From Pseudomonadota bacterium (GTDB taxonomy: Bacteria > Pseudomonadota > Gammaproteobacteria > Halothiobacillales > Halothiobacillaceae), in the NCBI GenBank assembly GCA_021801265.1, contig JAJYYE010000010.1, positions 434,001-498,000 on the forward strand: a stretch of DNA of 64,000 nt. Reading direction: 5' to 3'. The notes under the pieces were generated by a model. That model searched no databases. It was not told the origin of the DNA and was given only the letters and a program-made list of their open reading frames with translations. Shown one piece after another: positions 1-64,000 of this stretch (position 1 is the first letter of the stretch; each line of letters starts with the position of its first letter). The position numbers and the translations under genes were made by a program.

Positions 1-324
1 AACCAGCAGCAGAACCGAATCCACCATGGACAATACCCGCTCAACCTCACCGCCAAAGTCGGCGTGACCCGGGGTATCGACGATATTGATGCGATACTCT
101 TCGCCAGCGGGGCTCGTCCAGCGAATGGCGGTGTTTTTCGCCAAAATCGTAATGCCCCGCTCCTTTTCAATGGCGTTGGAGTCCATCAACCGCTCACCGG
201 TATCGGTGCGGGCATCTAACGTGCCGGATTGTTGCAGGAGCTTATCAACCAAGGTGGTTTTACCGTGGTCAACGTGGGCGATGATGGCAATGTTACGCAG
301 ATGGGAAATCACAGGGGCATCCAT
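1..324 (-). CDS. typA: TypA/BipA ribosome-associated GTPase, N-terminal part
   Basis: First 108 residues of a translational GTPase of the TypA/BipA family; the gene runs off the left edge (the family is about 600 residues). The G domain is clear: G1 AHVDHGKTT at residues 16-24, the switch-I RGIT at 56-59 preceded by EKE, and G3 DTPGH at 83-87. The start [22 protein letters not shown] matches the family, which begins close to its P-loop; LepA and EF-G differ around the P-loop. TypA binds the ribosome and affects 50S assembly and stress or low-temperature growth. It is divergent from dapF, leaving about 160 bp for both promoters. Confidence 0.93.
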
Positions 325-484
325 ATATAAGGAATAAATTGGTGCGGCAGTATACCCGAACTTGACAAATTAAGTCAGCGCCAATCGCCTGATTTTTAAA
401 CTTCATCTGAATATGCACTCATTTTATTTCCGGGCAAAGGCGGTGATAATCACTCCCCTCTTAACCACGACTGAAAATTTACCC

Positions 485-1345
485 ATGCCCATTCAATTCA
501 CGAAAATGCACGGCCTTGGCAACGATTTCATGGTGATTGATGCCATCAATCAAACCGTGACACTTGACCCCACCACGATTAAACGCTGGGCAGACCGGCA
601 TTTTGGTATCGGCTTTGACCAATTATTGATTGTTGAACCGCCAAAAACGACCGACACCCTCTTCACCTATCGCATTTTCAATGCCGATGGCGGCGAAGTG
701 GAGCAATGCGGTAACGGTGCACGGTGTTTTGCCCGGTTCGTGTTCGAAAAAGGGCTGACTCAGGAGCGGATCATTCCCGTGGGCACCGCGAGTGGACGCA
801 TCGTGCTGCAGCTCACCGATGACGGCAGCGTCACCGTGAATATGGGTACACCCATTTTTGAACCGGCACTCATTCCCTTTATTGCAAAAACGGCAGCCAC
901 GGCCTACGTGCTGGAATTATCCGATGCCCCTGCCGGTTTCTCACCCATCACGCTGGATGCGCTCTCTATGGGTAATCCGCATGCGGTGATTGATGTCGCG
1001 GATGTCGACACCACGCCTGTCACTGACATCGGTTCGACCATTGAGCGCCATCCCCGCTACCCCAAACGCACGAATGTCGGCTTTATGCAGCGGGTTGATC
1101 GACAAACCATTCGGCTCCGCGTATTCGAGCGCGGCGCGGGTGAAACCTTAGCCTGCGGCACAGGGGCTTGCGCAGCAGCAGTGAGCGGCATTCGGCGCGG
1201 ATTACTGATCTCACCGGTCACCGTCAATGTACGCGGCGGGCAGTTGCTGATTGCATGGGGCGGCACAGCCCGCGACCCCGTGATGATGACCGGACCGGCC
1301 ACCACCGTTTTTGAAGGTAAAATTCAATTGGGGTGCACACTTTGA
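485..1345 (+). CDS. dapF: Diaminopimelate epimerase
   Basis: Cytoplasmic enzyme that converts LL- to meso-diaminopimelate, the last step before lysine and the source of the cross-linking residue of Gram-negative peptidoglycan. Both catalytic cysteines lie in their family motifs: CGNGARCFARF in the N-terminal half and ACGTGACAAA in the C-terminal half. The start at 485 gives MPIQFTKMHGLGNDFMV, the typical DapF N-terminus, and a 286-residue protein near the usual 275. An in-frame ATG at 413 would add 24 residues that do not look like DapF. No strong ribosome binding site is visible. The product feeds MurE, encoded at 15798-17342. Confidence 0.95.
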   Translation: MPIQFTKMHGLGNDFMVIDAINQTVTLDPTTIKRWADRHFGIGFDQLLIVEPPKTTDTLFTYRIFNADGGEVEQCGNGARCFARFVFEKGLTQERIIPVGTASGRIVLQLTDDGSVTVNMGTPIFEPALIPFIAKTAATAYVLELSDAPAGFSPITLDALSMGNPHAVIDVADVDTTPVTDIGSTIERHPRYPKRTNVGFMQRVDRQTIRLRVFERGAGETLACGTGACAAAVSGIRRGLLISPVTVNVRGGQLLIAWGGTARDPVMMTGPATTVFEGKIQLGCTL

Positions 1346-1791
1346 AAATCACCTAGCGCCCACCCTTGCCGAAATAAAACGACACCCCACGACAAAAATA
1401 CAACAGCGCAAGCACAGAAAAAACTGCCAAGTTCTTGCCCGAAATCATCATTAATCAACAACCAGATAAATTGATTAAGTTTATTTCGAAAAACAGGCTT
1501 GATATAACCCCATGAAATTCAAATACAAACCTTAACATATCACTACGATCTAAATATAAACAAATTAGCAATTACTAATACATAACCCACTGATTTATTA
1601 ATATTTTCTTCCCCGCCCTCAAAATTCTTGGATTTACGACTGTAGCACTTCTGTTACATTCACTGCGCAAAACGCAATCCCCAGGGTTTTCAGGGAAATT
1701 TCCCGAATATAGGGAAAAAATAAAGCGCAGCCTTCAACGAACCACTTCGGGCAAAGGCTGCTGACAACAATCGACAGGAGAAAGGATCAAC
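1346..1791. other. Gene-free AT-rich region between dapF and fadL
   Basis: This 446-bp stretch is clearly more AT-rich than its neighbours and holds no convincing ORF. It should contain the fadL promoter and leader. Visible elements are the palindromic motif cluster at 1693-1717 (listed separately) and a strong AGGAG ribosome binding site a few bases before the fadL start. No intrinsic terminator for dapF was recognised. Confidence 0.6.
1693..1717. promoter_or_regulatory. Palindromic candidate operator upstream of fadL
   Basis: A perfect 12-bp palindrome, GGGAAATTTCCC (1693-1704), is followed after 7 bp by another GGGAAA (1712-1717). The three half-sites therefore form two overlapping inverted repeats. 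It lies about 75-100 bp before the fadL start, in an AT-rich leader. The geometry suggests a dimeric regulator binding site. The regulator is not known and no family is claimed. Confidence 0.35.
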
Positions 1792-3165
1792 ATGGTATTC
1801 AAACGCTCACTTTTGGCCGCATCTGTTGCAGCGACCTTATTCGCCTCCGGCGCAGCCAATGCAACGAATGGTTATTTTTCTCACGGCTATGGTGTGAAGA
1901 GTATGGGGATGGGCGGCGGCGGCGTGGCCCTGCCAAACGATAGCGCGATGATTATCGCCACCAACCCGGCAGGCATTACCGAAACCGGCACCCAGGTTAA
2001 CTTTGATATTTCCTGGTTCCACCCGGTGCGGGGATATGAGTTTACAAATAATGCAACGTTACAACAATTTGGCTTTCCAGCAAGCGGCTCCGCAACCAGC
2101 GGAAGTTCCAATTTTTATATTCCAGAGTTTTCTGCCAGTTATGCCATCGATAACTCAAACTCTATTGGTATTGCGATGTTTGGCAACGGAGGCATGAACA
2201 CCGATTTTAGTAGCACATCGGATGGCAACTACTTGTTCAACCCGTTCAAGCCCAATAATACCGGAACTTACGGTGGTGGCCCTGCTGGCGTTAATTTGAA
2301 ACAGTTATTTATTGCCCCCACCTATGCGCATAAATTTATGGATGGCAAACTTTCCTTAGGTGCGACCCTATTGTTTGCACGCCAAACAATCGACGTCCAG
2401 GGAATTAGTGGATTTGGTCCTTATTCAGTTCTTAATGGGCAAAATCTGAGTAACAACGGTTTCTCAACATCGACTGGCTGGGGTGGCAAACTGGGCGTAC
2501 TGTTCCATGCGACCGATGCTGTCACTTTAGCGGGTAGCTACCAGACAAAAATGAGCATGAGCAAATTTGATCAATACTCAGGCCTGTTTGCAGAAGGTGG
2601 CAAATTTGATATTCCATCCACGTGGACAGTTGGTGGGGCATTCCAAGTTGCGCCTGCATGGACTCTTACCGCTGACTTCCAGCGTATCAATTATTCAGGT
2701 GTTAAATCAATTTCAGACCCGTCTGCAGCAAATTTGTATTCTTATGCCACGGGTATCGACCCCACTAAAGGTTTGGGTGGTTCGAACGGTGCAGGTTTCG
2801 GCTGGAAAAACGTGAATGTAGTGAAACTTGGTGCTCAATGGCAAGTTAACCCCGCGTTGCAATTGCGCGTGGGTTACAACCATGGCACTAACCCGATTGG
2901 CTCGGCAGATGCATTATTTAATACCATTGCACCCGGTGTCGTAACCAACCACTACACAGCCGGCTTCACCTATGCTATCGACAAGCATCAGGAAATCAGT
3001 GGTGCCTTGATGTACGCACCAACGGTTACTGTTAGCGGAAATAACCCATTATTAACGAACCAGATTGCTCAAATGACGCAGGGTCAAGTTACAACTGCGG
3101 ACCAAAAACTTTCAATCAACATGAAGCAATATGAAGCTACGGTAGGTTATGCCTACAAGTTCTAA
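1792..3165 (+). CDS. FadL/OmpP1/TodX-family outer membrane transporter
   Basis: Outer membrane beta-barrel of 457 residues that takes up hydrophobic compounds such as long-chain fatty acids or aromatics. A signal peptide with a clean AxA site ends at residue 24 (SGAANA before TNG). The mature start TNGYFSHGYGVKSMGMGGGG is the family hallmark: the N-terminal hatch with a glycine-rich turn, followed by NPAG. The C-terminus alternates polar and hydrophobic residues and ends in aromatic F, as barrel proteins do. A strong AGGAG ribosome binding site precedes the ATG, and a terminator follows directly, so it is probably monocistronic. The substrate cannot be read from the sequence. Confidence 0.93.
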   Translation: MVFKRSLLAASVAATLFASGAANATNGYFSHGYGVKSMGMGGGGVALPNDSAMIIATNPAGITETGTQVNFDISWFHPVRGYEFTNNATLQQFGFPASGSATSGSSNFYIPEFSASYAIDNSNSIGIAMFGNGGMNTDFSSTSDGNYLFNPFKPNNTGTYGGGPAGVNLKQLFIAPTYAHKFMDGKLSLGATLLFARQTIDVQGISGFGPYSVLNGQNLSNNGFSTSTGWGGKLGVLFHATDAVTLAGSYQTKMSMSKFDQYSGLFAEGGKFDIPSTWTVGGAFQVAPAWTLTADFQRINYSGVKSISDPSAANLYSYATGIDPTKGLGGSNGAGFGWKNVNVVKLGAQWQVNPALQLRVGYNHGTNPIGSADALFNTIAPGVVTNHYTAGFTYAIDKHQEISGALMYAPTVTVSGNNPLLTNQIAQMTQGQVTTADQKLSINMKQYEATVGYAYKF

Positions 3166-3197
3166 TCGATTATTCTTCGGTTAAAGTTGCTTGATAT

Positions 3198-3222
3198 AAC
3201 CGCCTTTCGGGGCGGTTTTTTT
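3198..3222 (+). terminator. Intrinsic terminator after the fadL-family gene
   Basis: A 7-bp stem AACCGCC / GGCGGTT with a 6-nt loop is followed by a run of seven T, 33 bp past the stop codon. Confidence 0.9.
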
Positions 3223-3507
3223 ATCCTTGAAATTTTGGCGACCGGCAAACGAGCGGCCACGGTGTAGCGGACGTGTGAAACAGAGGTCAGCGGGGCCCGG
3301 GGCAGGTAAAAAACAGTGTCCCTGATTGCATTCCACCCGGGCTACTGACTGTGCCAAATTTTAACCGCACCAAAGTTAACGAAGGCCGTGGGGGTATTTT
3401 CAGGCCGAGCTGTTGCGGATGAATCTTATGCAAAGCACACTCCTCCCAGACAGTACGACCAAATAGGAATGCAGGGTACCTTTCCCCCCTTCTACATTTT
3501 TTCAGAC
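3223..3507. other. Gene-free spacer between two convergent terminators
   Basis: Between the plus-strand terminator of the fadL gene and the minus-strand terminator of ftsZ there are about 285 bp with no ORF of believable composition and no recognisable RNA or repeat. The whole gap between the two genes is 3166-3698. Confidence 0.6.
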
Positions 3508-3546
3508 AAAAAAACCGCAGTGCAAGCCCAACCTTGTACTGCGGTT
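3508..3546 (-). terminator. Intrinsic terminator of the dcw cluster, downstream of ftsZ
   Basis: Read on the minus strand, a 14-bp stem (3513-3526 with 3533-3546, one G-T pair, 6-nt loop) is followed by a run of seven T. It lies about 150 bp after the ftsZ stop codon, so transcription of the long division cluster probably ends here rather than continuing into lpxC or secA as in E. coli. Confidence 0.85.
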
Positions 3547-3698
3547 CATCAATCCAGCTCAACCGGAGATGAGAGCCAGCCGAATTTTGTCGTCAATTTT
3601 TCAGACGACGACGTATCGCACTTCAGACAAGCGCCCTATCGCCTCAACTTATCCATCCGCTTGAGCAACACCTGCTGCCCAGCGTGTCTCACCGCGAA

Positions 3699-4841
3699 TT
3701 AATCCGCTTGTTGGCGCAGGAAGGAAGGAATATCAATCACATCCATATTCACTGCGGCATTACCGCGTACCTGGGCTACGGCATGGCGAACGGAATGAAC
3801 CTCATGCTCGGTGACGGCTGCTCGTGGGCTATCGTTATGCACGACAACTCGCGGTTTACGCTGTTCCTCAATAATGACCGTATTGCGCACCAACCCCGTT
3901 GCCACCAAGGTCACACGCAATGAACCTTCGAGACTTTCATCAATCGCAGTGCCGACCTTGACGAGGGCTTCATCACCGGCCAACGCTTGCACCAGCTCGC
4001 CAATTTCCATGAACTCACCAATCGACAAATCGCCGTTTGATGCGACATTGACGAGGATACCTTCTGCGCCCGTCAGGCTGATGTCATCCAGCAGCGGGCT
4101 GTGGATGGCCGCTTCAGCAGCTTCGGCGGCACGGTTGTCGCCATGACCAATGCCCGTGCCCATCATGGCAGTGCCTCGTTCGGTCATGATGGCCCGTACG
4201 TCGGCAAAATCGAGGTTGATTTCACCGGGGCGGGTAATCAATTCGGAAATACCGGATACGGCGGTGTAGAGCACTTCATTCGCGGACGCGAACGCATCTT
4301 TCAACGAGGCACTTTTGCCCATCACGGCGGTGAGCTTATCGTTAGGGATCACAATCAGGGAATCGACGTGTTTTTCGAGTTCAGCGATGCCTTCCAACGC
4401 GGTTTTGGTGCGTTTTTTGCCTTCAAAGCTGAAGGGACGGGTCACAACGGCCACCGTTAAGATATTCATATCTTTGGCAATTTGCGCAATCACGGGTGCC
4501 GCACCGGTGCCGGTACCGCCGCCCATGCCCGTCGTGATGAACAGCATGTTGGCATCTTTGATGGCTTCTTGAATTTGCTCGCGATCTTCTAATGCGGCTT
4601 GGCGGCCCAGTTCGGGGTCGGCACCAGCGCCTAAGCCTTTAGTGATATTGCCGCCAATTTGCAATTGTGATTGTGCTTGGCTTTTGCGCAAGGCCTGCGA
4701 ATCGGTATTCGCGCAGATGTAATCCACACCTTCGAGTTCACGCGAGAGCATGTACGCCACGGCATTGCCGCCGCCACCGCCCACGCCAATCACTTTAATT
4801 TTTGCGCCTTCGTGCTGGGTTTCTAACATTTTCCAAGTCAT
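3699..4841 (-). CDS. ftsZ: Cell-division GTPase FtsZ
   Basis: Tubulin homologue that polymerises at mid-cell into the Z ring. The tubulin signature GGGTGTG is at residues 107-113, the nucleotide loop [10 protein letters not shown] near residue 20, and the T7 synergy loop NLDFAD at 209-214, which supplies the catalytic aspartate. A short variable linker leads to the conserved C-terminal peptide [11 protein letters not shown] that docks FtsA and ZipA. The ATG at 4841 is chosen because AAGGAG lies 7 bases before it; the ATG seven codons upstream lacks such a site. At 380 residues the length is normal. It is the last gene of the cluster, before the terminator at 3508-3546. Confidence 0.98.
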
Positions 4842-4900
4842 GATTTCATCTCCTTCAAACAAACCGATAAATAAACAGGGTTGGGCCTTTCACTTCACCA

Positions 4901-6151
4901 TCAAAAATGGTCTTTCCACCAGCGTTTAAGCTGGTTTATCACGGGTTCACCTTGCGGCGTACTGGGCATTGAAATTTGCCCCAATGCTTCGACTTTTCGT
5001 CCATGCAAAATCAAGCCAATCCCGGTGGCATTGGCGGGGTTTTTTAGTGCTTCATGGTTACCACTGATGCCTTGAGGTAGGCCGAGACGTGTGGGCATTT
5101 GTAAAAAATCTTCCGTCAGCTCGACTAATCCCGGCATGGAAGCGGTTCCACCGGTGAGCACCACGCCGGCATTGATCATTTCGTGATAGCCGGAGCGCCG
5201 AATGGCTTCTTGCACATAGCCCAGAATCTCTTCAACCCGAGGACGGCAAATGCGCATCATCGTGTCCCGCGAAATCCGCCGAGGCTGGCGGCCGCTCACA
5301 CCAGGCACTTCGATTTCTTCAAGTTGTGACCGTTCATCCAGCGGCCGCAGGTTGGCGAATTTACGTTTAATTTCTTCAGCTTGGGTCGGTGGCGTCGTGA
5401 GGCCATAAGCCAGATCGTTGGTAATTTGCTCACCGGCAATGGGAAGCACGGTGGTGTAACGCAGCGCGCCCCGGGTGTAGATGGCGATATCGGTGGTGCC
5501 GCCGCCGATGTCGACAAGTGCGACACCGAGCTCTTTTTCATCTTCATTAAGCACCGCTGTGGCTGCCGCGATTGGGTCGAGCACCGTGCCAGTGACGCTC
5601 AAGCCGCAGCGTTCCACGCATTTCACGATGTTTTGCACGTTGTTAATGGCGGTGGTCACGATATGCACATCGGCTTCGAGCCGGTGGCCGGTCATGCCTT
5701 GGGGCTTGCGAATCCCATCTTGACCATCAATACGAAATTCCTGCGGTTCGCAATACAGAATTTGCTGACCATCGGGAATTTTGACCGCGCGCGCCGATTG
5801 CACCACCTGATGGATATCGGCGGCGGTAATTTCACGCCCGGCCGTACCGGTCATGCCTTTGGAATCCATGCTGATGACATGATCGCCCGCGACCCCTACC
5901 CAGACCGAGCCAATCTCGCAGTTCGACATGGCGCCAGCGGCATCGATGGCGCGCTGAATCGCAAACGATGTGGATTCAATATCCACCACCGAGCCACGCC
6001 GTAGCCCTTTGTTCGTGGGCGACTGACCGAAACCGATCAGGCTTAAATGCCCATCGGCATCATATTCCCCCACCAGTGCGGCCACTTTACTGGTGCCCAC
6101 ATCAAGGCCAACCACTAAATCCCGCTCACCTTTTCGAATTGCAATTGCCAT
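4901..6151 (-). CDS. ftsA: Cell-division protein FtsA
   Basis: Actin-fold ATPase (416 residues) that tethers FtsZ filaments to the membrane and recruits later divisome proteins. The N-terminal phosphate-binding loop is in VVGLDVGTSKVAALVGE (about residues 12-28), and the second phosphate loop is VDIGGGTTDIAIY. The C-terminus NQLKRWWKDHF forms the expected amphipathic membrane-targeting helix with tryptophans and basic residues. It lies 24 bp after ftsQ and 59 bp before ftsZ, the standard ftsQAZ order. Confidence 0.97.
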   Translation of the reverse strand: MAIAIRKGERDLVVGLDVGTSKVAALVGEYDADGHLSLIGFGQSPTNKGLRRGSVVDIESTSFAIQRAIDAAGAMSNCEIGSVWVGVAGDHVISMDSKGMTGTAGREITAADIHQVVQSARAVKIPDGQQILYCEPQEFRIDGQDGIRKPQGMTGHRLEADVHIVTTAINNVQNIVKCVERCGLSVTGTVLDPIAAATAVLNEDEKELGVALVDIGGGTTDIAIYTRGALRYTTVLPIAGEQITNDLAYGLTTPPTQAEEIKRKFANLRPLDERSQLEEIEVPGVSGRQPRRISRDTMMRICRPRVEEILGYVQEAIRRSGYHEMINAGVVLTGGTASMPGLVELTEDFLQMPTRLGLPQGISGNHEALKNPANATGIGLILHGRKVEALGQISMPSTPQGEPVINQLKRWWKDHF

Positions 6152-6175
6152 GGTGTGTTGTCTCGACCCTTATAG

Positions 6176-7060
6176 TTAATGATCCGTATCGCTGTTTTTC
6201 TTGTCTTTGATGCTGTCTTTGTCGGTGCGTTTGACGTCATTCTTGCGCTCCGGCGGCTTGGGCATCTCGCGCCATTGCACGGCAAAGCCATTGGTGTAGC
6301 GCAAATCGATGGCGGTGACTTGATCGAGCTTGCCCGCCAGTGTTTTGTTGTACACATCCAATAATCGCTGTAACCGGGATTCGATTTGCTGTGTGCCAAG
6401 ATGAATCCGCGTGCCCCCTAGCAGAACAGCATCCATTGAACCGCGTGAATCTTCGATTAACCCCGTCAGGGTTAATCCCACCGCCTCGAGTGCCGGTTTG
6501 AGACTGACATACCGTTCCCACAGCGCCCATTGCCGACCATCGGGGCCACTTAAACTGGGCATCGCGGCATCATCCATCAGGCCTTGGGCATCGCCGTTGG
6601 GATGGAAAACGGATCCATCGGCATCTAACAGTTGATCGCCTTGCCATCGCGCGATCGGGTGATGAATCACAATCTGCACCACCAAGGTGTTTGGCCAGAT
6701 ACGCCGGACATTTGCCTCGGTTAGCCAGGTGTTTTTCAGCAGCTGCACTTGCACGGCGGACAGATCGATTGCCCAAATATCGGTTCCCGTCACGCTCTTG
6801 AGCTCACTGCGTACCCAAGCCGCACTGACTTCGGGCGTACCGCCCTGCACTTCGATGGTGGTGACCGGCACTTGTAATTTTTGCCAGAAACCCCAGCCCG
6901 CCAAGCCCAGTACACCCAATAGAGCCAAGGTAAGCACCCAGTTGAACAGGATGACCAACAGACCCTGCAGCAACCGCCAAACCTCGGCCCATTGCTCGCG
7001 CAGGAGCGGGGGTTTTGGCCGAGCCTGCCGAATGTGAATGGGGCGAGTTGCAGCGGCCAT
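6176..7060 (-). CDS. ftsQ: Cell-division protein FtsQ
   Basis: Bitopic divisome protein of 294 residues that bridges early and late division proteins through FtsB and FtsL. A basic cytoplasmic N-terminus precedes one membrane segment (about residues 33-60). A POTRA domain follows (VTTIEVQGGTPEVSAAWVRSEL and onward), then the FtsQ beta domain with GTRIHLGTQQIESRLQRLL. The charged C-terminal tail (KRTDKDSIKDKKNSD) is longer than in E. coli. The start lies two bases after the ddl stop (TAA-TC-ATG), so the genes are translationally coupled. Confidence 0.95.
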   Translation of the reverse strand: MAAATRPIHIRQARPKPPLLREQWAEVWRLLQGLLVILFNWVLTLALLGVLGLAGWGFWQKLQVPVTTIEVQGGTPEVSAAWVRSELKSVTGTDIWAIDLSAVQVQLLKNTWLTEANVRRIWPNTLVVQIVIHHPIARWQGDQLLDADGSVFHPNGDAQGLMDDAAMPSLSGPDGRQWALWERYVSLKPALEAVGLTLTGLIEDSRGSMDAVLLGGTRIHLGTQQIESRLQRLLDVYNKTLAGKLDQVTAIDLRYTNGFAVQWREMPKPPERKNDVKRTDKDSIKDKKNSDTDH

Positions 7061-7062
7061 GA

Positions 7063-8052
7063 TTAGACCTGCGCCTCGGTATCATCCGCATCCAGGGCGG
7101 TGTGATTAAACGTTTGCGCCAAAATTTCGAGGCACAAATCCTCAATACTCATCCCCACGGCGCGAGCGGCCATTGGCACCAATGAGTGATCGGTCATGCC
7201 CGGCACCGTGTTGACTTCAATCAACCAGTTCTGACCTGGGTGATTGCTCAGACCATCACTCTGACCATCGCGCATAAAATCGACCCGACCCCAGCCCGAA
7301 CCACCCACGGTGGCAAATGCCTGCAGCGCGAGTTCTTGCATGAGGGCTTCTTCTGCGGGGTCAAGGCCGCAGGGAATATCATATTGGGTATCATCGGCTA
7401 GGTACTTGGCATCAAAATCGTAGAAATCGTGGGTGGTCGAGAGGCGAATCACCGGCAGTGCTCGGCCATTGAGTAGGGAAACGGTATATTCTTCGCCACG
7501 AATGTAGCGCTCCATCAGCACATGGCCATATCGTTGAGCTTCACGAAAAGCCGCAGGTAATTGTTCGATGCGATCCACTTTCGCAATGCCCACGCTCGAC
7601 CCTTCCGCGACAGGTTTTACCATCACCGGCAGTCCGAGTCCGACCAAGGCGGCTTCGGCCTCAGTCAAGGTTTCAACCAGCGCCCACGGTGGCGTGGGCA
7701 AGCCTTCACCCCGCCAAATTCGTTTGCAGGCCAGCTTATCCATGCCGATGGCCGATCCCGCTCGATCCGTGCCGGTGTACGGGATACCCATCAATTCCAG
7801 TACCGCTTGAATTTGGCCATCTTCGCCACCACGGCCATGCAGAATAATAAACGCACGATCAAACGGCTTGGCTTGGTGCGCGGCCAGTAACGCCGGCAGA
7901 AAGTCGCGCTGCACATCCCATGTGGTCACATCCACATCGGCACGCTGCAAGGCGGCCAGGACGGTTGCGCCACTCTTGAGCGATACGCTCCGCTCCGACG
8001 ACCAGCCGCCCATCAGTAACAGGACTCGGCCAAATTGTGCGGGGTTATGCAT
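7063..8052 (-). CDS. ddl: D-alanine--D-alanine ligase
   Basis: ATP-grasp enzyme that makes the D-Ala-D-Ala dipeptide added by MurF. It shows GGWSSERSVSLKSG at the N-terminus, the substrate loop HGRGGEDGQIQAVLELMGIPYTG, the ATP-grasp KPVAEGSSVGI, and the metal-binding NTVPGMTDHSL at the C-terminus. The ATG at 8052 is preferred over the longer frame: it has GGGGTGGA just upstream, gives 329 residues, and overlaps the end of murC by 8 bases. The 19 residues encoded upstream read through murC and look unlike a Ddl. No murB lies between murC and ddl, unlike some relatives. Confidence 0.96.
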   Translation of the reverse strand: MHNPAQFGRVLLLMGGWSSERSVSLKSGATVLAALQRADVDVTTWDVQRDFLPALLAAHQAKPFDRAFIILHGRGGEDGQIQAVLELMGIPYTGTDRAGSAIGMDKLACKRIWRGEGLPTPPWALVETLTEAEAALVGLGLPVMVKPVAEGSSVGIAKVDRIEQLPAAFREAQRYGHVLMERYIRGEEYTVSLLNGRALPVIRLSTTHDFYDFDAKYLADDTQYDIPCGLDPAEEALMQELALQAFATVGGSGWGRVDFMRDGQSDGLSNHPGQNWLIEVNTVPGMTDHSLVPMAARAVGMSIEDLCLEILAQTFNHTALDADDTEAQV

Positions 8053-9505
8053 GTTCCACCCCGAATTGCGCCAGTAACTGTGCAGGCAAGCTACCCACAT
8101 TGCCTGCACCTAATGTGAGCACCAGGGTGGACTTTGTATCTGTCGTCGCATGGCACAACACATCGTGCAGAAGATTCGGCACTTCTTCCGTTTCGGTGGC
8201 GAACACCGGTTCAATCTGACCCCGGTTGCGAATGGCCCGCACCAAGCTACGGCCATCGGCACCCGCAATGGGGGCTTCACCCGCCGCGTACACATCCAGC
8301 AAAATCAACTGATCCACGGTCGAGAGAACCCGTACAAAATCTTCAAACAAATCACGCGTGCGGCTGTAGCGATGGGGTTGGAAAATTACCACCAATCGGT
8401 ACCCAGGCCAGGCCGCACGCACGGCTTGCAATGTCGCTTCCAACTCGCGGGGATGATGACCGTAATCATCAATCAGCGGCAGCGTGTAGCCATTGATGAA
8501 CAACTCACCGCGCCGCTCAAGCCGCCGACCGACACCCTGGAATCCCGCCAGTGCGTTTTGGATCGCCGGAACCGGCACACCTAAATCATGCGCGACTGTG
8601 AGGGCAGCCAGCGCGTTCAAGACGTTGTGACGACCCGGCATGGCGAGACTGCATTCAAATGAGGTTTGATTTGGCAGGCGCACGATAAACCGGCTGCCAA
8701 ATCCTGCCGCCGTCACATCGCTGGCCTGCACATCGGCGGGCTGCTCAATGCCATAGGTCAGCACCTGCCGCCCAATCCGGGACACGATGCTGGCCGCAAC
8801 CGCGTCATCGGCACACAACACAGCCAGTCCATAAAACGGCAAGTTATGTAAAAACTCGACAAAGTGATCAATCAGACGGTCAAAGCTGCCTTGATAGGTT
8901 TCCAAATGATCAGCATCAATATTCGTGACGATGGCGACATGCGGTTGCAAATGCAGGAATGAGGCATCCGATTCATCCGCTTCAGCCACCAGATATTCAC
9001 CACGCCCCAAGCGGGCATTCGACGAGCTGGATAATAATTTCCCGCCAATCACATAGGTGGGATCCCAGCCCGCTTCCGCCAAAATCGCAGCCAGTAAGGA
9101 AGTGGTAGTCGTTTTGCCGTGCGTGCCCGCCACTGCCAGACCAATGCGAAACCGCATCAATTCAGCCAACATCTCCGCGCGACGGACAATGGGCAGGCGT
9201 TTAGCTTGTGCCGCCAATAACTCGGGGTTATCTGCCTTGACGGCCGTTGAAATCACCAGCACATCAGCCTCCGCGACGTGTGCCGCCGCATGGCCAATAA
9301 ATACAGGGATCCCTAAATGGCGCAGCCGAGCCACCGCCACGGATTCGGCCACATCGGAGCCGGTCACCGTGAAACCCAAGGTTTTGACGACTTCAGCAAT
9401 CCCGCTCATGCCCGCACCACCAATGCCCACAAAGTGCAGTTGCCGCACTTTGCGCATCCGAATATCGGCAACCGGACGATGGGTTGAGAGCACGGGGTTA
9501 ATCAT
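8045..9505 (-). CDS. murC: UDP-N-acetylmuramate--L-alanine ligase
   Basis: First Mur ligase, adding L-alanine to UDP-MurNAc in the cytoplasm. HFVGIGGAGMSGIAEV (residues 24-39) is the UDP-substrate Rossmann motif typical of MurC. The ATP loop GTHGKTTTT is at about 127-135, EADESDASF follows, and DDYGHHPRE is the C-terminal domain motif. At 486 residues the length is normal. The start overlaps the murG stop by 8 bases; an ATG at residue 17 is possible but loses nothing conserved. Confidence 0.97.
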   Translation of the reverse strand: MINPVLSTHRPVADIRMRKVRQLHFVGIGGAGMSGIAEVVKTLGFTVTGSDVAESVAVARLRHLGIPVFIGHAAAHVAEADVLVISTAVKADNPELLAAQAKRLPIVRRAEMLAELMRFRIGLAVAGTHGKTTTTSLLAAILAEAGWDPTYVIGGKLLSSSSNARLGRGEYLVAEADESDASFLHLQPHVAIVTNIDADHLETYQGSFDRLIDHFVEFLHNLPFYGLAVLCADDAVAASIVSRIGRQVLTYGIEQPADVQASDVTAAGFGSRFIVRLPNQTSFECSLAMPGRHNVLNALAALTVAHDLGVPVPAIQNALAGFQGVGRRLERRGELFINGYTLPLIDDYGHHPRELEATLQAVRAAWPGYRLVVIFQPHRYSRTRDLFEDFVRVLSTVDQLILLDVYAAGEAPIAGADGRSLVRAIRNRGQIEPVFATETEEVPNLLHDVLCHATTDTKSTLVLTLGAGNVGSLPAQLLAQFGVEHA

Positions 9506-10649
9506 GGCTTAATCCCTGTTTAGTGAAATTTTCAGTTAAATTCATCGTTTGAATACAAATTCGCACCACGGTTTCAGTGGCCTGAGGAAGTGCCTGGGCA
9601 CGCGCGGCGCTGGCCATATCACGCAACTGATCTCGATCATTCAAAACCGGTTCGAGCAACTCAATCAACCGCGTGACGGTGAGATCACGCTGCTGGACCA
9701 AGAGCGCCGCACCCGCCTGCACCAGGCTTGCTGCATTGCGGGTTTGATGATCATCAACCGCGTGAGGGAAGGGCACAAACAAGGCGCCTACGCCTGCCAC
9801 ACTGATTTCAGCCACCGTCAGCGCACCCGCGCGGGCGATCACAAAATCCGCCCAGCCATAAGCGGCAGCCATATCATCAATAAAATCGCAGACCTGATAC
9901 TCACTCATCTCCGACCAGGCGCTGTGGCCATAATTGATGCGGGTTTGTTCCAGATGCTTGATTCCGGTTTGGTGCCAGATAGTGAGCGGCTGAGTTTGGC
10001 TTAATCGGGCCAATGCAGCCGGTACCCGTTCATTGAGCGCTTGCGCGCCCAAACTCCCCCCCAGAATCAAAATGCGCAGAACGCCGCGCTGGCCTACCTG
10101 TCGTTGGGCGGGGGCAGGTAAGGCCACAATTTCAGGCCGCACCGGATTGCCCACCACAGTGAAATTCCTGGGGGATTTCGCAAAGGCACCGACGTAGGCG
10201 GCCAAGGTCAGATTTGCCATGCGCGCCAATACGCGATTGGTTAATCCAGCCGCCGCATTTTGCTCATGGATAATCAGTGGAATACCAAGCCAACGCGCCG
10301 CTAATCCGCCGGGTCCTGAGGCATAGCCACCCAACCCCAGCACCAGAGCCGGCTTATATTTGGTGAAATAATTTCGTGCCATCACCGTGGCTCGGAATAA
10401 TCGCCAAGGGGTTGCCAGACGAGTCAGCCAGCCTTTGCCTCGCACGCCGCCAATCACGAGACAGTCCAGCGGGAATCCCGCAGCGGGCACGAGCCTGGCC
10501 TCAATCCCTGCGGGCGTCCCCAACCAACGAATGGCACACCCTTTCTCGGCCAAACCGTGCGCCACGGTCAAAGCCGGTATGACATGCCCACCGGTGCCGC
10601 CCGCCATGACATACACCAAGGGTTGGGTTGTTTGCCTCTTATCATTCAT
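9498..10649 (-). CDS. murG: UDP-GlcNAc--undecaprenyl-PP-MurNAc-pentapeptide GlcNAc transferase (lipid II synthase)
   Basis: GT28-family peripheral membrane glycosyltransferase that turns lipid I into lipid II on the inner face of the cytoplasmic membrane. The N-terminal acceptor loop GGTGGHVIPAL, the motif IIHEQNAAAGLTNR, the donor-side loop ILGGSLGAQALNE and the UDP-GlcNAc-binding ARAGALTVAEI are present. It is 383 residues long. Its ATG overlaps the ftsW stop as ATGA, so it follows the flippase or polymerase partner closely. Confidence 0.97.
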   Translation of the reverse strand: MNDKRQTTQPLVYVMAGGTGGHVIPALTVAHGLAEKGCAIRWLGTPAGIEARLVPAAGFPLDCLVIGGVRGKGWLTRLATPWRLFRATVMARNYFTKYKPALVLGLGGYASGPGGLAARWLGIPLIIHEQNAAAGLTNRVLARMANLTLAAYVGAFAKSPRNFTVVGNPVRPEIVALPAPAQRQVGQRGVLRILILGGSLGAQALNERVPAALARLSQTQPLTIWHQTGIKHLEQTRINYGHSAWSEMSEYQVCDFIDDMAAAYGWADFVIARAGALTVAEISVAGVGALFVPFPHAVDDHQTRNAASLVQAGAALLVQQRDLTVTRLIELLEPVLNDRDQLRDMASAARAQALPQATETVVRICIQTMNLTENFTKQGLSHD

Positions 10650-11902
10650 AGCGACACCTCCTGTGTCTGCAGGGGTGTTACGGCCGGGCCTTCCCGCTGC
10701 CGCTTAGCCGCCTGTGATTCTCGCAATTGCGCCACCATGGCGGCTTCATGATGTACCCGCATTAAAAACCCGAGCGAAATTAAGGCAACGATAATCGCCG
10801 AACCGCCATAACTCATCAGCGGTAGAGTTAAGCCTTTGGTGGGTAGAACGCCCATATTCACGCCCATATTGATCAGCGCCTGCATTCCTAACCAAACGCT
10901 GATACCCCAGGCCAGCGCCGCGCCGGCGATTTGATTTTCTTTCCAGGCCATATTGGCAATCACAAATCCACGCCAAACGATGATGCCGTACAGCAGCATC
11001 AGCACAATCACGCCCACAAGACCAAGCTCTTCAGCCAAAACGGCAAAGATAAAATCCGTATGGGCTTCTGGTAAATAGGATAATTTCTGAATACTTTCGC
11101 CCAAACCACGGCCAAACACCCCGCCCGTGCCAATGGCAATCAAGGCATTGGCGAGCTGATAGCCATGCCCAAATGGATCGGCAAACGGATTTGAGAATGA
11201 GAGCAAACGCTCAATCCGATATTGCTCAGACAGCACGATAAATACACCGAGTATGGTAAGCACCGCCGTCGAGCCCACCATCATTTGCCACTGCGCCCGC
11301 GCCAGCCATGCCATGGCAAACAAGGTGGCAGCCAAGACGGCCGTTGTGCCGAAATCAGGCTGGATCAGGAGTAACACACTGGTCAAGCCAATCACGGAGA
11401 TCGGACCGAACATGCCAGTGATGCGGTTTTGCAATTTAATAGTGTGCGTGGCGATATAACCCGCCATCCAGATAATCACGCCCAATCGCGCAAATTCCGA
11501 TACCTGAATATTGACCGGCCCCAAGGAAATCCAGCGATTGGCACCGTTGACTGCGTGACCAATACCTGGCACCAACACCACAAACAGCATGAGCAGTGAG
11601 CCGATCAGGATGACCGATTTGTATTCAACCCAACGCGCAATGGGCTGGCGCAGAATGACCCACATGACGACAAATGCGCCGATGATAATGGCGACTGCCT
11701 GGCGGATCACGAAATAGAACGGATTACCAAAGCGCTCACCCAGTTCCATTGATGCGGAAGTGACCATCACCAACCCCCAACCCAGCAAAATCAGGATGGC
11801 GATTAACAAAATAGGGTCAAGACGAATGCCACCGCGAACGGCACCCGCATCCTCGGGGTTTTTAGCTAACCACGGGAGCAGTTTTTCGAGTGTGGGGTTC
11901 AT
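10646..11902 (-). CDS. ftsW: Septal peptidoglycan polymerase FtsW (SEDS family)
   Basis: Integral membrane protein (418 residues, about ten membrane segments) that polymerises lipid II at the septum together with FtsI. Conserved SEDS features are the loop GANRWISLGPVNIQVSEFARL, the LIQPDFGTT segment and the C-terminal PLMSYGGSAIIV. The gene overlaps murD upstream and murG downstream by ATGA. RodA is the alternative SEDS family member, but the division-cluster position argues for FtsW. Confidence 0.96.
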   Translation of the reverse strand: MNPTLEKLLPWLAKNPEDAGAVRGGIRLDPILLIAILILLGWGLVMVTSASMELGERFGNPFYFVIRQAVAIIIGAFVVMWVILRQPIARWVEYKSVILIGSLLMLFVVLVPGIGHAVNGANRWISLGPVNIQVSEFARLGVIIWMAGYIATHTIKLQNRITGMFGPISVIGLTSVLLLIQPDFGTTAVLAATLFAMAWLARAQWQMMVGSTAVLTILGVFIVLSEQYRIERLLSFSNPFADPFGHGYQLANALIAIGTGGVFGRGLGESIQKLSYLPEAHTDFIFAVLAEELGLVGVIVLMLLYGIIVWRGFVIANMAWKENQIAGAALAWGISVWLGMQALINMGVNMGVLPTKGLTLPLMSYGGSAIIVALISLGFLMRVHHEAAMVAQLRESQAAKRQREGPAVTPLQTQEVSL

Positions 11903-13296
11903 AGCCCCACCTCGCTTACCTGTGTCAAGGCGTCGACGGCAGCGGCAAACTGCCGACCTCGGTCGATATAACTATCAAACATATCCAGGCTGGCGCAGGC
12001 TGGTGCCAACAATACAATGGCACCGGACGCCGCCTGCGTGGCAAGTTCAGCGGCTTGTGCAACCGCTTGTGTCATGGAATGAACGCGGCGAATCGGCAAT
12101 GCTGGGAGGGTTCGCTGTACCTCTGTGGCCAAAATCTCCTGATCCTGCCCCATTAACACCAGCCCCAGGCAATGCCCTTTTAAGGCGTCAGCCAGCGGGG
12201 CGAAATCCTGCCCCTTGCCTTGCCCGCCGGCAATCAGCACGAGCGGGGTATTCAACCCCTGTATCGCCGCCACCGCAGCGCCGACATTGGTCGCTTTGGA
12301 ATCATCGATAAACCGCACGCCACCGACCGTACCCACTGTTTGCGCCCGATGCGGTAAACCGCTAAACGAACGCAGAACCTGCACGATACGGGCATCGGTC
12401 GGATCAATTACCGACACGCTCACATCTGCCAGCACACCCATTACCAGGGCTAGGGCAGCCAGGGCATTGAGATAATTATGCTGGCCATGAATGCCTAATT
12501 CGGCCACGGGGAGAATGCGTCGTGCACCGCAGGCAAGCCACCATGCACCCTGGTGTTCGAGCACGCCAAAATCCTGGGCGGTGGGTGGGGTATCGCGACC
12601 AAAGCTGACCACTTGCCCCCCTGCACGCAGTGCCATGGCAGCGACCAAGGGATCATCCCGATTAATGACAGCGACGCGGGCGCGAGGTAACACGGTTTCT
12701 TTAATGGCCGCGTAGGTCGCCAGATCGCCATGACGATCAAGGTGATCCTGGCTGATATTCAGTACGGTGGCGGCATTGGGATTCAGATCGCTGAACTCGG
12801 TGGATTCCAACTGGAAACTGGAGACTTCCAACACCCACACATCCGCCGGCTCTGCGAATAAATCCAGGGCTGGGGTGCCAAAATTGCCGCCCACTGCCAC
12901 CTTCACACCCAGCGCATGGATTAATGCGCCCACCAAAGCGGTCACGGTACTTTTGCCATTCGCACCCGTAATCAATACATACGGTGATCGCAGTGCGTGC
13001 AGCGCTAAATCAATATCCCCACGAATGGTGACGCCCTTTGCGCGAGCCATCCGTAAAAATGGGTGACCCAAGGCAATGCCGGGGCTGACAATAATTGCGG
13101 TCACTCCGACTAGAAAATCGGCAGTTAAATCGCCCGTCTGCAACGCGCAGGTGGGAAATTCCCGCTGCCATAAGGCCCGTAATTCGGCATCATCACGGGT
13201 ATCGGCTGCGCAGAATGGCATGCCGCTGCGCGTTAAATACCGCGCAACGGATTGCCCGCTCTTGCCCATTCCCAAAATGAGGTGCCGTGCTTGCAT
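11899..13296 (-). CDS. murD: UDP-N-acetylmuramoyl-L-alanine--D-glutamate ligase
   Basis: Second Mur ligase, adding D-glutamate. From the ATG at 13296 the protein starts [21 protein letters not shown], the MurD nucleotide-sugar motif. The ATP loop ITGANGKST and the C-terminal FIDDSKATNVGA follow. This start gives 465 residues and a TAATG overlap with mraY. The open frame reaches 29 codons further into mraY but the added residues have no family character. The end overlaps ftsW by ATGA. Confidence 0.96.
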   Translation of the reverse strand: MQARHLILGMGKSGQSVARYLTRSGMPFCAADTRDDAELRALWQREFPTCALQTGDLTADFLVGVTAIIVSPGIALGHPFLRMARAKGVTIRGDIDLALHALRSPYVLITGANGKSTVTALVGALIHALGVKVAVGGNFGTPALDLFAEPADVWVLEVSSFQLESTEFSDLNPNAATVLNISQDHLDRHGDLATYAAIKETVLPRARVAVINRDDPLVAAMALRAGGQVVSFGRDTPPTAQDFGVLEHQGAWWLACGARRILPVAELGIHGQHNYLNALAALALVMGVLADVSVSVIDPTDARIVQVLRSFSGLPHRAQTVGTVGGVRFIDDSKATNVGAAVAAIQGLNTPLVLIAGGQGKGQDFAPLADALKGHCLGLVLMGQDQEILATEVQRTLPALPIRRVHSMTQAVAQAAELATQAASGAIVLLAPACASLDMFDSYIDRGRQFAAAVDALTQVSEVGL

Positions 13297-14378
13297 TACC
13301 GCACCTTCAACGTGGCTAAACCGATTAACACCAGAATCACGGTGATAATCCAGAATCGCACAATCACTTTGGGCTCCGGCCAACCTTTAAGCTCAAAGTG
13401 ATGGTGAATCGGTGCCATGCGGAAAATACGCTTGCCCGTGAGCTTGAACGAGGCGACCTGCAAGATCACCGACACGGTTTCCAGCACGAAAATGCCGCCC
13501 ATGATGAACAGCACGATTTCCTGGCGCACCATCACCGCAACTACGCCGAGCGCCGCGCCCAGGGCCAATGCGCCGATATCCCCCATAAACACTTGAGCGG
13601 GATAGCTGTTAAACCATAAAAACCCAAGACCTGCGCCGACAATCGCAGCGCAAAATACCGCCAGTTCACCCACGCCGGGTACGAACGGGATACCGAGATA
13701 TAAAGCAAATTTTGCATTTCCCGTCACATAGGCAAACACCGACAACCCACCGGCCACCAGCACGGTGGGCATAATCGCCAAACCATCCAAACCATCGGTC
13801 AGGTTGACCGCATTTGAACTGCCGACGATCACAAAATAAGCCAGTAAAATGTAGCCAAAGCCCAAAGGGATGAGCACATCCTTGAATAAGGGAATAATCA
13901 GGCCGGTTTCCTGAGGCGTTTTTGCCATCGTAAACAGCACGGCAGCCACAATCAGCGCGATCATCGATTGCCAGAAGTACTTGTACCGCGAAGCCAATCC
14001 CTTGCTGTTGCGCTTGGACAGTTTGAGATAATCATCCACGCCGCCGATAACACCAAAACCCAAGGTGGTGAGCAACGCAATCCACACATAGACGTTGGTT
14101 AAATCCCCCCACAGCAATACGGCAACGCCAATCGCCACCAAAATCAGCGCGCCACCCATGGTCGGCGTTCCCGCTTTGGTGAGATGGGATTGCGGACCAT
14201 CGCTACGAATGGGCTGCCCGGCCTTGACCGCCTGAAGCCAACGAATCATGGATGGTCCGACCCACAGCGCCACGGTTAATGCGGTGAGCACACCCAGCAT
14301 GGCGCGCAACGTCAGGTAATGAAACACGCCAAACGCACTGTGATATTTCGCCAGCCAATCAAAAAAAATCAATAACAT
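13296..14378 (-). CDS. mraY: Phospho-MurNAc-pentapeptide transferase
   Basis: Ten-span membrane enzyme (360 residues) that moves phospho-MurNAc-pentapeptide onto undecaprenyl phosphate to make lipid I. The catalytic motifs are present: [31 protein letters not shown] with its metal-binding aspartates, and the [12 protein letters not shown] loop near the C-terminus. It begins one base after the murF stop and its own stop overlaps the murD start. Confidence 0.97.
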
Positions 14379-14379
14379 A

Positions 14380-15801
14380 TCAGTGTGTCTCCGTGGCAGT
14401 CATTGATGGCTGCAATAAAGCCATGACACGTTCCATCTGCATAAATCGGGAGCCTTTGAATAAAATCGTGATGGGTTGCGGTTGTGATTCATTCGCACGA
14501 ATCAAGCGCTGGAGATCATCGGCTATCTCGGCTGGGGTATCGCATGCCCTGAAGTGCGGTGCTAAATTGTCAGCCTGAATCGTAACGATGGCCGCCTGCA
14601 TGGCGTGTCCCAGCGTAAATAGGCCCGACAAAGGTAATCCGCTGGCATAACGAACCAGATCTTGGTGCAGCGCAGCGGACTGATGACCCAACTCGCCCAT
14701 ATCGCCTAATACTGCGAGTCGTAGGCCAGGTCGACTCACGAGATAATCCAACCCCGCCCGCATGGATTCGGGATTCGCGTTGTAACTGTCGTCAATCAGC
14801 GTCACGAACTCGTTCAACACCCGCACACTCATGCGCCCAACCGGCGGAACAAAGGCCTGTAAACCGTGGTGAATATCGCTCACCGAGAGCCCTGCCGCCC
14901 GCGCGACGCTAATGGCTGCCAACAAATTGATGGCGTTATGCGCGCCAGGCATGGGCAATTCAAGATTCCGGAAGAGCGTCATGCCCGACTCCGTCACGGT
15001 TAACGTTTCGATTGCCGCGTGATATTCGCCCAACCAACGCGCCGTAGTCGTATGAGCGGTGCCATTCGGGCTTTTCTGAAGGGCAAATCCCACCCACGGT
15101 GCGGCGCATTGTTTCTGCCATACATCGGCGCCATACGAATCCAGATTCATGATTGCCTGCGCGGTAGGCGCCAAACCGGTATACAGCTCACCCTTAGCCT
15201 GCACGATGGCATCCTTTGAGCCGAACTCGCCCACATGGGCCGTTCCGGCCATCGTCACCACAGCGTAATCAGGGCGTACCAGAGCGGTGAGCCGGGCAAT
15301 TTCACCGACATGGTTGGCGCCGAGCTCAATCACGGCAAAGTGATCGGATAATTCCAGTGCCAGCAAGGTGAGCGGCACGCCAATATCATTATTCAAGTTA
15401 CCTATCGTGGCACGGGTACTGCCTTGGGTTGCGAACAGCGACGCCAGCAATTGTTTCACCGTGGTTTTACCGGCGCTGCCGGTAACCGCAATCACGGTGG
15501 GGTTAACCACATCCCGCCAGCATGCCCCCAGGGTTTGTAGTGCAGTGAGGGTATTGGGCACGACAATTTGGGTCAGCGTGCAGTCTGGACTTTCTGTGGA
15601 CACCACGGCTGCCACGGCGCCATTTCGCTGCGCTTCGGCCAGATGATCATGGCCATCAAACCGCGTACCTTTGAGTGCCACAAAAAGATTGCCGGGCTGC
15701 AAATGGCGGGTATCGGTGCTGACGCCGTGCACATCCATGGCGGCTACGGGTGATGCAACGCCGAGCCAGCATGAAATTTGTGCCAAGGATGCCTGCATCA
15801 T
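14380..15801 (-). CDS. murF: UDP-MurNAc-tripeptide--D-alanyl-D-alanine ligase
   Basis: Last cytoplasmic Mur ligase, adding the D-Ala-D-Ala made by Ddl. The N-terminal [26 protein letters not shown] is the MurE/MurF substrate domain. [14 protein letters not shown] is the ATP loop and [16 protein letters not shown] is the MurF signature. The ATG at 15801 (ATGA overlap with murE) gives 473 residues; a second ATG at 15798 forms TGATG with the murE stop and is equally plausible. The longer open frame adds 11 residues that belong to the murE reading region. Confidence 0.95.
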
Positions 15802-17342
15802 GCGACACCCCCCGGCGCGCGCTGTGCGCACCATGCGTGCACTTCAACGACATCACTAAAGGGGAGAACTTGCCCTTGAATTTCCTGGGTAGTTTCATGG
15901 CCCTTGCCGGCGATTAATACCCAATCACCCCATTTTGTTGCCGCCAAGGCCACCGCGATCGCTTGCTGTCGATCGAGTTCAATCCGAATACGACCCGGCT
16001 CACGGATACCCGCCAACATGTCAGCCACAATGGCCTGGGGTGCTTCACTGCGGGGGTTGTCGCTCGTCAAAATCACCGCATCCGCCCAGCGCTCTGCGAC
16101 CGCCGCCATCAAGGGGCGCTTGCCGCGATCGCGATCGCCACCGCAGCCGAACACACAAAGAATCTGTGCATCACCCACGCGATGATCACGCAGTGCCCGC
16201 AGCACCTGATCGAGCGCATCGGGGGTATGGGCATAATCAATCACCGCCATCGCGCCGTTGGGCAATGCCAAAAGCTGCATTCGACCTAGGGGCGGGGCAA
16301 CCTGGTTCAGTGCGGGAGCCGCGACATCTAAAGGCATACCCAATGCCAATACCGTCGCCAAGGCAGCCATCAGATTGGCGGTGTTAAACGACCCGATTAA
16401 TGCGGGGGATAAGGTCACTTCGCCCATCGGAGTAACCATGCTGACTGTCAAGCCCCTCTGATGAGGAATTAATTTGTTGAGCGTGATTTGATGGCAATCC
16501 GCTACCCGCCAATCCGGCTCACCCAGACCATAGGCCCAGCAATCAACCTCCGTGCCCAATTGTTCAAACAAATCATCGGCATACGGGCTATCGAAATTCA
16601 GCACGGCCGTTTGTAATCCAGGCCAAGCAAACAGCCGTGCTTTCGCGGCGAGATAAGTCGCCATATCTCCGTGGTAATCGAGATGATCGCGGCTTAAATT
16701 GGTAAATACGGCGTCGCGAATCGGTAAGCCCCGCAAGCGGTCTTGCGCCAGCGCGTGAGAGGAAACTTCCATCACCACATACCGCACGCCGGCACGTATG
16801 AACGCCACGCAATGCGCGAGTGTGGCGAGCAGTCCCGGTGTTGTGTTGTGCGTGGGCTGTAACTGCGCTAAATCAGGTGTCCACACCCCCGCACCCAGCG
16901 TACCAATCAAGCCAATTTTTGCGGTATGTGGCGCGCCACTGGCGGTTAGGGCACTGGCGATAAATTGCGCCACACTGGTTTTGCCATTGGTGCCGGTGAT
17001 GCCAATGAGGTGCAGGTCAGCCACATCTAACCCCGTCCCCGCGCGAACAAGCGCGAACAAGGCCGAAGGGATATCCGCCACCCGGCTCACCCGCTCGTCG
17101 GGGTGGGCTTGTTCGCTCAGCACCCATACCGCGCCGGCATCAAGCGCTTTGGCGATGAAGTCCGATGCGTCATGTGCGACACCTTGGCGTGCCACAAAAA
17201 TCATCCCGACTGCGATTTCGCGGGAATCATCACTCACCGCATGAACCATCTGCGCAGCCACAGCCGAGGGCACGACAACGGACAATGCCATCGCGGCCAC
17301 TAAATCGGCTATCGGTTGTGAATTAAATACGAGCAGGCTCAT
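15798..17342 (-). CDS. murE: UDP-MurNAc-L-Ala-D-Glu--meso-diaminopimelate ligase
   Basis: Third Mur ligase (514 residues). SDDSREIAVGMIFVARQG is the N-terminal domain signature, GITGTNGKTS the ATP loop, and TSDNPRSEAP carries the DNPR motif that selects meso-diaminopimelate instead of lysine. The window therefore predicts ordinary Gram-negative DAP peptidoglycan, in line with dapF at 485. The start overlaps ftsI by ATGA. Confidence 0.97.
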   Translation of the reverse strand: MSLLVFNSQPIADLVAAMALSVVVPSAVAAQMVHAVSDDSREIAVGMIFVARQGVAHDASDFIAKALDAGAVWVLSEQAHPDERVSRVADIPSALFALVRAGTGLDVADLHLIGITGTNGKTSVAQFIASALTASGAPHTAKIGLIGTLGAGVWTPDLAQLQPTHNTTPGLLATLAHCVAFIRAGVRYVVMEVSSHALAQDRLRGLPIRDAVFTNLSRDHLDYHGDMATYLAAKARLFAWPGLQTAVLNFDSPYADDLFEQLGTEVDCWAYGLGEPDWRVADCHQITLNKLIPHQRGLTVSMVTPMGEVTLSPALIGSFNTANLMAALATVLALGMPLDVAAPALNQVAPPLGRMQLLALPNGAMAVIDYAHTPDALDQVLRALRDHRVGDAQILCVFGCGGDRDRGKRPLMAAVAERWADAVILTSDNPRSEAPQAIVADMLAGIREPGRIRIELDRQQAIAVALAATKWGDWVLIAGKGHETTQEIQGQVLPFSDVVEVHAWCAQRAPGGVA

Positions 17343-19192
17343 GTGCCACCTGCCTTCGCCGGCTTGATGGGCACCGGTGTGCTGGCCGCAGTGATTTGTG
17401 GCGGTTCATTCGGCAGGTTATCAGGGCGAATATTGAGCATGCGCAACGCGCCCGACATAATATTGTGAAAAATGGGTGCCGCCACATCCCCGGCGTAATA
17501 ACTGCCTTTCTGCGGGTCAGTGACCACAATCACCAATACCAAACGGGGATCACTCGCGGGTGCAATCCCTGCGAACACCGTGTTGTAGTTATCCTTGGAG
17601 TAACTGCCATCGGTGCCGATCATCCGGGATGTACCCGTTTTCCCTGCGATTTGGAATCCGCTAATCTGGGCTTTGGGCGCAGTGCCCAAAGGACTAACGA
17701 CTGACTGCAATAAAGAAACCACCGTATCGGCATCGTTGGCGGGTGCCGCTTGCACAAACGTCCCCGGTACATCGACTTTCAATAAACTGGGCTGAACATA
17801 GCGACCATGATCCGCCAGTGCCGCATAGGCCGTTGCGAGTTGCAAGGTGGTCACACTCAAGCCGTAACCATAGGAATGCGCCGCCGTACCACTCACGCTC
17901 CATTTACGCCAATCTTCCAACTTGCCGGGCACTTCACCGGGGAAACCCACCCCCGTATCCTGACCAAATCCAAAAGCATGGAAAGTTGTCCAAATCGCTT
18001 GCCCACCAATATCTTCCGCGATATGACTTGCCCCGACATTACTGGATTTCTCCAGAATTCCGCGTAAATCCAGTACCCCGTAATTCCGATGATCACGAAT
18101 GGTAAACCCGCCGATTCGGACCCACCCCGGGCTGGTGTTCACGGTGTTGCTCGGTTTCCAGCGACCACTCTCTAGGGCGGATGTAATCGTAAATGGCTTC
18201 ATCGAGGAACCCGGCTCGAACTGATCGACCAGCGCGCGATTACGGGTAAGCGCAGGTGTCATGCTCGCGCGATTATTCGGATTAAACGATGGCACGCTGG
18301 CCATCGCCAGCACTTCACCGGTCGCCACATTCATCAATACCGCCGAACCAAATTCCGCCTGATGTTCAGCAACGCCTTTGGCCAATTCGCTATACGTTAG
18401 ATATTGCAAACGTCGGTCAATCGACAGCGCCAGATTATGTCCCGGCTGCGCTTCTTTGATCACGCCCAAATCATCAACTTCATGCCCGTAGGCATCTTTA
18501 AGAATCAGACGTTGTCCCGGCGTACCTGCCAAATAATTGTTGTAACTCGCTTCTAACCCTGCCTGGCCTTGATCGTCAATATTGGTAAAGCCAATTAACG
18601 GCGCAATCGCATCCCCGGCGGGATAAAATCGTTGATATTCACGCTGCAAACCTACTCCAGGCAACTTTGCAGCGCGAATTTGATCCGCCAAACTGGGCCG
18701 CAACTGCCGTTTGACATAAATAAATTGTTTGCTGCGATTGCTATCCACCAAAGCCTGCAAGTTCGCTTTGGGTAATGACAAAAACTCAGCCAGTGTTTGA
18801 ATCGGATCACGGTCTTTGATTTTCATGGAAACCGCGCCGGCGTTTAATTGCGCGTAAAACTTGATTAACTCCATGGGGTTAATCCATACCGAATCCATCG
18901 GCACGCTAATCGCTAACGGTTCACCATTACGATCGGTAATCATGCCGCGATGCGCGGGGATCACTTGGGCGCGCTGTTGCCGATCGCCGCCTTGCTGAAC
19001 ATAAAACCCCTGCTCACTCACCTGCAATTGCACGGCGCGCCCCAGCAAAATGACCGCCGATAACACAAATAAACCCGACACAATTGCCGTTCGCCAATGC
19101 CCACCCAACCAAAGCAACAAACGCACCAAACGCCCATTGGCGACAGGCGCCATGGGGCGTTTCTGGTTAGCCACTGGACTCACCCGGCTCAT
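17339..19192 (-). CDS. ftsI: Septal transpeptidase FtsI (PBP3)
   Basis: Monofunctional class B penicillin-binding protein (617 residues) that cross-links septal peptidoglycan with FtsW. A basic cytoplasmic tail and one membrane anchor (about residues 35-55) are followed by a pedestal domain containing the HRGMITDRNGEPLA motif. The transpeptidase domain has SSMK at 329-332 (catalytic Ser329), SSN at 383-385, and a KTGT box near 517. It overlaps ftsL upstream and murE downstream by ATGA. Confidence 0.97.
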   Translation of the reverse strand: MSRVSPVANQKRPMAPVANGRLVRLLLWLGGHWRTAIVSGLFVLSAVILLGRAVQLQVSEQGFYVQQGGDRQQRAQVIPAHRGMITDRNGEPLAISVPMDSVWINPMELIKFYAQLNAGAVSMKIKDRDPIQTLAEFLSLPKANLQALVDSNRSKQFIYVKRQLRPSLADQIRAAKLPGVGLQREYQRFYPAGDAIAPLIGFTNIDDQGQAGLEASYNNYLAGTPGQRLILKDAYGHEVDDLGVIKEAQPGHNLALSIDRRLQYLTYSELAKGVAEHQAEFGSAVLMNVATGEVLAMASVPSFNPNNRASMTPALTRNRALVDQFEPGSSMKPFTITSALESGRWKPSNTVNTSPGWVRIGGFTIRDHRNYGVLDLRGILEKSSNVGASHIAEDIGGQAIWTTFHAFGFGQDTGVGFPGEVPGKLEDWRKWSVSGTAAHSYGYGLSVTTLQLATAYAALADHGRYVQPSLLKVDVPGTFVQAAPANDADTVVSLLQSVVSPLGTAPKAQISGFQIAGKTGTSRMIGTDGSYSKDNYNTVFAGIAPASDPRLVLVIVVTDPQKGSYYAGDVAAPIFHNIMSGALRMLNIRPDNLPNEPPQITAASTPVPIKPAKAGGT

Positions 19193-19449
19193 CGGAACAC
19201 CATCGTGACTTGATCGGTGGTGGGCACATGCATATTTAAACGAGTTTGCGCAATTTGATCGACCCGCCCCTGGGATGCCAAAGCTCCTTCTTCCAATTGC
19301 AATTCGGCGTAGGTGACATTAAGTTTTTGGATGACTTGCCGATGCTCACTGAGTGACCGGGTCAAATCGCGGTCACGCTGGGCGGTATCTACCACAGCCA
19401 GCGCCGAGGCAAATACCATCAAACCCAGCAACGCCAGCAGGAATCTCAT
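19189..19449 (-). CDS. ftsL: Cell-division protein FtsL
   Basis: Small bitopic divisome protein (86 residues) that pairs with FtsB and contacts FtsQ and FtsWI. A single membrane helix fills residues 2-19 (MRFLLALLGLMVFASALAVV). A leucine-rich coiled coil follows to about residue 60 (LSEHRQVIQKLNVTYAELQLEEG), then the conserved MHVPTTDQV end. Sequence conservation is weak in this family, so the call rests on size, layout and its place between rsmH and ftsI. Confidence 0.92.
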   Translation of the reverse strand: MRFLLALLGLMVFASALAVVDTAQRDRDLTRSLSEHRQVIQKLNVTYAELQLEEGALASQGRVDQIAQTRLNMHVPTTDQVTMVFR

Positions 19450-20372
19450 GCCACGCGCTCCGCAATACGCATAATGGCGCTACGGGAACGAGGGTTGCGG
19501 GCAATCTCGGCCGCCGAGGCCCGCAGCGAACCCCCAACACGCCGCAACCGTGCAGTACCCACGGGCTGGCCGAAAAAATCTTTATCGGTGGTGCTTTCAT
19601 CCCGCATAAAGTTTTTAACGATGCGATCTTCCAGAGAGTGAAAGCTAATCACCACTAAACGACCACCAATCGCCAACAAATCCACCACTTGCGCCAACGC
19701 ACGCGTGATTTCGTCTAACTCCCGATTAATATGTAGGCGAATCGCCTGAAAACTGCGGGTAGCCGGGTGCTTACGCGGATCTTGGCGAGGGGTTGCCTCG
19801 ACAATACAGCGCACCAAATCAAACGTCGTGAGCAAGGGATGTGCATCCCGAGTTTCGACAATCCGGCGAGCAATCCGGCGCGAAAACTTCTCATCCCCCA
19901 ATTCATAGAGCACATTCGCGATGTCAGTTTCTTCGGCCTGCGCCAACCACTCGGCAGCGGTCTCTCCCGCCTGCTGATTCATGCGCATATCCAGTGGGCC
20001 ATTTTGCTGAAAACTAAAACCGCGCGCCGCTTCATCAATTTGCGGTGATGACACACCTAAATCAAACAACACACCATCAACTTTTCCTTGCAAGCCTAGC
20101 CCAGCCAACCAATCTGCCGCCTCGGAGAATGCTGCATGCTTAAACTGCAAGCGCGAATCTTGTGCGGCCAGGGTTTCAGCCGTAGCTTCTGCGCGCGCAT
20201 CGCGATCGGTGGCATACAGCCGCCCTTGGGCATCAAGTTTGGCAAGAATCGCCGCGCTATGCCCACCCCGGCCAAACGTCGCATCAAGATAAACACCCGC
20301 AGGATAAATCGCCAGACCTTCCACCGCCTCCACGAGCAGCACGGTTTCATGTGTTAAGCCGGTGGTACTCAT
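19446..20372 (-). CDS. rsmH: 16S rRNA m4C1402 methyltransferase RsmH (MraW)
   Basis: S-adenosylmethionine-dependent enzyme that methylates N4 of C1402 in the 16S rRNA P-site region. HETVLLVEAVEGL starts the fold, LDATFGRGGHS (about residues 28-38) is the SAM-binding motif I, and LFDLGVSSPQIDEAARGFSF, GRLVVISFHSLEDRIVK and RNPRSRSA are family hallmarks. At 308 residues it is normal. It overlaps mraZ upstream and ftsL downstream by four bases each. Confidence 0.97.
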   Translation of the reverse strand: MSTTGLTHETVLLVEAVEGLAIYPAGVYLDATFGRGGHSAAILAKLDAQGRLYATDRDARAEATAETLAAQDSRLQFKHAAFSEAADWLAGLGLQGKVDGVLFDLGVSSPQIDEAARGFSFQQNGPLDMRMNQQAGETAAEWLAQAEETDIANVLYELGDEKFSRRIARRIVETRDAHPLLTTFDLVRCIVEATPRQDPRKHPATRSFQAIRLHINRELDEITRALAQVVDLLAIGGRLVVISFHSLEDRIVKNFMRDESTTDKDFFGQPVGTARLRRVGGSLRASAAEIARNPRSRSAIMRIAERVA

Positions 20373-20818
20373 AACGAAATCGCCTCTAACGCAGCGGGCA
20401 GGGATTCATCGTCGGTTTCATTCAAAAACGCTTCCGTCTGTATCGTCCAATTGGACTGTGACCAAAGTTCCAGTTTTTTGCCCTGCCCCACCAAAACCAC
20501 CTCTTTATCGAGATCGGCGTGGCCACGCAGTTCAGCGGGAATGAGGATGCGCCCGGCAGCATCGAGTGCGGTTTCGGTGGCGTGACCAATCAGCATCCGC
20601 TTAATGCGGGTGGCGGTCTTGTTAAAGGAAGGCAAATTATCAATTTGCCGCTCGATGACGAGCCAAGTCGCAAAAGGGTAAAGCAGTAGACAGCGTTCTT
20701 CCGTGTCGATGGTCAACACCATTTGCCCTTCATCGGCTGCAAAAGCCGCCCGATGGCGCGTTGGCATAGCCAAACGCCCTTTACCATCAAGATTCAGGTT
20801 GGTGATCCCTCTAAACAC
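20369..20818 (-). CDS. mraZ: Transcriptional regulator MraZ
   Basis: AbrB-fold DNA-binding protein that forms ring oligomers and represses the dcw promoter by binding direct repeats. Two MraZ/SpoVT-AbrB domains are visible: LDGKGRLAMPTRHR near the N-terminus and LDAAGRILIPAELRGHADLDKEVVLVGQGKKLELWS near the C-terminus. A GTG start at 20818 gives the canonical beginning (M)FRGITNLNLDGKGR and 149 residues. The frame is open further upstream, but those codons are the operator repeats themselves. Autoregulation is strongly suggested by the repeat array at 20823-20848, which directly abuts the start. Confidence 0.95.
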   Translation of the reverse strand: MFRGITNLNLDGKGRLAMPTRHRAAFAADEGQMVLTIDTEERCLLLYPFATWLVIERQIDNLPSFNKTATRIKRMLIGHATETALDAAGRILIPAELRGHADLDKEVVLVGQGKKLELWSQSNWTIQTEAFLNETDDESLPAALEAISL

Positions 20819-20822
20819 TTTT

Positions 20823-20848
20823 CCCCACCTCGCCCCACTTTCCCCCAC
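20823..20848 (-). promoter_or_regulatory. MraZ operator: three GTGGGG direct repeats, 10-bp period
   Basis: Read on the minus strand, GTGGGG occurs at 20848-20843, 20838-20833 and 20828-20823, exactly 10 bp apart. The fourth in-phase GTG, at 20818, is the mraZ start codon. Tandem GTGGG-type repeats are the known binding site of MraZ. The array overlaps the probable transcription start and the mraZ ribosome binding region, so bound MraZ would block both. Confidence 0.85.
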
Positions 20849-20856
20849 ACAAATGC

Positions 20857-20885
20857 ACTATATCCACACCCAAACCCACAAACAA
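20857..20885 (-). promoter_or_regulatory. Candidate sigma-70 promoter of the dcw cluster
   Basis: On the minus strand, TATAGT (20862-20857) lies 17 bp after TTGTTT (20885-20880). The expected start near 20850 sits at the edge of the MraZ repeats. The -10 is good and the -35 is weak (3 of 6), which suits a regulated promoter. Confidence 0.5.
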
Positions 20886-21110
20886 GAGTTTTTAGAGATT
20901 TTTCTTTACAGCACAAAGGGTTACGCGATATTCATTCACGCAAGAGAATGGGTTTTTCTTGAGAAAAACAGAGGGTTACAAATCATTGCTTATAAAGCGC
21001 ACGAAGAATATTGGCGATTCATTCACCACCAAAAATGCATCCTCATCCCGCTGATTGCGAAATGTCTCGATGTTTTTGAACAGGGTGCGCGTTTTTGATT
21101 CAATTGCCTT

Positions 21111-21283
21111 AGAACCAGTTCAAAGTCTTGATCAAGTGATGCAGCGCAAGGCAAAAGCACCCGAAAAAGCACAGTGAAGCTTCGGCACCTCTCCCCCGCA
21201 GCGGACTTCGCCAGCTGCGCGTAGGCCTTGGACAGGGGGCGTGAGAACAGGATGCGCGCTTCCGCGAGACTTTGAACAGGTTC
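21111..21283. repeat. Dispersed inverted-repeat element, copy A (long form)
   Basis: The left end reads AGAACCAGTTCAAAGTCTTG and continues GATCAAGTGATGC. The right end reads GCGTGAGAACAGGATG, then GAGACTTTGAACAGGTTCT. The two termini are imperfect inverted repeats of each other, and both ends recur, in reverse order, in the 107-bp copy at 33107-33213. This copy carries about 65 bp more in the middle. It encodes no protein. MITE-like or REP/BIME-like origin is inferred. Confidence 0.75.
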
Positions 21284-21311
21284 TTGTACTAAAGACAAAA
21301 AAGGAGCGAAT

Positions 21312-21669
21312 GGGAGGGAGTTGGCCGGTAAGCCGGGTTCTGTCAAGGACTGTCATTCATCTGGGGTCATCGTCGCCGATGCCCTCAAGCAACCTACCCG
21401 GAAACAGCGCGGGCCGCGCCATTGTTTCCCTATTTGGTCTTGCTCCGAGTGGGGTTTGCCGTGCCATCGCGTGTTACCACGGATGCGGTGCGCTCTTACC
21501 GCACCGTTTCGCCCTTACCACGCACATCTTGCGATGCCGTTCGGCGGTTTATTTTCTGTTGCACTTTCCGTCGGTTCACACCGCCCAGGCGTTACCTGGC
21601 ACTCCGCCCTATGGAGCCCGGACTTTCCTCCGCGTATTGCTACGCCGCGACAGTCTAGCCAACTCCGGC
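21312..21669 (-). ncRNA. rnpB: RNase P RNA (class A)
   Basis: Catalytic RNA that removes 5' leaders from tRNA precursors. Conserved blocks run in the right order on the minus strand: GAGGAAAGTCCGGGCTCC, AGGGTGCCAGGTAACGCC-like, GGTGCGGTAAGAGCGCACC, GGTAACA, AAACCCCACTCGGAGCAAG, CCAAATAGGG, GGGTAGGTTGCTTGAG, AGATGAATGACAGTCC and GACAGAACCCGGCTTA. The ends pair as helix P1 (21658-21666 with 21317-21325). A TAGTAT -10 box at 21679-21674 sits directly before the 5' end, with a weak -35 (TTCCCT) 17 bp upstream. Ends are accurate to a few bases. Confidence 0.96.
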
Positions 21670-21812
21670 GCGCATACTAGCAGCCTGCCGCAATGAAGGG
21701 AAATGAGTTAAAAATTGATGCCCCACGCAGATGCCCTGACATTTTGCGCGCCGCCACAGCCTGAGTGGCTCTGATAAACTGCTACATTCTTGTTTTGAAT
21801 ATCGAATACCCT

Positions 21813-23120
21813 ATGCACCCAATACCCGTCCCCACTGAGCTTCCAACCCATTTACAGCCTCTTTTTGCACGCATGAACCACACGGGTGTTCAGCCCGATC
21901 AATGGGATTGCGCTGAAACCGCCGTACTCACCGATTGGCTCTATATTGAGCGCTGGCATGCGGAATTAGCCGATCAAGCCGAGCTGGAATGGCTACTCGC
22001 TTGGCTGCGACCCTGCCACACGGCACGCGCCGTTGAGCTGGCTGATGCCGTGTGTATTTTACGCTTGGAAGCGGGGGAAATTGAGGCTTCAATTGAGTTG
22101 GCGACGTCCTTATTGGCTCAGACCGATGATTTCAGCCTGCGGCACACACTGGCCCTCGCTCTGGCCGCTCAAGGAAACTTGGATCAGGCCATCAGCCAGT
22201 TAGAGCACGCGCTGAACCAGGCAACACATTCGAGTGATGCTGTCATCCCATCCGAACAACGGATTCAAGCATGGCTAGATTTGACGCGATTACTGCAAAA
22301 CAACAAAGCCCTATTCAAGGCGATTCGCCCGGCCAAACAGGCGATCGCCCTGGCGCAGACGCATCAGCAGGATGACTTGTTGATTGAAGCCATCCACGTA
22401 CTGGTCGAGCAACTGATTGATCAAGGCGGCGCAGATGAAGCCTGGGATTTTCTCAAGCCCCTGCTCTCCCGTGAACCAACCGCCTCACAGCAAGCGCTCT
22501 GGACACTCGCCTTTGCCCGGCTTTCGTCGGAATTAACGCCGCCGGACATTAATCAGGGTGCTGCCTGCCTTTTGGCTGCAAGGAACCCCGACCCACTCAT
22601 TAAGCTCATGATCCAGCGCGCCGAATCATCCCAAGATCATCACACCCTCTTGGTCGCATTCATCCTCGGATTGATTTTCCGTGCCCCCATTGACGTGACT
22701 GCCCCCCTGGCGGCGAAACTCCTGCTCCGCGATCACGACCGACAAAGGCGTACCGCACCCTTAATTGCCGCCGCATCGATGGCACTGGCTGAAATTCCGG
22801 ACGAACGCAGCAGCAAACGCGCGCACTGGTACCGCGATGCCATGATGCAACTCATTAGTGTGGCCCAACATCAAGGAATTCCTGAAGCGGCAGTAAAACA
22901 ATGGGCTGAAGATGAGCAATTACTGCTTGAACAGGGGATTATCGAACGTACCTACCAGACGTTAATGCGCGAACTGACGCATATACCGCCTTGGCTGCCT
23001 CAAGCCATCGCACTCAGAGCCACGACGGAGTTGTTGGTCATAGGCGCCCCAAGAGACGCCAAAGCACCATATTTGGCTGAGCCAACCGATAAAAATGGCT
23101 CAAAACCCTCACGTACGTAG
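21813..23120 (+). CDS. Uncharacterised helical-repeat (TPR-like) protein
   Basis: I do not recognise this protein. From the ATG at 21813 it has 435 residues, no signal peptide and no membrane segment, so it is probably cytoplasmic. It is almost entirely alpha-helical and rich in Ala, Leu and Gln. The region of about residues 75-160 (RLEAGEIEASIELATSLL, then HTLALALAAQGNLDQAISQLEHAL) has the spacing of tetratricopeptide repeats, and further helix pairs follow to about 240. Such folds usually serve protein contacts. An upstream ATG at 21765 would add 16 residues reading through likely leader. No strong ribosome binding site decides the start. It is divergent from rnpB with no operon partner. 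Confidence 0.7.
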   Translation: MHPIPVPTELPTHLQPLFARMNHTGVQPDQWDCAETAVLTDWLYIERWHAELADQAELEWLLAWLRPCHTARAVELADAVCILRLEAGEIEASIELATSLLAQTDDFSLRHTLALALAAQGNLDQAISQLEHALNQATHSSDAVIPSEQRIQAWLDLTRLLQNNKALFKAIRPAKQAIALAQTHQQDDLLIEAIHVLVEQLIDQGGADEAWDFLKPLLSREPTASQQALWTLAFARLSSELTPPDINQGAACLLAARNPDPLIKLMIQRAESSQDHHTLLVAFILGLIFRAPIDVTAPLAAKLLLRDHDRQRRTAPLIAAASMALAEIPDERSSKRAHWYRDAMMQLISVAQHQGIPEAAVKQWAEDEQLLLEQGIIERTYQTLMRELTHIPPWLPQAIALRATTELLVIGAPRDAKAPYLAEPTDKNGSKPSRT

Positions 23121-23187
23121 TGTAAACCGTGGCTTTTCGCCCTGTCGCACTACTAATACCCACGATGTTTTCACCACTCTGTTAATA

Positions 23188-23214
23188 ACAAAAAACCGGT
23201 CAAAGACCGGCTTT
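23188..23214 (-). terminator. Intrinsic terminator downstream of the H-NS-like gene
   Basis: The stem ACCGGTC/GACCGG(C)T with a 3-nt AAA loop is flanked by an A run on the plus strand, that is a T run for minus-strand transcripts. A short CTTT on the other side could let it also stop plus-strand transcription from the gene at 21813. Confidence 0.75.
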
Positions 23215-23266
23215 AAGCACCAACTCGGCATCGCTCAATTAAAAACGAAGCAAACCCGACATCCGA

Positions 23267-23590
23267 TTAAACGGCAAAACGCTCGAGGGATTCACCCCGC
23301 GCCAAGGCATCCGCTAACCAATGAGGACGCTTGCCTCGGCCTGACCACGTCTGTGATGGATCGGCCGAATTAACATATTTAGCAGGAAGTTTCTTATTCG
23401 CCAATTTAGAAGTTTTATCCAAACCGAATAACTCAGCCACCGACATATTCAAGCTGGCTGCTAATTCTTCAGCTTCTTTACGCAAACTGTGGATTCGTTG
23501 TTGATGACGATCCCGCAACATACGTTCTGCGTTAGCCATTAATTGCTTTAAATCGTCTGCGGATAAACTGTTTAAGTCAATAGTACTCAT
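23267..23590 (-). CDS. H-NS-family nucleoid protein
   Basis: Small DNA-binding protein (107 residues) of the H-NS/StpA/MvaT-like histone family that silences AT-rich DNA. The N-terminal half is a charged coiled coil for oligomerisation (LSADDLKQLMANAERMLRDRHQQRIHSLRKEAEEL). The C-terminal DNA-binding domain carries TWSGRGKRPHWL at residues 81-92, where GRG/KR is the AT-hook-like loop. AGGTGA lies just before the ATG. The gene has its own terminator and an AT-rich upstream region, so it is probably a single-gene unit. Confidence 0.93.
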   Translation of the reverse strand: MSTIDLNSLSADDLKQLMANAERMLRDRHQQRIHSLRKEAEELAASLNMSVAELFGLDKTSKLANKKLPAKYVNSADPSQTWSGRGKRPHWLADALARGESLERFAV

Positions 23591-23873
23591 AAGTCACCTA
23601 TTTAAAATGATGGGGATAATTGTTACCGGACAGATTCTATCAATTTAATGACACAGGTCAAATAAACACGACAAATAAAGCCAAATCAAACATAAAAACG
23701 CCGTCAATTACTGGAGAAAGTTCAATCCGATTCATTAATAAGTGCAGGAATTTTAACTCACACGAAGAGGAAACTGCGATCTACTGGTTCATTATCCGTA
23801 AAGACAAGGTAAAGTTTTATCATCCTCAAGGTTAGGCACAAGAGCTCATTAAAGAATGAACCCAACCTTAAAT
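23591..23873. other. AT-rich intergenic region upstream of the H-NS-like gene
   Basis: About 283 bp that should hold the H-NS-like promoter and the 3' end of the fliE-fliK transcript. A plus-strand ORF of 71 codons here (23620-23835) has no family resemblance and no ribosome binding site. No hairpin terminator for fliK was recognised. Confidence 0.5.
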
Positions 23874-25301
23874 TCACACGAACGTATCAAGACGCCATAC
23901 CGAATTTATTTTCTGCAGCGCACCTTCTGCCGACATCCCATTATCTGTCTCAATACCCGAAGCATTGAGATGAGGTACGCCCTGTCCATTACCCAGGGAG
24001 GACTGGCCAAAACCCGACGATTGGCCCGTGTTTTGATCTTGGGCCATCGTGTGATTTTGCGCACTGTCCTGACCATTACTGGTCACGCTAACTTGCGCAT
24101 TACTCAAGCCCGCATCCTGCAACCATTCTCGCAGTCGCGGCATGGCTTGATCCAACACATCACGAGTCAGATGATGGGACGCCATAATCTGAATTTGTAT
24201 TTGATCACGCTGTTGATCAATCGTGATTTTAAGCGGCCCTAAATTCGCGGGATTAATCTCCAATGTCGCGCGCGACATATTTTTCCCGACCATCCATTGA
24301 ATGTGTTGCCCCATATCTGCCGCCATTTTCGGCTGATTCAAATCCAGTGTGCCAGGCAAGGTAGTCCAAACTGAATTCCCGGCGATTGACCCAAAGCCTG
24401 CTGACGGCATATTCACCGCCGTTAATCCTGAGGGCAATCCACTGGCCGAGAGAGGGGGGGTGTCCGGTAATTGCGTGGTCAAACCTTGATTTTCTTGGCC
24501 CTTCGCGGGAGTGATCAAAGCAGCGACACTCGCAATTTGTGCGGCTACTGCCTGAGTGGCCACACTCAGCATCGGGAATTGATTGGTGTTATTGATCGGC
24601 GTGCTAGACTCACCCGCATGATTAACCGTATTCGGGTTGTTATTCTGCGGAGTTAACCCATTATTTTTTTGGTTAACCGTCATGCCGTATTGATTAAGCA
24701 AGTCGCTGTGCGAATTAACGCCGGTTTGGGCGAAAGTGGCTTGTGGTGCCGCCTGGCTCAACCATTGGCCGAAATTAAGGGCAGCGGCTTGCACTTGCGT
24801 ACTCCACGCATCACTGCCTGGATCATGTTGTGCTAGAAGCGTCTGGAGTTGATCCAACTGTGCCCGCAAATCGGTCAGTGTTTTCGCGTTGAACGTGCCG
24901 TTATTTGACGTTTGGCCGGATGTCAACCCAAACACGGATGTCAGCACCGCCAATTGTTGCTGGAGGGATTTTAAGCCTTCTTGCGCTTGTGCCGTCAACG
25001 GCGGGCTTTGGGTCAGCAGGGTATTAATTTTTGCTTGCAACAGTGCGCACTGCGCTTGAGCGTCGGTGATATTCCCGCTGGCCGCTGCCTGAATTTTTAT
25101 AGCAGTTGATGTTGATACCAAGCCTGTTCCATCGGCCGAGTTGGCTGGGACAGGCGTTTGCGCCTGTATGGCGCCCGTCATCAACTGAGCAAAATCCCCA
25201 TTGTTTCCTTGTGCCACTTTCAACGACCCGCTCGAATTTGAATCCGATCGGGCACCGGTCGCGGCTGTCGTGCCCGCAATTACGCTATTCATTGTGGCCA
25301 T
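23874..25301 (-). CDS. fliK: Flagellar hook-length control protein FliK
   Basis: Secreted ruler that sets hook length and triggers the FlhB switch to filament export. The 475-residue protein has a long Gln/Asn/Ser/Thr-rich central part of low complexity, typical of FliK. The conserved C-terminal Flg_hook domain (about residues 330-410) includes MSRATLEINPANLGPLKITI and LREWLQDAGLSNAQVSV. GAGGAG lies 8 bases before the ATG. It is the last gene of the fliEFGHIJK run, 17 bp after fliJ. Confidence 0.92.
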   Translation of the reverse strand: MATMNSVIAGTTAATGARSDSNSSGSLKVAQGNNGDFAQLMTGAIQAQTPVPANSADGTGLVSTSTAIKIQAAASGNITDAQAQCALLQAKINTLLTQSPPLTAQAQEGLKSLQQQLAVLTSVFGLTSGQTSNNGTFNAKTLTDLRAQLDQLQTLLAQHDPGSDAWSTQVQAAALNFGQWLSQAAPQATFAQTGVNSHSDLLNQYGMTVNQKNNGLTPQNNNPNTVNHAGESSTPINNTNQFPMLSVATQAVAAQIASVAALITPAKGQENQGLTTQLPDTPPLSASGLPSGLTAVNMPSAGFGSIAGNSVWTTLPGTLDLNQPKMAADMGQHIQWMVGKNMSRATLEINPANLGPLKITIDQQRDQIQIQIMASHHLTRDVLDQAMPRLREWLQDAGLSNAQVSVTSNGQDSAQNHTMAQDQNTGQSSGFGQSSLGNGQGVPHLNASGIETDNGMSAEGALQKINSVWRLDTFV

Positions 25302-25318
25302 GCGGCGGACTCCTCATT

Positions 25319-25771
25319 TTAAATACTCAGCGGGTTCTGCCGAAGCTGTGCGGCATGCGCATCATTAACCCCTTGTTCTTGCTTACCCTGGATTCGATTG
25401 CGCTCGACTTCAAACCGCCCGCGTAATTTTCCCACCGAGCGGTGTTGGCTATTGGCTTCGGCCGCCGTATTCTGGCAAGCCAACAACTCCGCCTCGATTT
25501 GCGCCACCACCGTTTTTTGGTGTTCGATGGTTTGCTCAATTTTGCCCATGAACGCACGGTAATTTTGCAAGGCGAATGCCTGACTGCTCCCACCTGCTGC
25601 AAACCCGAGTCCGGCGGCATACTCCTGCAAATAATCGCTTAATTGTTGCAGGCGGGCGTGTTGCTCATCTAAGCGCTGCTGACAATGCACGACGGCATCC
25701 TTAGCCAGTGCGGCGCCGTGTTCGGTGATTTTTTCCACACCTTTAACTCGGTCAATACGCTGTTGATTCAT
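25319..25771 (-). CDS. fliJ: Flagellar export protein FliJ
   Basis: Coiled-coil stalk protein (150 residues) of the flagellar type III export ATPase complex, placed in the centre of the FliI hexamer. Almost the whole sequence is predicted helix with heptad-like Leu/Ala spacing and many Gln, Arg and Glu, as in the family; sequence identity in FliJ is always low. An AAGGAG site precedes the ATG. Position between fliI and fliK supports the call. Confidence 0.9.
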   Translation of the reverse strand: MNQQRIDRVKGVEKITEHGAALAKDAVVHCQQRLDEQHARLQQLSDYLQEYAAGLGFAAGGSSQAFALQNYRAFMGKIEQTIEHQKTVVAQIEAELLACQNTAAEANSQHRSVGKLRGRFEVERNRIQGKQEQGVNDAHAAQLRQNPLSI

Positions 25772-25794
25772 GGTTGGCGCTCCTTAGAACCTGT

Positions 25795-27234
25795 TCACGC
25801 TGTGTGCATTAAGGCTTCAAGTTGATCAATGCTGCTATCCAAATCAGCCTGTTCATGGATGGACTGGCGCAGAAAGGCTTCTAAATCCGGCTGCACATCA
25901 ATAGCGCGATCAAGTCGCACATCATGCCCTCGACGATACGCGCCTACTGCCAGCAAGTCCCGACTTTGATTGTAGGTACTCATCAGTTGCTTGAAGCGCT
26001 GCATTAAATCCAGGTGCTCAGGGGAGACCAGAACAGGCATCAATCGCGATATTGAGGCTTCAATATCAATTGCGGGGTAACGTCCCCGTTCAGCAATGGC
26101 CCGCGAGAGCACAATATGTCCATCTAAAATTGCACGGGCCGCATCGGCAATCGGCTCGTTCTGATCGTCGCCTTCGACCAGCACGGTATAAAATGCGGTC
26201 ATGCTCCCGATGGTTGACTCACCATTACCGGCCCGCTCAACCAAAGCAGGCAGTTTGGCAAATACCGAGGGCGGATAGCCTTTGGTGGCCGGCGGCTCGC
26301 CAATGGCCAACCCAATCTCGCGCTGCGCTTGGGCATAGCGGGTCAGTGAATCCATCAACAGCAAAACGTCCAAACCCTGCTCGCGGAAATACTCAGCAAT
26401 TGCCGTGGCTAAATTCGCCCCGTGCATGCGCATCAGGGGTGAGGCATCTGCGGGCGCAGCAATCACAATGGCGCGTGAACGCGCTTCGTCATCCAGAATC
26501 TCTGCCACGAACTCGCGTACTTCGCGCCCCCGCTCACCAATCAGCCCCACCACAATAATATCGGCACTGGTGTACCGGGTCATCATGCCCAATAGCACGC
26601 TTTTACCCACGCCGCTGCCCGCAAAAATACCCATACGCTGGCCGCGGCCCACGGTGAGCAGGGCATTAATTGCCCGCACGCCGACATCCAGCGGCTCCCG
26701 AATGGGACGGCGTTTGAGTGGGTTATTGATTCGCCCTTGCAAATCCACTGGCGTATCGCCCTGCAACGCCGGGCCATCATCCAGCGGATGCCCGCGGGCA
26801 TCCAAAACACGCCCCAGCAATTCAGGCCCCAGCGGCACGCGGATAGCAGTGCCCAGATTTTTCACCCGACAACCCGGCGCAATACCGCGCAGCGCTTCCA
26901 ACGGCATTAAGTAGGTATTACGTTCGGCGAATCCCACCACTTCTGCATCCACACAACGCCCTTCGTCAGGATTGATCGGCAGATAACCTATGGGTGCATC
27001 AGGTTCGTCCAGATAAATACGACATTGATCGCCGATGGCAGCCGTCAACCCGCTGGCTTCCAACGCCAGGCCGACCACGCGCACAATACGACCCTCCGAT
27101 TGCAACATCGGCCGTTGAACCCGCGCCTGCAAACCCACCAGGTGACGCGCCCAGTCCAGACCCTGGGGCAGGCCGCGCAGACCGGGCGGATCAAACACAG
27201 CAGGATCAGGCTGCAGCGAATGCGGACTATTCAT
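25795..27234 (-). CDS. fliI: Flagellum-specific ATPase FliI
   Basis: Hexameric ATPase related to F1-beta that energises substrate delivery to the flagellar export gate. The Walker A loop GSGVGKS is at residues 206-212, Walker B is in [19 protein letters not shown], and [25 protein letters not shown] is the type III ATPase signature. It is 479 residues long. The start overlaps fliH by ATGA. The stop codon lies within a 12-base match to the ends of the dispersed repeat (see findings). Confidence 0.97.
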
Positions 27235-28115
27235 TGCTTCGGCTCAACACGGTCAGATAAATCCCCAGATAAAACATCACGCTTAACCGAGCGTGCTTGC
27301 AGTACGGTAGCAGCATCCGAACCGGCGTGAGGTACATTATCTTGAGGCACATTACCTATGGCCTCTGCGGGGCCGGGCACCAGCTCGCCTAATACCCTCA
27401 AGCATAATGCCGCCCAGCGTGCGTCCAATGTTGCATCCACTTCGGCCTGAACCCCCCCGGTGGTGGATTCCACCCGCAGACCACCGGGCGCGATGGCGAC
27501 CTCGCCACGCACGTGAATCTCGCCACCGCCCCGCATCTCCAGTCCGCCATCGGCGATGGCGGACTGCAACATCTCGACTTCATCAGGATGGCAAATCAGC
27601 GTCACTGCACGCACGGCGACCGGTAAAGCCGACAGCGCTGCGCGTGCCACCACATCAATCTGCTCAGGCTTCAGCGTTAACTCACGGTAAATCAGGGCAC
27701 GCGCCATTTGTGTGGCGAGCCGTGCCAATTGCGTCCCCACCTCACGATCAAGATCCGCTAACGGTGTCGCCAAGTGCTGTAACCAGCCCAGCAAGCGGCG
27801 TTGCATTTGGGTAATTTCGTCCTGTGCAGCGGCTAACCCTTCAGTTCGCCCTGCCGAAAATCCGGCCTGTGCGCCTTCTCGTTGACCTTGAGCAAAGCCC
27901 GCTTGTGCTGCTTCCTGGCGGATTTGCGCCAAGTGTGCAGATTCTTGCGCCGAAGCGGGGTCGGTTAGGGTGGTGTCTGGGGGCAATTCAGGCTCTGGCG
28001 CATCGAAATCCGGCAAAGCCCATGCCGCAACCGCGTAATCAAGGCTTACGGGACGAACGACGGGCGAAGGTAACTCATCTGCTGGCGCGGCAGGATTAAA
28101 CGAACTGTTCACCAC
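27231..28115 (-). CDS. fliH: Flagellar assembly protein FliH
   Basis: Regulator of FliI that links the ATPase to the C-ring through FliN. It has 294 residues: a Pro/Glu-rich N-terminus, a helical middle with glycine-spaced repeats ([30 protein letters not shown], the family's GxxxG-like stretch), and a C-terminal domain homologous to V/F-ATPase stalk subunits ([17 protein letters not shown]). The start is GTG at 28115 or the next GTG at 28112, both after AGGGGGC, and the gene overlaps the end of fliG by about 20 bases. Confidence 0.9.
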
Positions 28116-29136
28116 CGCCCCCTAAACTAATCTTGCCGTCATCGGCCAATTTGCGTGCGGCCTGCAGGATGTCTTTTTGCGCACCCTCAACATCTGAAAG
28201 CTTGGTTGGCCCCAAAGACTCAAGATCGTCGCGCATCATCTCTGAAGCTCGTTTGGACATATTCTTGAAGAATTTTTCCTTGAGCTCGGGGTCTGCGCCT
28301 TTCATGGCCAGCAGCAACCGATCGGACGGCACTTCGCGCAGGATGGTTTGAATACCACGATCATCCACATCGATCAAATTACCGAACACAAACATCAAAT
28401 CTTCAATTTTGCTGCCCAAATCGGCATCGGTGGATTTAATTGCACCCATCACCGTTTCTTCGACACTGCCTTCGAGGAAGTTCATGATACCCGCGGCAAT
28501 TTTCACACCGCCGACTTTTGAGGATTTACCGCCGCCAGCGCCAGAAACCTGACGCTCCATAATGTCATCCAGTTCTTGCAGTGCTTGCGGGGATACCCCA
28601 TCGAGATGCGCAATTCGGAGCATGATGTCCGCACGCATGTTTTCGGGCAGCATTTGCAGAATTTCAGCACCCTGGTCGCTTTCCAGGTGCGACAACACAA
28701 TGGCGATAATTTGCGGATGCTCATAGCGGATAATTTCAGCAATGGAGCGCGGATCCATCCATTTAAGAAACTCCAGATTACGCCGATTGCCGGTCGAGGT
28801 GATTCGATCGAGCAGCCCTGCCGCCTTATCCTCACCCAGCGCGCGGTTAAGCACATTGCGGATATAGTCGCTGGTGCCCAGGGCCAAGCCGGTTTGATCA
28901 CCCAAATCGAGCACAAATTGGTCCAGTATCGCCTGAATTTGTGAGCGGGTAACATTGGGCAGCATCGCCATGGCTTGCCCAATTTTTTGCACTTCACGTG
29001 GATCAAGTTGGGTAAATAATTGCGCCGCCGATTCCTCGCCCAGCGCCATCATCAAAATAGCGACCCGCTCGGGGCCTTTCAAACCGGCGATCAGCTCTTT
29101 GTCATTACTGACTTCTTTCACGGGGGCTTCAGCCAT
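28096..29136 (-). CDS. fliG: Flagellar motor switch protein FliG
   Basis: C-ring protein that transmits torque from the stators to the MS ring. The 346-residue protein has the N-terminal FliF-binding domain (GPERVAILMMALGEESAAQLFTQL), the middle domain with the EHPQ motif (RYEHPQIIAIVLSHL) that contacts FliM, and the C-terminal torque helix with alternating charges (KNMSKRASEMMRDDLESLGP). The ATG at 29136 is preferred because GGAG lies ahead of it and it starts two bases after the fliF stop; the upstream start at 29160 lies inside fliF. Confidence 0.96.
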   Translation of the reverse strand: MAEAPVKEVSNDKELIAGLKGPERVAILMMALGEESAAQLFTQLDPREVQKIGQAMAMLPNVTRSQIQAILDQFVLDLGDQTGLALGTSDYIRNVLNRALGEDKAAGLLDRITSTGNRRNLEFLKWMDPRSIAEIIRYEHPQIIAIVLSHLESDQGAEILQMLPENMRADIMLRIAHLDGVSPQALQELDDIMERQVSGAGGGKSSKVGGVKIAAGIMNFLEGSVEETVMGAIKSTDADLGSKIEDLMFVFGNLIDVDDRGIQTILREVPSDRLLLAMKGADPELKEKFFKNMSKRASEMMRDDLESLGPTKLSDVEGAQKDILQAARKLADDGKISLGGGGEQFV

Positions 29137-29138
29137 GA

Positions 29139-30935
29139 TTAGCTCTCCGAATGCGTCCATTGTTTAATCACCGAGGCCACCGCCTTGGGATCATGGTTAA
29201 TACTTTGCTTTAATTGACGTAATTTATCAGCGTAACTCGCCGTACCAATCAACTGCGGCACGCCATCCAGATTATTGAGATCATCTTCAGGCACGGTAGC
29301 GGCGATTGCACCCGCCTGACGACCGAGTGTCACCTGCACACCCTCCTCGCTCAAGTTCGGCGTGCCATCCGACAGTGCCATGGCGGGCTCATGCGCCAAC
29401 GCGGCCACCGGTTTGGCTTTTTCGGTCAGCATCTTGAGCAAGGGCCGAACCACCATCAGGAAAATCAGCAACATTGCCACGCCCAAACCTAAATTTTTCA
29501 GCAAAGGCATAAACCAAGCCTGCGCCCAGAGCGGGATCGAAACCTTTTCGATTTTTTGCTCAACAAACGGAATACTGGCCAGCGTCAATTTATCGCCGCG
29601 TTGCTCGTTCAAACCTACCGCCTGAGCAACCAAATCTTTAATCCGCGTGATTTCCGCTTCAGTCATCGGCTCAGGGGTGACTTTGCCGTCTTTATCCGTC
29701 GTGGTTTTCTCATCGAGCAACACCGCTACATTCAGCTTATCGACCGCGCCGCTGGCGTATTGAGTATGCCGTATCTCTTTATCGACATTGTAATTACGTG
29801 TTTCGTTTTTTTGCGTACTGATCGGCGTTTGCACAATTTGCTGATACTGCGGCACAGTCAGGTTTCCCGGCGGTTGCAGGCCACCAGCGGTTTGCGGGGT
29901 GACGGTACCGCCGCCGGGCGGTTGATTGGACAATGCGCCCGGCACGCCGCCGTTAATACCCTGATCACCCAGCGCGCGGGTGGTATCGTTGGTTTGCTCA
30001 CTCAAAATAACGCCGGTTTTCGGACCATAGCGTTCGCTGGTGCCTTCTTGGCGGGCAAAATCGATATCTGCCGACACTTGCGCACGCACCCGATCGGCGC
30101 CCACCACGGGGGTCAACAAGGCTTCAATCTGGCGGGCATAAGCACGCTCGACGCGTTGGCGATAGGCGAACTGTTTATCGGTCAAGCCCATGCCACTGGC
30201 ATCGTCAGAATTTTGACTCAGTAATTCACCGCGCTGATCAATCACACTCACATTCGCCGGTTTCATCCCCGCCACGCTGGAGGCCACCAAATGCACGATG
30301 GCGCGAACCTGTTCGGCACTCAGCGGCTGCCCCGGCGATAATTCCACCACCACCGAAGCGGTGGGCGGCTGCTGTTCACGCACAAAAACTGATTGCTTGG
30401 GCGTGGCTAAATGCACCCGCGCCGCCGAAACGCCTTGAATGGTTTCAATCGAACGCGCCAATTCAATTTCAATCGCATGTTGATAGCGCGCCTGCTCGAC
30501 AAACTGGCTGGTGCCGAGTGACTGATCTTTATTGAGCATCTCAAGCCCGACACCATCCCCTGCGGGCAGGCCTTGACCGGCCAACAACATGCGAATGGCA
30601 GGCAACTGGCTGGGGTCAACCAACACGGCCCCACTGGGGCTTAGTTGATAGGTTTGCTTGGCCGTACGCAAGGCATCGACCACCGTCGCCGACTCTTTAG
30701 GGCCAAGGTTGGTATACAGCGGCACCAACGAAGGCTTTTGCCCCCATAAAAAGAAACCCACCATAAAGGAAATCGTCGCGGCCAATGCCACCAGAACCAA
30801 CAATTGGCGGAAACTGGACGATTGCGTGATGCCATCCATTTGCCGCACCCAGCCGGGGGTTTGTGCGGCAAATGGGGGCGATTGCGGGATTGACGAGGAT
30901 GTCATTGAACCGGGAGTCATCGAATTTTGCGCCAT
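29139..30935 (-). CDS. fliF: Flagellar MS-ring protein FliF
   Basis: Forms the membrane ring on which the basal body and export gate assemble. The 598-residue protein has two membrane helices, at about residues 44-65 and 470-490. Between them lie the YscJ/FliF ring-building motifs (LYTNLGPKESATVVDALRTAKQTYQL, ARVHLATPKQSVFVREQQPPTASVVV). The short cytoplasmic C-terminus (LRQLKQSINHDPKAVASVIKQWTHS) is the FliG-binding tail. It follows fliE by 18 bp and is coupled to fliG. Confidence 0.97.
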   Translation of the reverse strand: MAQNSMTPGSMTSSSIPQSPPFAAQTPGWVRQMDGITQSSSFRQLLVLVALAATISFMVGFFLWGQKPSLVPLYTNLGPKESATVVDALRTAKQTYQLSPSGAVLVDPSQLPAIRMLLAGQGLPAGDGVGLEMLNKDQSLGTSQFVEQARYQHAIEIELARSIETIQGVSAARVHLATPKQSVFVREQQPPTASVVVELSPGQPLSAEQVRAIVHLVASSVAGMKPANVSVIDQRGELLSQNSDDASGMGLTDKQFAYRQRVERAYARQIEALLTPVVGADRVRAQVSADIDFARQEGTSERYGPKTGVILSEQTNDTTRALGDQGINGGVPGALSNQPPGGGTVTPQTAGGLQPPGNLTVPQYQQIVQTPISTQKNETRNYNVDKEIRHTQYASGAVDKLNVAVLLDEKTTTDKDGKVTPEPMTEAEITRIKDLVAQAVGLNEQRGDKLTLASIPFVEQKIEKVSIPLWAQAWFMPLLKNLGLGVAMLLIFLMVVRPLLKMLTEKAKPVAALAHEPAMALSDGTPNLSEEGVQVTLGRQAGAIAATVPEDDLNNLDGVPQLIGTASYADKLRQLKQSINHDPKAVASVIKQWTHSES

Positions 30936-30953
30936 GATTTTTTATCTCAATAC

Positions 30954-31286
30954 TTAAATGGGCATGTTCAGGACATCTTGGTAGGCCTGTACCAAGCGAT
31001 TGCGCACTTGCAAAGTCGCGTTGAACCCTAAGGAAGCTTTTTGTCCGGCCAGCATCACTTGAGTGAGATCGACATTCGGATCACCCAATTCAAACCGGGT
31101 TTTCAGTTCAGAGGAGTTGTGCTGCAAATCATTCACTTGCCCAATGGCCCGCGTCAATAATGACGAAAAAGAAGCGCCGCCTGCAGGGGGGGTTACCGGT
31201 GTCGGCTCGGCAATCTGCTGCTGGGCATTGGTGCGCATGACCCGCATTTGCGACAGGATTTGATCGACTGACATTCCGCTACTCAT
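30954..31286 (-). CDS. fliE: Flagellar hook-basal body protein FliE
   Basis: Small exported protein (110 residues) joining the MS ring to the proximal rod. The C-terminal half has the family pattern SFSSLLTRAIGQVNDLQHNSSELKTRFELGDPNVDLTQVMLAGQKASLGFNATLQVRNRLVQAYQDVLNMPI. First gene of the fliEFGHIJK operon; the sigma-54 site at 31349-31363 lies about 65 bp upstream. Confidence 0.96.
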   Translation of the reverse strand: MSSGMSVDQILSQMRVMRTNAQQQIAEPTPVTPPAGGASFSSLLTRAIGQVNDLQHNSSELKTRFELGDPNVDLTQVMLAGQKASLGFNATLQVRNRLVQAYQDVLNMPI

Positions 31287-31348
31287 GGTGCATTCCCCTC
31301 ATCCCGACTCGGTTTATTCCGAGGGTTCTCTTGATGGGAGAATTACTA

Positions 31349-31363
31349 GCAGGGTTTGTGCCA
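31349..31363 (-). promoter_or_regulatory. Sigma-54 promoter of the fliE operon
   Basis: On the minus strand TGGCAC (31363-31358), a 5-base spacer and CTGC (31352-31349) match the -24/-12 consensus TGGCAC-N5-TTGC except for one base. Spacing is exact. The start should be near 31337, about 50 bp before the fliE ATG. Sigma-54 control of fliE operons by FleQ/FleR-type activators is established in Pseudomonas and Vibrio. Confidence 0.8.
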
Positions 31364-31545
31364 AGAGCGCCTTTCGCATTAACCAGTAGCCCGAATGAAA
31401 TGCAATACAATCCAGGGAACTGTTTAGCACCTGCCCCAGATTCAAACGCGGAGCTGACGCAAGCCCGCTGGACTACATCCGGACGACTGGCTAATCGCTA
31501 TCGGGGGCAACGCGACGTGATGAATGGGGCATCCCCGCATCGAGT

Positions 31546-33075
31546 TCAGGCAATGAGCTCATCCTCATCCGACTTTGCACTGATATGATATTTGCGGAGT
31601 TTTTCGACCAGCGTCGTTCGGCGCACACCCAGCTGCCGCGCAGCCTGCGCCACCACGCCGTGATGCTGAGTGAGCGCTTGCTCAATCCAGGCCCGCTCAA
31701 TCGCTTCAAGCAGCGCTTTTAAATCAAACCCCGATTCGGGCAGCACGCACTGGCACTGTTCCAGCGCAAACACATCGGCGGGCAAATGCCATGTGGCCGC
31801 ACGCTGCGCCGACATTTGCCCTGAGGCAAACATCTCACGGGGGTCTACATCCAGTGGCGTTGTCGGACTCGGAACCGACTCGGTCTGCGGAGGGATGGGA
31901 TTTGCGGGTTCCGGCAGGGCGACGTACTGTGGCGGCAACCAATCAGGCGGTAATTGACGGCAGAGTTTTTCCGGTAACTGTGCGACATCCACGGGGTGTG
32001 CAGGGTATAAAATCCCCAGCCGTTCAATTATATTGCTGAGTTCCCGCACATTACCCGGCCACGGTAAAACGGCCAGCGCGGCCAACGCGGCATCGGTCAA
32101 GTGCGCTACGGGGCGGCCTTCCCGCCTGAACCTCTGCCCCAAGGCATGGATAATCAGCGGAATATCCGCCCGCAAATCCCGTAGCGGCAAGGTTTCCAAC
32201 GGAAAGACATTCAGTCGGTAATATAAATCCTGTCGAAAGCTGCCCTCGGCAATGCACGCATCCAAATCCCGATGGGTAGCGGCAATAATTCGCACATCCG
32301 CATTCAAGGTTTGCCGCCCACCGACCCGCTCAAACGTGCGCTCCTGCAATACCCGCAGAATTTTTACCTGCATCGGCAACGGCATATCCCCAATTTCATC
32401 CAGAAATAGGGTGCCGCCTTCGGCCAGTTCAAACCGCCCTGGCCGGGCACTCATGGCGCCGGTAAATGCACCTTTTTCATGGCCGAATAATTCAGACTCC
32501 AGCAATTCTGCCGGAATTGCGCCACAGTTGATGGGTACGAACGGTTTGACGGATCGATTCGACAGCCGATGAATCATCCGTGCCACCACTTCTTTGCCCG
32601 TGCCGGATTCACCCAGAATGAGGACCGTGGCATCAGAGGGTGCGACTTGCTCAATTTCGGCACGCAACTGGCGCATGGCCGCGCTCTCGCCCACTAATCC
32701 GTGCCCTGCAGCCACCAACTGTTCACCCCGCCAGCGGCTGAGCAAGCGATTCACGACTGACTGCAACCCCGCCAATGTGCAAGGCCAAGTCAACGTGGCA
32801 AAAGGCGCCTGCGGCTGCCCCAGCCAACGGGCAGGATCGGCATCCAGGGCGATCCAGGGGTATGGATGCCTAGTGGCACGACTGAGTCGCTCGGCGCATG
32901 CTTCACCCACACAAAAACCCGCCATCACCGGCTGATTGACAAGATCTGAATTTTCCGGGTCGGAAAGAGCGGAGCGTTCTACCGCCTGCACGCCCAACAA
33001 ATTGAGCCAAGTCGTTAAATCAGCCATGATATGCGACGGCGCATCAATCAATGCGCACGGCTGAAGATCAGACAT
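31546..33075 (-). CDS. fleQ: Sigma-54-dependent flagellar master regulator FleQ/FlrA
   Basis: Bacterial enhancer-binding protein of 509 residues. The N-terminal 120 residues are an atypical receiver-like FleQ domain without the usual phosphorylation pocket. The AAA+ domain has Walker A GESGTGKE at 155-162, the sigma-54 contact loop GAFTGA at 202-207 and Walker [11 protein letters not shown] at 221-230. The C-terminal helix-turn-helix reads [29 protein letters not shown], nearly the FleQ signature. In Pseudomonas FleQ is the top activator of flagellar genes and binds c-di-GMP. Here it lies directly upstream of fliE with no fleS/fleR two-component pair between. Whether it binds c-di-GMP here is inference. 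Confidence 0.93.
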
Positions 33076-33417
33076 AATTAGCAGCTCCCTAAAGTATGAA
33101 ATCCTGAGAACCTGTCAAGGTCTCGCTGAAGCGCACATCCTGTTCTCACGCCTCTCCCGCTACGCGGGAGAGGCGTGAGAAGCATCACTTGATCAAGACC
33201 TTGAACAGGTTCTTAAACTGAGCGCACAATGGCACATGAGTAAAGGTTGGGTGGTAAACCCTAACCGCCGCCGCGCCAACTGTCAAAATTTTGTCGGCAG
33301 AATTTGTCAGGATCAATGGACAGGGCAAGTCGGCTTGACTGTTTATCCTTTCATCGGCATTCATGCGTAACCCTTGACTCAACCAAGTACCCAACCTGGA
33401 ACCATGGATCATGCCCC
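33076..33417. other. Intergenic region between fleQ and the fliK-like gene
   Basis: A divergent promoter region of 342 bp holding the 107-bp inverted-repeat element at 33107-33213. The rest shows no ORF with family resemblance. No clear sigma-54 or sigma-28 site was recognised for either gene. Confidence 0.5.
33107..33213. repeat. Dispersed inverted-repeat element, copy B (short form)
   Basis: It starts AGAACCTGTCAAGGTCTCG and ends CAAGACCTTGAACAGGTTCT, a terminal inverted repeat. The centre is a perfect 16-bp stem with a 3-nt loop (33145-33179). The same termini and subterminal blocks are found in opposite orientation at 21111-21283. There is no coding capacity, so any mobility would need a transposase from elsewhere. 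Confidence 0.8.
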
Positions 33418-34650
33418 ATGTACGTTAACCGCGCGCCCACCGCCAACACCACCACCGAATTACGCGGTGTGCCGCTCAAAATCGGGCAAACGCTGGCAGC
33501 TATTGTGCTGCAAGCCAATCAGGCCACGGGCAAGGCCGTGCTCTCGCTCGCGGGCGGGCAATTAACCGTACAAACCCAGCAACCACTCATCCCCGGCAGC
33601 GTCCTTAAACTCACGGTGCGTGAACTCGGACCACCGCTGGTTTTAGGGCTGATACCCGATGTCGCCACACCCAACCAAGGCACGAGCGGTGGGGGGCGAA
33701 GCCCAGTACAGAATCTGTTATCGCAGCTGTTGCAACAGCTCACGGTCAGCAACGCAAGCAGCCAAGCTGCAAGCGGCTCAAACAACCCAGCTCAAACAGC
33801 CCAAGCGACGCCAAACCCCGCGCGAGCCGCGGCATCCTCAACTCAATCAGCCAATCCACCAGCGACCTTCGTGGCATCAAGCCCGCAGACCGAAACAGCA
33901 CAACTTCCTGCCGCTTTGCGTGCCGCCCTGCCCAACCTCAGCTTGCTGTTGGCGGGGGATGCCACCTCAAACCCAGCGCACAGCCCCGCCCACTTCTTGG
34001 CACAATTAGTCAGCCACTTAAGTGTGCCGAATTCTGCGCAGCTACCCGAATCGGAGCGGCTGCCTACCGATGTCAAAACCCAACTCAAACTGGCGGCAGC
34101 CGCACTAAAAATTCAGATAAAAACCGAGCAACCACCCGCCCAGTTGACCGAACCAAGCCGAGCGGCACAAACCACCCTGCAGGCGAGCCTTGATCAATGG
34201 CTCAATCGGCTCGACATCAGCCAACTGCGCACGGCCATTCAGCAAATGCAAGGGCAACCCACCTGGGTGGTTGATATGCCCGTGCTTATCCAAGATCAGC
34301 CTCAACGCTTCCAGCTGGCCATTCATGAGGAGCGGGAACCGAATGCAGGTTCTGAAACACCGTCAACCTGGCAACTGGATTTCGCCGTGGAATTACCGAA
34401 CTTGGGCGCGGTACATGGGAGTGTACGCTTGCAGGCACTCGACCTCACGGTGCGCCTTTATGCGGATGAACCCAGCGCGCAGGCCCGCTTGACCGGCTCA
34501 CTGACTGAGCTGGCTGCGCATCTGCGCGCCGCCGCGCTCAATCCCACCGAGCTCTCCGTCTACCCTGGGCCACCCCCGAACGCCGTACACAATCGGCTCA
34601 ACCCCGAGCCCGTATTAGACGGCAGCTCAACCTTTCGGCTACAGGTGTAA
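33418..34650 (+). CDS. Second FliK-like protein (Flg_hook C-terminal domain)
   Basis: A 410-residue protein with the layout of FliK: an N-terminal beta-rich part (LKIGQTLAAIVLQANQATGKAVLSLAGGQLTVQTQQPLIPGSVLKLTV), a long Gln/Ala/Ser/Pro-rich middle (about residues 90-240), and a C-terminal domain (about 300-400) that ends LTGSLTELAAHLRAAALNPTELSVYPG, the Flg_hook pattern. The start at 33418 is the most believable; the frame is open to 33304 but that part reads as leader. The next gene, two bases later, is a stand-alone FlhB C-terminal domain. FliK acts on FlhB in ordinary flagella, so the pair makes functional sense, but its role here is inference. Confidence 0.75.
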   Translation: MYVNRAPTANTTTELRGVPLKIGQTLAAIVLQANQATGKAVLSLAGGQLTVQTQQPLIPGSVLKLTVRELGPPLVLGLIPDVATPNQGTSGGGRSPVQNLLSQLLQQLTVSNASSQAASGSNNPAQTAQATPNPARAAASSTQSANPPATFVASSPQTETAQLPAALRAALPNLSLLLAGDATSNPAHSPAHFLAQLVSHLSVPNSAQLPESERLPTDVKTQLKLAAAALKIQIKTEQPPAQLTEPSRAAQTTLQASLDQWLNRLDISQLRTAIQQMQGQPTWVVDMPVLIQDQPQRFQLAIHEEREPNAGSETPSTWQLDFAVELPNLGAVHGSVRLQALDLTVRLYADEPSAQARLTGSLTELAAHLRAAALNPTELSVYPGPPPNAVHNRLNPEPVLDGSSTFRLQV

Positions 34651-34652
34651 GC

Positions 34653-35000
34653 ATGTCACTCCGTCCACCCCATCCATCCCAGCAGGAATCCGGCAAGATT
34701 ACCCGCGCAGTCGCGCTCAAATACGCAGGCACCGATCTGCCCCTGGTAGTCGCAACCGGGCAAAATTTAGTTGCCCAGGAAATCGTACGGCGTGCCGATT
34801 CGGCACAGGTGCCGTTGGTGGAAGACCCCGCACTTGCCCAGGCATTAAGCCAACTGGATGTGGGGGCACATATTCCGGAGGCCCTGTTTCGGGCCGTGGC
34901 GGAAGTATTGAGTTACGCGTTGTATGTGAGCGGCAAGCATGAAGAAGTCCTCCGCCAAACCCAGCAAACCCGTGGGCACAAAAAACCACCCGACGCGTGA
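34653..35000 (+). CDS. FlhB C-terminal-domain homologue (FlhX/FhlB type)
   Basis: A 115-residue cytoplasmic protein equal to the part of FlhB after the autocleavage site: AVALKYAGTDLPLVVATGQNLVAQEIVRRADSAQVPLVEDPALAQALSQLDVGAHIPEALFRAVAEVLSYAL. The membrane domain and the NPTH cleavage motif of FlhB are absent; the protein begins just where the cleaved fragment begins. In other bacteria such proteins can partly replace the FlhB C-terminal domain in export-gate switching. It starts two bases after the FliK-like gene and shares its transcript. A 9-bp hairpin (GTGATTCTG/CAGAATCAC, 34997-35034) spans the convergent ends with xseA but lacks a T run. Confidence 0.85.
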   Translation: MSLRPPHPSQQESGKITRAVALKYAGTDLPLVVATGQNLVAQEIVRRADSAQVPLVEDPALAQALSQLDVGAHIPEALFRAVAEVLSYALYVSGKHEEVLRQTQQTRGHKKPPDA

Positions 35001-35030
35001 TTCTGGCGTGGGGCTACCTTGAGTTCAGAA

Positions 35031-36524
35031 TCACCCGCCAATGATTGGCGCTGATTTCTTGGCCAAAATTGGCACCGTGCCATCAGCAAAGCGAATCGTT
35101 AAATCCAAAAAATGCGGGGCGTGATTCAGCGCAGACTGCAAATCCTGCGCTCGGGCGATGAGTGTTGAATTTGTCTCAACCATGCTGTAGCCCCGCTCTA
35201 ACACACGCTGGGGACTTAAGGCGTGCAACACATCCCGTGCTTGTGTCAAACGTTGCGCCTGCTGGCGTTGAGTGTGATCTGCCGCTCTGTGCAACCGGTT
35301 GTTCAGCTCTAACAGTCTGCGCCATTGTTGGCCGATTTGCCGCTGCACCGCCTCGACACGCAACAGGCCTTGACGCCGAACCAAGGACTGCTGTTGCGTT
35401 TGAACTCGCTGAATCAGCGCCTGCTGCAACCGCCAGCGCATGCGCTCGAATCGACTGCGATTTTCCAATACCCAACGCGCGGGGCTAAACCGTGCCAGCA
35501 AGCTGGTTTGCTGCTGCAATACCGAACGCCGAGCTTGCCATTGGCGGCGGATGGCCCGTTGCAGCCGCAGTTCCAGCGTGAGGCGGGGATGATGCCGCTG
35601 TGCCAATATCAGCCGCTGATTTTGCAACCGATGCACCCAACCATCCAAATACTGTCCCGCAGCATTGATCCGGTTTTCAAACTGCCGGAACACCTGCCCC
35701 GCTTGACCCTGTAATCGCTGCATCAGTTCCAGCAAAGGCATGGGCGTGGCCAACTCTGCGGCAGCAGTGGGTGTGGCGGCGCGCATATCGGCCACAAAAT
35801 CGCTGATCGTGAAGTCGATTTCATGCCCCACGCCGCTGATCACGGGCATAGGGCAGGCGATAATCGCGCGCGCGAGGGCTTCATCGTTAAATGCCCATAA
35901 ATCACTCATCGAGCCGCCACCACGAACCAACAAAATCACATCAAAATCACTGTTCTCGGAAATTGAACGTAGGGCATAAGTCAGCTCGGTGGCGGCGGCC
36001 TCGCCTTGCACGGCCACGGGGAACAGGGTGATTTCTGCCAGAGGTAAGCGCCGAGTCAGCGTCGAAACCACATCATGCACGGCGGCACCCGCAGCAGAGG
36101 AAATCACGCCAATCCGGCGTGGCAAGGCCGGGATCGGTCGTTTGCGTGCCGCATCGAACAGCCCCTCGTTGAACAGTTTTTTCTTCAAGGCTTCGAACAA
36201 CACCGCCAGCTGACCATCACCTGCCAGCTCAACTCCGCTCACAATCAACTGATAATCACCGCGCGGGGTATATAGCGATACCGAACCGCGCACAATGACC
36301 GCATCACCATTGGCAAAATCGGCCTTAACCCGCAGCGCTGCCGCACGAAACAGTGCACAACGCACCTCGGCCTGAGTATCTTTGAGGGTAAAGTACACAT
36401 GCCCGGAAGCGGCACGGGTGAGTGAGCGAATCTCCCCCGCCACCGCAATGCCGCTCAAGCTCGCTTCCAGCGTTTGCTTGGCCAGCTGGTTGAGTGAACT
36501 GACCGATAAAACCGACGATGCCAT
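35031..36524 (-). CDS. xseA: Exodeoxyribonuclease VII large subunit
   Basis: Catalytic subunit of the single-strand-specific nuclease ExoVII, which trims DNA in both directions in repair. The 497-residue protein has the N-terminal OB-fold for single-stranded DNA (SVSSLNQLAKQTLEASLSGIAVAGEIRSLTRAASGHVYFTLKD). The catalytic core contains RIGVISSAAGAAVHDVVSTLTRR, LVRGGGSMSDLWAFNDEALARAI and GVGHEIDFTISDFVADMRAATPTAAAELA. A long Arg/Gln-rich helical arm follows. AGGTGG precedes the ATG. It starts 10 bp after arsB. The small subunit xseB is not in the window. Confidence 0.96.
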   Translation of the reverse strand: MASSVLSVSSLNQLAKQTLEASLSGIAVAGEIRSLTRAASGHVYFTLKDTQAEVRCALFRAAALRVKADFANGDAVIVRGSVSLYTPRGDYQLIVSGVELAGDGQLAVLFEALKKKLFNEGLFDAARKRPIPALPRRIGVISSAAGAAVHDVVSTLTRRLPLAEITLFPVAVQGEAAATELTYALRSISENSDFDVILLVRGGGSMSDLWAFNDEALARAIIACPMPVISGVGHEIDFTISDFVADMRAATPTAAAELATPMPLLELMQRLQGQAGQVFRQFENRINAAGQYLDGWVHRLQNQRLILAQRHHPRLTLELRLQRAIRRQWQARRSVLQQQTSLLARFSPARWVLENRSRFERMRWRLQQALIQRVQTQQQSLVRRQGLLRVEAVQRQIGQQWRRLLELNNRLHRAADHTQRQQAQRLTQARDVLHALSPQRVLERGYSMVETNSTLIARAQDLQSALNHAPHFLDLTIRFADGTVPILAKKSAPIIGG

Positions 36525-36534
36525 ATCAAACCAC

Positions 36535-37839
36535 CTAAAAAGAAAACTGCAGAGTCAGCACGAACGCCAGGGCGGCCAACGTCAGCAACAGCACCGGTAC
36601 GGTGAGAATCAAGCCCACCCGAAGATAATAGCCCCAGGAAACTTGAATCTGTTTACGTGCCAACACATGCAGCCACAGCAGCGTGGCGAGGCTACCGATG
36701 GGGGTAAATTTTGGCCCCAAATCGCAGCCGATAACATTGGCATACACCATAGCCAAGCGCGCGGTGCCTGTCACATGGCTGGCATCAATCGCCACCGCAC
36801 CAATCAACACCGAAGGCAAATTGTTCATCACTGCCGACAACAAGGCCATCACCATACCCGACCCCAGCGCGGCTACCCCAATACCCTGGGCACCGAAAAA
36901 ATCAAACAGGCGGGTTAAATAATCAGTCAAGCCCGCGTTTTTCAGGCCATACACGACGAGATACATGCCGAGCGAAAACACCACAATGTGCCAGGGCGCC
37001 TCACGCAGCACACGATGCGTATCGATCTGCTGCCCACGGCGGGCAATCCACCACAACACCCCCGCGCCGATGGCCGACACCAGACTGATGGGCACACCCC
37101 AACCATCCAGCACAAAAAAGCCGAACAACAGCCATGCCAAAACCCACCAGCCCGCCCGAAACGTAGCCCAATCGACAATTGCCGCATGCGGACTTTTTAA
37201 CGCATCGACCGCATAACGATGGGGAATGGATCGCCGGTAAAACCAAACCAATATCCCGAGTGATGCCAACACCGATACCCCCGTTACCGGAACCATCACC
37301 GAGGCATATTCGGTAAAGCCCAGCTTGAAGTAGTCGGCCGACACAATATTGACCAAGTTCGACACCACCAGCGGCAGGCTGGCAGTGTCGGCAATAAACC
37401 CCGCCGCCATCACAAAGGCCAAGGTGGCGGCAGGTGAAAATCGCAGCGCCAACATCACCCCAATCACAATCGGCGTGAGGATGAGCGCTGCGCCATCATT
37501 GGCAAATACCGAAGAAACCGCCGCGCCAAGCACAATCAGCAAAGCAAACAAGGCGCGCCCATTGCCCCGGCCCCAGCGGGCCACGTGTAACGCGGCCCAT
37601 TCAAAAAATCCCGCTTCATCGAGTAATAAACTCAAAATAATCAGCGCAATGAAGGTGAAGGTCGCATTCCAGACAATCGCCCAAACCAGCGGAATGTCCG
37701 TGAAGTGCACCACGCCGGTCAACAAGGCCAATGCCGCACCGAGGGATGCGCTCCAGCCAATGCCGAGTTGCCGCCCACGGATTTTGGGCTGCCAAATGAC
37801 TGCGATCAGGGTCAGGATAAAAATGACAGCCGCAAGCAT
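36535..37839 (-). CDS. arsB: Arsenite efflux pump ArsB
   Basis: Membrane antiporter that exports arsenite or antimonite. From the ATG at 37839 (AAGGAA upstream) it has 434 residues, about the length of E. coli ArsB, and is similar throughout: [129 protein letters not shown]. Eleven to twelve membrane segments are evident. No arsR, arsC or arsA lies beside it, so it is not in a usual ars operon; it is placed just before xseA. A longer frame (to 37947) adds 36 residues with no membrane-protein character. Confidence 0.93.
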
Positions 37840-38007
37840 GGGCGGATTCCTTGATTGAGCCGAATAAAGCGGGATGTTGGGCGAAGCGAACCCTGTTGTA
37901 GCAAGGGGAGAGGGCGAAGGACAAGGGCAACACTCACTGAGTTTCAAACAACCTTATGGGCTGCTCGGTGTTAGCCGAACAGTACGCCCATCAATTAAAG
38001 CGCACCT

Positions 38008-38913
38008 CTAAAGTAACATCGCCGCACCGCGCACACCGCTGGAATCACCAAATTCTGGTGCCACCAAGCGGGTGGTGATGGGGTCGGAAAATACATAGTT
38101 ATCCCAGCGCCTTGGCACCTCGGTATACAGACGCGTGACGTTCGACAGGCCACCGCCCAGCACAATCACCTCGGGATCGAAGATATTAATAAGATGCGCC
38201 AACGCCCGCGCCAATCGATCGGTGTAGCGCGAAATTGCCGATTCTGCTGCCACGTTGCCCGCTACGGCCATGGCGACAATCTCAACGGTTGACCGCGCTT
38301 GGCCGGTGACGGTTTGAAATTCACGGGCGAAGGCGGGACCCGACAACCATTGTTCGATACACCCTGGCAGGCCGCACCAACACATCGGCCCCGGATATTC
38401 TTCGGGCATCGGCCAAGGCAAGGGATTGTGTCCCCATTCGCCCGCAATGGCGTTACGGCCCACATGTAGTTGACCACGAACGACCAAAGCCCCCCCCACG
38501 CCGGTGCCGAGAATCGCCCCAAAGACCGAACCCGCGCCCGCCGCTGCACCACCTTGCGCCTCCGATAACGCGAGGCAATTGGCATCATTGGCCATCACCA
38601 CCGGACGATTCAAGCGCGCTTCAATATCGGCTCTGAGCGGTTGATCGTTCAACACCACGGAATTGGCATTTTTAATCAACCCGGTACGAGGTGAAGTGGT
38701 GCCGGGCGTACCAATACCAATTGAATCGACCCGTCCCAGTTGGGATTCTGCCGTTTCAATCAGGGTGGCCATGGTTTCAATCGTGCCGCGATAATCGCCT
38801 TGCGGCGTGGGCAGGCGTTGACGGAATAGAAATGCGCCCGAGTCATTCAGCACCGCGACTTCAATCTTGGTGCCCCCTAAATCCACCCCCAGCCTCATGG
38901 TCTGGCGCAGCAT
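38008..38913 (-). CDS. mak: ROK-family sugar kinase, fructokinase Mak-like
   Basis: Cytoplasmic sugar kinase of 301 residues, close to E. coli Mak (YajF) along its length. The phosphate loop is GVDLGGTKIEVAVL, followed by TPQGDYRGTIETMATLI and ANDANCLALSEAQGGAAAG with the catalytic aspartate. The ROK zinc site is visible as GHNPLPW then CWCGLPGCIE. FDPEVIVLGGGLSN and GDSSGVRGAAML close the fold. Fructose or mannose phosphorylation is inferred from Mak. The ATG at 38913 lies 3 bp after tpx; the ATG at 38898 (MRLGVDLGG) matches Mak better, and neither has a clear ribosome binding site. Confidence 0.88.
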   Translation of the reverse strand: MLRQTMRLGVDLGGTKIEVAVLNDSGAFLFRQRLPTPQGDYRGTIETMATLIETAESQLGRVDSIGIGTPGTTSPRTGLIKNANSVVLNDQPLRADIEARLNRPVVMANDANCLALSEAQGGAAAGAGSVFGAILGTGVGGALVVRGQLHVGRNAIAGEWGHNPLPWPMPEEYPGPMCWCGLPGCIEQWLSGPAFAREFQTVTGQARSTVEIVAMAVAGNVAAESAISRYTDRLARALAHLINIFDPEVIVLGGGLSNVTRLYTEVPRRWDNYVFSDPITTRLVAPEFGDSSGVRGAAMLL

Positions 38914-38916
38914 AAA

Positions 38917-39414
38917 TTACAGTGCGGCTAAGGCAGCGGTGTAATTGGGTTCCTCGGCAATTTCACCCACCAGCTCGACGTACTTCACCTGATTATGCGC
39001 ATCCAGCACCATCACTGCACGTGCGGCTAGCTGTGCCAGTGCGCTATCGCTCATCAATACGCCGTAATCGGTCAAAAACTCGGGATGCCGGAACGTGGAG
39101 AGATTAATCACCCGATCCAGCCCTTCGGCACCACAAAACCGGCTTTGCGCAAAGGGTAAATCGGCGGAAATACATAGCACCACGACATCGGCGCGGCTAC
39201 CGGCTTTTGCATTGAACGAACGCACCGATTGCGCACAAGTGGGCGTATCCAGACTCGGGAAAATATTCAGGATTTTTTGCTTACCTGCAAAATCGGCCAG
39301 CGTTTTCTCGTTCAACTCGGCATCGGTTAGGGTAAATGCGGGCGCCGCTTTCCCAACGACCGGCAAATGGCCAGCAACATGCACGGGATTGCCTAAAAAA
39401 GTGACTGTACTCAT
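38917..39414 (-). CDS. tpx: Thiol peroxidase (atypical 2-Cys peroxiredoxin)
   Basis: Periplasm- or cytoplasm-type Tpx of 165 residues that reduces organic hydroperoxides with thioredoxin. The peroxidatic cysteine is Cys60 in [12 protein letters not shown] and the resolving cysteine is Cys94 in SRFCGAEG. The family ending [21 protein letters not shown] is intact. No signal peptide is visible. The sugar kinase gene follows after three bases on the same strand, so the two probably share a transcript. Confidence 0.96.
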
Positions 39415-39473
39415 AGGAATAACCTCTTGAATTTTTGAGAATGAATCAGTGGCGTAGGATGAATTACCCCATT

Positions 39474-39941
39474 TTAGTTACGTAGGGTGGCAATCAATCG
39501 CTTGGGATTCAAGAGCAAATCCAACGTATCCTGAATGGAATGGCTCACCAAATCCGCTGCATCCACCGTGACCCGCGCCGCACATTCGGCTTGAATCACC
39601 ACAATACCTAAAGCGGCCGCGTGCAACATCACCGCATCGTTACGGCCATTACCCACCGCCACGCATTGCGCTCCGAGTTCCTGCACAAAATTGGCTTTTG
39701 CTTGATCTTGCGCGCCGCTGCCTAAAATTTTAAGCGTTATGGGCAAACCCGCAAGCACGCGGGCTGCGCTGCTGTTGGTATCAGCGGTAATTACATGGAT
39801 TTCCAGCGATTCAGCCAAAGCGGTGATCCGCGCTGCAACGCCATCGATCAGGGCGCCATCCTCGGCCAGCGTGCCGTTAAAATCGAGCACCAGATGGGCG
39901 AAGCGATACATTGCGCCGCCGGGAATATCAATCGCCAGCAT
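39474..39941 (-). CDS. HAD-superfamily protein, soluble P-type-ATPase-like
   Basis: A 155-residue protein with a minimal HAD fold. Motif I is [11 protein letters not shown] with Asp20 as nucleophile but Asn in place of the second aspartate of normal HAD phosphatases, as in the soluble P-type-ATPase-like group. Motif IV is [11 protein letters not shown]. No cap domain or membrane segment is present. Substrate and role are not known. The ATG at 39941 is preferred because GAGGGGG lies 6 bases ahead; it overlaps the end of apbC by 14 bases. ATGs at 39947 and 39995 are less likely. Confidence 0.72.
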
Positions 39942-41061
39942 CGCCATCCCCCTCTTCAACAATAATGTTTGGACCATCCAGATCATCGCTGCCACGCACC
40001 ATCCGCCCTAAAATCGCCGCCATTTTTCGGGCGGTTTCGCGGTAACTTTGCGTGATGGGTGAATCCGGCGAGCGCACCACGGTGGGCTTGCCCTCGTCTA
40101 AATCCCGACGAATCGCCAAATCCAGCGGTAAACTGCCGAGCAGCTCAACAAAATACTCATGGGCCAGTTTTTGGCCGCCGCCCGTGCCGAAAATCGGCTC
40201 AACCTGCCCACAATTCGAGCAAATGTGCATTGCCATGTTTTCAACGATACCAATGACCGGCACATTGACTTTTTCAAACATTGAAATGGCTTTGCGCGCA
40301 TCAAGCAGGGCAATATCTTGCGGCGTGGTGACGATGACACTGCCCGCCACGGGCACTTTTTGCGCCAAGGTAAGCTGAATATCACCGGTGCCCGGCGGCA
40401 TATCGACGATCAGATAGTCCAAGTCATCCCAGCGGGTATCGTTCAATAGCTGCATCAGCGCCGAAGTCGCCATCGGGCCACGCCAAACCATCGCCTGTTT
40501 ATCGTCGACCAAATAGCCGATTGACATGGTTTGCAGGCCATAAGCCATGATGGGCTGCATCGAGCGATCATCCCGCACCGTGGGCGTGGCCTTCGTGCCC
40601 AGCATCAACGGTTGGCTGGGGCCATAAATATCGGCATCAAGCAGGCCAACCCGCGCGCCCTCCGCAGCCAGTGCCAATGCGAGATTCACGCTGGTGGTGG
40701 ATTTACCCACCCCACCCTTGCCTGAAGCCACCGCAATAATGTTGCGCACCCCCGGCACAGGCTTACCTTGCTGCCGACTACCGATGGGGCTGACAAACGC
40801 AATCGTGGTTTTAACGGTTTTTACCCCGTCAATCGTGCGGGCGGTTTGCTCGATGTGTGCCGTGAGTTCCACGTCATAACCCGCTGCCGGATAATCAAGC
40901 ACCACATCAATCTCGGCGGTATCACCCAGCACCTCAGCGCGCTCGATAAAGCCCGCCACGGCAAACGATTGATGGTTATGCGGATCAATCAAGCCACCCA
41001 ATGCCGTTCGCAGCAGGGTGGATTTTGCGGTATCGATTTTTTTCCCCAATAGGCCAAACAT
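39928..41061 (-). CDS. apbC: Iron-sulfur cluster carrier ApbC/Mrp (P-loop NTPase)
   Basis: Homodimeric Fe-S cluster carrier of 377 residues. An N-terminal MIP18/DUF59-like domain (about residues 10-90) precedes the deviant Walker A GKGGVGKST at 114-122, then DADIYGPSQPLMLG and VDMPPGTGDIQLTL. The CxxC in HICSNCG near the C-terminus is the cluster-bridging motif of the family. The ATG at 41061 has GGAGG six bases before it; the longer frame to 41160 runs into the lysS gap and encodes no known domain. It is on the same strand as lysS, 46 bp downstream. Confidence 0.94.
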   Translation of the reverse strand: MFGLLGKKIDTAKSTLLRTALGGLIDPHNHQSFAVAGFIERAEVLGDTAEIDVVLDYPAAGYDVELTAHIEQTARTIDGVKTVKTTIAFVSPIGSRQQGKPVPGVRNIIAVASGKGGVGKSTTSVNLALALAAEGARVGLLDADIYGPSQPLMLGTKATPTVRDDRSMQPIMAYGLQTMSIGYLVDDKQAMVWRGPMATSALMQLLNDTRWDDLDYLIVDMPPGTGDIQLTLAQKVPVAGSVIVTTPQDIALLDARKAISMFEKVNVPVIGIVENMAMHICSNCGQVEPIFGTGGGQKLAHEYFVELLGSLPLDLAIRRDLDEGKPTVVRSPDSPITQSYRETARKMAAILGRMVRGSDDLDGPNIIVEEGDGDAGD

Positions 41062-41107
41062 CAACAACCTCCAACATTCAGTAGTGCGAAAACAAACGGA
41101 AGCGAAA

Positions 41108-42628
41108 TTACTCAGGCCGCATATGCGGGAATAACAAAACGTCGCGAATCGACGGCGCATCGGTGAGCAGCATCACCAGGCGATCAATGCCAATCCCTTC
41201 GCCCGCCGTTGGCGGCAAGCCGTGTTCGAGTGCACGAATGTAATCGGCATCAAAGTGCATGGCTTCGTCATCGCCGGCGTCTTTTTCGGCCACTTGCGCC
41301 ATGAAGCGCTCGGCCTGATCTTCAGCGTCGTTCAATTCCGAGAACCCGTTGGCAAGCTCACGCCCGCCGACAAAAAACTCGAAGCGATCGGTCACGAATG
41401 GGTTCGTATCGTTGCGGCGCGCTAACGGCGACACCTCGGCGGGATATTCGGTAATGAAGGTCGGCTGGATCAGTTTGTGTTCGGCGGTTTCTTCAAAAAT
41501 TTCGATTTGGATTTTGCCCAAGCCGTAGCTATCTTTGACCTTAATCCCCAACCCTTCCGCTACGGCGCGGGCGCGGGCGATATCAGCAACATCATCCCGC
41601 GTCAGGTTCGGATTGTGTGCCAGAATCGCATCCACCACCGATAATCGGGCGAATGGCTGCGCCAAATCGAACTCGGTGCCTTGGTAGGTAATCGTGGTTG
41701 AACCGCAGACATTTGCCGCCAACTGGCGCAGCAAATCTTCGGTCATGTCCATCAAATCGATGTAATCGGCATAGGCCTGATAAAACTCGATCATCGTGAA
41801 TTCAGGGTTGTGGCGCGTCGACAAGCCTTCGTTACGGAAATTACGGTTAATCTCGTACACACGCTCAAAGCCGCCGACCACCAGCCGCTTCAAATACAGC
41901 TCCGGCGCAATACGCAGGTATAAATCCATATCAAGCGCGTTGTGGAAGGTCGTGAACGGTTTGGCCGATGCACCGCCCGGAATCACGTGCATCATCGGGG
42001 TTTCGACTTCCAAAAAGTCTTTTTGATTTAAATAATGACGAATGAATTGGATGATTTGCGTGCGTTTGCGGAAGGTATCGCGCACCGGCTCGTTCATGAT
42101 CAGGTCGACATAGCGCTGGCGATAACGCTGCTCGGTATCTGACATACCATGGAATTTATCCGGCAAAGGGCGCAAGCTTTTCGTCAGCAGGCGCAAAGTA
42201 TCGACCTTAACCGACAATTCGCCTTTTTGGGTTTTGAACAACTTACCTTCACCACCGACGATATCGCCGATGTCCCACGTTTTGAAATCTTCATACACCG
42301 CATCACCCAGCGCATCGCGGGCAACATACAACTGAATGCGACCACTATGATCGAGCAGCGATAAAAAGCTCGCCTTGCCCATCAGCCGTTTAGCCATCAC
42401 CCGACCGGCAACCACCACCCGAAGCGGGGTTTCTTCGAAAAATTCCGTGGGTTTTTCAGCATATTCCGCGTGAAGTTCGCCCGCACTCGCATCGCGACGA
42501 AAATCGTTCGGAAAAGCATTGCCGTTTTCGCGGATGCGCTTTAATTTTTCGCGGCGCTCAGCAATGAGTTTGTTCTCGTCAACGTGGCGTTCTTCGGCGT
42601 GCGCACTGGGGGATTCATGTTCGGACAT
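41108..42628 (-). CDS. lysS: Lysyl-tRNA synthetase, class II
   Basis: Charges tRNA-Lys; 506 residues. The N-terminal OB-fold anticodon domain (about 65-160: [30 protein letters not shown]) is followed by the class II core with motif 2 [26 protein letters not shown] and motif 3 in [15 protein letters not shown]. In E. coli lysS directly follows prfB; here the ccdAB pair lies between. The lysS ATG comes three bases after the ccdB stop, with only a weak GGA ahead, so its translation may be coupled to ccdB. Confidence 0.97.
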
Positions 42629-42631
42629 CAG

Positions 42632-42946
42632 TTAAATTCCGGTAAATAAAAGGTCAATCGCCGCGAGAATGGCAGCGCGTTCGTTCGTTAAATTCGCCAC
42701 AGGGCCACGCAAGCTACGCGAAGATACAGCGGCCATTTGCGGAATTAACACCCGGTAGGACGTGCCATCCACCAGCACTTCAGGGAATAGGCGCGTGCCT
42801 GCATTCGCCAATAAATGCGCGGGCGTGAGCGGTGCGACCACAACAGAATCGGCAATATCGACCAAGTTCGATTGCAAGCTCACCACCAGGGGGTGCGTTT
42901 TTTTGCCTGATGGATAGGCAAACACCGTCAATTGCGCCACTATCAA
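42632..42946 (-). CDS. ccdB: CcdB-family toxin
   Basis: Toxin of a type II toxin-antitoxin pair; F-plasmid CcdB poisons DNA gyrase. The 104-residue protein keeps the CcdB fold pattern: a beta-strand start (QLTVFAY), HPLVVSLQSNLVD, VVVAPLTPAHLL, RLFPEVLVDGTSYRVLIPQMAAVSSRSL, and the C-terminal helix AAILAAIDLLFTGI. The F-plasmid protein ends in Trp-Gly-Ile, whose Trp is key for gyrase poisoning; here the Trp position is Thr102. The start overlaps ccdA by ATGA, and lysS begins three bases after the stop. Confidence 0.9.
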   Translation of the reverse strand: MIVAQLTVFAYPSGKKTHPLVVSLQSNLVDIADSVVVAPLTPAHLLANAGTRLFPEVLVDGTSYRVLIPQMAAVSSRSLRGPVANLTNERAAILAAIDLLFTGI

Positions 42947-43191
42947 AACAGCCTCAAACCATCGCTAAATAAGCCATGTTCCGCAAGGTGGGCATTGTAA
43001 ACTTCTAGCGACGCTTTAATCTCTTCGCGCAACACACGCTCGTGTTCAGCTCGAATTAATTCAGCCAGCCGCTCTTCCGCCGCCCGGGAAACATTAATTT
43101 TCAAGGCCCGTGCTTGCCGAAGTAAATCGCTGTTAATACTCACATTGGTCGCTTGTTTCGCTGCGGATTCATCATAGATAACGGCGCTCAC
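42943..43191 (-). CDS. ccdA: CcdA-family antitoxin
   Basis: Antitoxin partner of CcdB and likely autorepressor of the pair. A ribbon-helix-helix N-terminus (ATNVSINSDLLRQARALKINVSRAAEERLAELIRAE) is followed by a flexible C-terminal arm (EVYNAHLAEHGLFSDGLRLF) that binds and neutralises CcdB. A GTG start at 43191 follows AAGGTGAA and yields 82 residues beginning near the YDxSA motif common to chromosomal CcdA proteins. The ATG at 43224, 12 bases after the prfB stop, gives 93 residues and cannot be excluded. Confidence 0.88.
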   Translation of the reverse strand: MSAVIYDESAAKQATNVSINSDLLRQARALKINVSRAAEERLAELIRAEHERVLREEIKASLEVYNAHLAEHGLFSDGLRLF

Positions 43192-43236
43192 GGCTTCACC
43201 TTTATGTGCATCATTAATGCGCATAAAGATAGCACA

Positions 43237-44335
43237 CTAAAGTCCGCTTTTGAGACTGGCTTCGATAAACGGGTCTAAATCGCCATCCAGTACAGCTTGG
43301 GTGTTACCCGTTTCATAATTGGTGCGTAAATCCTTAATACGGGATTGATCCAGCACATACGAGCGAATTTGGTTACCCCAGGATACGTCGGACTTGGTAT
43401 CTTCCAAAGCCTGACTGACCGCATTGCGCTTCTGCACTTCCAACTCATACAGCTTGGCTTTGAGCATTTTCATGGCGCGTTCACGGTTTTGAATTTGCGA
43501 GCGTTCCGCTTGACACGCCACCACCACACCCGTAGGCAAATGGGTGAAGCGCACCGCAGATTCGGTTCGGTTAACGTGCTGGCCGCCCGCACCCGATGCG
43601 CGATATACATCGACGCGCAAATCAGCAGGATTCACTTCAATCTCGATGTTGTCGTCAATTTCAGGCGACACAAACACCGAGGCAAACGAGGTGTGGCGGC
43701 GGTTATCCGAATCAAATGGTGATTTCCGCACCAAGCGATGCACGCCGATTTCGGTACGTAACCAGCCGAAGGCGTATTCGCCCTCAAACCGAATGGTAGC
43801 GGATTTAACCCCGGCCACATCGCCATCTGACAGTTCGACCACCTCGGTTTTAAACCCGCGTCGATCGCCCCAGCGCAGATACATGCGCAGCAAAATGCTC
43901 GCCCAATCCTGTGCTTCGGTACCGCCCGCGCCCGCCTGAATATCCAAAAAAGCGTTGGATTCATCCATTTCACCCGAAAACATGCGGCGGAATTCCAAAT
44001 CGGCAATTTGCCGTTCGAATTCTGCAACCTCTTTCTCGATGGCTGCTACGGAGGCTTCATCATCTTCTTCAGCGGCCATGTCGAGTAAGTCGGCGTTATC
44101 GCTCAACCCCTGCGCCATATCGGCCAAGGTATGCACCACACGCTCCAGTGCTGCGCGCTCTTTGCCTAAAGCCTGCGCCCGCGCCGGATCGCTCCATACA
44201 TCCGGCACTTCCAATTCACGGTCAACTTCTTCGAGGCGCTCTTTTTTGACATCGAAGTCAAAGATACCCCCGGAGCGCGGTAGCACGCGCTGACAGGTCT
44301 TTGATTCGGAACAGGATCGGGTTAATTTCAAGCAT
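43237..44335 (-). CDS. prfB: Peptide chain release factor 2, with programmed +1 frameshift
   Basis: Releases peptides at UGA and UAA. Translation starts at the ATG at 44335 and reads [25 protein letters not shown], then meets an in-frame TGA at 44260-44258. The site GGGGGTATCTTTGAC (Shine-Dalgarno-like G run, CTT, TGA, C) is the classical release-factor-2 autoregulatory frameshift. A +1 slip continues as [12 protein letters not shown], giving a 365-residue product, the E. coli length. Motifs SPF ([14 protein letters not shown]) for stop-codon reading and GGQ ([14 protein letters not shown]) for hydrolysis are present. An uninterrupted reading of the main frame would give a spurious N-terminus. 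Confidence 0.97.
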
Positions 44336-44524
44336 GGGTTTGGTTCATCAGGCTGAGTCTTTAAGGCCGCGTAGTGTAGCGCAAAGCGCTCAAAATTCCG
44401 TCACGCTCACGTCACGAAGTTACAAAATTCCCCAGCGAATCCGCCAGGGAATCGGCTAGACTACGCCAAATTATTTAACACCACGTTCGCCCATTTATTC
44501 AGAATCGTCTCACCGGAGTTACTC

Positions 44525-44812
44525 ATGGCCATCACCCATAACCGTTTTTTCAACGATACCGTCCAATCCCTGCGCTTCAATCATGGGGCAGCCGGCGCTA
44601 CCGTGGGCGTCATGTTGCCGGGCACGCACGTCTTCAATCTTACAGCGCCTGAGACCATGAGCGTGGTCGCCGGGGAAATGTCCGTATCCATTAACGATGC
44701 GCCCGAGTTCGTCGCCCCCGCAGGCACGGTGTTTGAAGCGCCAGCGAACAGCACATTGCAGATGCGCTGCAGCGTCGATACCGCTTATCTCTGCCAGTTT
44801 CACCCCGCATAA
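44525..44812 (+). CDS. ppnP: Pyrimidine/purine nucleoside phosphorylase PpnP (YaiE family)
   Basis: Small cupin-fold enzyme (95 residues) that splits several nucleosides phosphorolytically to base and ribose 1-phosphate. The family pattern is clear: NRFFNDTVQSLRFNH, ATVGVMLPGTHVFNLTAPETMSVVAGEMSVSI, GTVFEAPANSTLQMR and the ending AYLCQF. GGAG lies 6 bases before the ATG. It is divergent from prfB. A strong imperfect hairpin (44822-44857) follows the stop but has no T run. Confidence 0.93.
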   Translation: MAITHNRFFNDTVQSLRFNHGAAGATVGVMLPGTHVFNLTAPETMSVVAGEMSVSINDAPEFVAPAGTVFEAPANSTLQMRCSVDTAYLCQFHPA

Positions 44813-44892
44813 CTGACCACGACCCGCTATCGTCATCAAGCCGCCCGATAGCCGGGTTCCGAATTCCTTTACCGTCCTATTGAGCGCCACGT

Positions 44893-46359
44893 ATGCCCCA
44901 AATTTTTCATCAATTTGCGCGCCTTATCCTTTTGAGTCTATTCGGTTTTTCAATTGGGCTGAGTCAATCGCCGCCCCTATCGGCCGCCGAAGCCGCTATC
45001 CCCGCCAGCGTGCTGGATACCCTGAAAAAACAAAAACTCAGCATCGATGATCTCGGCATCTGGATTCAAGCCGTTGATAGTAACAAACCGCTGCTCGCCC
45101 ATCTGCCCGATGATGTATTCAACCCCGCCTCGGTGATGAAACTGGTCACCTCGATCGTGGCACTGGATGTGCTTGGGTCAAACTACCAATGGCCTACACG
45201 GGTTTATGCCGATGCGATGCCGGTTAATGGCGTGATTCACGGTAACCTGTACATTAAAGGCGCGGGCGATCCCTGGTTTCGCAGTGAAGATTTGTGGGAT
45301 TTGATTCGCCAACTGCATGATCTGGGCGTGCAGCAAATTACCGGCAAACTGATCCTCGATAACAGCTACTTCGACCCGGGTCCGGCCGACCCCAGCGAGT
45401 TCGACGATCACCCCGAGCGCGTGTATAACGCCCTGCCCCAAGCCCTGTTGCTCGACAATCGCGCCACCCGCGTGCTTATCGCCCCGCCCGATCAAACCGG
45501 CAAGGGCGCGATAGTCAAAGCATGGCCGCCGAATCAAAATCTTACCGTACATAACGAGGTCAAACTCAATAAAGGGGCCTGCGTCGGCAAAAATAATCAG
45601 CCAGCCATTGCCGTCCTCAATTCAGACACCAACACCCCTACCCTGAATATCACCGGCACCATCAGCACTGAATGCCAACCCGACCAATATTATTTGGTCG
45701 CGGGCAACGCCAACGATGCATTTTATTCAGCCTTCGCTCACCTATTCGCAGCGCAAGGCGGCAAAATCGATGGCGTGTGGAGCGAGGGTATCGTACCGAA
45801 AAATGCGGTATATCTCGTGCAGCACAACTCTGAAAATTTGACCCAATACCTGTATTTGCAAAATAAATGGTCGAACAATTTGATGGCGCGGCAGATATTC
45901 CTCACCATCGGTGCCGAACTTGAGGGCGCACCTGGGACCCTGCTCAAATCCAAAACCGCCATTGACGGATGGCTCAAACGGCAAGGCTTTAACTGGCCGG
46001 GGTTTGATATCGAAAATGGCTCGGGTCTCTCACGCAAAGATCGCATCAGCCCGCGAGAAATGGGGCAGCTTCTGCGATACGCCTGGGATAGCCCCACCAT
46101 GCCGGAGCTCATGGCATCCTTACCCATCGCGGGCATCGACGGCACCATGCGCAAACGCCTGCGCGGCGAAGCGGCACGCGGGATGATCCATCTAAAAACC
46201 GGCACCCTGCGCGACGTGCGCGCCGGTGCGGGGTATATCCTCACTGAATCCGGCAGGCGGTATGTGGTCGTGATTTTGCAGAATGAACCGAATGTGCAAA
46301 ATGGCGGTGGCAGCCGTGTGCAAGATGCGCTGCTCGATTGGCTATATACCAACGGTTGA
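44893..46359 (+). CDS. dacB: D-alanyl-D-alanine carboxypeptidase/endopeptidase (PBP4 type)
   Basis: Periplasmic class C penicillin-binding protein (488 residues) that trims or cleaves peptidoglycan cross-links. An N-terminal signal peptide covers about residues 1-32 (hydrophobic LILLSLFGFSIGL, ending near SAAEA). The SxxK catalytic motif is SVMK at 80-83 in FNPASVMKLVT, SGL in ENGSGLSRKDRISP is the second motif, and KTG lies in HLKTGTLRDVRAGAGYI. The inserted domains of PBP4 fit between motifs one and two. It lies 80 bp after ppnP on the same strand. Confidence 0.94.
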   Translation: MPQIFHQFARLILLSLFGFSIGLSQSPPLSAAEAAIPASVLDTLKKQKLSIDDLGIWIQAVDSNKPLLAHLPDDVFNPASVMKLVTSIVALDVLGSNYQWPTRVYADAMPVNGVIHGNLYIKGAGDPWFRSEDLWDLIRQLHDLGVQQITGKLILDNSYFDPGPADPSEFDDHPERVYNALPQALLLDNRATRVLIAPPDQTGKGAIVKAWPPNQNLTVHNEVKLNKGACVGKNNQPAIAVLNSDTNTPTLNITGTISTECQPDQYYLVAGNANDAFYSAFAHLFAAQGGKIDGVWSEGIVPKNAVYLVQHNSENLTQYLYLQNKWSNNLMARQIFLTIGAELEGAPGTLLKSKTAIDGWLKRQGFNWPGFDIENGSGLSRKDRISPREMGQLLRYAWDSPTMPELMASLPIAGIDGTMRKRLRGEAARGMIHLKTGTLRDVRAGAGYILTESGRRYVVVILQNEPNVQNGGGSRVQDALLDWLYTNG

Positions 46360-46418
46360 GCAAGCAGACCGGATGTAGTGCAGTTGAATCCGGGCTGCGG
46401 ATTATTGGCGCCAACGGC

Positions 46419-48257
46419 TTATAACGTCTGCCCGGCCACCACCATCAATTGCAGGGTTTCCTGCCCACGGAACTGGTTGATATTGAGGCGGTAGGCTAGC
46501 TGCCAGTATTTTCCAGCGGGGATTTGATCGCCAATACCGAACCATACGGCGGTTAAAATCGCTGGAGTTTCAGCCGGGCCGGCTGGCTCCAGTTCTGTGT
46601 TGGGTTGCAGTACGCGCAGGCGAAGCCGCCAGTGCAGGCCGTCTTTGAGTGGGGCGCGCTCAATCACTTCAAACGCGTTATCGAAGATGGGTTCAGGGCA
46701 ATCGGTGCCCCAAGGTGTGCAGCGGAATAGGCTGTCGGCAAATTCCAAGGTGAGTTCGTTTGCACTTAATTCGCCATCGGACAAAATCACGGCCTGCTCG
46801 GGCAAATGGTCTTGATGTTTGGCGATCTCTTGCGCAAATAGCTGGCGAAATCTGGGGAGGTTGCGGCGCTCAAGGCTTAAACCCGCTGCCATGGCGTGGC
46901 CGCCAAAGGCGAGCATCAAATCGGGCTGGGTCGTCGCCATCGCCACCAGCACATCGCGCAGGTGAATCCCCGTGATGGAACGCCCCGAGGCCTTAAGCCG
47001 AGTCTCAGGCCCATCGCAGGCCTGCGCATCTTCGGGGGCGAACACGAAGACCGGCCGCTGCCAACGTTCTTTCAATCGCCCGGCGACAATCCCGATCACG
47101 CCCTGATGGAAGGTTTCATCGAATACGACCCAGTCGGCGGGATGCGCGGGGCGCGGCAGGTTAAGTTCATTCAAACCCGGACTATTCCCGCTTTTTTGCA
47201 GGCTAAACAGCATTTCCTGCTCGATCGCGCGACGCTCCTGATTGATGTCATTGAGCTCAATCGCCAGTTGCCGCGCTACCGCGGGATCATCGGCGAGTAA
47301 ACAGGCCACGCCGATGCGCATATCTTCCAACCGGCCAGCGGCGTTCAGGCGCGGCCCCACCACAAAGCCCAGATCCATGCTTGTGGCGTGACGAGGGTCT
47401 TTGCCTGCCACAGCGAACAATGCAGAAATACCCGGCACACAGTGCTGCGCGCGAATGCGTTCAAGCCCTTGCGCAACCAGGCGTCGATTGTTGTCGTCCA
47501 GTGCGACGACATCGGCGACCGTACCCACCGCGACCAAATCCAGCCACTGCGCAAGATTGGGGCGGGGGCGCCCTGGCGTGAACCAACCCAAATCGGTGAG
47601 ACGCTCGCGCACGGCGGCCAGCACATAAAAAGCGACGCCGACACCGGCCAGCGCAGGTGAGCCAAAACAGGATCCCACCAAATTGGGGTTCACAATGGCA
47701 TCGGCAGGTGGCAAGTGTTCGCCCGGCAGATGATGATCGGTAATAACGACCTGCGCACCCATCGCCTGTGCCGCCGCGACCCCGGCAAAGGCACTGATCC
47801 CGTTATCGACGGTGATAACCAAATCCGGCGGCGCATCGGCCTGCGCCAGCCAATCACTCAGTACGGAGGGCGACAAGCCATAACCATGGCGCACGCGATC
47901 AGGCAAGGTGAACGCCACTCGGGTCGCCCCCATGGCGCAAAGGCCGAGCACGCACAAGGCGGTGGCAGTGGCGCCATCCGCATCAAAATCGCCCACAATA
48001 AGCACACGAGCATTCGCCTGCACTGCCGCCGAAATATGTGCCGCCGCCAAGGCGATACCCGGCAAATCGGTGAATGGCAACACCTGTTTCAGATTCGAAT
48101 CCAGCTGAATGGGGGCAACAATGCCGCGATTCACCAAAATGGCCGCCAAACGCGAGTTCAACGTCGCCATTTCGGCGGGTATGTTCGGTTCTGGGCGCCG
48201 GTGAATACGGGGACGTTCGGTTTTGTCGAAATGAGACACAGGCGCGGTATCAGGCAA
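46419..48257 (-). CDS. recJ: Single-stranded-DNA-specific exonuclease RecJ
   Basis: 5'-3' exonuclease of recombination and repair, DHH superfamily. The 612-residue protein has GDFDADGATATALCVLGL (motif I; the DHH family pattern is DxDxD), VITVDNGISAFAGV, ITDHHLPGEHLPPADAIVNPN with the DHH motif, FVVGPRLNAAGRLEDM, and the DHHA1 part with GGHAMAAGLSL. The frame is open from a TTG at 48257 that overlaps the ppx stop; a GTG at 48239 is also possible. The ATG at 48170 would cut the conserved N-terminal PAE(M) segment, so it is disfavoured. Confidence 0.94.
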   Translation of the reverse strand: MPDTAPVSHFDKTERPRIHRRPEPNIPAEMATLNSRLAAILVNRGIVAPIQLDSNLKQVLPFTDLPGIALAAAHISAAVQANARVLIVGDFDADGATATALCVLGLCAMGATRVAFTLPDRVRHGYGLSPSVLSDWLAQADAPPDLVITVDNGISAFAGVAAAQAMGAQVVITDHHLPGEHLPPADAIVNPNLVGSCFGSPALAGVGVAFYVLAAVRERLTDLGWFTPGRPRPNLAQWLDLVAVGTVADVVALDDNNRRLVAQGLERIRAQHCVPGISALFAVAGKDPRHATSMDLGFVVGPRLNAAGRLEDMRIGVACLLADDPAVARQLAIELNDINQERRAIEQEMLFSLQKSGNSPGLNELNLPRPAHPADWVVFDETFHQGVIGIVAGRLKERWQRPVFVFAPEDAQACDGPETRLKASGRSITGIHLRDVLVAMATTQPDLMLAFGGHAMAAGLSLERRNLPRFRQLFAQEIAKHQDHLPEQAVILSDGELSANELTLEFADSLFRCTPWGTDCPEPIFDNAFEVIERAPLKDGLHWRLRLRVLQPNTELEPAGPAETPAILTAVWFGIGDQIPAGKYWQLAYRLNINQFRGQETLQLMVVAGQTL

Positions 48258-49764
48258 AACTCAAGTGGATATCAGCCATCGCAAGATATTCGCGCTCGAG
48301 CTCCAAATCCACCACGGTGAGCGGACGTGCATCCAGCCATCCCTTGCTGAACGTGAGGTGCAAGTTGTTGGCAGCCGCTTTCAAGCTGAGTTTGGGCGTT
48401 TTCGCGCGCGGCGAACGATCCCGATGCAGAAGGACCGCCAGGCGCAACACCACCGCGAGCTTGATGATTTGCCGCTGCAAGCGTTCATCAATCAATTCGA
48501 ACCGTTGCGGTTTGAATTTGCGCCGGTGCGTGTGAACGAGGCTGGCGATGACGGTTTGTGCCGCGCGGGTTAATCCCGGCATATCGGCATAATTAATGAT
48601 GTAGGCACCGTGATGGTGGAAACCGGAATGGCTGACCGCCAGGCCAATTTCATGCAGGCGCGCAGCAATTTCAAGCCACTCGGCATAACGCGGCGCATCA
48701 ATCGCTTCAGGCTGGCAGGCCAGCTCCCAGTCTGGCGCAACTTGAGCCAATAAAACCGACGAAGTTTTGGCAATGCGCTCGGCGTGACGAATATCTACTG
48801 TAAATAACCGCTGCAAGCGCTGCACCGTGGCGAGGCGGATATCATCGTGGTCACTGCGATCAAGCCAGTCATACACCAACCCCTCACGCAACGCACCATC
48901 GCTCACCAACATTTGGTCAATTTTCAAGGCCGCAAACACGGCCTGCATGGCAATTAAACCGCCAACAAATACCGGTTTTCGATCATCCGATAACCCGGAT
49001 AATTTGAGCTTCTCAACTGAACCCGCCGCCAACACCGCCGTGTGGATTTTCCTCAGCCCTTCGTCCGTGATACTGCCATCGCCCCAACCATTGGCTTTGG
49101 CAACCGTAGCGAGCGAGCGAGCGGTTCCCGAGCTACCCAGCGCCTGCGCCCAACCCGCTTTAAGATAAGCCGCTTTATAGGGGCTGAGTTCTAATTCGGC
49201 GCGGATTTTGGCGTGTTCCAAGCGGGTGGCATCGAACACCCCATCCTCGAAGAAATCTCGCATTAAAGCAACGCACCCAATGGGCACACTTTCCATTTTT
49301 GACGGGCTGATGTCCTGACCCAGAATCAGTTCGGTCGAGCCGCCGCCAATATCCACCACCAATCGCGTGCCTTCAATCGGCACTTCGCTCTGTGCCACAC
49401 CCAGAAACACCAGGCGTGCTTCTTCACGCCCCGCAATAATTTCGATGGGGTGGCCAATCGCTTTTTCGCCCCGTTTAATGAATTGTGTGCCATTTCTGGC
49501 AGAGCGCAACGTGTTTGTACCCACAATCCGCACACTACCGCGCGGCATACCCGAAAGGCGCTGACCAAACCGTGTCAAGCAGGCGATGCCCCGCTCCATC
49601 GCATCTTCCGCCAGTTTGCCGTCAGCCTGCAGGCCGCCGGCAAGCCGTACCATCTCTTTCATGCGGTCAATGATTTGAATTTGGCCGCCATGAACCCGGG
49701 CAATCAGCATGTGGAAGCTATTAGAGCCGAGATCAACGGCGGCTACGAGGCTATCGTCTTGCAT
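48250..49764 (-). CDS. ppx: Exopolyphosphatase, Ppx/GppA family
   Basis: Processively releases phosphate from polyphosphate; the GppA subgroup also hydrolyses pppGpp. From the ATG at 49764 the protein has 504 residues: phosphate loop AAVDLGSNSFHMLIAR, EEARLVFLGVAQS, second loop VVDIGGGSTELILG, and a C-terminal HD-like helical domain (EIGLAVSHSGFHHHGAYIINYADMPGL). Length and domain set fit Ppx. The frame runs 27 codons further upstream without resemblance. It overlaps recJ by 8 bases. Confidence 0.93.
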   Translation of the reverse strand: MQDDSLVAAVDLGSNSFHMLIARVHGGQIQIIDRMKEMVRLAGGLQADGKLAEDAMERGIACLTRFGQRLSGMPRGSVRIVGTNTLRSARNGTQFIKRGEKAIGHPIEIIAGREEARLVFLGVAQSEVPIEGTRLVVDIGGGSTELILGQDISPSKMESVPIGCVALMRDFFEDGVFDATRLEHAKIRAELELSPYKAAYLKAGWAQALGSSGTARSLATVAKANGWGDGSITDEGLRKIHTAVLAAGSVEKLKLSGLSDDRKPVFVGGLIAMQAVFAALKIDQMLVSDGALREGLVYDWLDRSDHDDIRLATVQRLQRLFTVDIRHAERIAKTSSVLLAQVAPDWELACQPEAIDAPRYAEWLEIAARLHEIGLAVSHSGFHHHGAYIINYADMPGLTRAAQTVIASLVHTHRRKFKPQRFELIDERLQRQIIKLAVVLRLAVLLHRDRSPRAKTPKLSLKAAANNLHLTFSKGWLDARPLTVVDLELEREYLAMADIHLSFA

Positions 49765-49987
49765 AGGGGTATTTTTCCGGAACCGACTGGGGTTGCCATT
49801 ATCGCCACAGAAGAAGGGATAAACAATTTTATAAGCGGGAATCACACAAATTCCTGCCGAAAATCACACGCTCGCACCAAATTCACCAGATTGTCATACC
49901 CTCCTGACATCCTCTTACCCTTGGGATTATTAGACTGGCAACGGCTCCCGTGCAAAACGTCTGAATGGCACGCAATAACCTCAGTTG

Positions 49988-51907
49988 ATGCCGGAACCCC
50001 CCTTTTCGGAGATTCATTTTGCTATGGCCAAGTTATCCCAAACTGCCGAGTTTTTGCCCCAGTTTTTATTACGTGATGCCGTCCACCCACCAACGACACC
50101 CGAACCAATTACTCATAGCCATTTGTCCGTACTTGAGGCACAAATCGGCGCATTAGGCGCAACTCAGCGCATTGATCAACTCATTGCCAGCCAAACCATC
50201 GATATCGTATTCCAGCCGTTTATTGATGTCATGAATCACAGCATTCATGGCTATGAGGCTTTGGCGCGCCCGCCGCACAGTGCGGGTTTTGCGCATATCG
50301 GTGATTTACTGATTATTGCCACGGCAGCCGACCGCCGCCTATCGCTGGAATGCCATTTGGCGATCAAAGCCATCGAACGATTTACCGCATTAAAACTCAC
50401 CGGACGATTGTTTGTTAATTTATCACCCGAGGTTTTGGGGCACCCCGAATTTGTCGTCGATACCCTGCTGGATGCGCTGAGCGAACAGGCATTACCTTTT
50501 CAGCGATTGGTGATTGAGCTGACGGAACAACACATCACCGAACACCCCCAGATTCTGCAACGCAATCTGGATCGTTTGCGTGTGCGGGGCATCATCTTGG
50601 CGCTGGATGATTTTGCAGCGGGCTATAACGGCTTATTACACTGGCTGGATCGCCAGCCCGAAATCGTCAAGATTGATCGGGCAATGTTGAGCGGCATTGA
50701 TCAGCTACCCAAAAAATATCGATTTGTGCGATCCGTGGTCCAACTCGCCAAAGAATCGGGAGCGCACATTGTGGCCGAGGGCGTCGAACTCGCCTCTGAG
50801 GCACGCGTCCTGGTCGAACTGGGGGTCGATTTCCTGCAAGGCTATTTATTTGGCCAACCGAGTATCGAACCCATACAGAGTTTAGCGCCCGAACTGATTG
50901 ACCTGCTACACCAAGGTTCCTGCAGCACCAAAACGCAGCAATGCCTCATTCAGACACTCATTCAACCTGCGCCCAGCGTGCAGATTACCGAGCGACTGGA
51001 TGCAGTCATGAATCTCTTTTTGGCCGATTCGCAATTACGCGCGTTGCCGGTTCTGGATGGCCCGCTGCCGGTCGGCATTGCCTGGCGACATGATTTAATG
51101 AATCTCTATGCCAGTCCGTTTGGTCGCCCCCTCAATGAGCGCCGCTCGATCAGCCGCCTGATGGATCGCCATCCCGTGATTGTCGATGAATCCGAATCAC
51201 TCACGCTGCTGAGCCGCCGGATCAGTGAGCGCGATCATCGCAATTTTCACGATGTATTCATCATCACCCGGCAACGGGCGTATGTGGGCATTGGTCAATT
51301 AATCGACTTGCTCCGCCTGTATACCACTGAACAAGTCCGCCAGGCACAACATCTCAATCCCTTGAGTGGCTTGCCGGGCAATGTGCCCATCAATGAAACA
51401 CTGGAAAGCTGGCTCGAAAACGGCACCGGCTTCACGCTCGTGTACGCCGATCTGGATTATTTCAAAGCCATTAATGATTTTTACGGCTATCAGCGCGGCG
51501 ACCGCGTATTACTTCTGTTAGCGCAAATTTTGAAAGACCACACACATCCCGCACAGGATTTTTTGGGGCATGTAGGCGGAGATGATTTTGTGATTTTATT
51601 TCAGTCGCCCGATTGGACCGCGCAATGCGCCCAAATCATTCAGGCATTTGATACCCAAATTGCGAGCCTGTACGACGAGACAGACCAAACACGGGGGTTC
51701 ATCGAAACCACCGACCGCGAAGGCCAGCCCCGACAATTTCCTTTTTGCAGCATTACGCTGGCCGCACTGATTCGCCCTGCAAACTACGCCATTCACAGCC
51801 AGACACTCACCGAACGCATTAGCGCAATCAAATCGCAAGCCAAAAAACAGCGCGGGAGTAAGTTAAAACTACAGTCGTTGGTGGGGCCCGATCCCATGGC
51901 ATCCTGA
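49988..51907 (+). CDS. EAL-CBS-GGDEF cyclic-di-GMP protein
   Basis: Cytoplasmic signalling protein of 639 residues. The EAL phosphodiesterase domain (about 60-305) has its key residues: EAL at 90-92, Asn144, Glu177 in ELTE, DDF at 207-209, Lys228 and Glu264. It therefore looks active against c-di-GMP. A pair of CBS domains (about 325-447) suggests nucleotide sensing. The C-terminal GGDEF domain (about 455-620) keeps YADLDYFKAINDFYG but has GGDDF at 530-534 and no RxxD inhibitory site, so cyclase activity is doubtful and a regulatory GTP-binding role is plausible. A TTG at 49985 and an ATG 12 codons further in are alternative starts. Confidence 0.9.
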   Translation: MPEPPFSEIHFAMAKLSQTAEFLPQFLLRDAVHPPTTPEPITHSHLSVLEAQIGALGATQRIDQLIASQTIDIVFQPFIDVMNHSIHGYEALARPPHSAGFAHIGDLLIIATAADRRLSLECHLAIKAIERFTALKLTGRLFVNLSPEVLGHPEFVVDTLLDALSEQALPFQRLVIELTEQHITEHPQILQRNLDRLRVRGIILALDDFAAGYNGLLHWLDRQPEIVKIDRAMLSGIDQLPKKYRFVRSVVQLAKESGAHIVAEGVELASEARVLVELGVDFLQGYLFGQPSIEPIQSLAPELIDLLHQGSCSTKTQQCLIQTLIQPAPSVQITERLDAVMNLFLADSQLRALPVLDGPLPVGIAWRHDLMNLYASPFGRPLNERRSISRLMDRHPVIVDESESLTLLSRRISERDHRNFHDVFIITRQRAYVGIGQLIDLLRLYTTEQVRQAQHLNPLSGLPGNVPINETLESWLENGTGFTLVYADLDYFKAINDFYGYQRGDRVLLLLAQILKDHTHPAQDFLGHVGGDDFVILFQSPDWTAQCAQIIQAFDTQIASLYDETDQTRGFIETTDREGQPRQFPFCSITLAALIRPANYAIHSQTLTERISAIKSQAKKQRGSKLKLQSLVGPDPMAS

Positions 51908-51954
51908 GCGCTCAGAATCGATTTAATTCAAAAAATCCGAACACCTATCATCAT

Positions 51955-54786
51955 CTAGGCAGGATTATTCTCAGTCCCCATACACCCACACACTTGGTTC
52001 CGCCCCCGTGCCTTCGCGAGGTACAAGGCATTATCCGCCCGAGACAATCCCTCGCTGGCCGAGCCTGCTTCGGCCATTAAATCGCTGACGCCCATACTGG
52101 CGGTACATTGAATCACCTCGTCACCCCACTCGACTCGGATCGCTGCAATGGCAATGCGCAGCCGCTGGGCGATTTCATAGGCATCCAGGCACACCGTATT
52201 AGGCAGTAAAATGGCAAATTCCTCACCGCCCAACCGGCCGCACAAGTCTTGGCGACGCAGCATGGCTTGAATTATCAACGAAAACTGGCGCAGCATTTCA
52301 TCTCCGCCTGCATGGCCATATTGGTCATTAATTCGCTTGAAGTGATCGATATCCAGCATCAGAACACTGGTGGGGGATTGATACCGCGTAGCGCGGTCAA
52401 ATTCCTCGTCCAGTCGCTGCATGAAATGGCGACGATTGGGCAATCCGGTTAATTCATCCGTAATCGCCATGGTTTCAAGCAATTGCTCATGATGCTTCAT
52501 TTCACTGATATCAGAAAACACCACCACCAAGCCATTGCGGGCTGAGTCAAAATCATCCGGTAGAACTGCGACAGATAAGCGTACCGGGAACAATCCGTCA
52601 GCCCGTCGCCAAAAATTTTCCTGCAAGCCCGAGCGGGGTTCACCATCGTCAAGTGCGGCTAAAAAGCCCGATTCAGGCGGATATTCGCCGTACACAATGT
52701 CCGCGACATCCAAGCCAGTCAGATGCTGTGTATCAAAACCCAATAAGCGCCGCGCTGCCGGATTCGCAAAGCTCATTTTCCCTTGGGCATCAACCCCAAA
52801 AATACCTTCACCTGCCGTATGCAATACGGCGGCATCGCGCCGATTCGTACGCTGCATCGCTTGCTCCGCCGCCACACGATCGGTGACATCTTGCAAGGTG
52901 CCTTCCAGCCGTAAAGGCGCACCCGTTTCACTCAGCACCAGCTGCACTTCCCAAATAATTGTGCGTTCTACCCCATCAAGGCGGCACATCAGTACGTCCG
53001 TCTGCATGCGCGGACTGGTTTGCGCCCATAACCGCTGTAACATCAACACCAACCGCTGTTGGTCAATGGCCGATACATGGCAAAGTATGCCTGCCAGAGC
53101 CAATAAAGGTGGGGGTAATAAGGCAAACAATGTGGTGGATAATGATCCGGACCCTGATTCCGGGAGCACCTCAAGTGCTTGATTACTTTCCCTCACATGA
53201 GGAATTGCTTCGCCAAACCAACGCGTTAACAAGACCGACGGCAAATACTGCCCGGTAGGTACATCCAGCTCGAAACTACCCAGTTGGGCAATATCTTTCA
53301 CATGCTGTAACCGGCGCGCGATTTGCTGTAACTCCAGAATCAATTGCTGCTGCTCGGTTTGATCTATGCCCAATCCGATAATCATCGAAACCGCCCCGTC
53401 TTCATCAAAAATCGGAGTAAGCACAATATTCAAAAACGGATTGCCCGCAGGCACATCCACGCGCTGGGCATAGCGAATCGGCTCGCGCCGCGCCACACAA
53501 TCCCGATAATTGCCCACCACCCAGTCGGCCAGATCGCGCGGTAAAATTTCATGCGGACGGTGGCGGGCAAACCGTTCCCGCGTGTACCCCGTTAATCGCG
53601 CATGGGCATCATTGCTGGCCAGAAACATGAAGTCGCCATCCGGCTCAACACCCACGATAAACACGACTGCGTCCACATGGTCAAAGATTGAGCGGTACAT
53701 TTGCTCGCTTTCCGCCAATTTGCGCTCAATCGCCACCTGTTTGTCGATGTCCCGGGAAACGGTTTGAATGCCCATTAACTGCGCATGCTCATCGTGAATC
53801 GCTGTCGCCCGGGTTTCGATCCACCGCCAAACACCCCAAGCCGTGCGCATTCGATAGATCCACGTTTGCGGCGTATCATCCATCGCAAACATCTGCCAGG
53901 GCCGTTTAATAAACTGAACACGATCATCCGGATGAATCAATGTCCACAAATCCCTCGTCAATAATTGCTCGGGTTTGTAGCCCAGAATGGATCGCGTTGA
54001 TCCGCCAACCCAACGGAGGGTGCAATCAGGGGCATGTAAACCAATCACGTCCTGGATATTTTCCGCAATCAGTCGATATCGAGATTGCTCCTCTTCCAGC
54101 CTAACTTGCAGATGCATTTGAACATCAATATCCAACAAGGCGCCAATCAAGAACAGGGGCTGTCCGACGTCATCCCGCACCAAACGCGCCGTATCGGCAA
54201 CCCATCCATAATGACCATTCCCATACAATAGGCGATACCGACTGCTTTTGCCCTGTACGTCCCAATGACGGAAATCACCTTCTAATTCGGCCGTAGCCCG
54301 ATCATCGGGGTGAATATGCCGACGCCACCAATCCTGTATATCACCCAGGCCAACCGGATTGTGGCCAAAAATTTCGTGGATATTTGAGCTGAAATAATCG
54401 AACGAATTGACCGCATTGGGGCGCAGATCCACGCGGTAAATCACGGCAGGGCTAGCGGCAATCAGCGCATTAAAATCATCCTGTTGCAGGCGGATCGACC
54501 CGATCCCGCTATGACGAACTCCGCCTGTACGCTGTGATCGAAGCCCCCATGCCAGAGCAAGCGCTCCAAGCGCCATGGAGCCGAGTATGCCCATACCCAA
54601 AAGCAGAAACAGCGTCATCACGGATTGATTGTTGACGTCAGGGACGACAACACACCCGATGTGATTCAGTGCCCAGCCACTGATGCCCACGACAAGCAAT
54701 GCCAACAACCCCGCGAGAACCCAAAGCCAGGACTTAAGCGAGGCGGAAATCACGGAATCACGGACTAAATTGGGCTCATTTGGCAT
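51955..54786 (-). CDS. Membrane-bound multi-PAS diguanylate cyclase
   Basis: Inner-membrane sensor of 943 residues making c-di-GMP. Two membrane helices (about 17-40 and 57-84) flank a short periplasmic loop. About five PAS-type domains follow (roughly 105-225, 233-355, 362-480, a more diverged one near 490-640, and 650-770), several with PAC-like ends. The GGDEF domain (about 775-935) has MAITDELTGLPNRRHF, DIDHFKRINDQYGHAGGDE, an intact GGEEF active site at 853-857 and the inhibitory-site motif RRQD at 844-847. Active cyclase with product inhibition is predicted. It is convergent with the EAL gene. What the PAS domains sense is unknown. Confidence 0.94.
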   Translation of the reverse strand: MPNEPNLVRDSVISASLKSWLWVLAGLLALLVVGISGWALNHIGCVVVPDVNNQSVMTLFLLLGMGILGSMALGALALAWGLRSQRTGGVRHSGIGSIRLQQDDFNALIAASPAVIYRVDLRPNAVNSFDYFSSNIHEIFGHNPVGLGDIQDWWRRHIHPDDRATAELEGDFRHWDVQGKSSRYRLLYGNGHYGWVADTARLVRDDVGQPLFLIGALLDIDVQMHLQVRLEEEQSRYRLIAENIQDVIGLHAPDCTLRWVGGSTRSILGYKPEQLLTRDLWTLIHPDDRVQFIKRPWQMFAMDDTPQTWIYRMRTAWGVWRWIETRATAIHDEHAQLMGIQTVSRDIDKQVAIERKLAESEQMYRSIFDHVDAVVFIVGVEPDGDFMFLASNDAHARLTGYTRERFARHRPHEILPRDLADWVVGNYRDCVARREPIRYAQRVDVPAGNPFLNIVLTPIFDEDGAVSMIIGLGIDQTEQQQLILELQQIARRLQHVKDIAQLGSFELDVPTGQYLPSVLLTRWFGEAIPHVRESNQALEVLPESGSGSLSTTLFALLPPPLLALAGILCHVSAIDQQRLVLMLQRLWAQTSPRMQTDVLMCRLDGVERTIIWEVQLVLSETGAPLRLEGTLQDVTDRVAAEQAMQRTNRRDAAVLHTAGEGIFGVDAQGKMSFANPAARRLLGFDTQHLTGLDVADIVYGEYPPESGFLAALDDGEPRSGLQENFWRRADGLFPVRLSVAVLPDDFDSARNGLVVVFSDISEMKHHEQLLETMAITDELTGLPNRRHFMQRLDEEFDRATRYQSPTSVLMLDIDHFKRINDQYGHAGGDEMLRQFSLIIQAMLRRQDLCGRLGGEEFAILLPNTVCLDAYEIAQRLRIAIAAIRVEWGDEVIQCTASMGVSDLMAEAGSASEGLSRADNALYLAKARGRNQVCGCMGTENNPA

Positions 54787-54920
54787 AACGGCTCGGCAGA
54801 TTCAGACAGGACATAGCGTGTTTTCAACATGCGTTTTAACTCATTTTTCAGGTTTAGGGTAGCGGCTTGCTTTCCTCTGCGGTGAGAATACGCTAAAACG
54901 AAAATCTGGACACGCGCCAT

Positions 54921-54946
54921 AAAAAAACCCGCGATAAACGCGGGTT
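54921..54946 (-). terminator. Intrinsic terminator downstream of fba
   Basis: On the minus strand an 8-bp stem AACCCGCG/CGCGGGTT with a 5-nt loop is followed by seven T, about 25 bp after the fba stop. It ends the tkt-to-fba block. Confidence 0.9.
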
Positions 54947-54969
54947 GATCAAGCTAAAAACCAATCAAA

Positions 54970-56034
54970 TTATTTGATTTGCTGCTTCAAGCTGCCAGAA
55001 GCATAACGCTTGTGCATCTCATCCAAGTTAATTGGCTTGATTGAAGCGGCTTTACCCGCCGCGCCGAAGGCTTCAAACCGCGCTTGGCAAATACCTTTCA
55101 TCGCTTTGGTCGCCTCTTTGAAGAATTTACGCGGATCGAAGTTGGCTGGGTTGTCGTGCAGATGCTTACGAATCGCACCGGTAGAGGCCATCCGTAAATC
55201 GGTATCGATGTTCACTTTACGTACGCCGAACTTAATGCCCTCAACGATTTCTTCAACGGGCACGCCGTAGGTTTGACCCATGTCACCGCCGTAACTGTTG
55301 ATGATCTCTAACCAATCTTCAGGCACAGACGATGAACCGTGCATCACAAGGTGGGTGTTAGGAATACGCAGGTGGATTTCTTTCACGCGGTCAATACGTA
55401 ACACTTTGCCCGTGGGCTTCTGGGTGAATTTGTATGCGCCGTGTGAGGTGCCGATGGCGATGGCCAGCGCATCGACGTCGGTACGTTTCACAAATTCAGC
55501 CGCTTCTTCCGGATCAGTCAGAAGCATGGAATGATCCAGCTCGCCCTCAGCACCGTGACCATCCTCTTCGCCCATTTTACCCGTTTCGAGTGAACCCAGG
55601 CAGCCTAATTCACCTTCAACCGAAACACCCACAAAATGGGACATTTCAGCTACTTTACGTGTCACTTCGACGTTGTATTCAAATGAGGACGGTGTTTTCA
55701 TGTCAGGCATCAAGGAACCGTCCATCATCACCGAGCTGAAGCCCGATTGAATCGCACGGAAACACACACCGGGATCTGCGCCGTGATCCTGGTGCATCAC
55801 AACCGGGATGTGGGGATACATTTCAACTGCAGCCAACACCAGGTGACGCAGGAACGGTTCGCCCGCATACGAGCGCGCGCCCGCAGAGCCTTGAAGAATC
55901 ACCGGGCTATCGACCGCATCGGCGGCCTGCATGATCGCGTGGATTTGTTCCATGTTGTTCACATTGAACGCGGGCATGCCATAGCTATGTTCCGCAGCGT
56001 GATCCAACAATTGACGTAAGGAAATAAGCGCCAT
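54970..56034 (-). CDS. fba: Fructose-bisphosphate aldolase, class II
   Basis: Zinc-dependent aldolase (354 residues) joining dihydroxyacetone phosphate and glyceraldehyde 3-phosphate. Features are [41 protein letters not shown], the metal and substrate region [45 protein letters not shown] with the glycine loop, and [13 protein letters not shown]. It is of the longer CbbA-like subtype common in autotrophs. GGAGAG precedes the ATG. It is last in the tkt-gap-pgk-pyk-fba run and has a terminator. Confidence 0.96.
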
Positions 56035-56139
56035 TCTGTCTCTCCAGTAAAGTTAAAAAATTAAGCTAAAAAATTCGATCAATGAAAAACCACACCCATT
56101 CATAAGCTTTAGCCACACGTCATCAACGTGACAGCAAGG

Positions 56140-57615
56140 TTAATCGGGATTAATAATCTGCCCTACGCGTACAATTTTCATGGCATTGGTTCCGCCCATC
56201 TCGCCCATCAAATCACCTTTAGTGATGATGACAACGTCCCCATCATCCAAGCGCTCCATTTGCGTCAGTGCTTCAATCACCATGCGGTTGACTTCAGCGT
56301 GATCAGTTGATTCGTAGGGGAAATGCACAGCCTGCACCCCGCGATACAGCGCGACTCGACGCGCGGCAACTTCATTACGGGTAAAGGCATAAATCGGGAT
56401 ATCGGTACTCACGCGTGACATCCAAAGCGGCGTGGCGCCCGATTCCGTCAGCGCAACAATCGCGGCAACATCCAAATGATTCGCCGTGTAAATCGCCGAA
56501 TAGGCGATGGCTTGATCAATCCGTTCAAACGGGATATCCAAGGGTGGTTGACCGCGTTTCGCCTCGATTTGATACTCTGCCCGATGACATATTCGCGCCA
56601 TGGTCTCGACAACGCGAACCGGATGTTTGCCGGCGGCAGTTTCCCCAGACAACATGACCGCATCGGTGCCATCCAGCACGGCATTGGCGACATCGAATAC
56701 TTCCGCCCGCGTGGGGATCGGATTGGTAATCATGGTTTCCATCATTTGGGTCGCGGTTATAACCGGGCGGTTCATATCGCGCGCCATGCGAATAAAGGCC
56801 TTCTGCACCGCAGGCAATTCCGCATCGCCAATTTCCACACCTAAATCACCACGGGCGATCATGATCGCATCGGACGCCTGGATAATATCTTTAATACATT
56901 CAATCGCTTCGGCACGCTCAATTTTCGCCACGATATGTGCGCTGCAACCGGCTGCCTGCAATAAACGCCGCGCTTCGTGAATGTCCTCACCCGAACGGGG
57001 AAACGATACGGCGATGTAATCTACGCCAATCATGGCCGCTGTTTTGATATCTTCCCGATCTTTTTCGGTGATCGCGGGTGCCGATAAACCGCCGCCCTGA
57101 CGATTAATGCCTTTGTTATTGGATAACTCACCACCGACGACAACCGTGGTGTGAATTTTGCTGCTAACGACCGAATCAACGCGCAACACAATGCGGCCAT
57201 CGTCTAATAACAGCACATCACCGGGCCTGGAATCAGTCACCAGTGCCTTGTAGGTGATACCGACCATCGTCTCATCGCCACTATCCCGATCCAGTTCTGC
57301 ATCCAAAATAAAGGATGTCCCTTCAACCAGCTCAACCTTACCTGTTTTGAATCGGTCGATCCGAATCTTGGGGCCTTGCAAATCCCCCAAAATAGCCACA
57401 AAACGCCCCTGCGCCTTTGCTGCTTCCCGTACCATATCAGCCCGATGCTGGTGATCGGAGGCTTTGCCGTGTGAGAAATTCAGGCGAACGACATCAACAC
57501 CCGCGCGAACCAAGTCAGAAATAATCTGCGGTGTGTCGCTGGCAGGCCCGAGGGTCGCCACAATTTTGGTCCGACGCGTCGTAGTCAAATAACCCGGTGG
57601 ATTTAAAACGTGCAT
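56140..57615 (-). CDS. pyk: Pyruvate kinase
   Basis: Makes pyruvate and ATP from phosphoenolpyruvate; 491 residues. RRTKIVATLGPASDTPQIISDLVRAGVDVVRLNFSHG is the N-terminal signature, ISVFPRSGEDI-like and IMIARGDLGVEIGDAELPAVQKAFIRMA the metal/substrate region, and GTDAVMLSGETAAGKHPVRVVETMARI the conserved loop. A C-terminal regulatory domain is present. AAGGAA precedes the ATG. It lies 8 bp after pgk. Confidence 0.96.
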   Translation of the reverse strand: MHVLNPPGYLTTTRRTKIVATLGPASDTPQIISDLVRAGVDVVRLNFSHGKASDHQHRADMVREAAKAQGRFVAILGDLQGPKIRIDRFKTGKVELVEGTSFILDAELDRDSGDETMVGITYKALVTDSRPGDVLLLDDGRIVLRVDSVVSSKIHTTVVVGGELSNNKGINRQGGGLSAPAITEKDREDIKTAAMIGVDYIAVSFPRSGEDIHEARRLLQAAGCSAHIVAKIERAEAIECIKDIIQASDAIMIARGDLGVEIGDAELPAVQKAFIRMARDMNRPVITATQMMETMITNPIPTRAEVFDVANAVLDGTDAVMLSGETAAGKHPVRVVETMARICHRAEYQIEAKRGQPPLDIPFERIDQAIAYSAIYTANHLDVAAIVALTESGATPLWMSRVSTDIPIYAFTRNEVAARRVALYRGVQAVHFPYESTDHAEVNRMVIEALTQMERLDDGDVVIITKGDLMGEMGGTNAMKIVRVGQIINPD

Positions 57616-57623
57616 AAAATTCC

Positions 57624-58823
57624 TTAGGCGCGAGCGCGTTGTTCGAGAATGGCCACGGCGGGCAATATTTTCCCTTCGAGATACTCGAGGAATGCACCAC
57701 CTGCTGTAGAAATGTAACTCACTTGATCGTAGATATCGTATTTTTGAATGGCTGCAATCGTATCGCCACCACCAGCGAGTGTGAATGCCTTTGTTTTAGC
57801 AATGGCCATGGCGATGGTTTTGGTGCCTTCGCCGAACTGATCATATTCAAATACGCCCACAGGGCCATTCCACACGACGGTACCCGCCTTCATGATGATG
57901 TCCGCGAGCTCTTGTGCCGACTGAGGGCCAATATCAAAAATCATCTCGTTATCAACAACGGTATCCACCGGCTTCACCATGGCCGGTGTATTTTCGTTGC
58001 CGGGAAGGAAGGGCAGCTCCGTGCCAACGACCACATCAATGGCAATCGGAATGGTTGCCCCCCGTGCGGTCATTTTTTTCATGAGTGCTTGTGCCGTGGG
58101 CACCAAGTCATCTTCGCAAAGTGACTTACCCACGTTATAGCCAACTGCCTTAATAAAGGTATTGGCAATACCCCCGCCCACGACCATTTGGTCGACTTTT
58201 TCAGACAGGGATTCAAGTACGGTCAATTTGGTAGACACTTTTGAGCCACCCACAATCGCTACCATCGGACGCGCAGGATTGGCCAGGGCTTTATCAAGCG
58301 CTTCCAGCTCACCGGCCAACAGGATGCCGGCGCAGGCAATGGGGGCAAACTTGGCGATACCGTGGGTAGAACCTTCGGCCCGATGCGCCGTACCGAACGC
58401 ATCCATCACAAAGACATCACACAGTGCGGCATATTTTTGCGCAGTCGCGTCGAGGTTTTTCTTTTCGCCGACGTTAAAGCGTACATTTTCCAGCAGAACC
58501 ACCTCACCAGCCGCCACAGCAAAACCGCCATTCGTCCAATCTTTAACCAAGCGAACAGGCTTGCCTAATTTAATACTCATATCCGCGGCCACCGGTGCGA
58601 GCGAATTTTCCTCCGAATACACACCTTCCTCGGGTCGGCCGAGATGCGAGGTGACCATCACCTTGGCGCCTGCATCCACACAAAACTTAATCGTCGCCAT
58701 CGAGGCGGCAATGCGCGCATCCGAGGTCACTTTTCCGTCTTTGACCGGCACGTTCAAATCGGCACGAATAAACACGCGCTTGCCGGACAAATCCAGATCA
58801 GTCATACGCAGAAAACTAGGCAT
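57624..58823 (-). CDS. pgk: Phosphoglycerate kinase
   Basis: Reversible kinase of glycolysis and the Calvin cycle. From the ATG at 58823, with AGGAG 8 bases upstream, it has 399 residues: [98 protein letters not shown] and GGGDTIAA are all in place. The frame extends 16 codons further upstream without resemblance to the family. Only 8 bp separate it from pyk. Confidence 0.97.
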
Positions 58824-58934
58824 GCAATAAGCTCCTGAATCAAAGTTAAATGGTTTGATTTGTGGGGTCACAAAGCGAACAACTTAACCATCAATCGGCA
58901 TCCAAACACCAGATGCCGACACCTCATCCATATC

Positions 58935-58969
58935 CTCCGCGAACGAATTAATCCACTCGCGGAGTTTTT
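58935..58969. other. Hairpin with T run between gap and pgk
   Basis: The stem CTCCGCGA/TCGCGGAG with a 14-nt loop is followed by TTTTT on the plus strand, while both neighbouring genes are on the minus strand. In the gap-pgk transcript it would be a plain hairpin 7 bases after the gap stop codon, with A residues before it. It may mark processing or stability control, or end antisense transcripts. Confidence 0.5.
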
Positions 58970-58975
58970 ACACGG

Positions 58976-59983
<1,008 letters not shown>

Positions 59984-60102
59984 TTATTTATTAAGGTTTT
60001 AGAAATTTTTAGTCATTTTTGCGCCCACCGAAATGGACACAAAACAATTCCCCTCGCGCTCAAGCCACTCAGGCTCGAATCACGCTACCGGAAATTTTAG
60101 AA

Positions 60103-62091
60103 TTACAGTATCGATTGAGCCGTAGCGACGACATGGTCAACGGTGAAGCCAAACAGTTTGAACAAATCACCTGCTGGCGCGGATTCACCGAAGGTATCGA
60201 TGCCGACAACCTTGCCATCCAAGCCCACATATTTACCCCAGAAGCCCGTGACACCCGCTTCAACGGCAACCCGTGCACGAACGGCGTTAGGCAGAACTGC
60301 TTCACGATATACCGCATCCTGGGCATCGAACAGTTCGGTGCATGGCATAGAAACCACCCGCACTTTTTTACCGGTTAATTTATCCGCCGCACCCATGGCC
60401 AACGCCACTTCCGAACCCGTGGCGATCAAAATCAAATCGGGCGTGCCATCACAATCGCGCAGAATATAACCACCGCGTGCAATATTGGCGATTTGCTCTG
60501 GCGTACGCGCTTGGTGTGCCAGATTTTGCCGAGAGAAAATCAACGTGCTGGGCGAATCCCGACGCAATACGGCTGCTTTCCACGCCACGGCAGATTCAAC
60601 CGCATCACACGGACGCCAGGTTTGCATACGGGGAATCATGCGCAGCGTGGCAATTTGCTCAACCGGCTGATGGGTTGGCCCATCTTCCCCCAAACCGATT
60701 GAATCGTGGGTATAAACGAAGATGGTGCCGATTTTCATCAATGCCGACATGCGGAGCGCGTTGCGCGCATATTCGGAGAACATCAGGAAGGTTGCGGCAA
60801 ACGGAACAAAACCGCCGTGCAGTACCATGCCGTTCATGATGGCCGACATACCGAACTCACGGACGCCGTAATGAATGTAATTCGCGTCTGATTCAGTCGC
60901 CGTGACTGCACGGCAGCCTTTCCAGGTCGTGAGATTCGAAGGCGCCAAATCTGCAGAGCCACCCACCATTTCAGGCAGCATCGCGGCAAGCGCGGTGATA
61001 CTGTTTTGCGACGCTTTACGGGTGGCGATCGTTTCACCTTTGGTCGCCACTTCAGTAATGAAGGCGTCCATCTTGGTCACGAAATCGGCAGGCAAATCAC
61101 CGGCCAACCGGCGCTTGAGTTCTGCGGCTTCAGCCGGGTGGGCTTTGGCGTAGGCATTCATGGCGTCATTCCAGGCGGATTCGTTCTTGATACCGGCTTC
61201 GGTAGCATCCCACCCCGCATAAATTTCAGTTGGAATAACAAACGGCTCATGGTGCCAACCGAGGTTGTCACGAGTCGCTTTCACTTCGGCTTCACCCAAT
61301 GCGGCACCGTGGCAGTCGTGGGACCCACACAAGTTTGGCGCTCCAAACCCAATAACCGTTTTGGCGCAAATCATGGTCGGCTTATCACTCACGGAGCGCG
61401 CTTCCCGAATTGCCGCATCAATCGCTTCAGCATCATGTCCATCGACATTGCGGACCACGTGCCAGCCATAGGCTTCAAAACGTGCTGGGGTGTCATCGGT
61501 AAACCAGCCTTCAACATGGCCGTCGATTGAAATGCCGTTATCGTCATAGAACGCAATCAGCTTGCCCAAACCCAAAGTGCCCGCCAGTGAACAGGCTTCA
61601 TGGGAAATGCCTTCCATCATGCAGCCATCGCCCAAGAAGCAATAGGTGTAATGATCAACGATGTGATGACCAGGCTTATTAAATTGGCCCGCCAGCATTT
61701 TTTCAGCCAAGGCAAAACCGACGGCATTGGTAATACCCTGTCCCAATGGACCCGTGGTGGTTTCAACGCCCGGCGTATAGCCGTATTCCGGGTGACCGGG
61801 GGTTTTAGAGTGCAGTTGGCGGAAGTTTTTCAGTTCATCCATCGGCAGTTCATAGCCAGAGAGATGCAGAAGCGAATAGATCAGCATTGAGCCATGACCA
61901 TTAGACAAAACGAACCGATCACGATTCGGCCAGTGCGGGTTTTTCGGGTTATGTTTGAGGTAACCATTCCACAACACTTCGGCAATGTCCGCCATACCCA
62001 TGGGCGCACCCGGGTGGCCTGAGTTCGCTTTTTGGACGGCGTCCATGCTCAGGGCACGAATCGCATTGGCCAGCTCTCTACGCGTAGACAT
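60103..62091 (-). CDS. tkt: Transketolase
   Basis: Thiamine-diphosphate enzyme of the pentose phosphate and Calvin pathways; 662 residues. [96 protein letters not shown], the ThDP/Mg motif [18 protein letters not shown], and the pyrimidine-domain [19 protein letters not shown] are intact. GGAGAG precedes the ATG. It heads the minus-strand run tkt-gap-pgk-pyk-fba. The 520-bp gap upstream is rich in repeated GGTAAY motifs (see findings). Confidence 0.97.
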
Positions 62092-62611
62092 AAGTCTCTC
62101 CAGTCTTGAAGTTCAAAGGTAATGATGAAAACTGAATTACCGCGCACCCTCAATCAAACACGCTCAGAGGGTACGCAGCATAGGTAACTAAAACTTTTCG
62201 CATTGTTACCGCAAATGCATCAGATGGCAACCAAGCTAATCGCGAGCTTTTACAGGGAAACACCTGAAAAGGGTCGCTGCTGGCGATTCTTGCGTTCTTC
62301 AACCCGATTTAACGACACACCTAAATAGATACGCTATTTTTACTGAAGTGCCTCAATCATGGGTGAAAACTCACCTAACCATAAGGGCAACGGGGGCTAA
62401 AAATCTATCGCTAGCTGATTAAATTCACCTATGGGGACTGAGGTAGTTACCATTGGACAAACCTTCATTTTTACCTTTTCATGACACCCCGAAACCAAAC
62501 CATCGCCCTGCTTGGGGAATTACCCCCTAAAAAAGGATGAATTTGCAGATATCCCAGGAAATATTGGTTTAACGCTAACTAAATATAAATTTCAGCCCCG
62601 AGGAGTTCGTC
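62092..62611. other. Divergent promoter region between tkt and the PhnD-like gene
   Basis: About 520 bp, AT-richer than the genes around it, without a credible ORF or RNA. It contains six GGTAAY/RTTACC hexamers (62118, 62136, 62183, 62205, 62446, 62519), four of them forming two inverted pairs near tkt, and the palindrome-like GGGGAATTACCCC at 62514-62526 nearer the plus-strand gene. Specific -35/-10 boxes were not assigned. Confidence 0.55.
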
Positions 62612-63460
62612 ATGCGCCATTATTTTGTACTAAAAAGGATCGGGCACCCTGCCCGTTGGCCAGCCCGATTACGCATGTTAATGCTATGGATCAGCCTCAC
62701 TTTGGCTGCATTTAGCGCCCCCGCGCATGCCGCAGCATTGAAATTTGCGATACCGCCTTTTTTGCCGCAGGCTGAAATCGAGAAATCGTTCACCCCTTTG
62801 GTGGCGAAATTAAGCGAATTGACAGGCACGCCGATTGAAATTGAAACTTTTCCCAACTATTTGGCATTCTGGCAAGCCACCCGCACGGGATCGCCGTTTG
62901 ACATTGCGCTTGACGCCGCCCCCACAACCGATTTTCGCGTGCAACGCCAACATTGGCACGTTATTGCCAAGTTAACCGGCACCGTGACCCAATCGCTCGT
63001 CACAGGGCCTGATAATGCAGTGCTGGATCCCTCTGAATTGATTAACAAAAAAATTGCAGTGCAACCGTCGCCTTCGGTGAGCGCCTTAACCTTGTATCAA
63101 TTATTCCCCAATCCCGTGCAGCAGCCCATTCTGGTCATGAAAGAATCCAACCGAGATGCCGCTGATGCCGTGCTCAAAGGTGAGGTCAACGCGGCCATTA
63201 TCCCCACCCCCATTGCGGCAGGTTACCCCGATTTGAACACGGTCACCACGACAGCACCCCTGCCTTTTTTGGCGGTGAGTGTTAGCCCGAACGTCCCGCC
63301 AGCGACAGCAAAAGCCCTGCAAAATGCACTGATCAGTTTAAGTCAGACACCCGCAGGTGAAGCCCTGCTTAAAGCATCACAATTGCGTGCCTTCACCCTC
63401 GCCAACGATCTGGAATATGCCGGCAATGAAAAATTGCTTGAAGGCACATTTGGGTATTGA
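62612..63460 (+). CDS. Periplasmic PhnD/TauA-like substrate-binding protein
   Basis: A 282-residue periplasmic binding protein. A long signal peptide with a basic start (residues 1-22), a hydrophobic core (MLMLWISLTLAAF) and AHA before AALKF ends near residue 40. The mature part begins LKFAIPPFLPQAEIEKSFTPLVAKLSELTGTPIEIETFPNYLAFWQATRTGSPFDIALDAAP, the pattern of the phosphonate/transferrin-type binding family, and KKIAVQPSPSVSALTLYQLF continues it. No permease or ATPase lies next to it, so ligand and partner are unknown; some relatives serve as sensor input domains. AGGAG lies 6 bases before the ATG. Confidence 0.85.
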   Translation: MRHYFVLKRIGHPARWPARLRMLMLWISLTLAAFSAPAHAAALKFAIPPFLPQAEIEKSFTPLVAKLSELTGTPIEIETFPNYLAFWQATRTGSPFDIALDAAPTTDFRVQRQHWHVIAKLTGTVTQSLVTGPDNAVLDPSELINKKIAVQPSPSVSALTLYQLFPNPVQQPILVMKESNRDAADAVLKGEVNAAIIPTPIAAGYPDLNTVTTTAPLPFLAVSVSPNVPPATAKALQNALISLSQTPAGEALLKASQLRAFTLANDLEYAGNEKLLEGTFGY

Positions 63461-63573
63461 CCCCAGCGCCCTTTTGAACGATGTCATGGCGGGCCAGTCA
63501 CCGAAAAACTCGATGCAAGCCTGCTAAACTCTCCGCCAATTTTTGATTATCCAACCCCGTAAGGATTTTGTTC

Positions 63574-64000
63574 ATGAGCACGCACCGCGAGCACACCCAT
63601 TTATTTACCTCTGAGTCCGTCGCTGAAGGCCATCCCGACAAAATTGCAGATCAGATCTCCGATGCCGTGCTGGATGCCATCCTGAGCAAAGACCCCCACG
63701 CGCGCGTGGCCTGCGAAACGTTGGTCAAGACGGGATTTGTCGTTTTAGCGGGCGAAGTCACGACATCGGCGTGGGTTGATCTGGACGAACTGGTGCGCAA
63801 GGTCATTGTGGACATCGGTTACACCAGCTCGGAACTGGGCTTTGATGGCAATACCTGCGGCGTGCTGAATGCGATTGGCAAACAGTCATCCGATATTGCC
63901 CAGGGTGTGGACCGGATGGTGGCTGAAGAACAGGGTGCGGGCGATCAGGGCTTGATGTTCGGTTATGCCACCAACGAAACCGAAGTGCTCATGCCCGCAC
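63574..64000 (+). CDS. metK: S-adenosylmethionine synthetase, N-terminal part
   Basis: First 142 residues of methionine adenosyltransferase, cut by the right edge (full length about 390). The start [37 protein letters not shown] is the family N-terminus with the HPDK motif that binds ATP phosphates. [26 protein letters not shown] and [16 protein letters not shown] (the GAGDQG loop) follow. AAGGA precedes the ATG. The 113-bp leader after the PhnD-like gene shows no SAM riboswitch that I can recognise. The product SAM is used by enzymes such as RsmH. Confidence 0.96.

Follow-up and report, generated by a model that had tools for sequence, protein, structure and literature searches.

The two genes fliK2 and flhB-C stand side by side in the window, by which we mean the whole 64,000-nucleotide stretch of DNA that was analysed, and they very probably make up a single accessory module of the switch for flagellar export specificity, a reading to which we give a probability of about 0.85. 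It is based on the adjacency of the two genes in 30/30 relatives with a stand-alone FlhB-C, their joint counts in 232 genomes, the one branch that separates the stand-alone CC domains, the docking pocket that is kept, and the decay of the pair where FlhA is gone. Modulation of substrate switching had been named in the original prediction as a possible role, and a link to switching is also the best reading of the present results.

The locus and its genome

The fliK2 gene (33418..34650, + strand) is an open reading frame with an ATG start that matches the start of the same-genus homologues in an alignment, and it encodes a second FliK-type protein of 410 residues. After a gap of 2 bp it is followed on the same strand by the frame of a stand-alone FlhB C-terminal (CC) domain protein of 115 residues, without NPTH and without a membrane part (34653..35000, +), so that the predicted adjacency of the two frames was found as described. 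The canonical fliK (23874..25301, − strand; PF02120, E 6.8e-20) ends the run of fliJ, fliI, fliH, fliG, fliF and fliE (25319..31286, −), identified in a Pfam scan of the reading frames, and the expected normal fliK at the close of the fliE operon is therefore present. The pair had also been described as divergent from fleQ. A sigma-54-dependent activator with a Fis-type HTH is encoded divergently from the pair at 31546..33075 (−), as seen from its Pfam and NCBIfam domain matches, but the name fleQ comes from its position only, and among the profile matches listed for its product there is no FleQ-specific model. Between mraZ and fliK there is a 451-residue open frame (21765-23120, +) with no Pfam match at 1e-5, which may either encode a new protein or not be a real gene.

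A profile search of the whole assembly (2.66 Mb, 99.9% complete) gave two proteins with Flg_hook and, above the cut-off, two with Bac_export_2. One of the latter is a full-length FlhB, and its gene, the sole full-length flhB of the genome, is located away from the window (G000:C7:181833-182855).

The stand-alone FlhB-C protein

The 115-residue protein matches PF01312 (Bac_export_2) with E 7.6e-19 and 68.5 bits, but only over 73 positions at the end of the profile (262-334 of 335), and the CC domain proper covers residues 19-88 (34707..34916, +). In Foldseek its structure model matches the C-domains of FlhB and EscU, with a best E of 5e-6 and a probability of 1.00 (3b0z, 3b1s), which identifies it as a CC domain; a full FlhB, with membrane part and NPTH, it is not, as its 115 residues hold the CC part only. 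The start of the protein was predicted to lie just after the point where full FlhB is autocleaved. This is correct in so far as the protein holds only the part past that site, but AVALKY comes only after a tail of 18 residues, and there is no NPTH. The motif was found in none of 76 distinct stand-alone proteins as compared to 41 of 49 distinct full-length FlhB, and because it is absent autocleavage is not expected in the stand-alone proteins. The eight full-length FlhB with an altered NPTH place (L072, L073, L104, L123, L125, L146, L147 and L068) have the variants NPMH, NPNH, NPTT, NPTE, NPIR, NPEH, NPVR and NPSH.

Another difference is the residue after ARAL, missing in 71/71 stand-alones and Y, F or H in 49/49 full proteins. 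The places of the pocket in which early substrates dock, transferred by alignment from Salmonella A286, P287, A341 and L344 as given in PMC13344023, hold A in 50/71 stand-alones (L in the window protein), P in 71/71, A in 71/71, and I or L in 70/71. By its residues, the pocket thus appears to be largely kept.

When 71 stand-alone and 49 full-length CC domains, trimmed to begin at the AVAL strand, were placed in a tree, one branch separated the two groups, with support of 99/99, and this branch recurred in each of the 200 bootstrap trees. This is an unrooted tree of a short domain, and according to the tool the bootstrap was not settled. The set was made from 130 collected rows by leaving out five repeats, four rows missed by the trimming pattern, and L054, and the stand-alone sequences of H. 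pylori, B. subtilis and the Campylobacterota are outside it. An earlier quick tree of 125 rows, with L054 included, agrees (SH-aLRT 99). The window protein groups with the other stand-alones, as a short soluble CC-only protein of the FlhX/YlqH type. The tree argues for an old origin of the stand-alone FlhB-C as a lineage apart, not as a copy of the local flhB, and a recent local duplication of flhB was ruled out by the one deep split.

The FliK2 protein

The sole Pfam match of the 410-residue product is to PF02120 (Flg_hook/FliK), with E 1.4e-10 and 41.2 bits at residues 312-388 (34351..34581, +). This is above the curated Pfam cut-off of 29.8 bits, so that FliK2 belongs to the family and the predicted ruler domain is confirmed by profile search. 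The structure prediction agrees, as the top Foldseek matches are PscP-SS and FliK-C, with probability 1.00 and E values of only 0.012 and 0.033. When the AlphaFold2 model was superposed with VIA-align, the C-domain fitted on PscP-SS (5cuk, Z 6.1) and FliK-C (2rrl, Z 4.9), where a Z below 8 may reflect just a common arrangement.

In an alignment of FliK2 proteins, a small domain at the N-terminus is followed by a variable middle region and then by the Flg_hook domain. In the model (mean pLDDT 73) the N-terminal barrel and the C-domain are confident and the region between them is poor; residues 21-80 have a pLDDT of 84-91. The barrel, residues 17-84 (33466..33669, +), appears OB-like and superposes weakly on cold-shock, S1 and similar domains (Z 5.0-5.5, below the trusted level), and the N-domain also gave a weak S1 profile match, E 0.095. 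An HMM of this domain matched 53/53 aligned FliK2 proteins, partly by construction as 21 of the sequences built the HMM and 32 were selected with it, and 0/31 canonical FliK entries, which include the fliK of the window twice. Among the upstream proteins of loci from a GTDB scan, 32 had the N-domain at E 1e-3 or better among the matches listed; several others begin at a contig end.

The C-terminal tails differ as well. At position −2, F or Y was observed in 29/30 canonical FliK, whereas none of the 53 FliK2 proteins has an aromatic residue there and 39/53 have R, K or Q; at −4, D is found in 28/30 canonical FliK as compared to 27/53 FliK2. FliK2 of the window ends in RLQV and does not have the canonical tail, if this is defined by the aromatic at −2, a pattern among the 30 canonical FliK compared here. 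The idea that the pair is a portable copy of the hook-length switch is not supported, given the old lineage of FlhB-C without NPTH and the N-domain and C-tail that set FliK2 apart from canonical FliK.

Occurrence of the pair

The original prediction made co-occurrence in other genomes a check of the pair, and it was observed at two levels. A stand-alone FlhB-C is present in 30 of 57 relatives, with the genome of the window counted among the 57, and in 30/30 a Flg_hook protein is encoded directly upstream on the same strand, with 19-167 bp between the two domains. When the first ATG is taken as the start, the FliK2 and FlhB-C frames overlap by 4 bp in L038, L040, L043-L047 and L050-L053 of 20 loci. 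The GTDB scan, made with an FlhB-C alignment, gave at least 80 loci. Among the matches listed, 51 are stand-alone proteins and 29 are full FlhB; a script recognised 26 of the latter, and L091, L109 and L118 were assigned by inspection. For the 51 stand-alones in named genomes, and among the same matches, FliK2 was found upstream in 43 by HMM and in L084 and L110 by eye only, while six are without an adjoining FliK2; five of these six hosts are methanotrophs by title. In these split-operon genomes a FliK2-like protein is encoded elsewhere in 5/6, and none was found in G496. At L090, L105 and L143, from two methanotrophs and one proteobacterial MAG, FlhB-C comes directly after a queF-like gene (by eye) and the FliK2-like protein is at another locus. 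By title, the genomes with a stand-alone protein cover, among others, Gammaproteobacteria, Phyllobacteriaceae, Desulfuromonadales, Hydrogenedentota, Planctomycetota and Capsulimonas.

Of 232 genomes drawn across the class, 134 match at least one of the two families and 98 match neither. The 129 genomes with both families divide into 82 with at least two of each, 41 with one of each, and 4 and 2 mixed (Fisher p 1.5e-26), where the figures are match counts from related, not independent, genomes and the positions of second matches are known only among the matches listed; some of the second FlhB matches are full-length (G079, G191). The single copies in G059 and G070 are the pair itself, which leaves about 39 of the 41 one-of-each genomes with FlhB and FliK but without the pair, and flagella can thus do without it. 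Two Flg_hook proteins without a stand-alone FlhB-C were seen in G114 and G242. Among the genomes with a single family, G245 has Flg_hook without FlhB, G248 and G089 have an FlhB-type protein without Flg_hook, and G019 has a Flg_hook fragment without FlhA. The pair recurs in many flagellated relatives, and its occurrence is far from chance. Third, weak Flg_hook matches were obtained in six same-genus genomes (E 0.002-0.008); the one locus that was fetched, in G007, places the match just after a flgK-like frame, and it looks like chance. A mirror-tree comparison in 12 genomes gave partial correlations with the stand-alone FlhB-C of 0.42 for FliK2 and 0.45 for canonical FliK, and FliK2 was not singled out.

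Short FlhB-C-only proteins are also represented by ylqG-ylqH of B. subtilis, NCBIfam TIGR00789 (flhB_rel) and COG2257. Unlike these, the window FlhB-C stays below the TIGR00789 cut-off, 66.5 bits as compared to 117.35, a cut-off that was reached in 0/4 Bacillota genomes searched and 2/14 control genomes. A stand-alone FlhB-C was found in 3/4 of these Bacillota genomes, including Psychrobacillus, where it follows a frame of about 490 residues and precedes a sucC-like gene (by eye), similar to the gene order of B. subtilis, ylqG-ylqH-sucC. Unlike in the window pair, the upstream frames of the Bacillota, about 490 residues long, are barely or not recognisable as FliK: Flg_hook appears in one of three loci, at 28.2 bits against the cut-off of 29.8, and a profile-profile comparison with FliK made from one sequence gave a probability of 1.5. 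The kinship of this frame to FliK rests mostly on gene order.

Connection to the flagellum

The two genomes without FlhA that were looked at closely have a damaged pair. In G059, one contig rated 100% complete, there is no match to FlhA (FHIPEP) or full FlhB, and fliK2 as well as flhB-C is broken by copies of a single 290-bp repeat that are 96% identical. In G253 the FlhB-C is a fragment of 36 residues. G070, which at first seemed to have an orphan pair, does have FlhA. With these two cases of decay, which are not a survey of losses, the fate of the pair seems to follow that of the flagellum.

The G059 locus is flanked by Memo/AMMECR1-like genes on one side and by DUF2802-like and cheW-like genes on the other (named by eye), and che-type genes (also by eye) beside the broken pair are still open (L170 and L184, G059:C1 about 2592000-2595200). 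It can be seen as a snapshot of flagellar loss with the chemotaxis genes retained. Scans of the neighbours, which left out same-genus loci and some others, covered 90 of 127 downstream frames, with DUF2802 in 18, CheW in 12 and FliJ in 6, and 84 of 112 upstream frames, with pentapeptide proteins in 14, AMMECR1 in 8 and CcmB in 5. DUF2802 is the commonest downstream neighbour (18/90; for instance L088:5385-5792) and is a candidate flagellar or chemotaxis protein.

Regulation

In the intergenic region between the fleQ-like gene and fliK2 lies the conserved element TGTCAAAATTTTGTC (33281..33295, +). The pattern TGTCAAAAT[TA]TTGTC was present in 8/8 same-genus fleQ-like/fliK2 intergenic regions examined; nine same-genus genomes have the pair, and G008 is outside the eight regions compared. 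At up to one mismatch the element has a unique place in the whole genome and the backwards control gave 0, and at three mismatches there were 6 matches in the window against 3.86 expected. The published FleQ consensus matches it partially, and the element may be a site of the divergent regulator. Strict sigma-54 and sigma-28 patterns were found in 0/53 regions upstream of fliK2, and loose ones were at the level of shuffled sequences (47/53 against a mean of 44.4, and 1 against 1.1, respectively). In P. putida the pp4328-4329 promoter is reported to be activated 1.8-fold by FleQ (PMC5026340). A term search of the main text of a FleQ ChIP-seq paper found no mention of PP4328 (PMC6120874).

Discussion

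Several known systems are similar to the pair. P. putida pp4328-4329 has, by description, both domain types in one operon (PMC5026340); it is FleQ-dependent, and a fleQ-like gene is encoded divergently from the window pair; the evidence from P. putida is promoter activity, and the likeness to the window pair is one of description. H. pylori HP1575, or FlhX (Cj0848c in C. jejuni), is likewise a stand-alone FlhB C-domain (PMC4894983), and in Nitratiruptor a 'flhX-fliK' is named outside the main flagellar cluster (PMC9321776). HP1575 was put to the test as a spare part, to judge from the title of Wand et al. 2006, unlike FliK2, for which no functional test was found in the open-licence literature, a scope that most subscription papers fall outside. 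With the canonical FliK-FlhB switch of Salmonella the pair shares the Flg_hook/T3S4 domain and the FlhB-CC fold and pocket. It differs in that the window FlhB-C has no autocleavage motif and no membrane part, and in the OB-like N-domain and different C-tail of FliK2.

The Salmonella switch also suggests how the module may work. A 2026 study proposes that the CC domain of FlhB is ejected through an action of the last five FliK residues on it, and that its loss is a regular step of switching (PMC13344023). With FliK-dependent loss of this domain in Salmonella, a CC-FliK pair is the right hardware for a module of this kind. It is conceivable that at the export gate the stand-alone FlhB-CC sits against FlhB-CN/FlhA in the position of the CC domain of FlhB itself, or competes for this position, and that FliK2 uses its C-domain and altered C-tail to load or remove the stand-alone domain. 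In this way the early-substrate mode would be set, held or reset by the pair, beside the FliK-FlhB pair that measures the hook. We infer the action of FliK2 on the stand-alone CC domain and the docking at the gate from the switch of Salmonella and from the report of a 'spare part' in H. pylori, and the pair might act as a second plug, a spare part or a regulator. The missing aromatic at −2 in all 53 FliK2 could, on the other hand, mean that the action on the CC domain has been lost. If the module reading is right, this docking and holding mechanism has in our opinion slightly worse than even odds, and for module and mechanism taken together the odds are about even.

A stand-alone FlhB-CC could instead simply replace a lost or ejected FlhB CC domain so that export continues, with FliK2 as a chaperone or ejector. 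The precedent of HP1575 (the title of Wand et al. 2006), the proposal that CC-domain loss belongs to normal switching (PMC13344023) and the largely retained pocket all fit with such a replacement. The family-specific changes over the deep split, among them the residue after ARAL, rather favour a role of its own than simple interchangeability, and a spare part alone leaves the paired FliK2 unexplained; we consider this rather unlikely. Another alternative is that FliK2 is not exported but binds RNA or some other ligand with its OB-like N-domain, and that FlhB-C reports the export state by binding early subunits, by which hook-gene expression would be coupled to export. The fit of the N-domain to cold-shock and S1 domains, at a Z of about 5, the weak S1 profile match and the largely kept subunit-docking pocket point in this direction, but with a Z under 8 the likeness may be a mere common arrangement, and OB folds take many ligands, which makes this improbable. 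Finally, that the two genes belong to a second type III system, a non-flagellar one, or are a functionless relic is very improbable even though the pair is often found outside the main structural operons, since the frames are open and alignable across several phyla, the pair is disrupted or fragmentary in two genomes without FlhA that were looked at closely (G059, G253), the P. putida promoter is FleQ-dependent (PMC5026340), and a second type III system in the genome of the window was ruled out by the single full-length FlhB; the other type III export function once suggested for the pair is therefore unlikely here.

For the module of the flagellar switch, one can also imagine a more far-reaching version, which we regard as unlikely: a diffusible, non-cleavable second FlhB-CC plug with its own FliK would serve as an extra lock of the export gate in many flagellated bacteria, as a general counterpart of Salmonella's Fluke, and would keep or reset early-substrate export, with the OB-like domain as a timing input.

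The pairing is already in print under other names, as pp4328-4329 of P. putida and as flhX-fliK of the Campylobacterota (PMC5026340 and PMC9321776). The 2026 rework of export switching after hook completion centres on the FliK-dependent removal of FlhB-CC (PMC13344023). A widespread natural pair supplies those two pieces, FliK and FlhB-CC, detached, and is for this reason a direct probe of the 2026 model. The pair is dispensable in evolution, as seen from the approximately 39 flagellated genomes of the class-wide draw without it, and it is a named pair in P. putida, a convenient host. Salmonella is, to our knowledge, without the pair. If the pair is indeed a second lock or reset device, the hook-length control of the Salmonella type would be a simpler special case.
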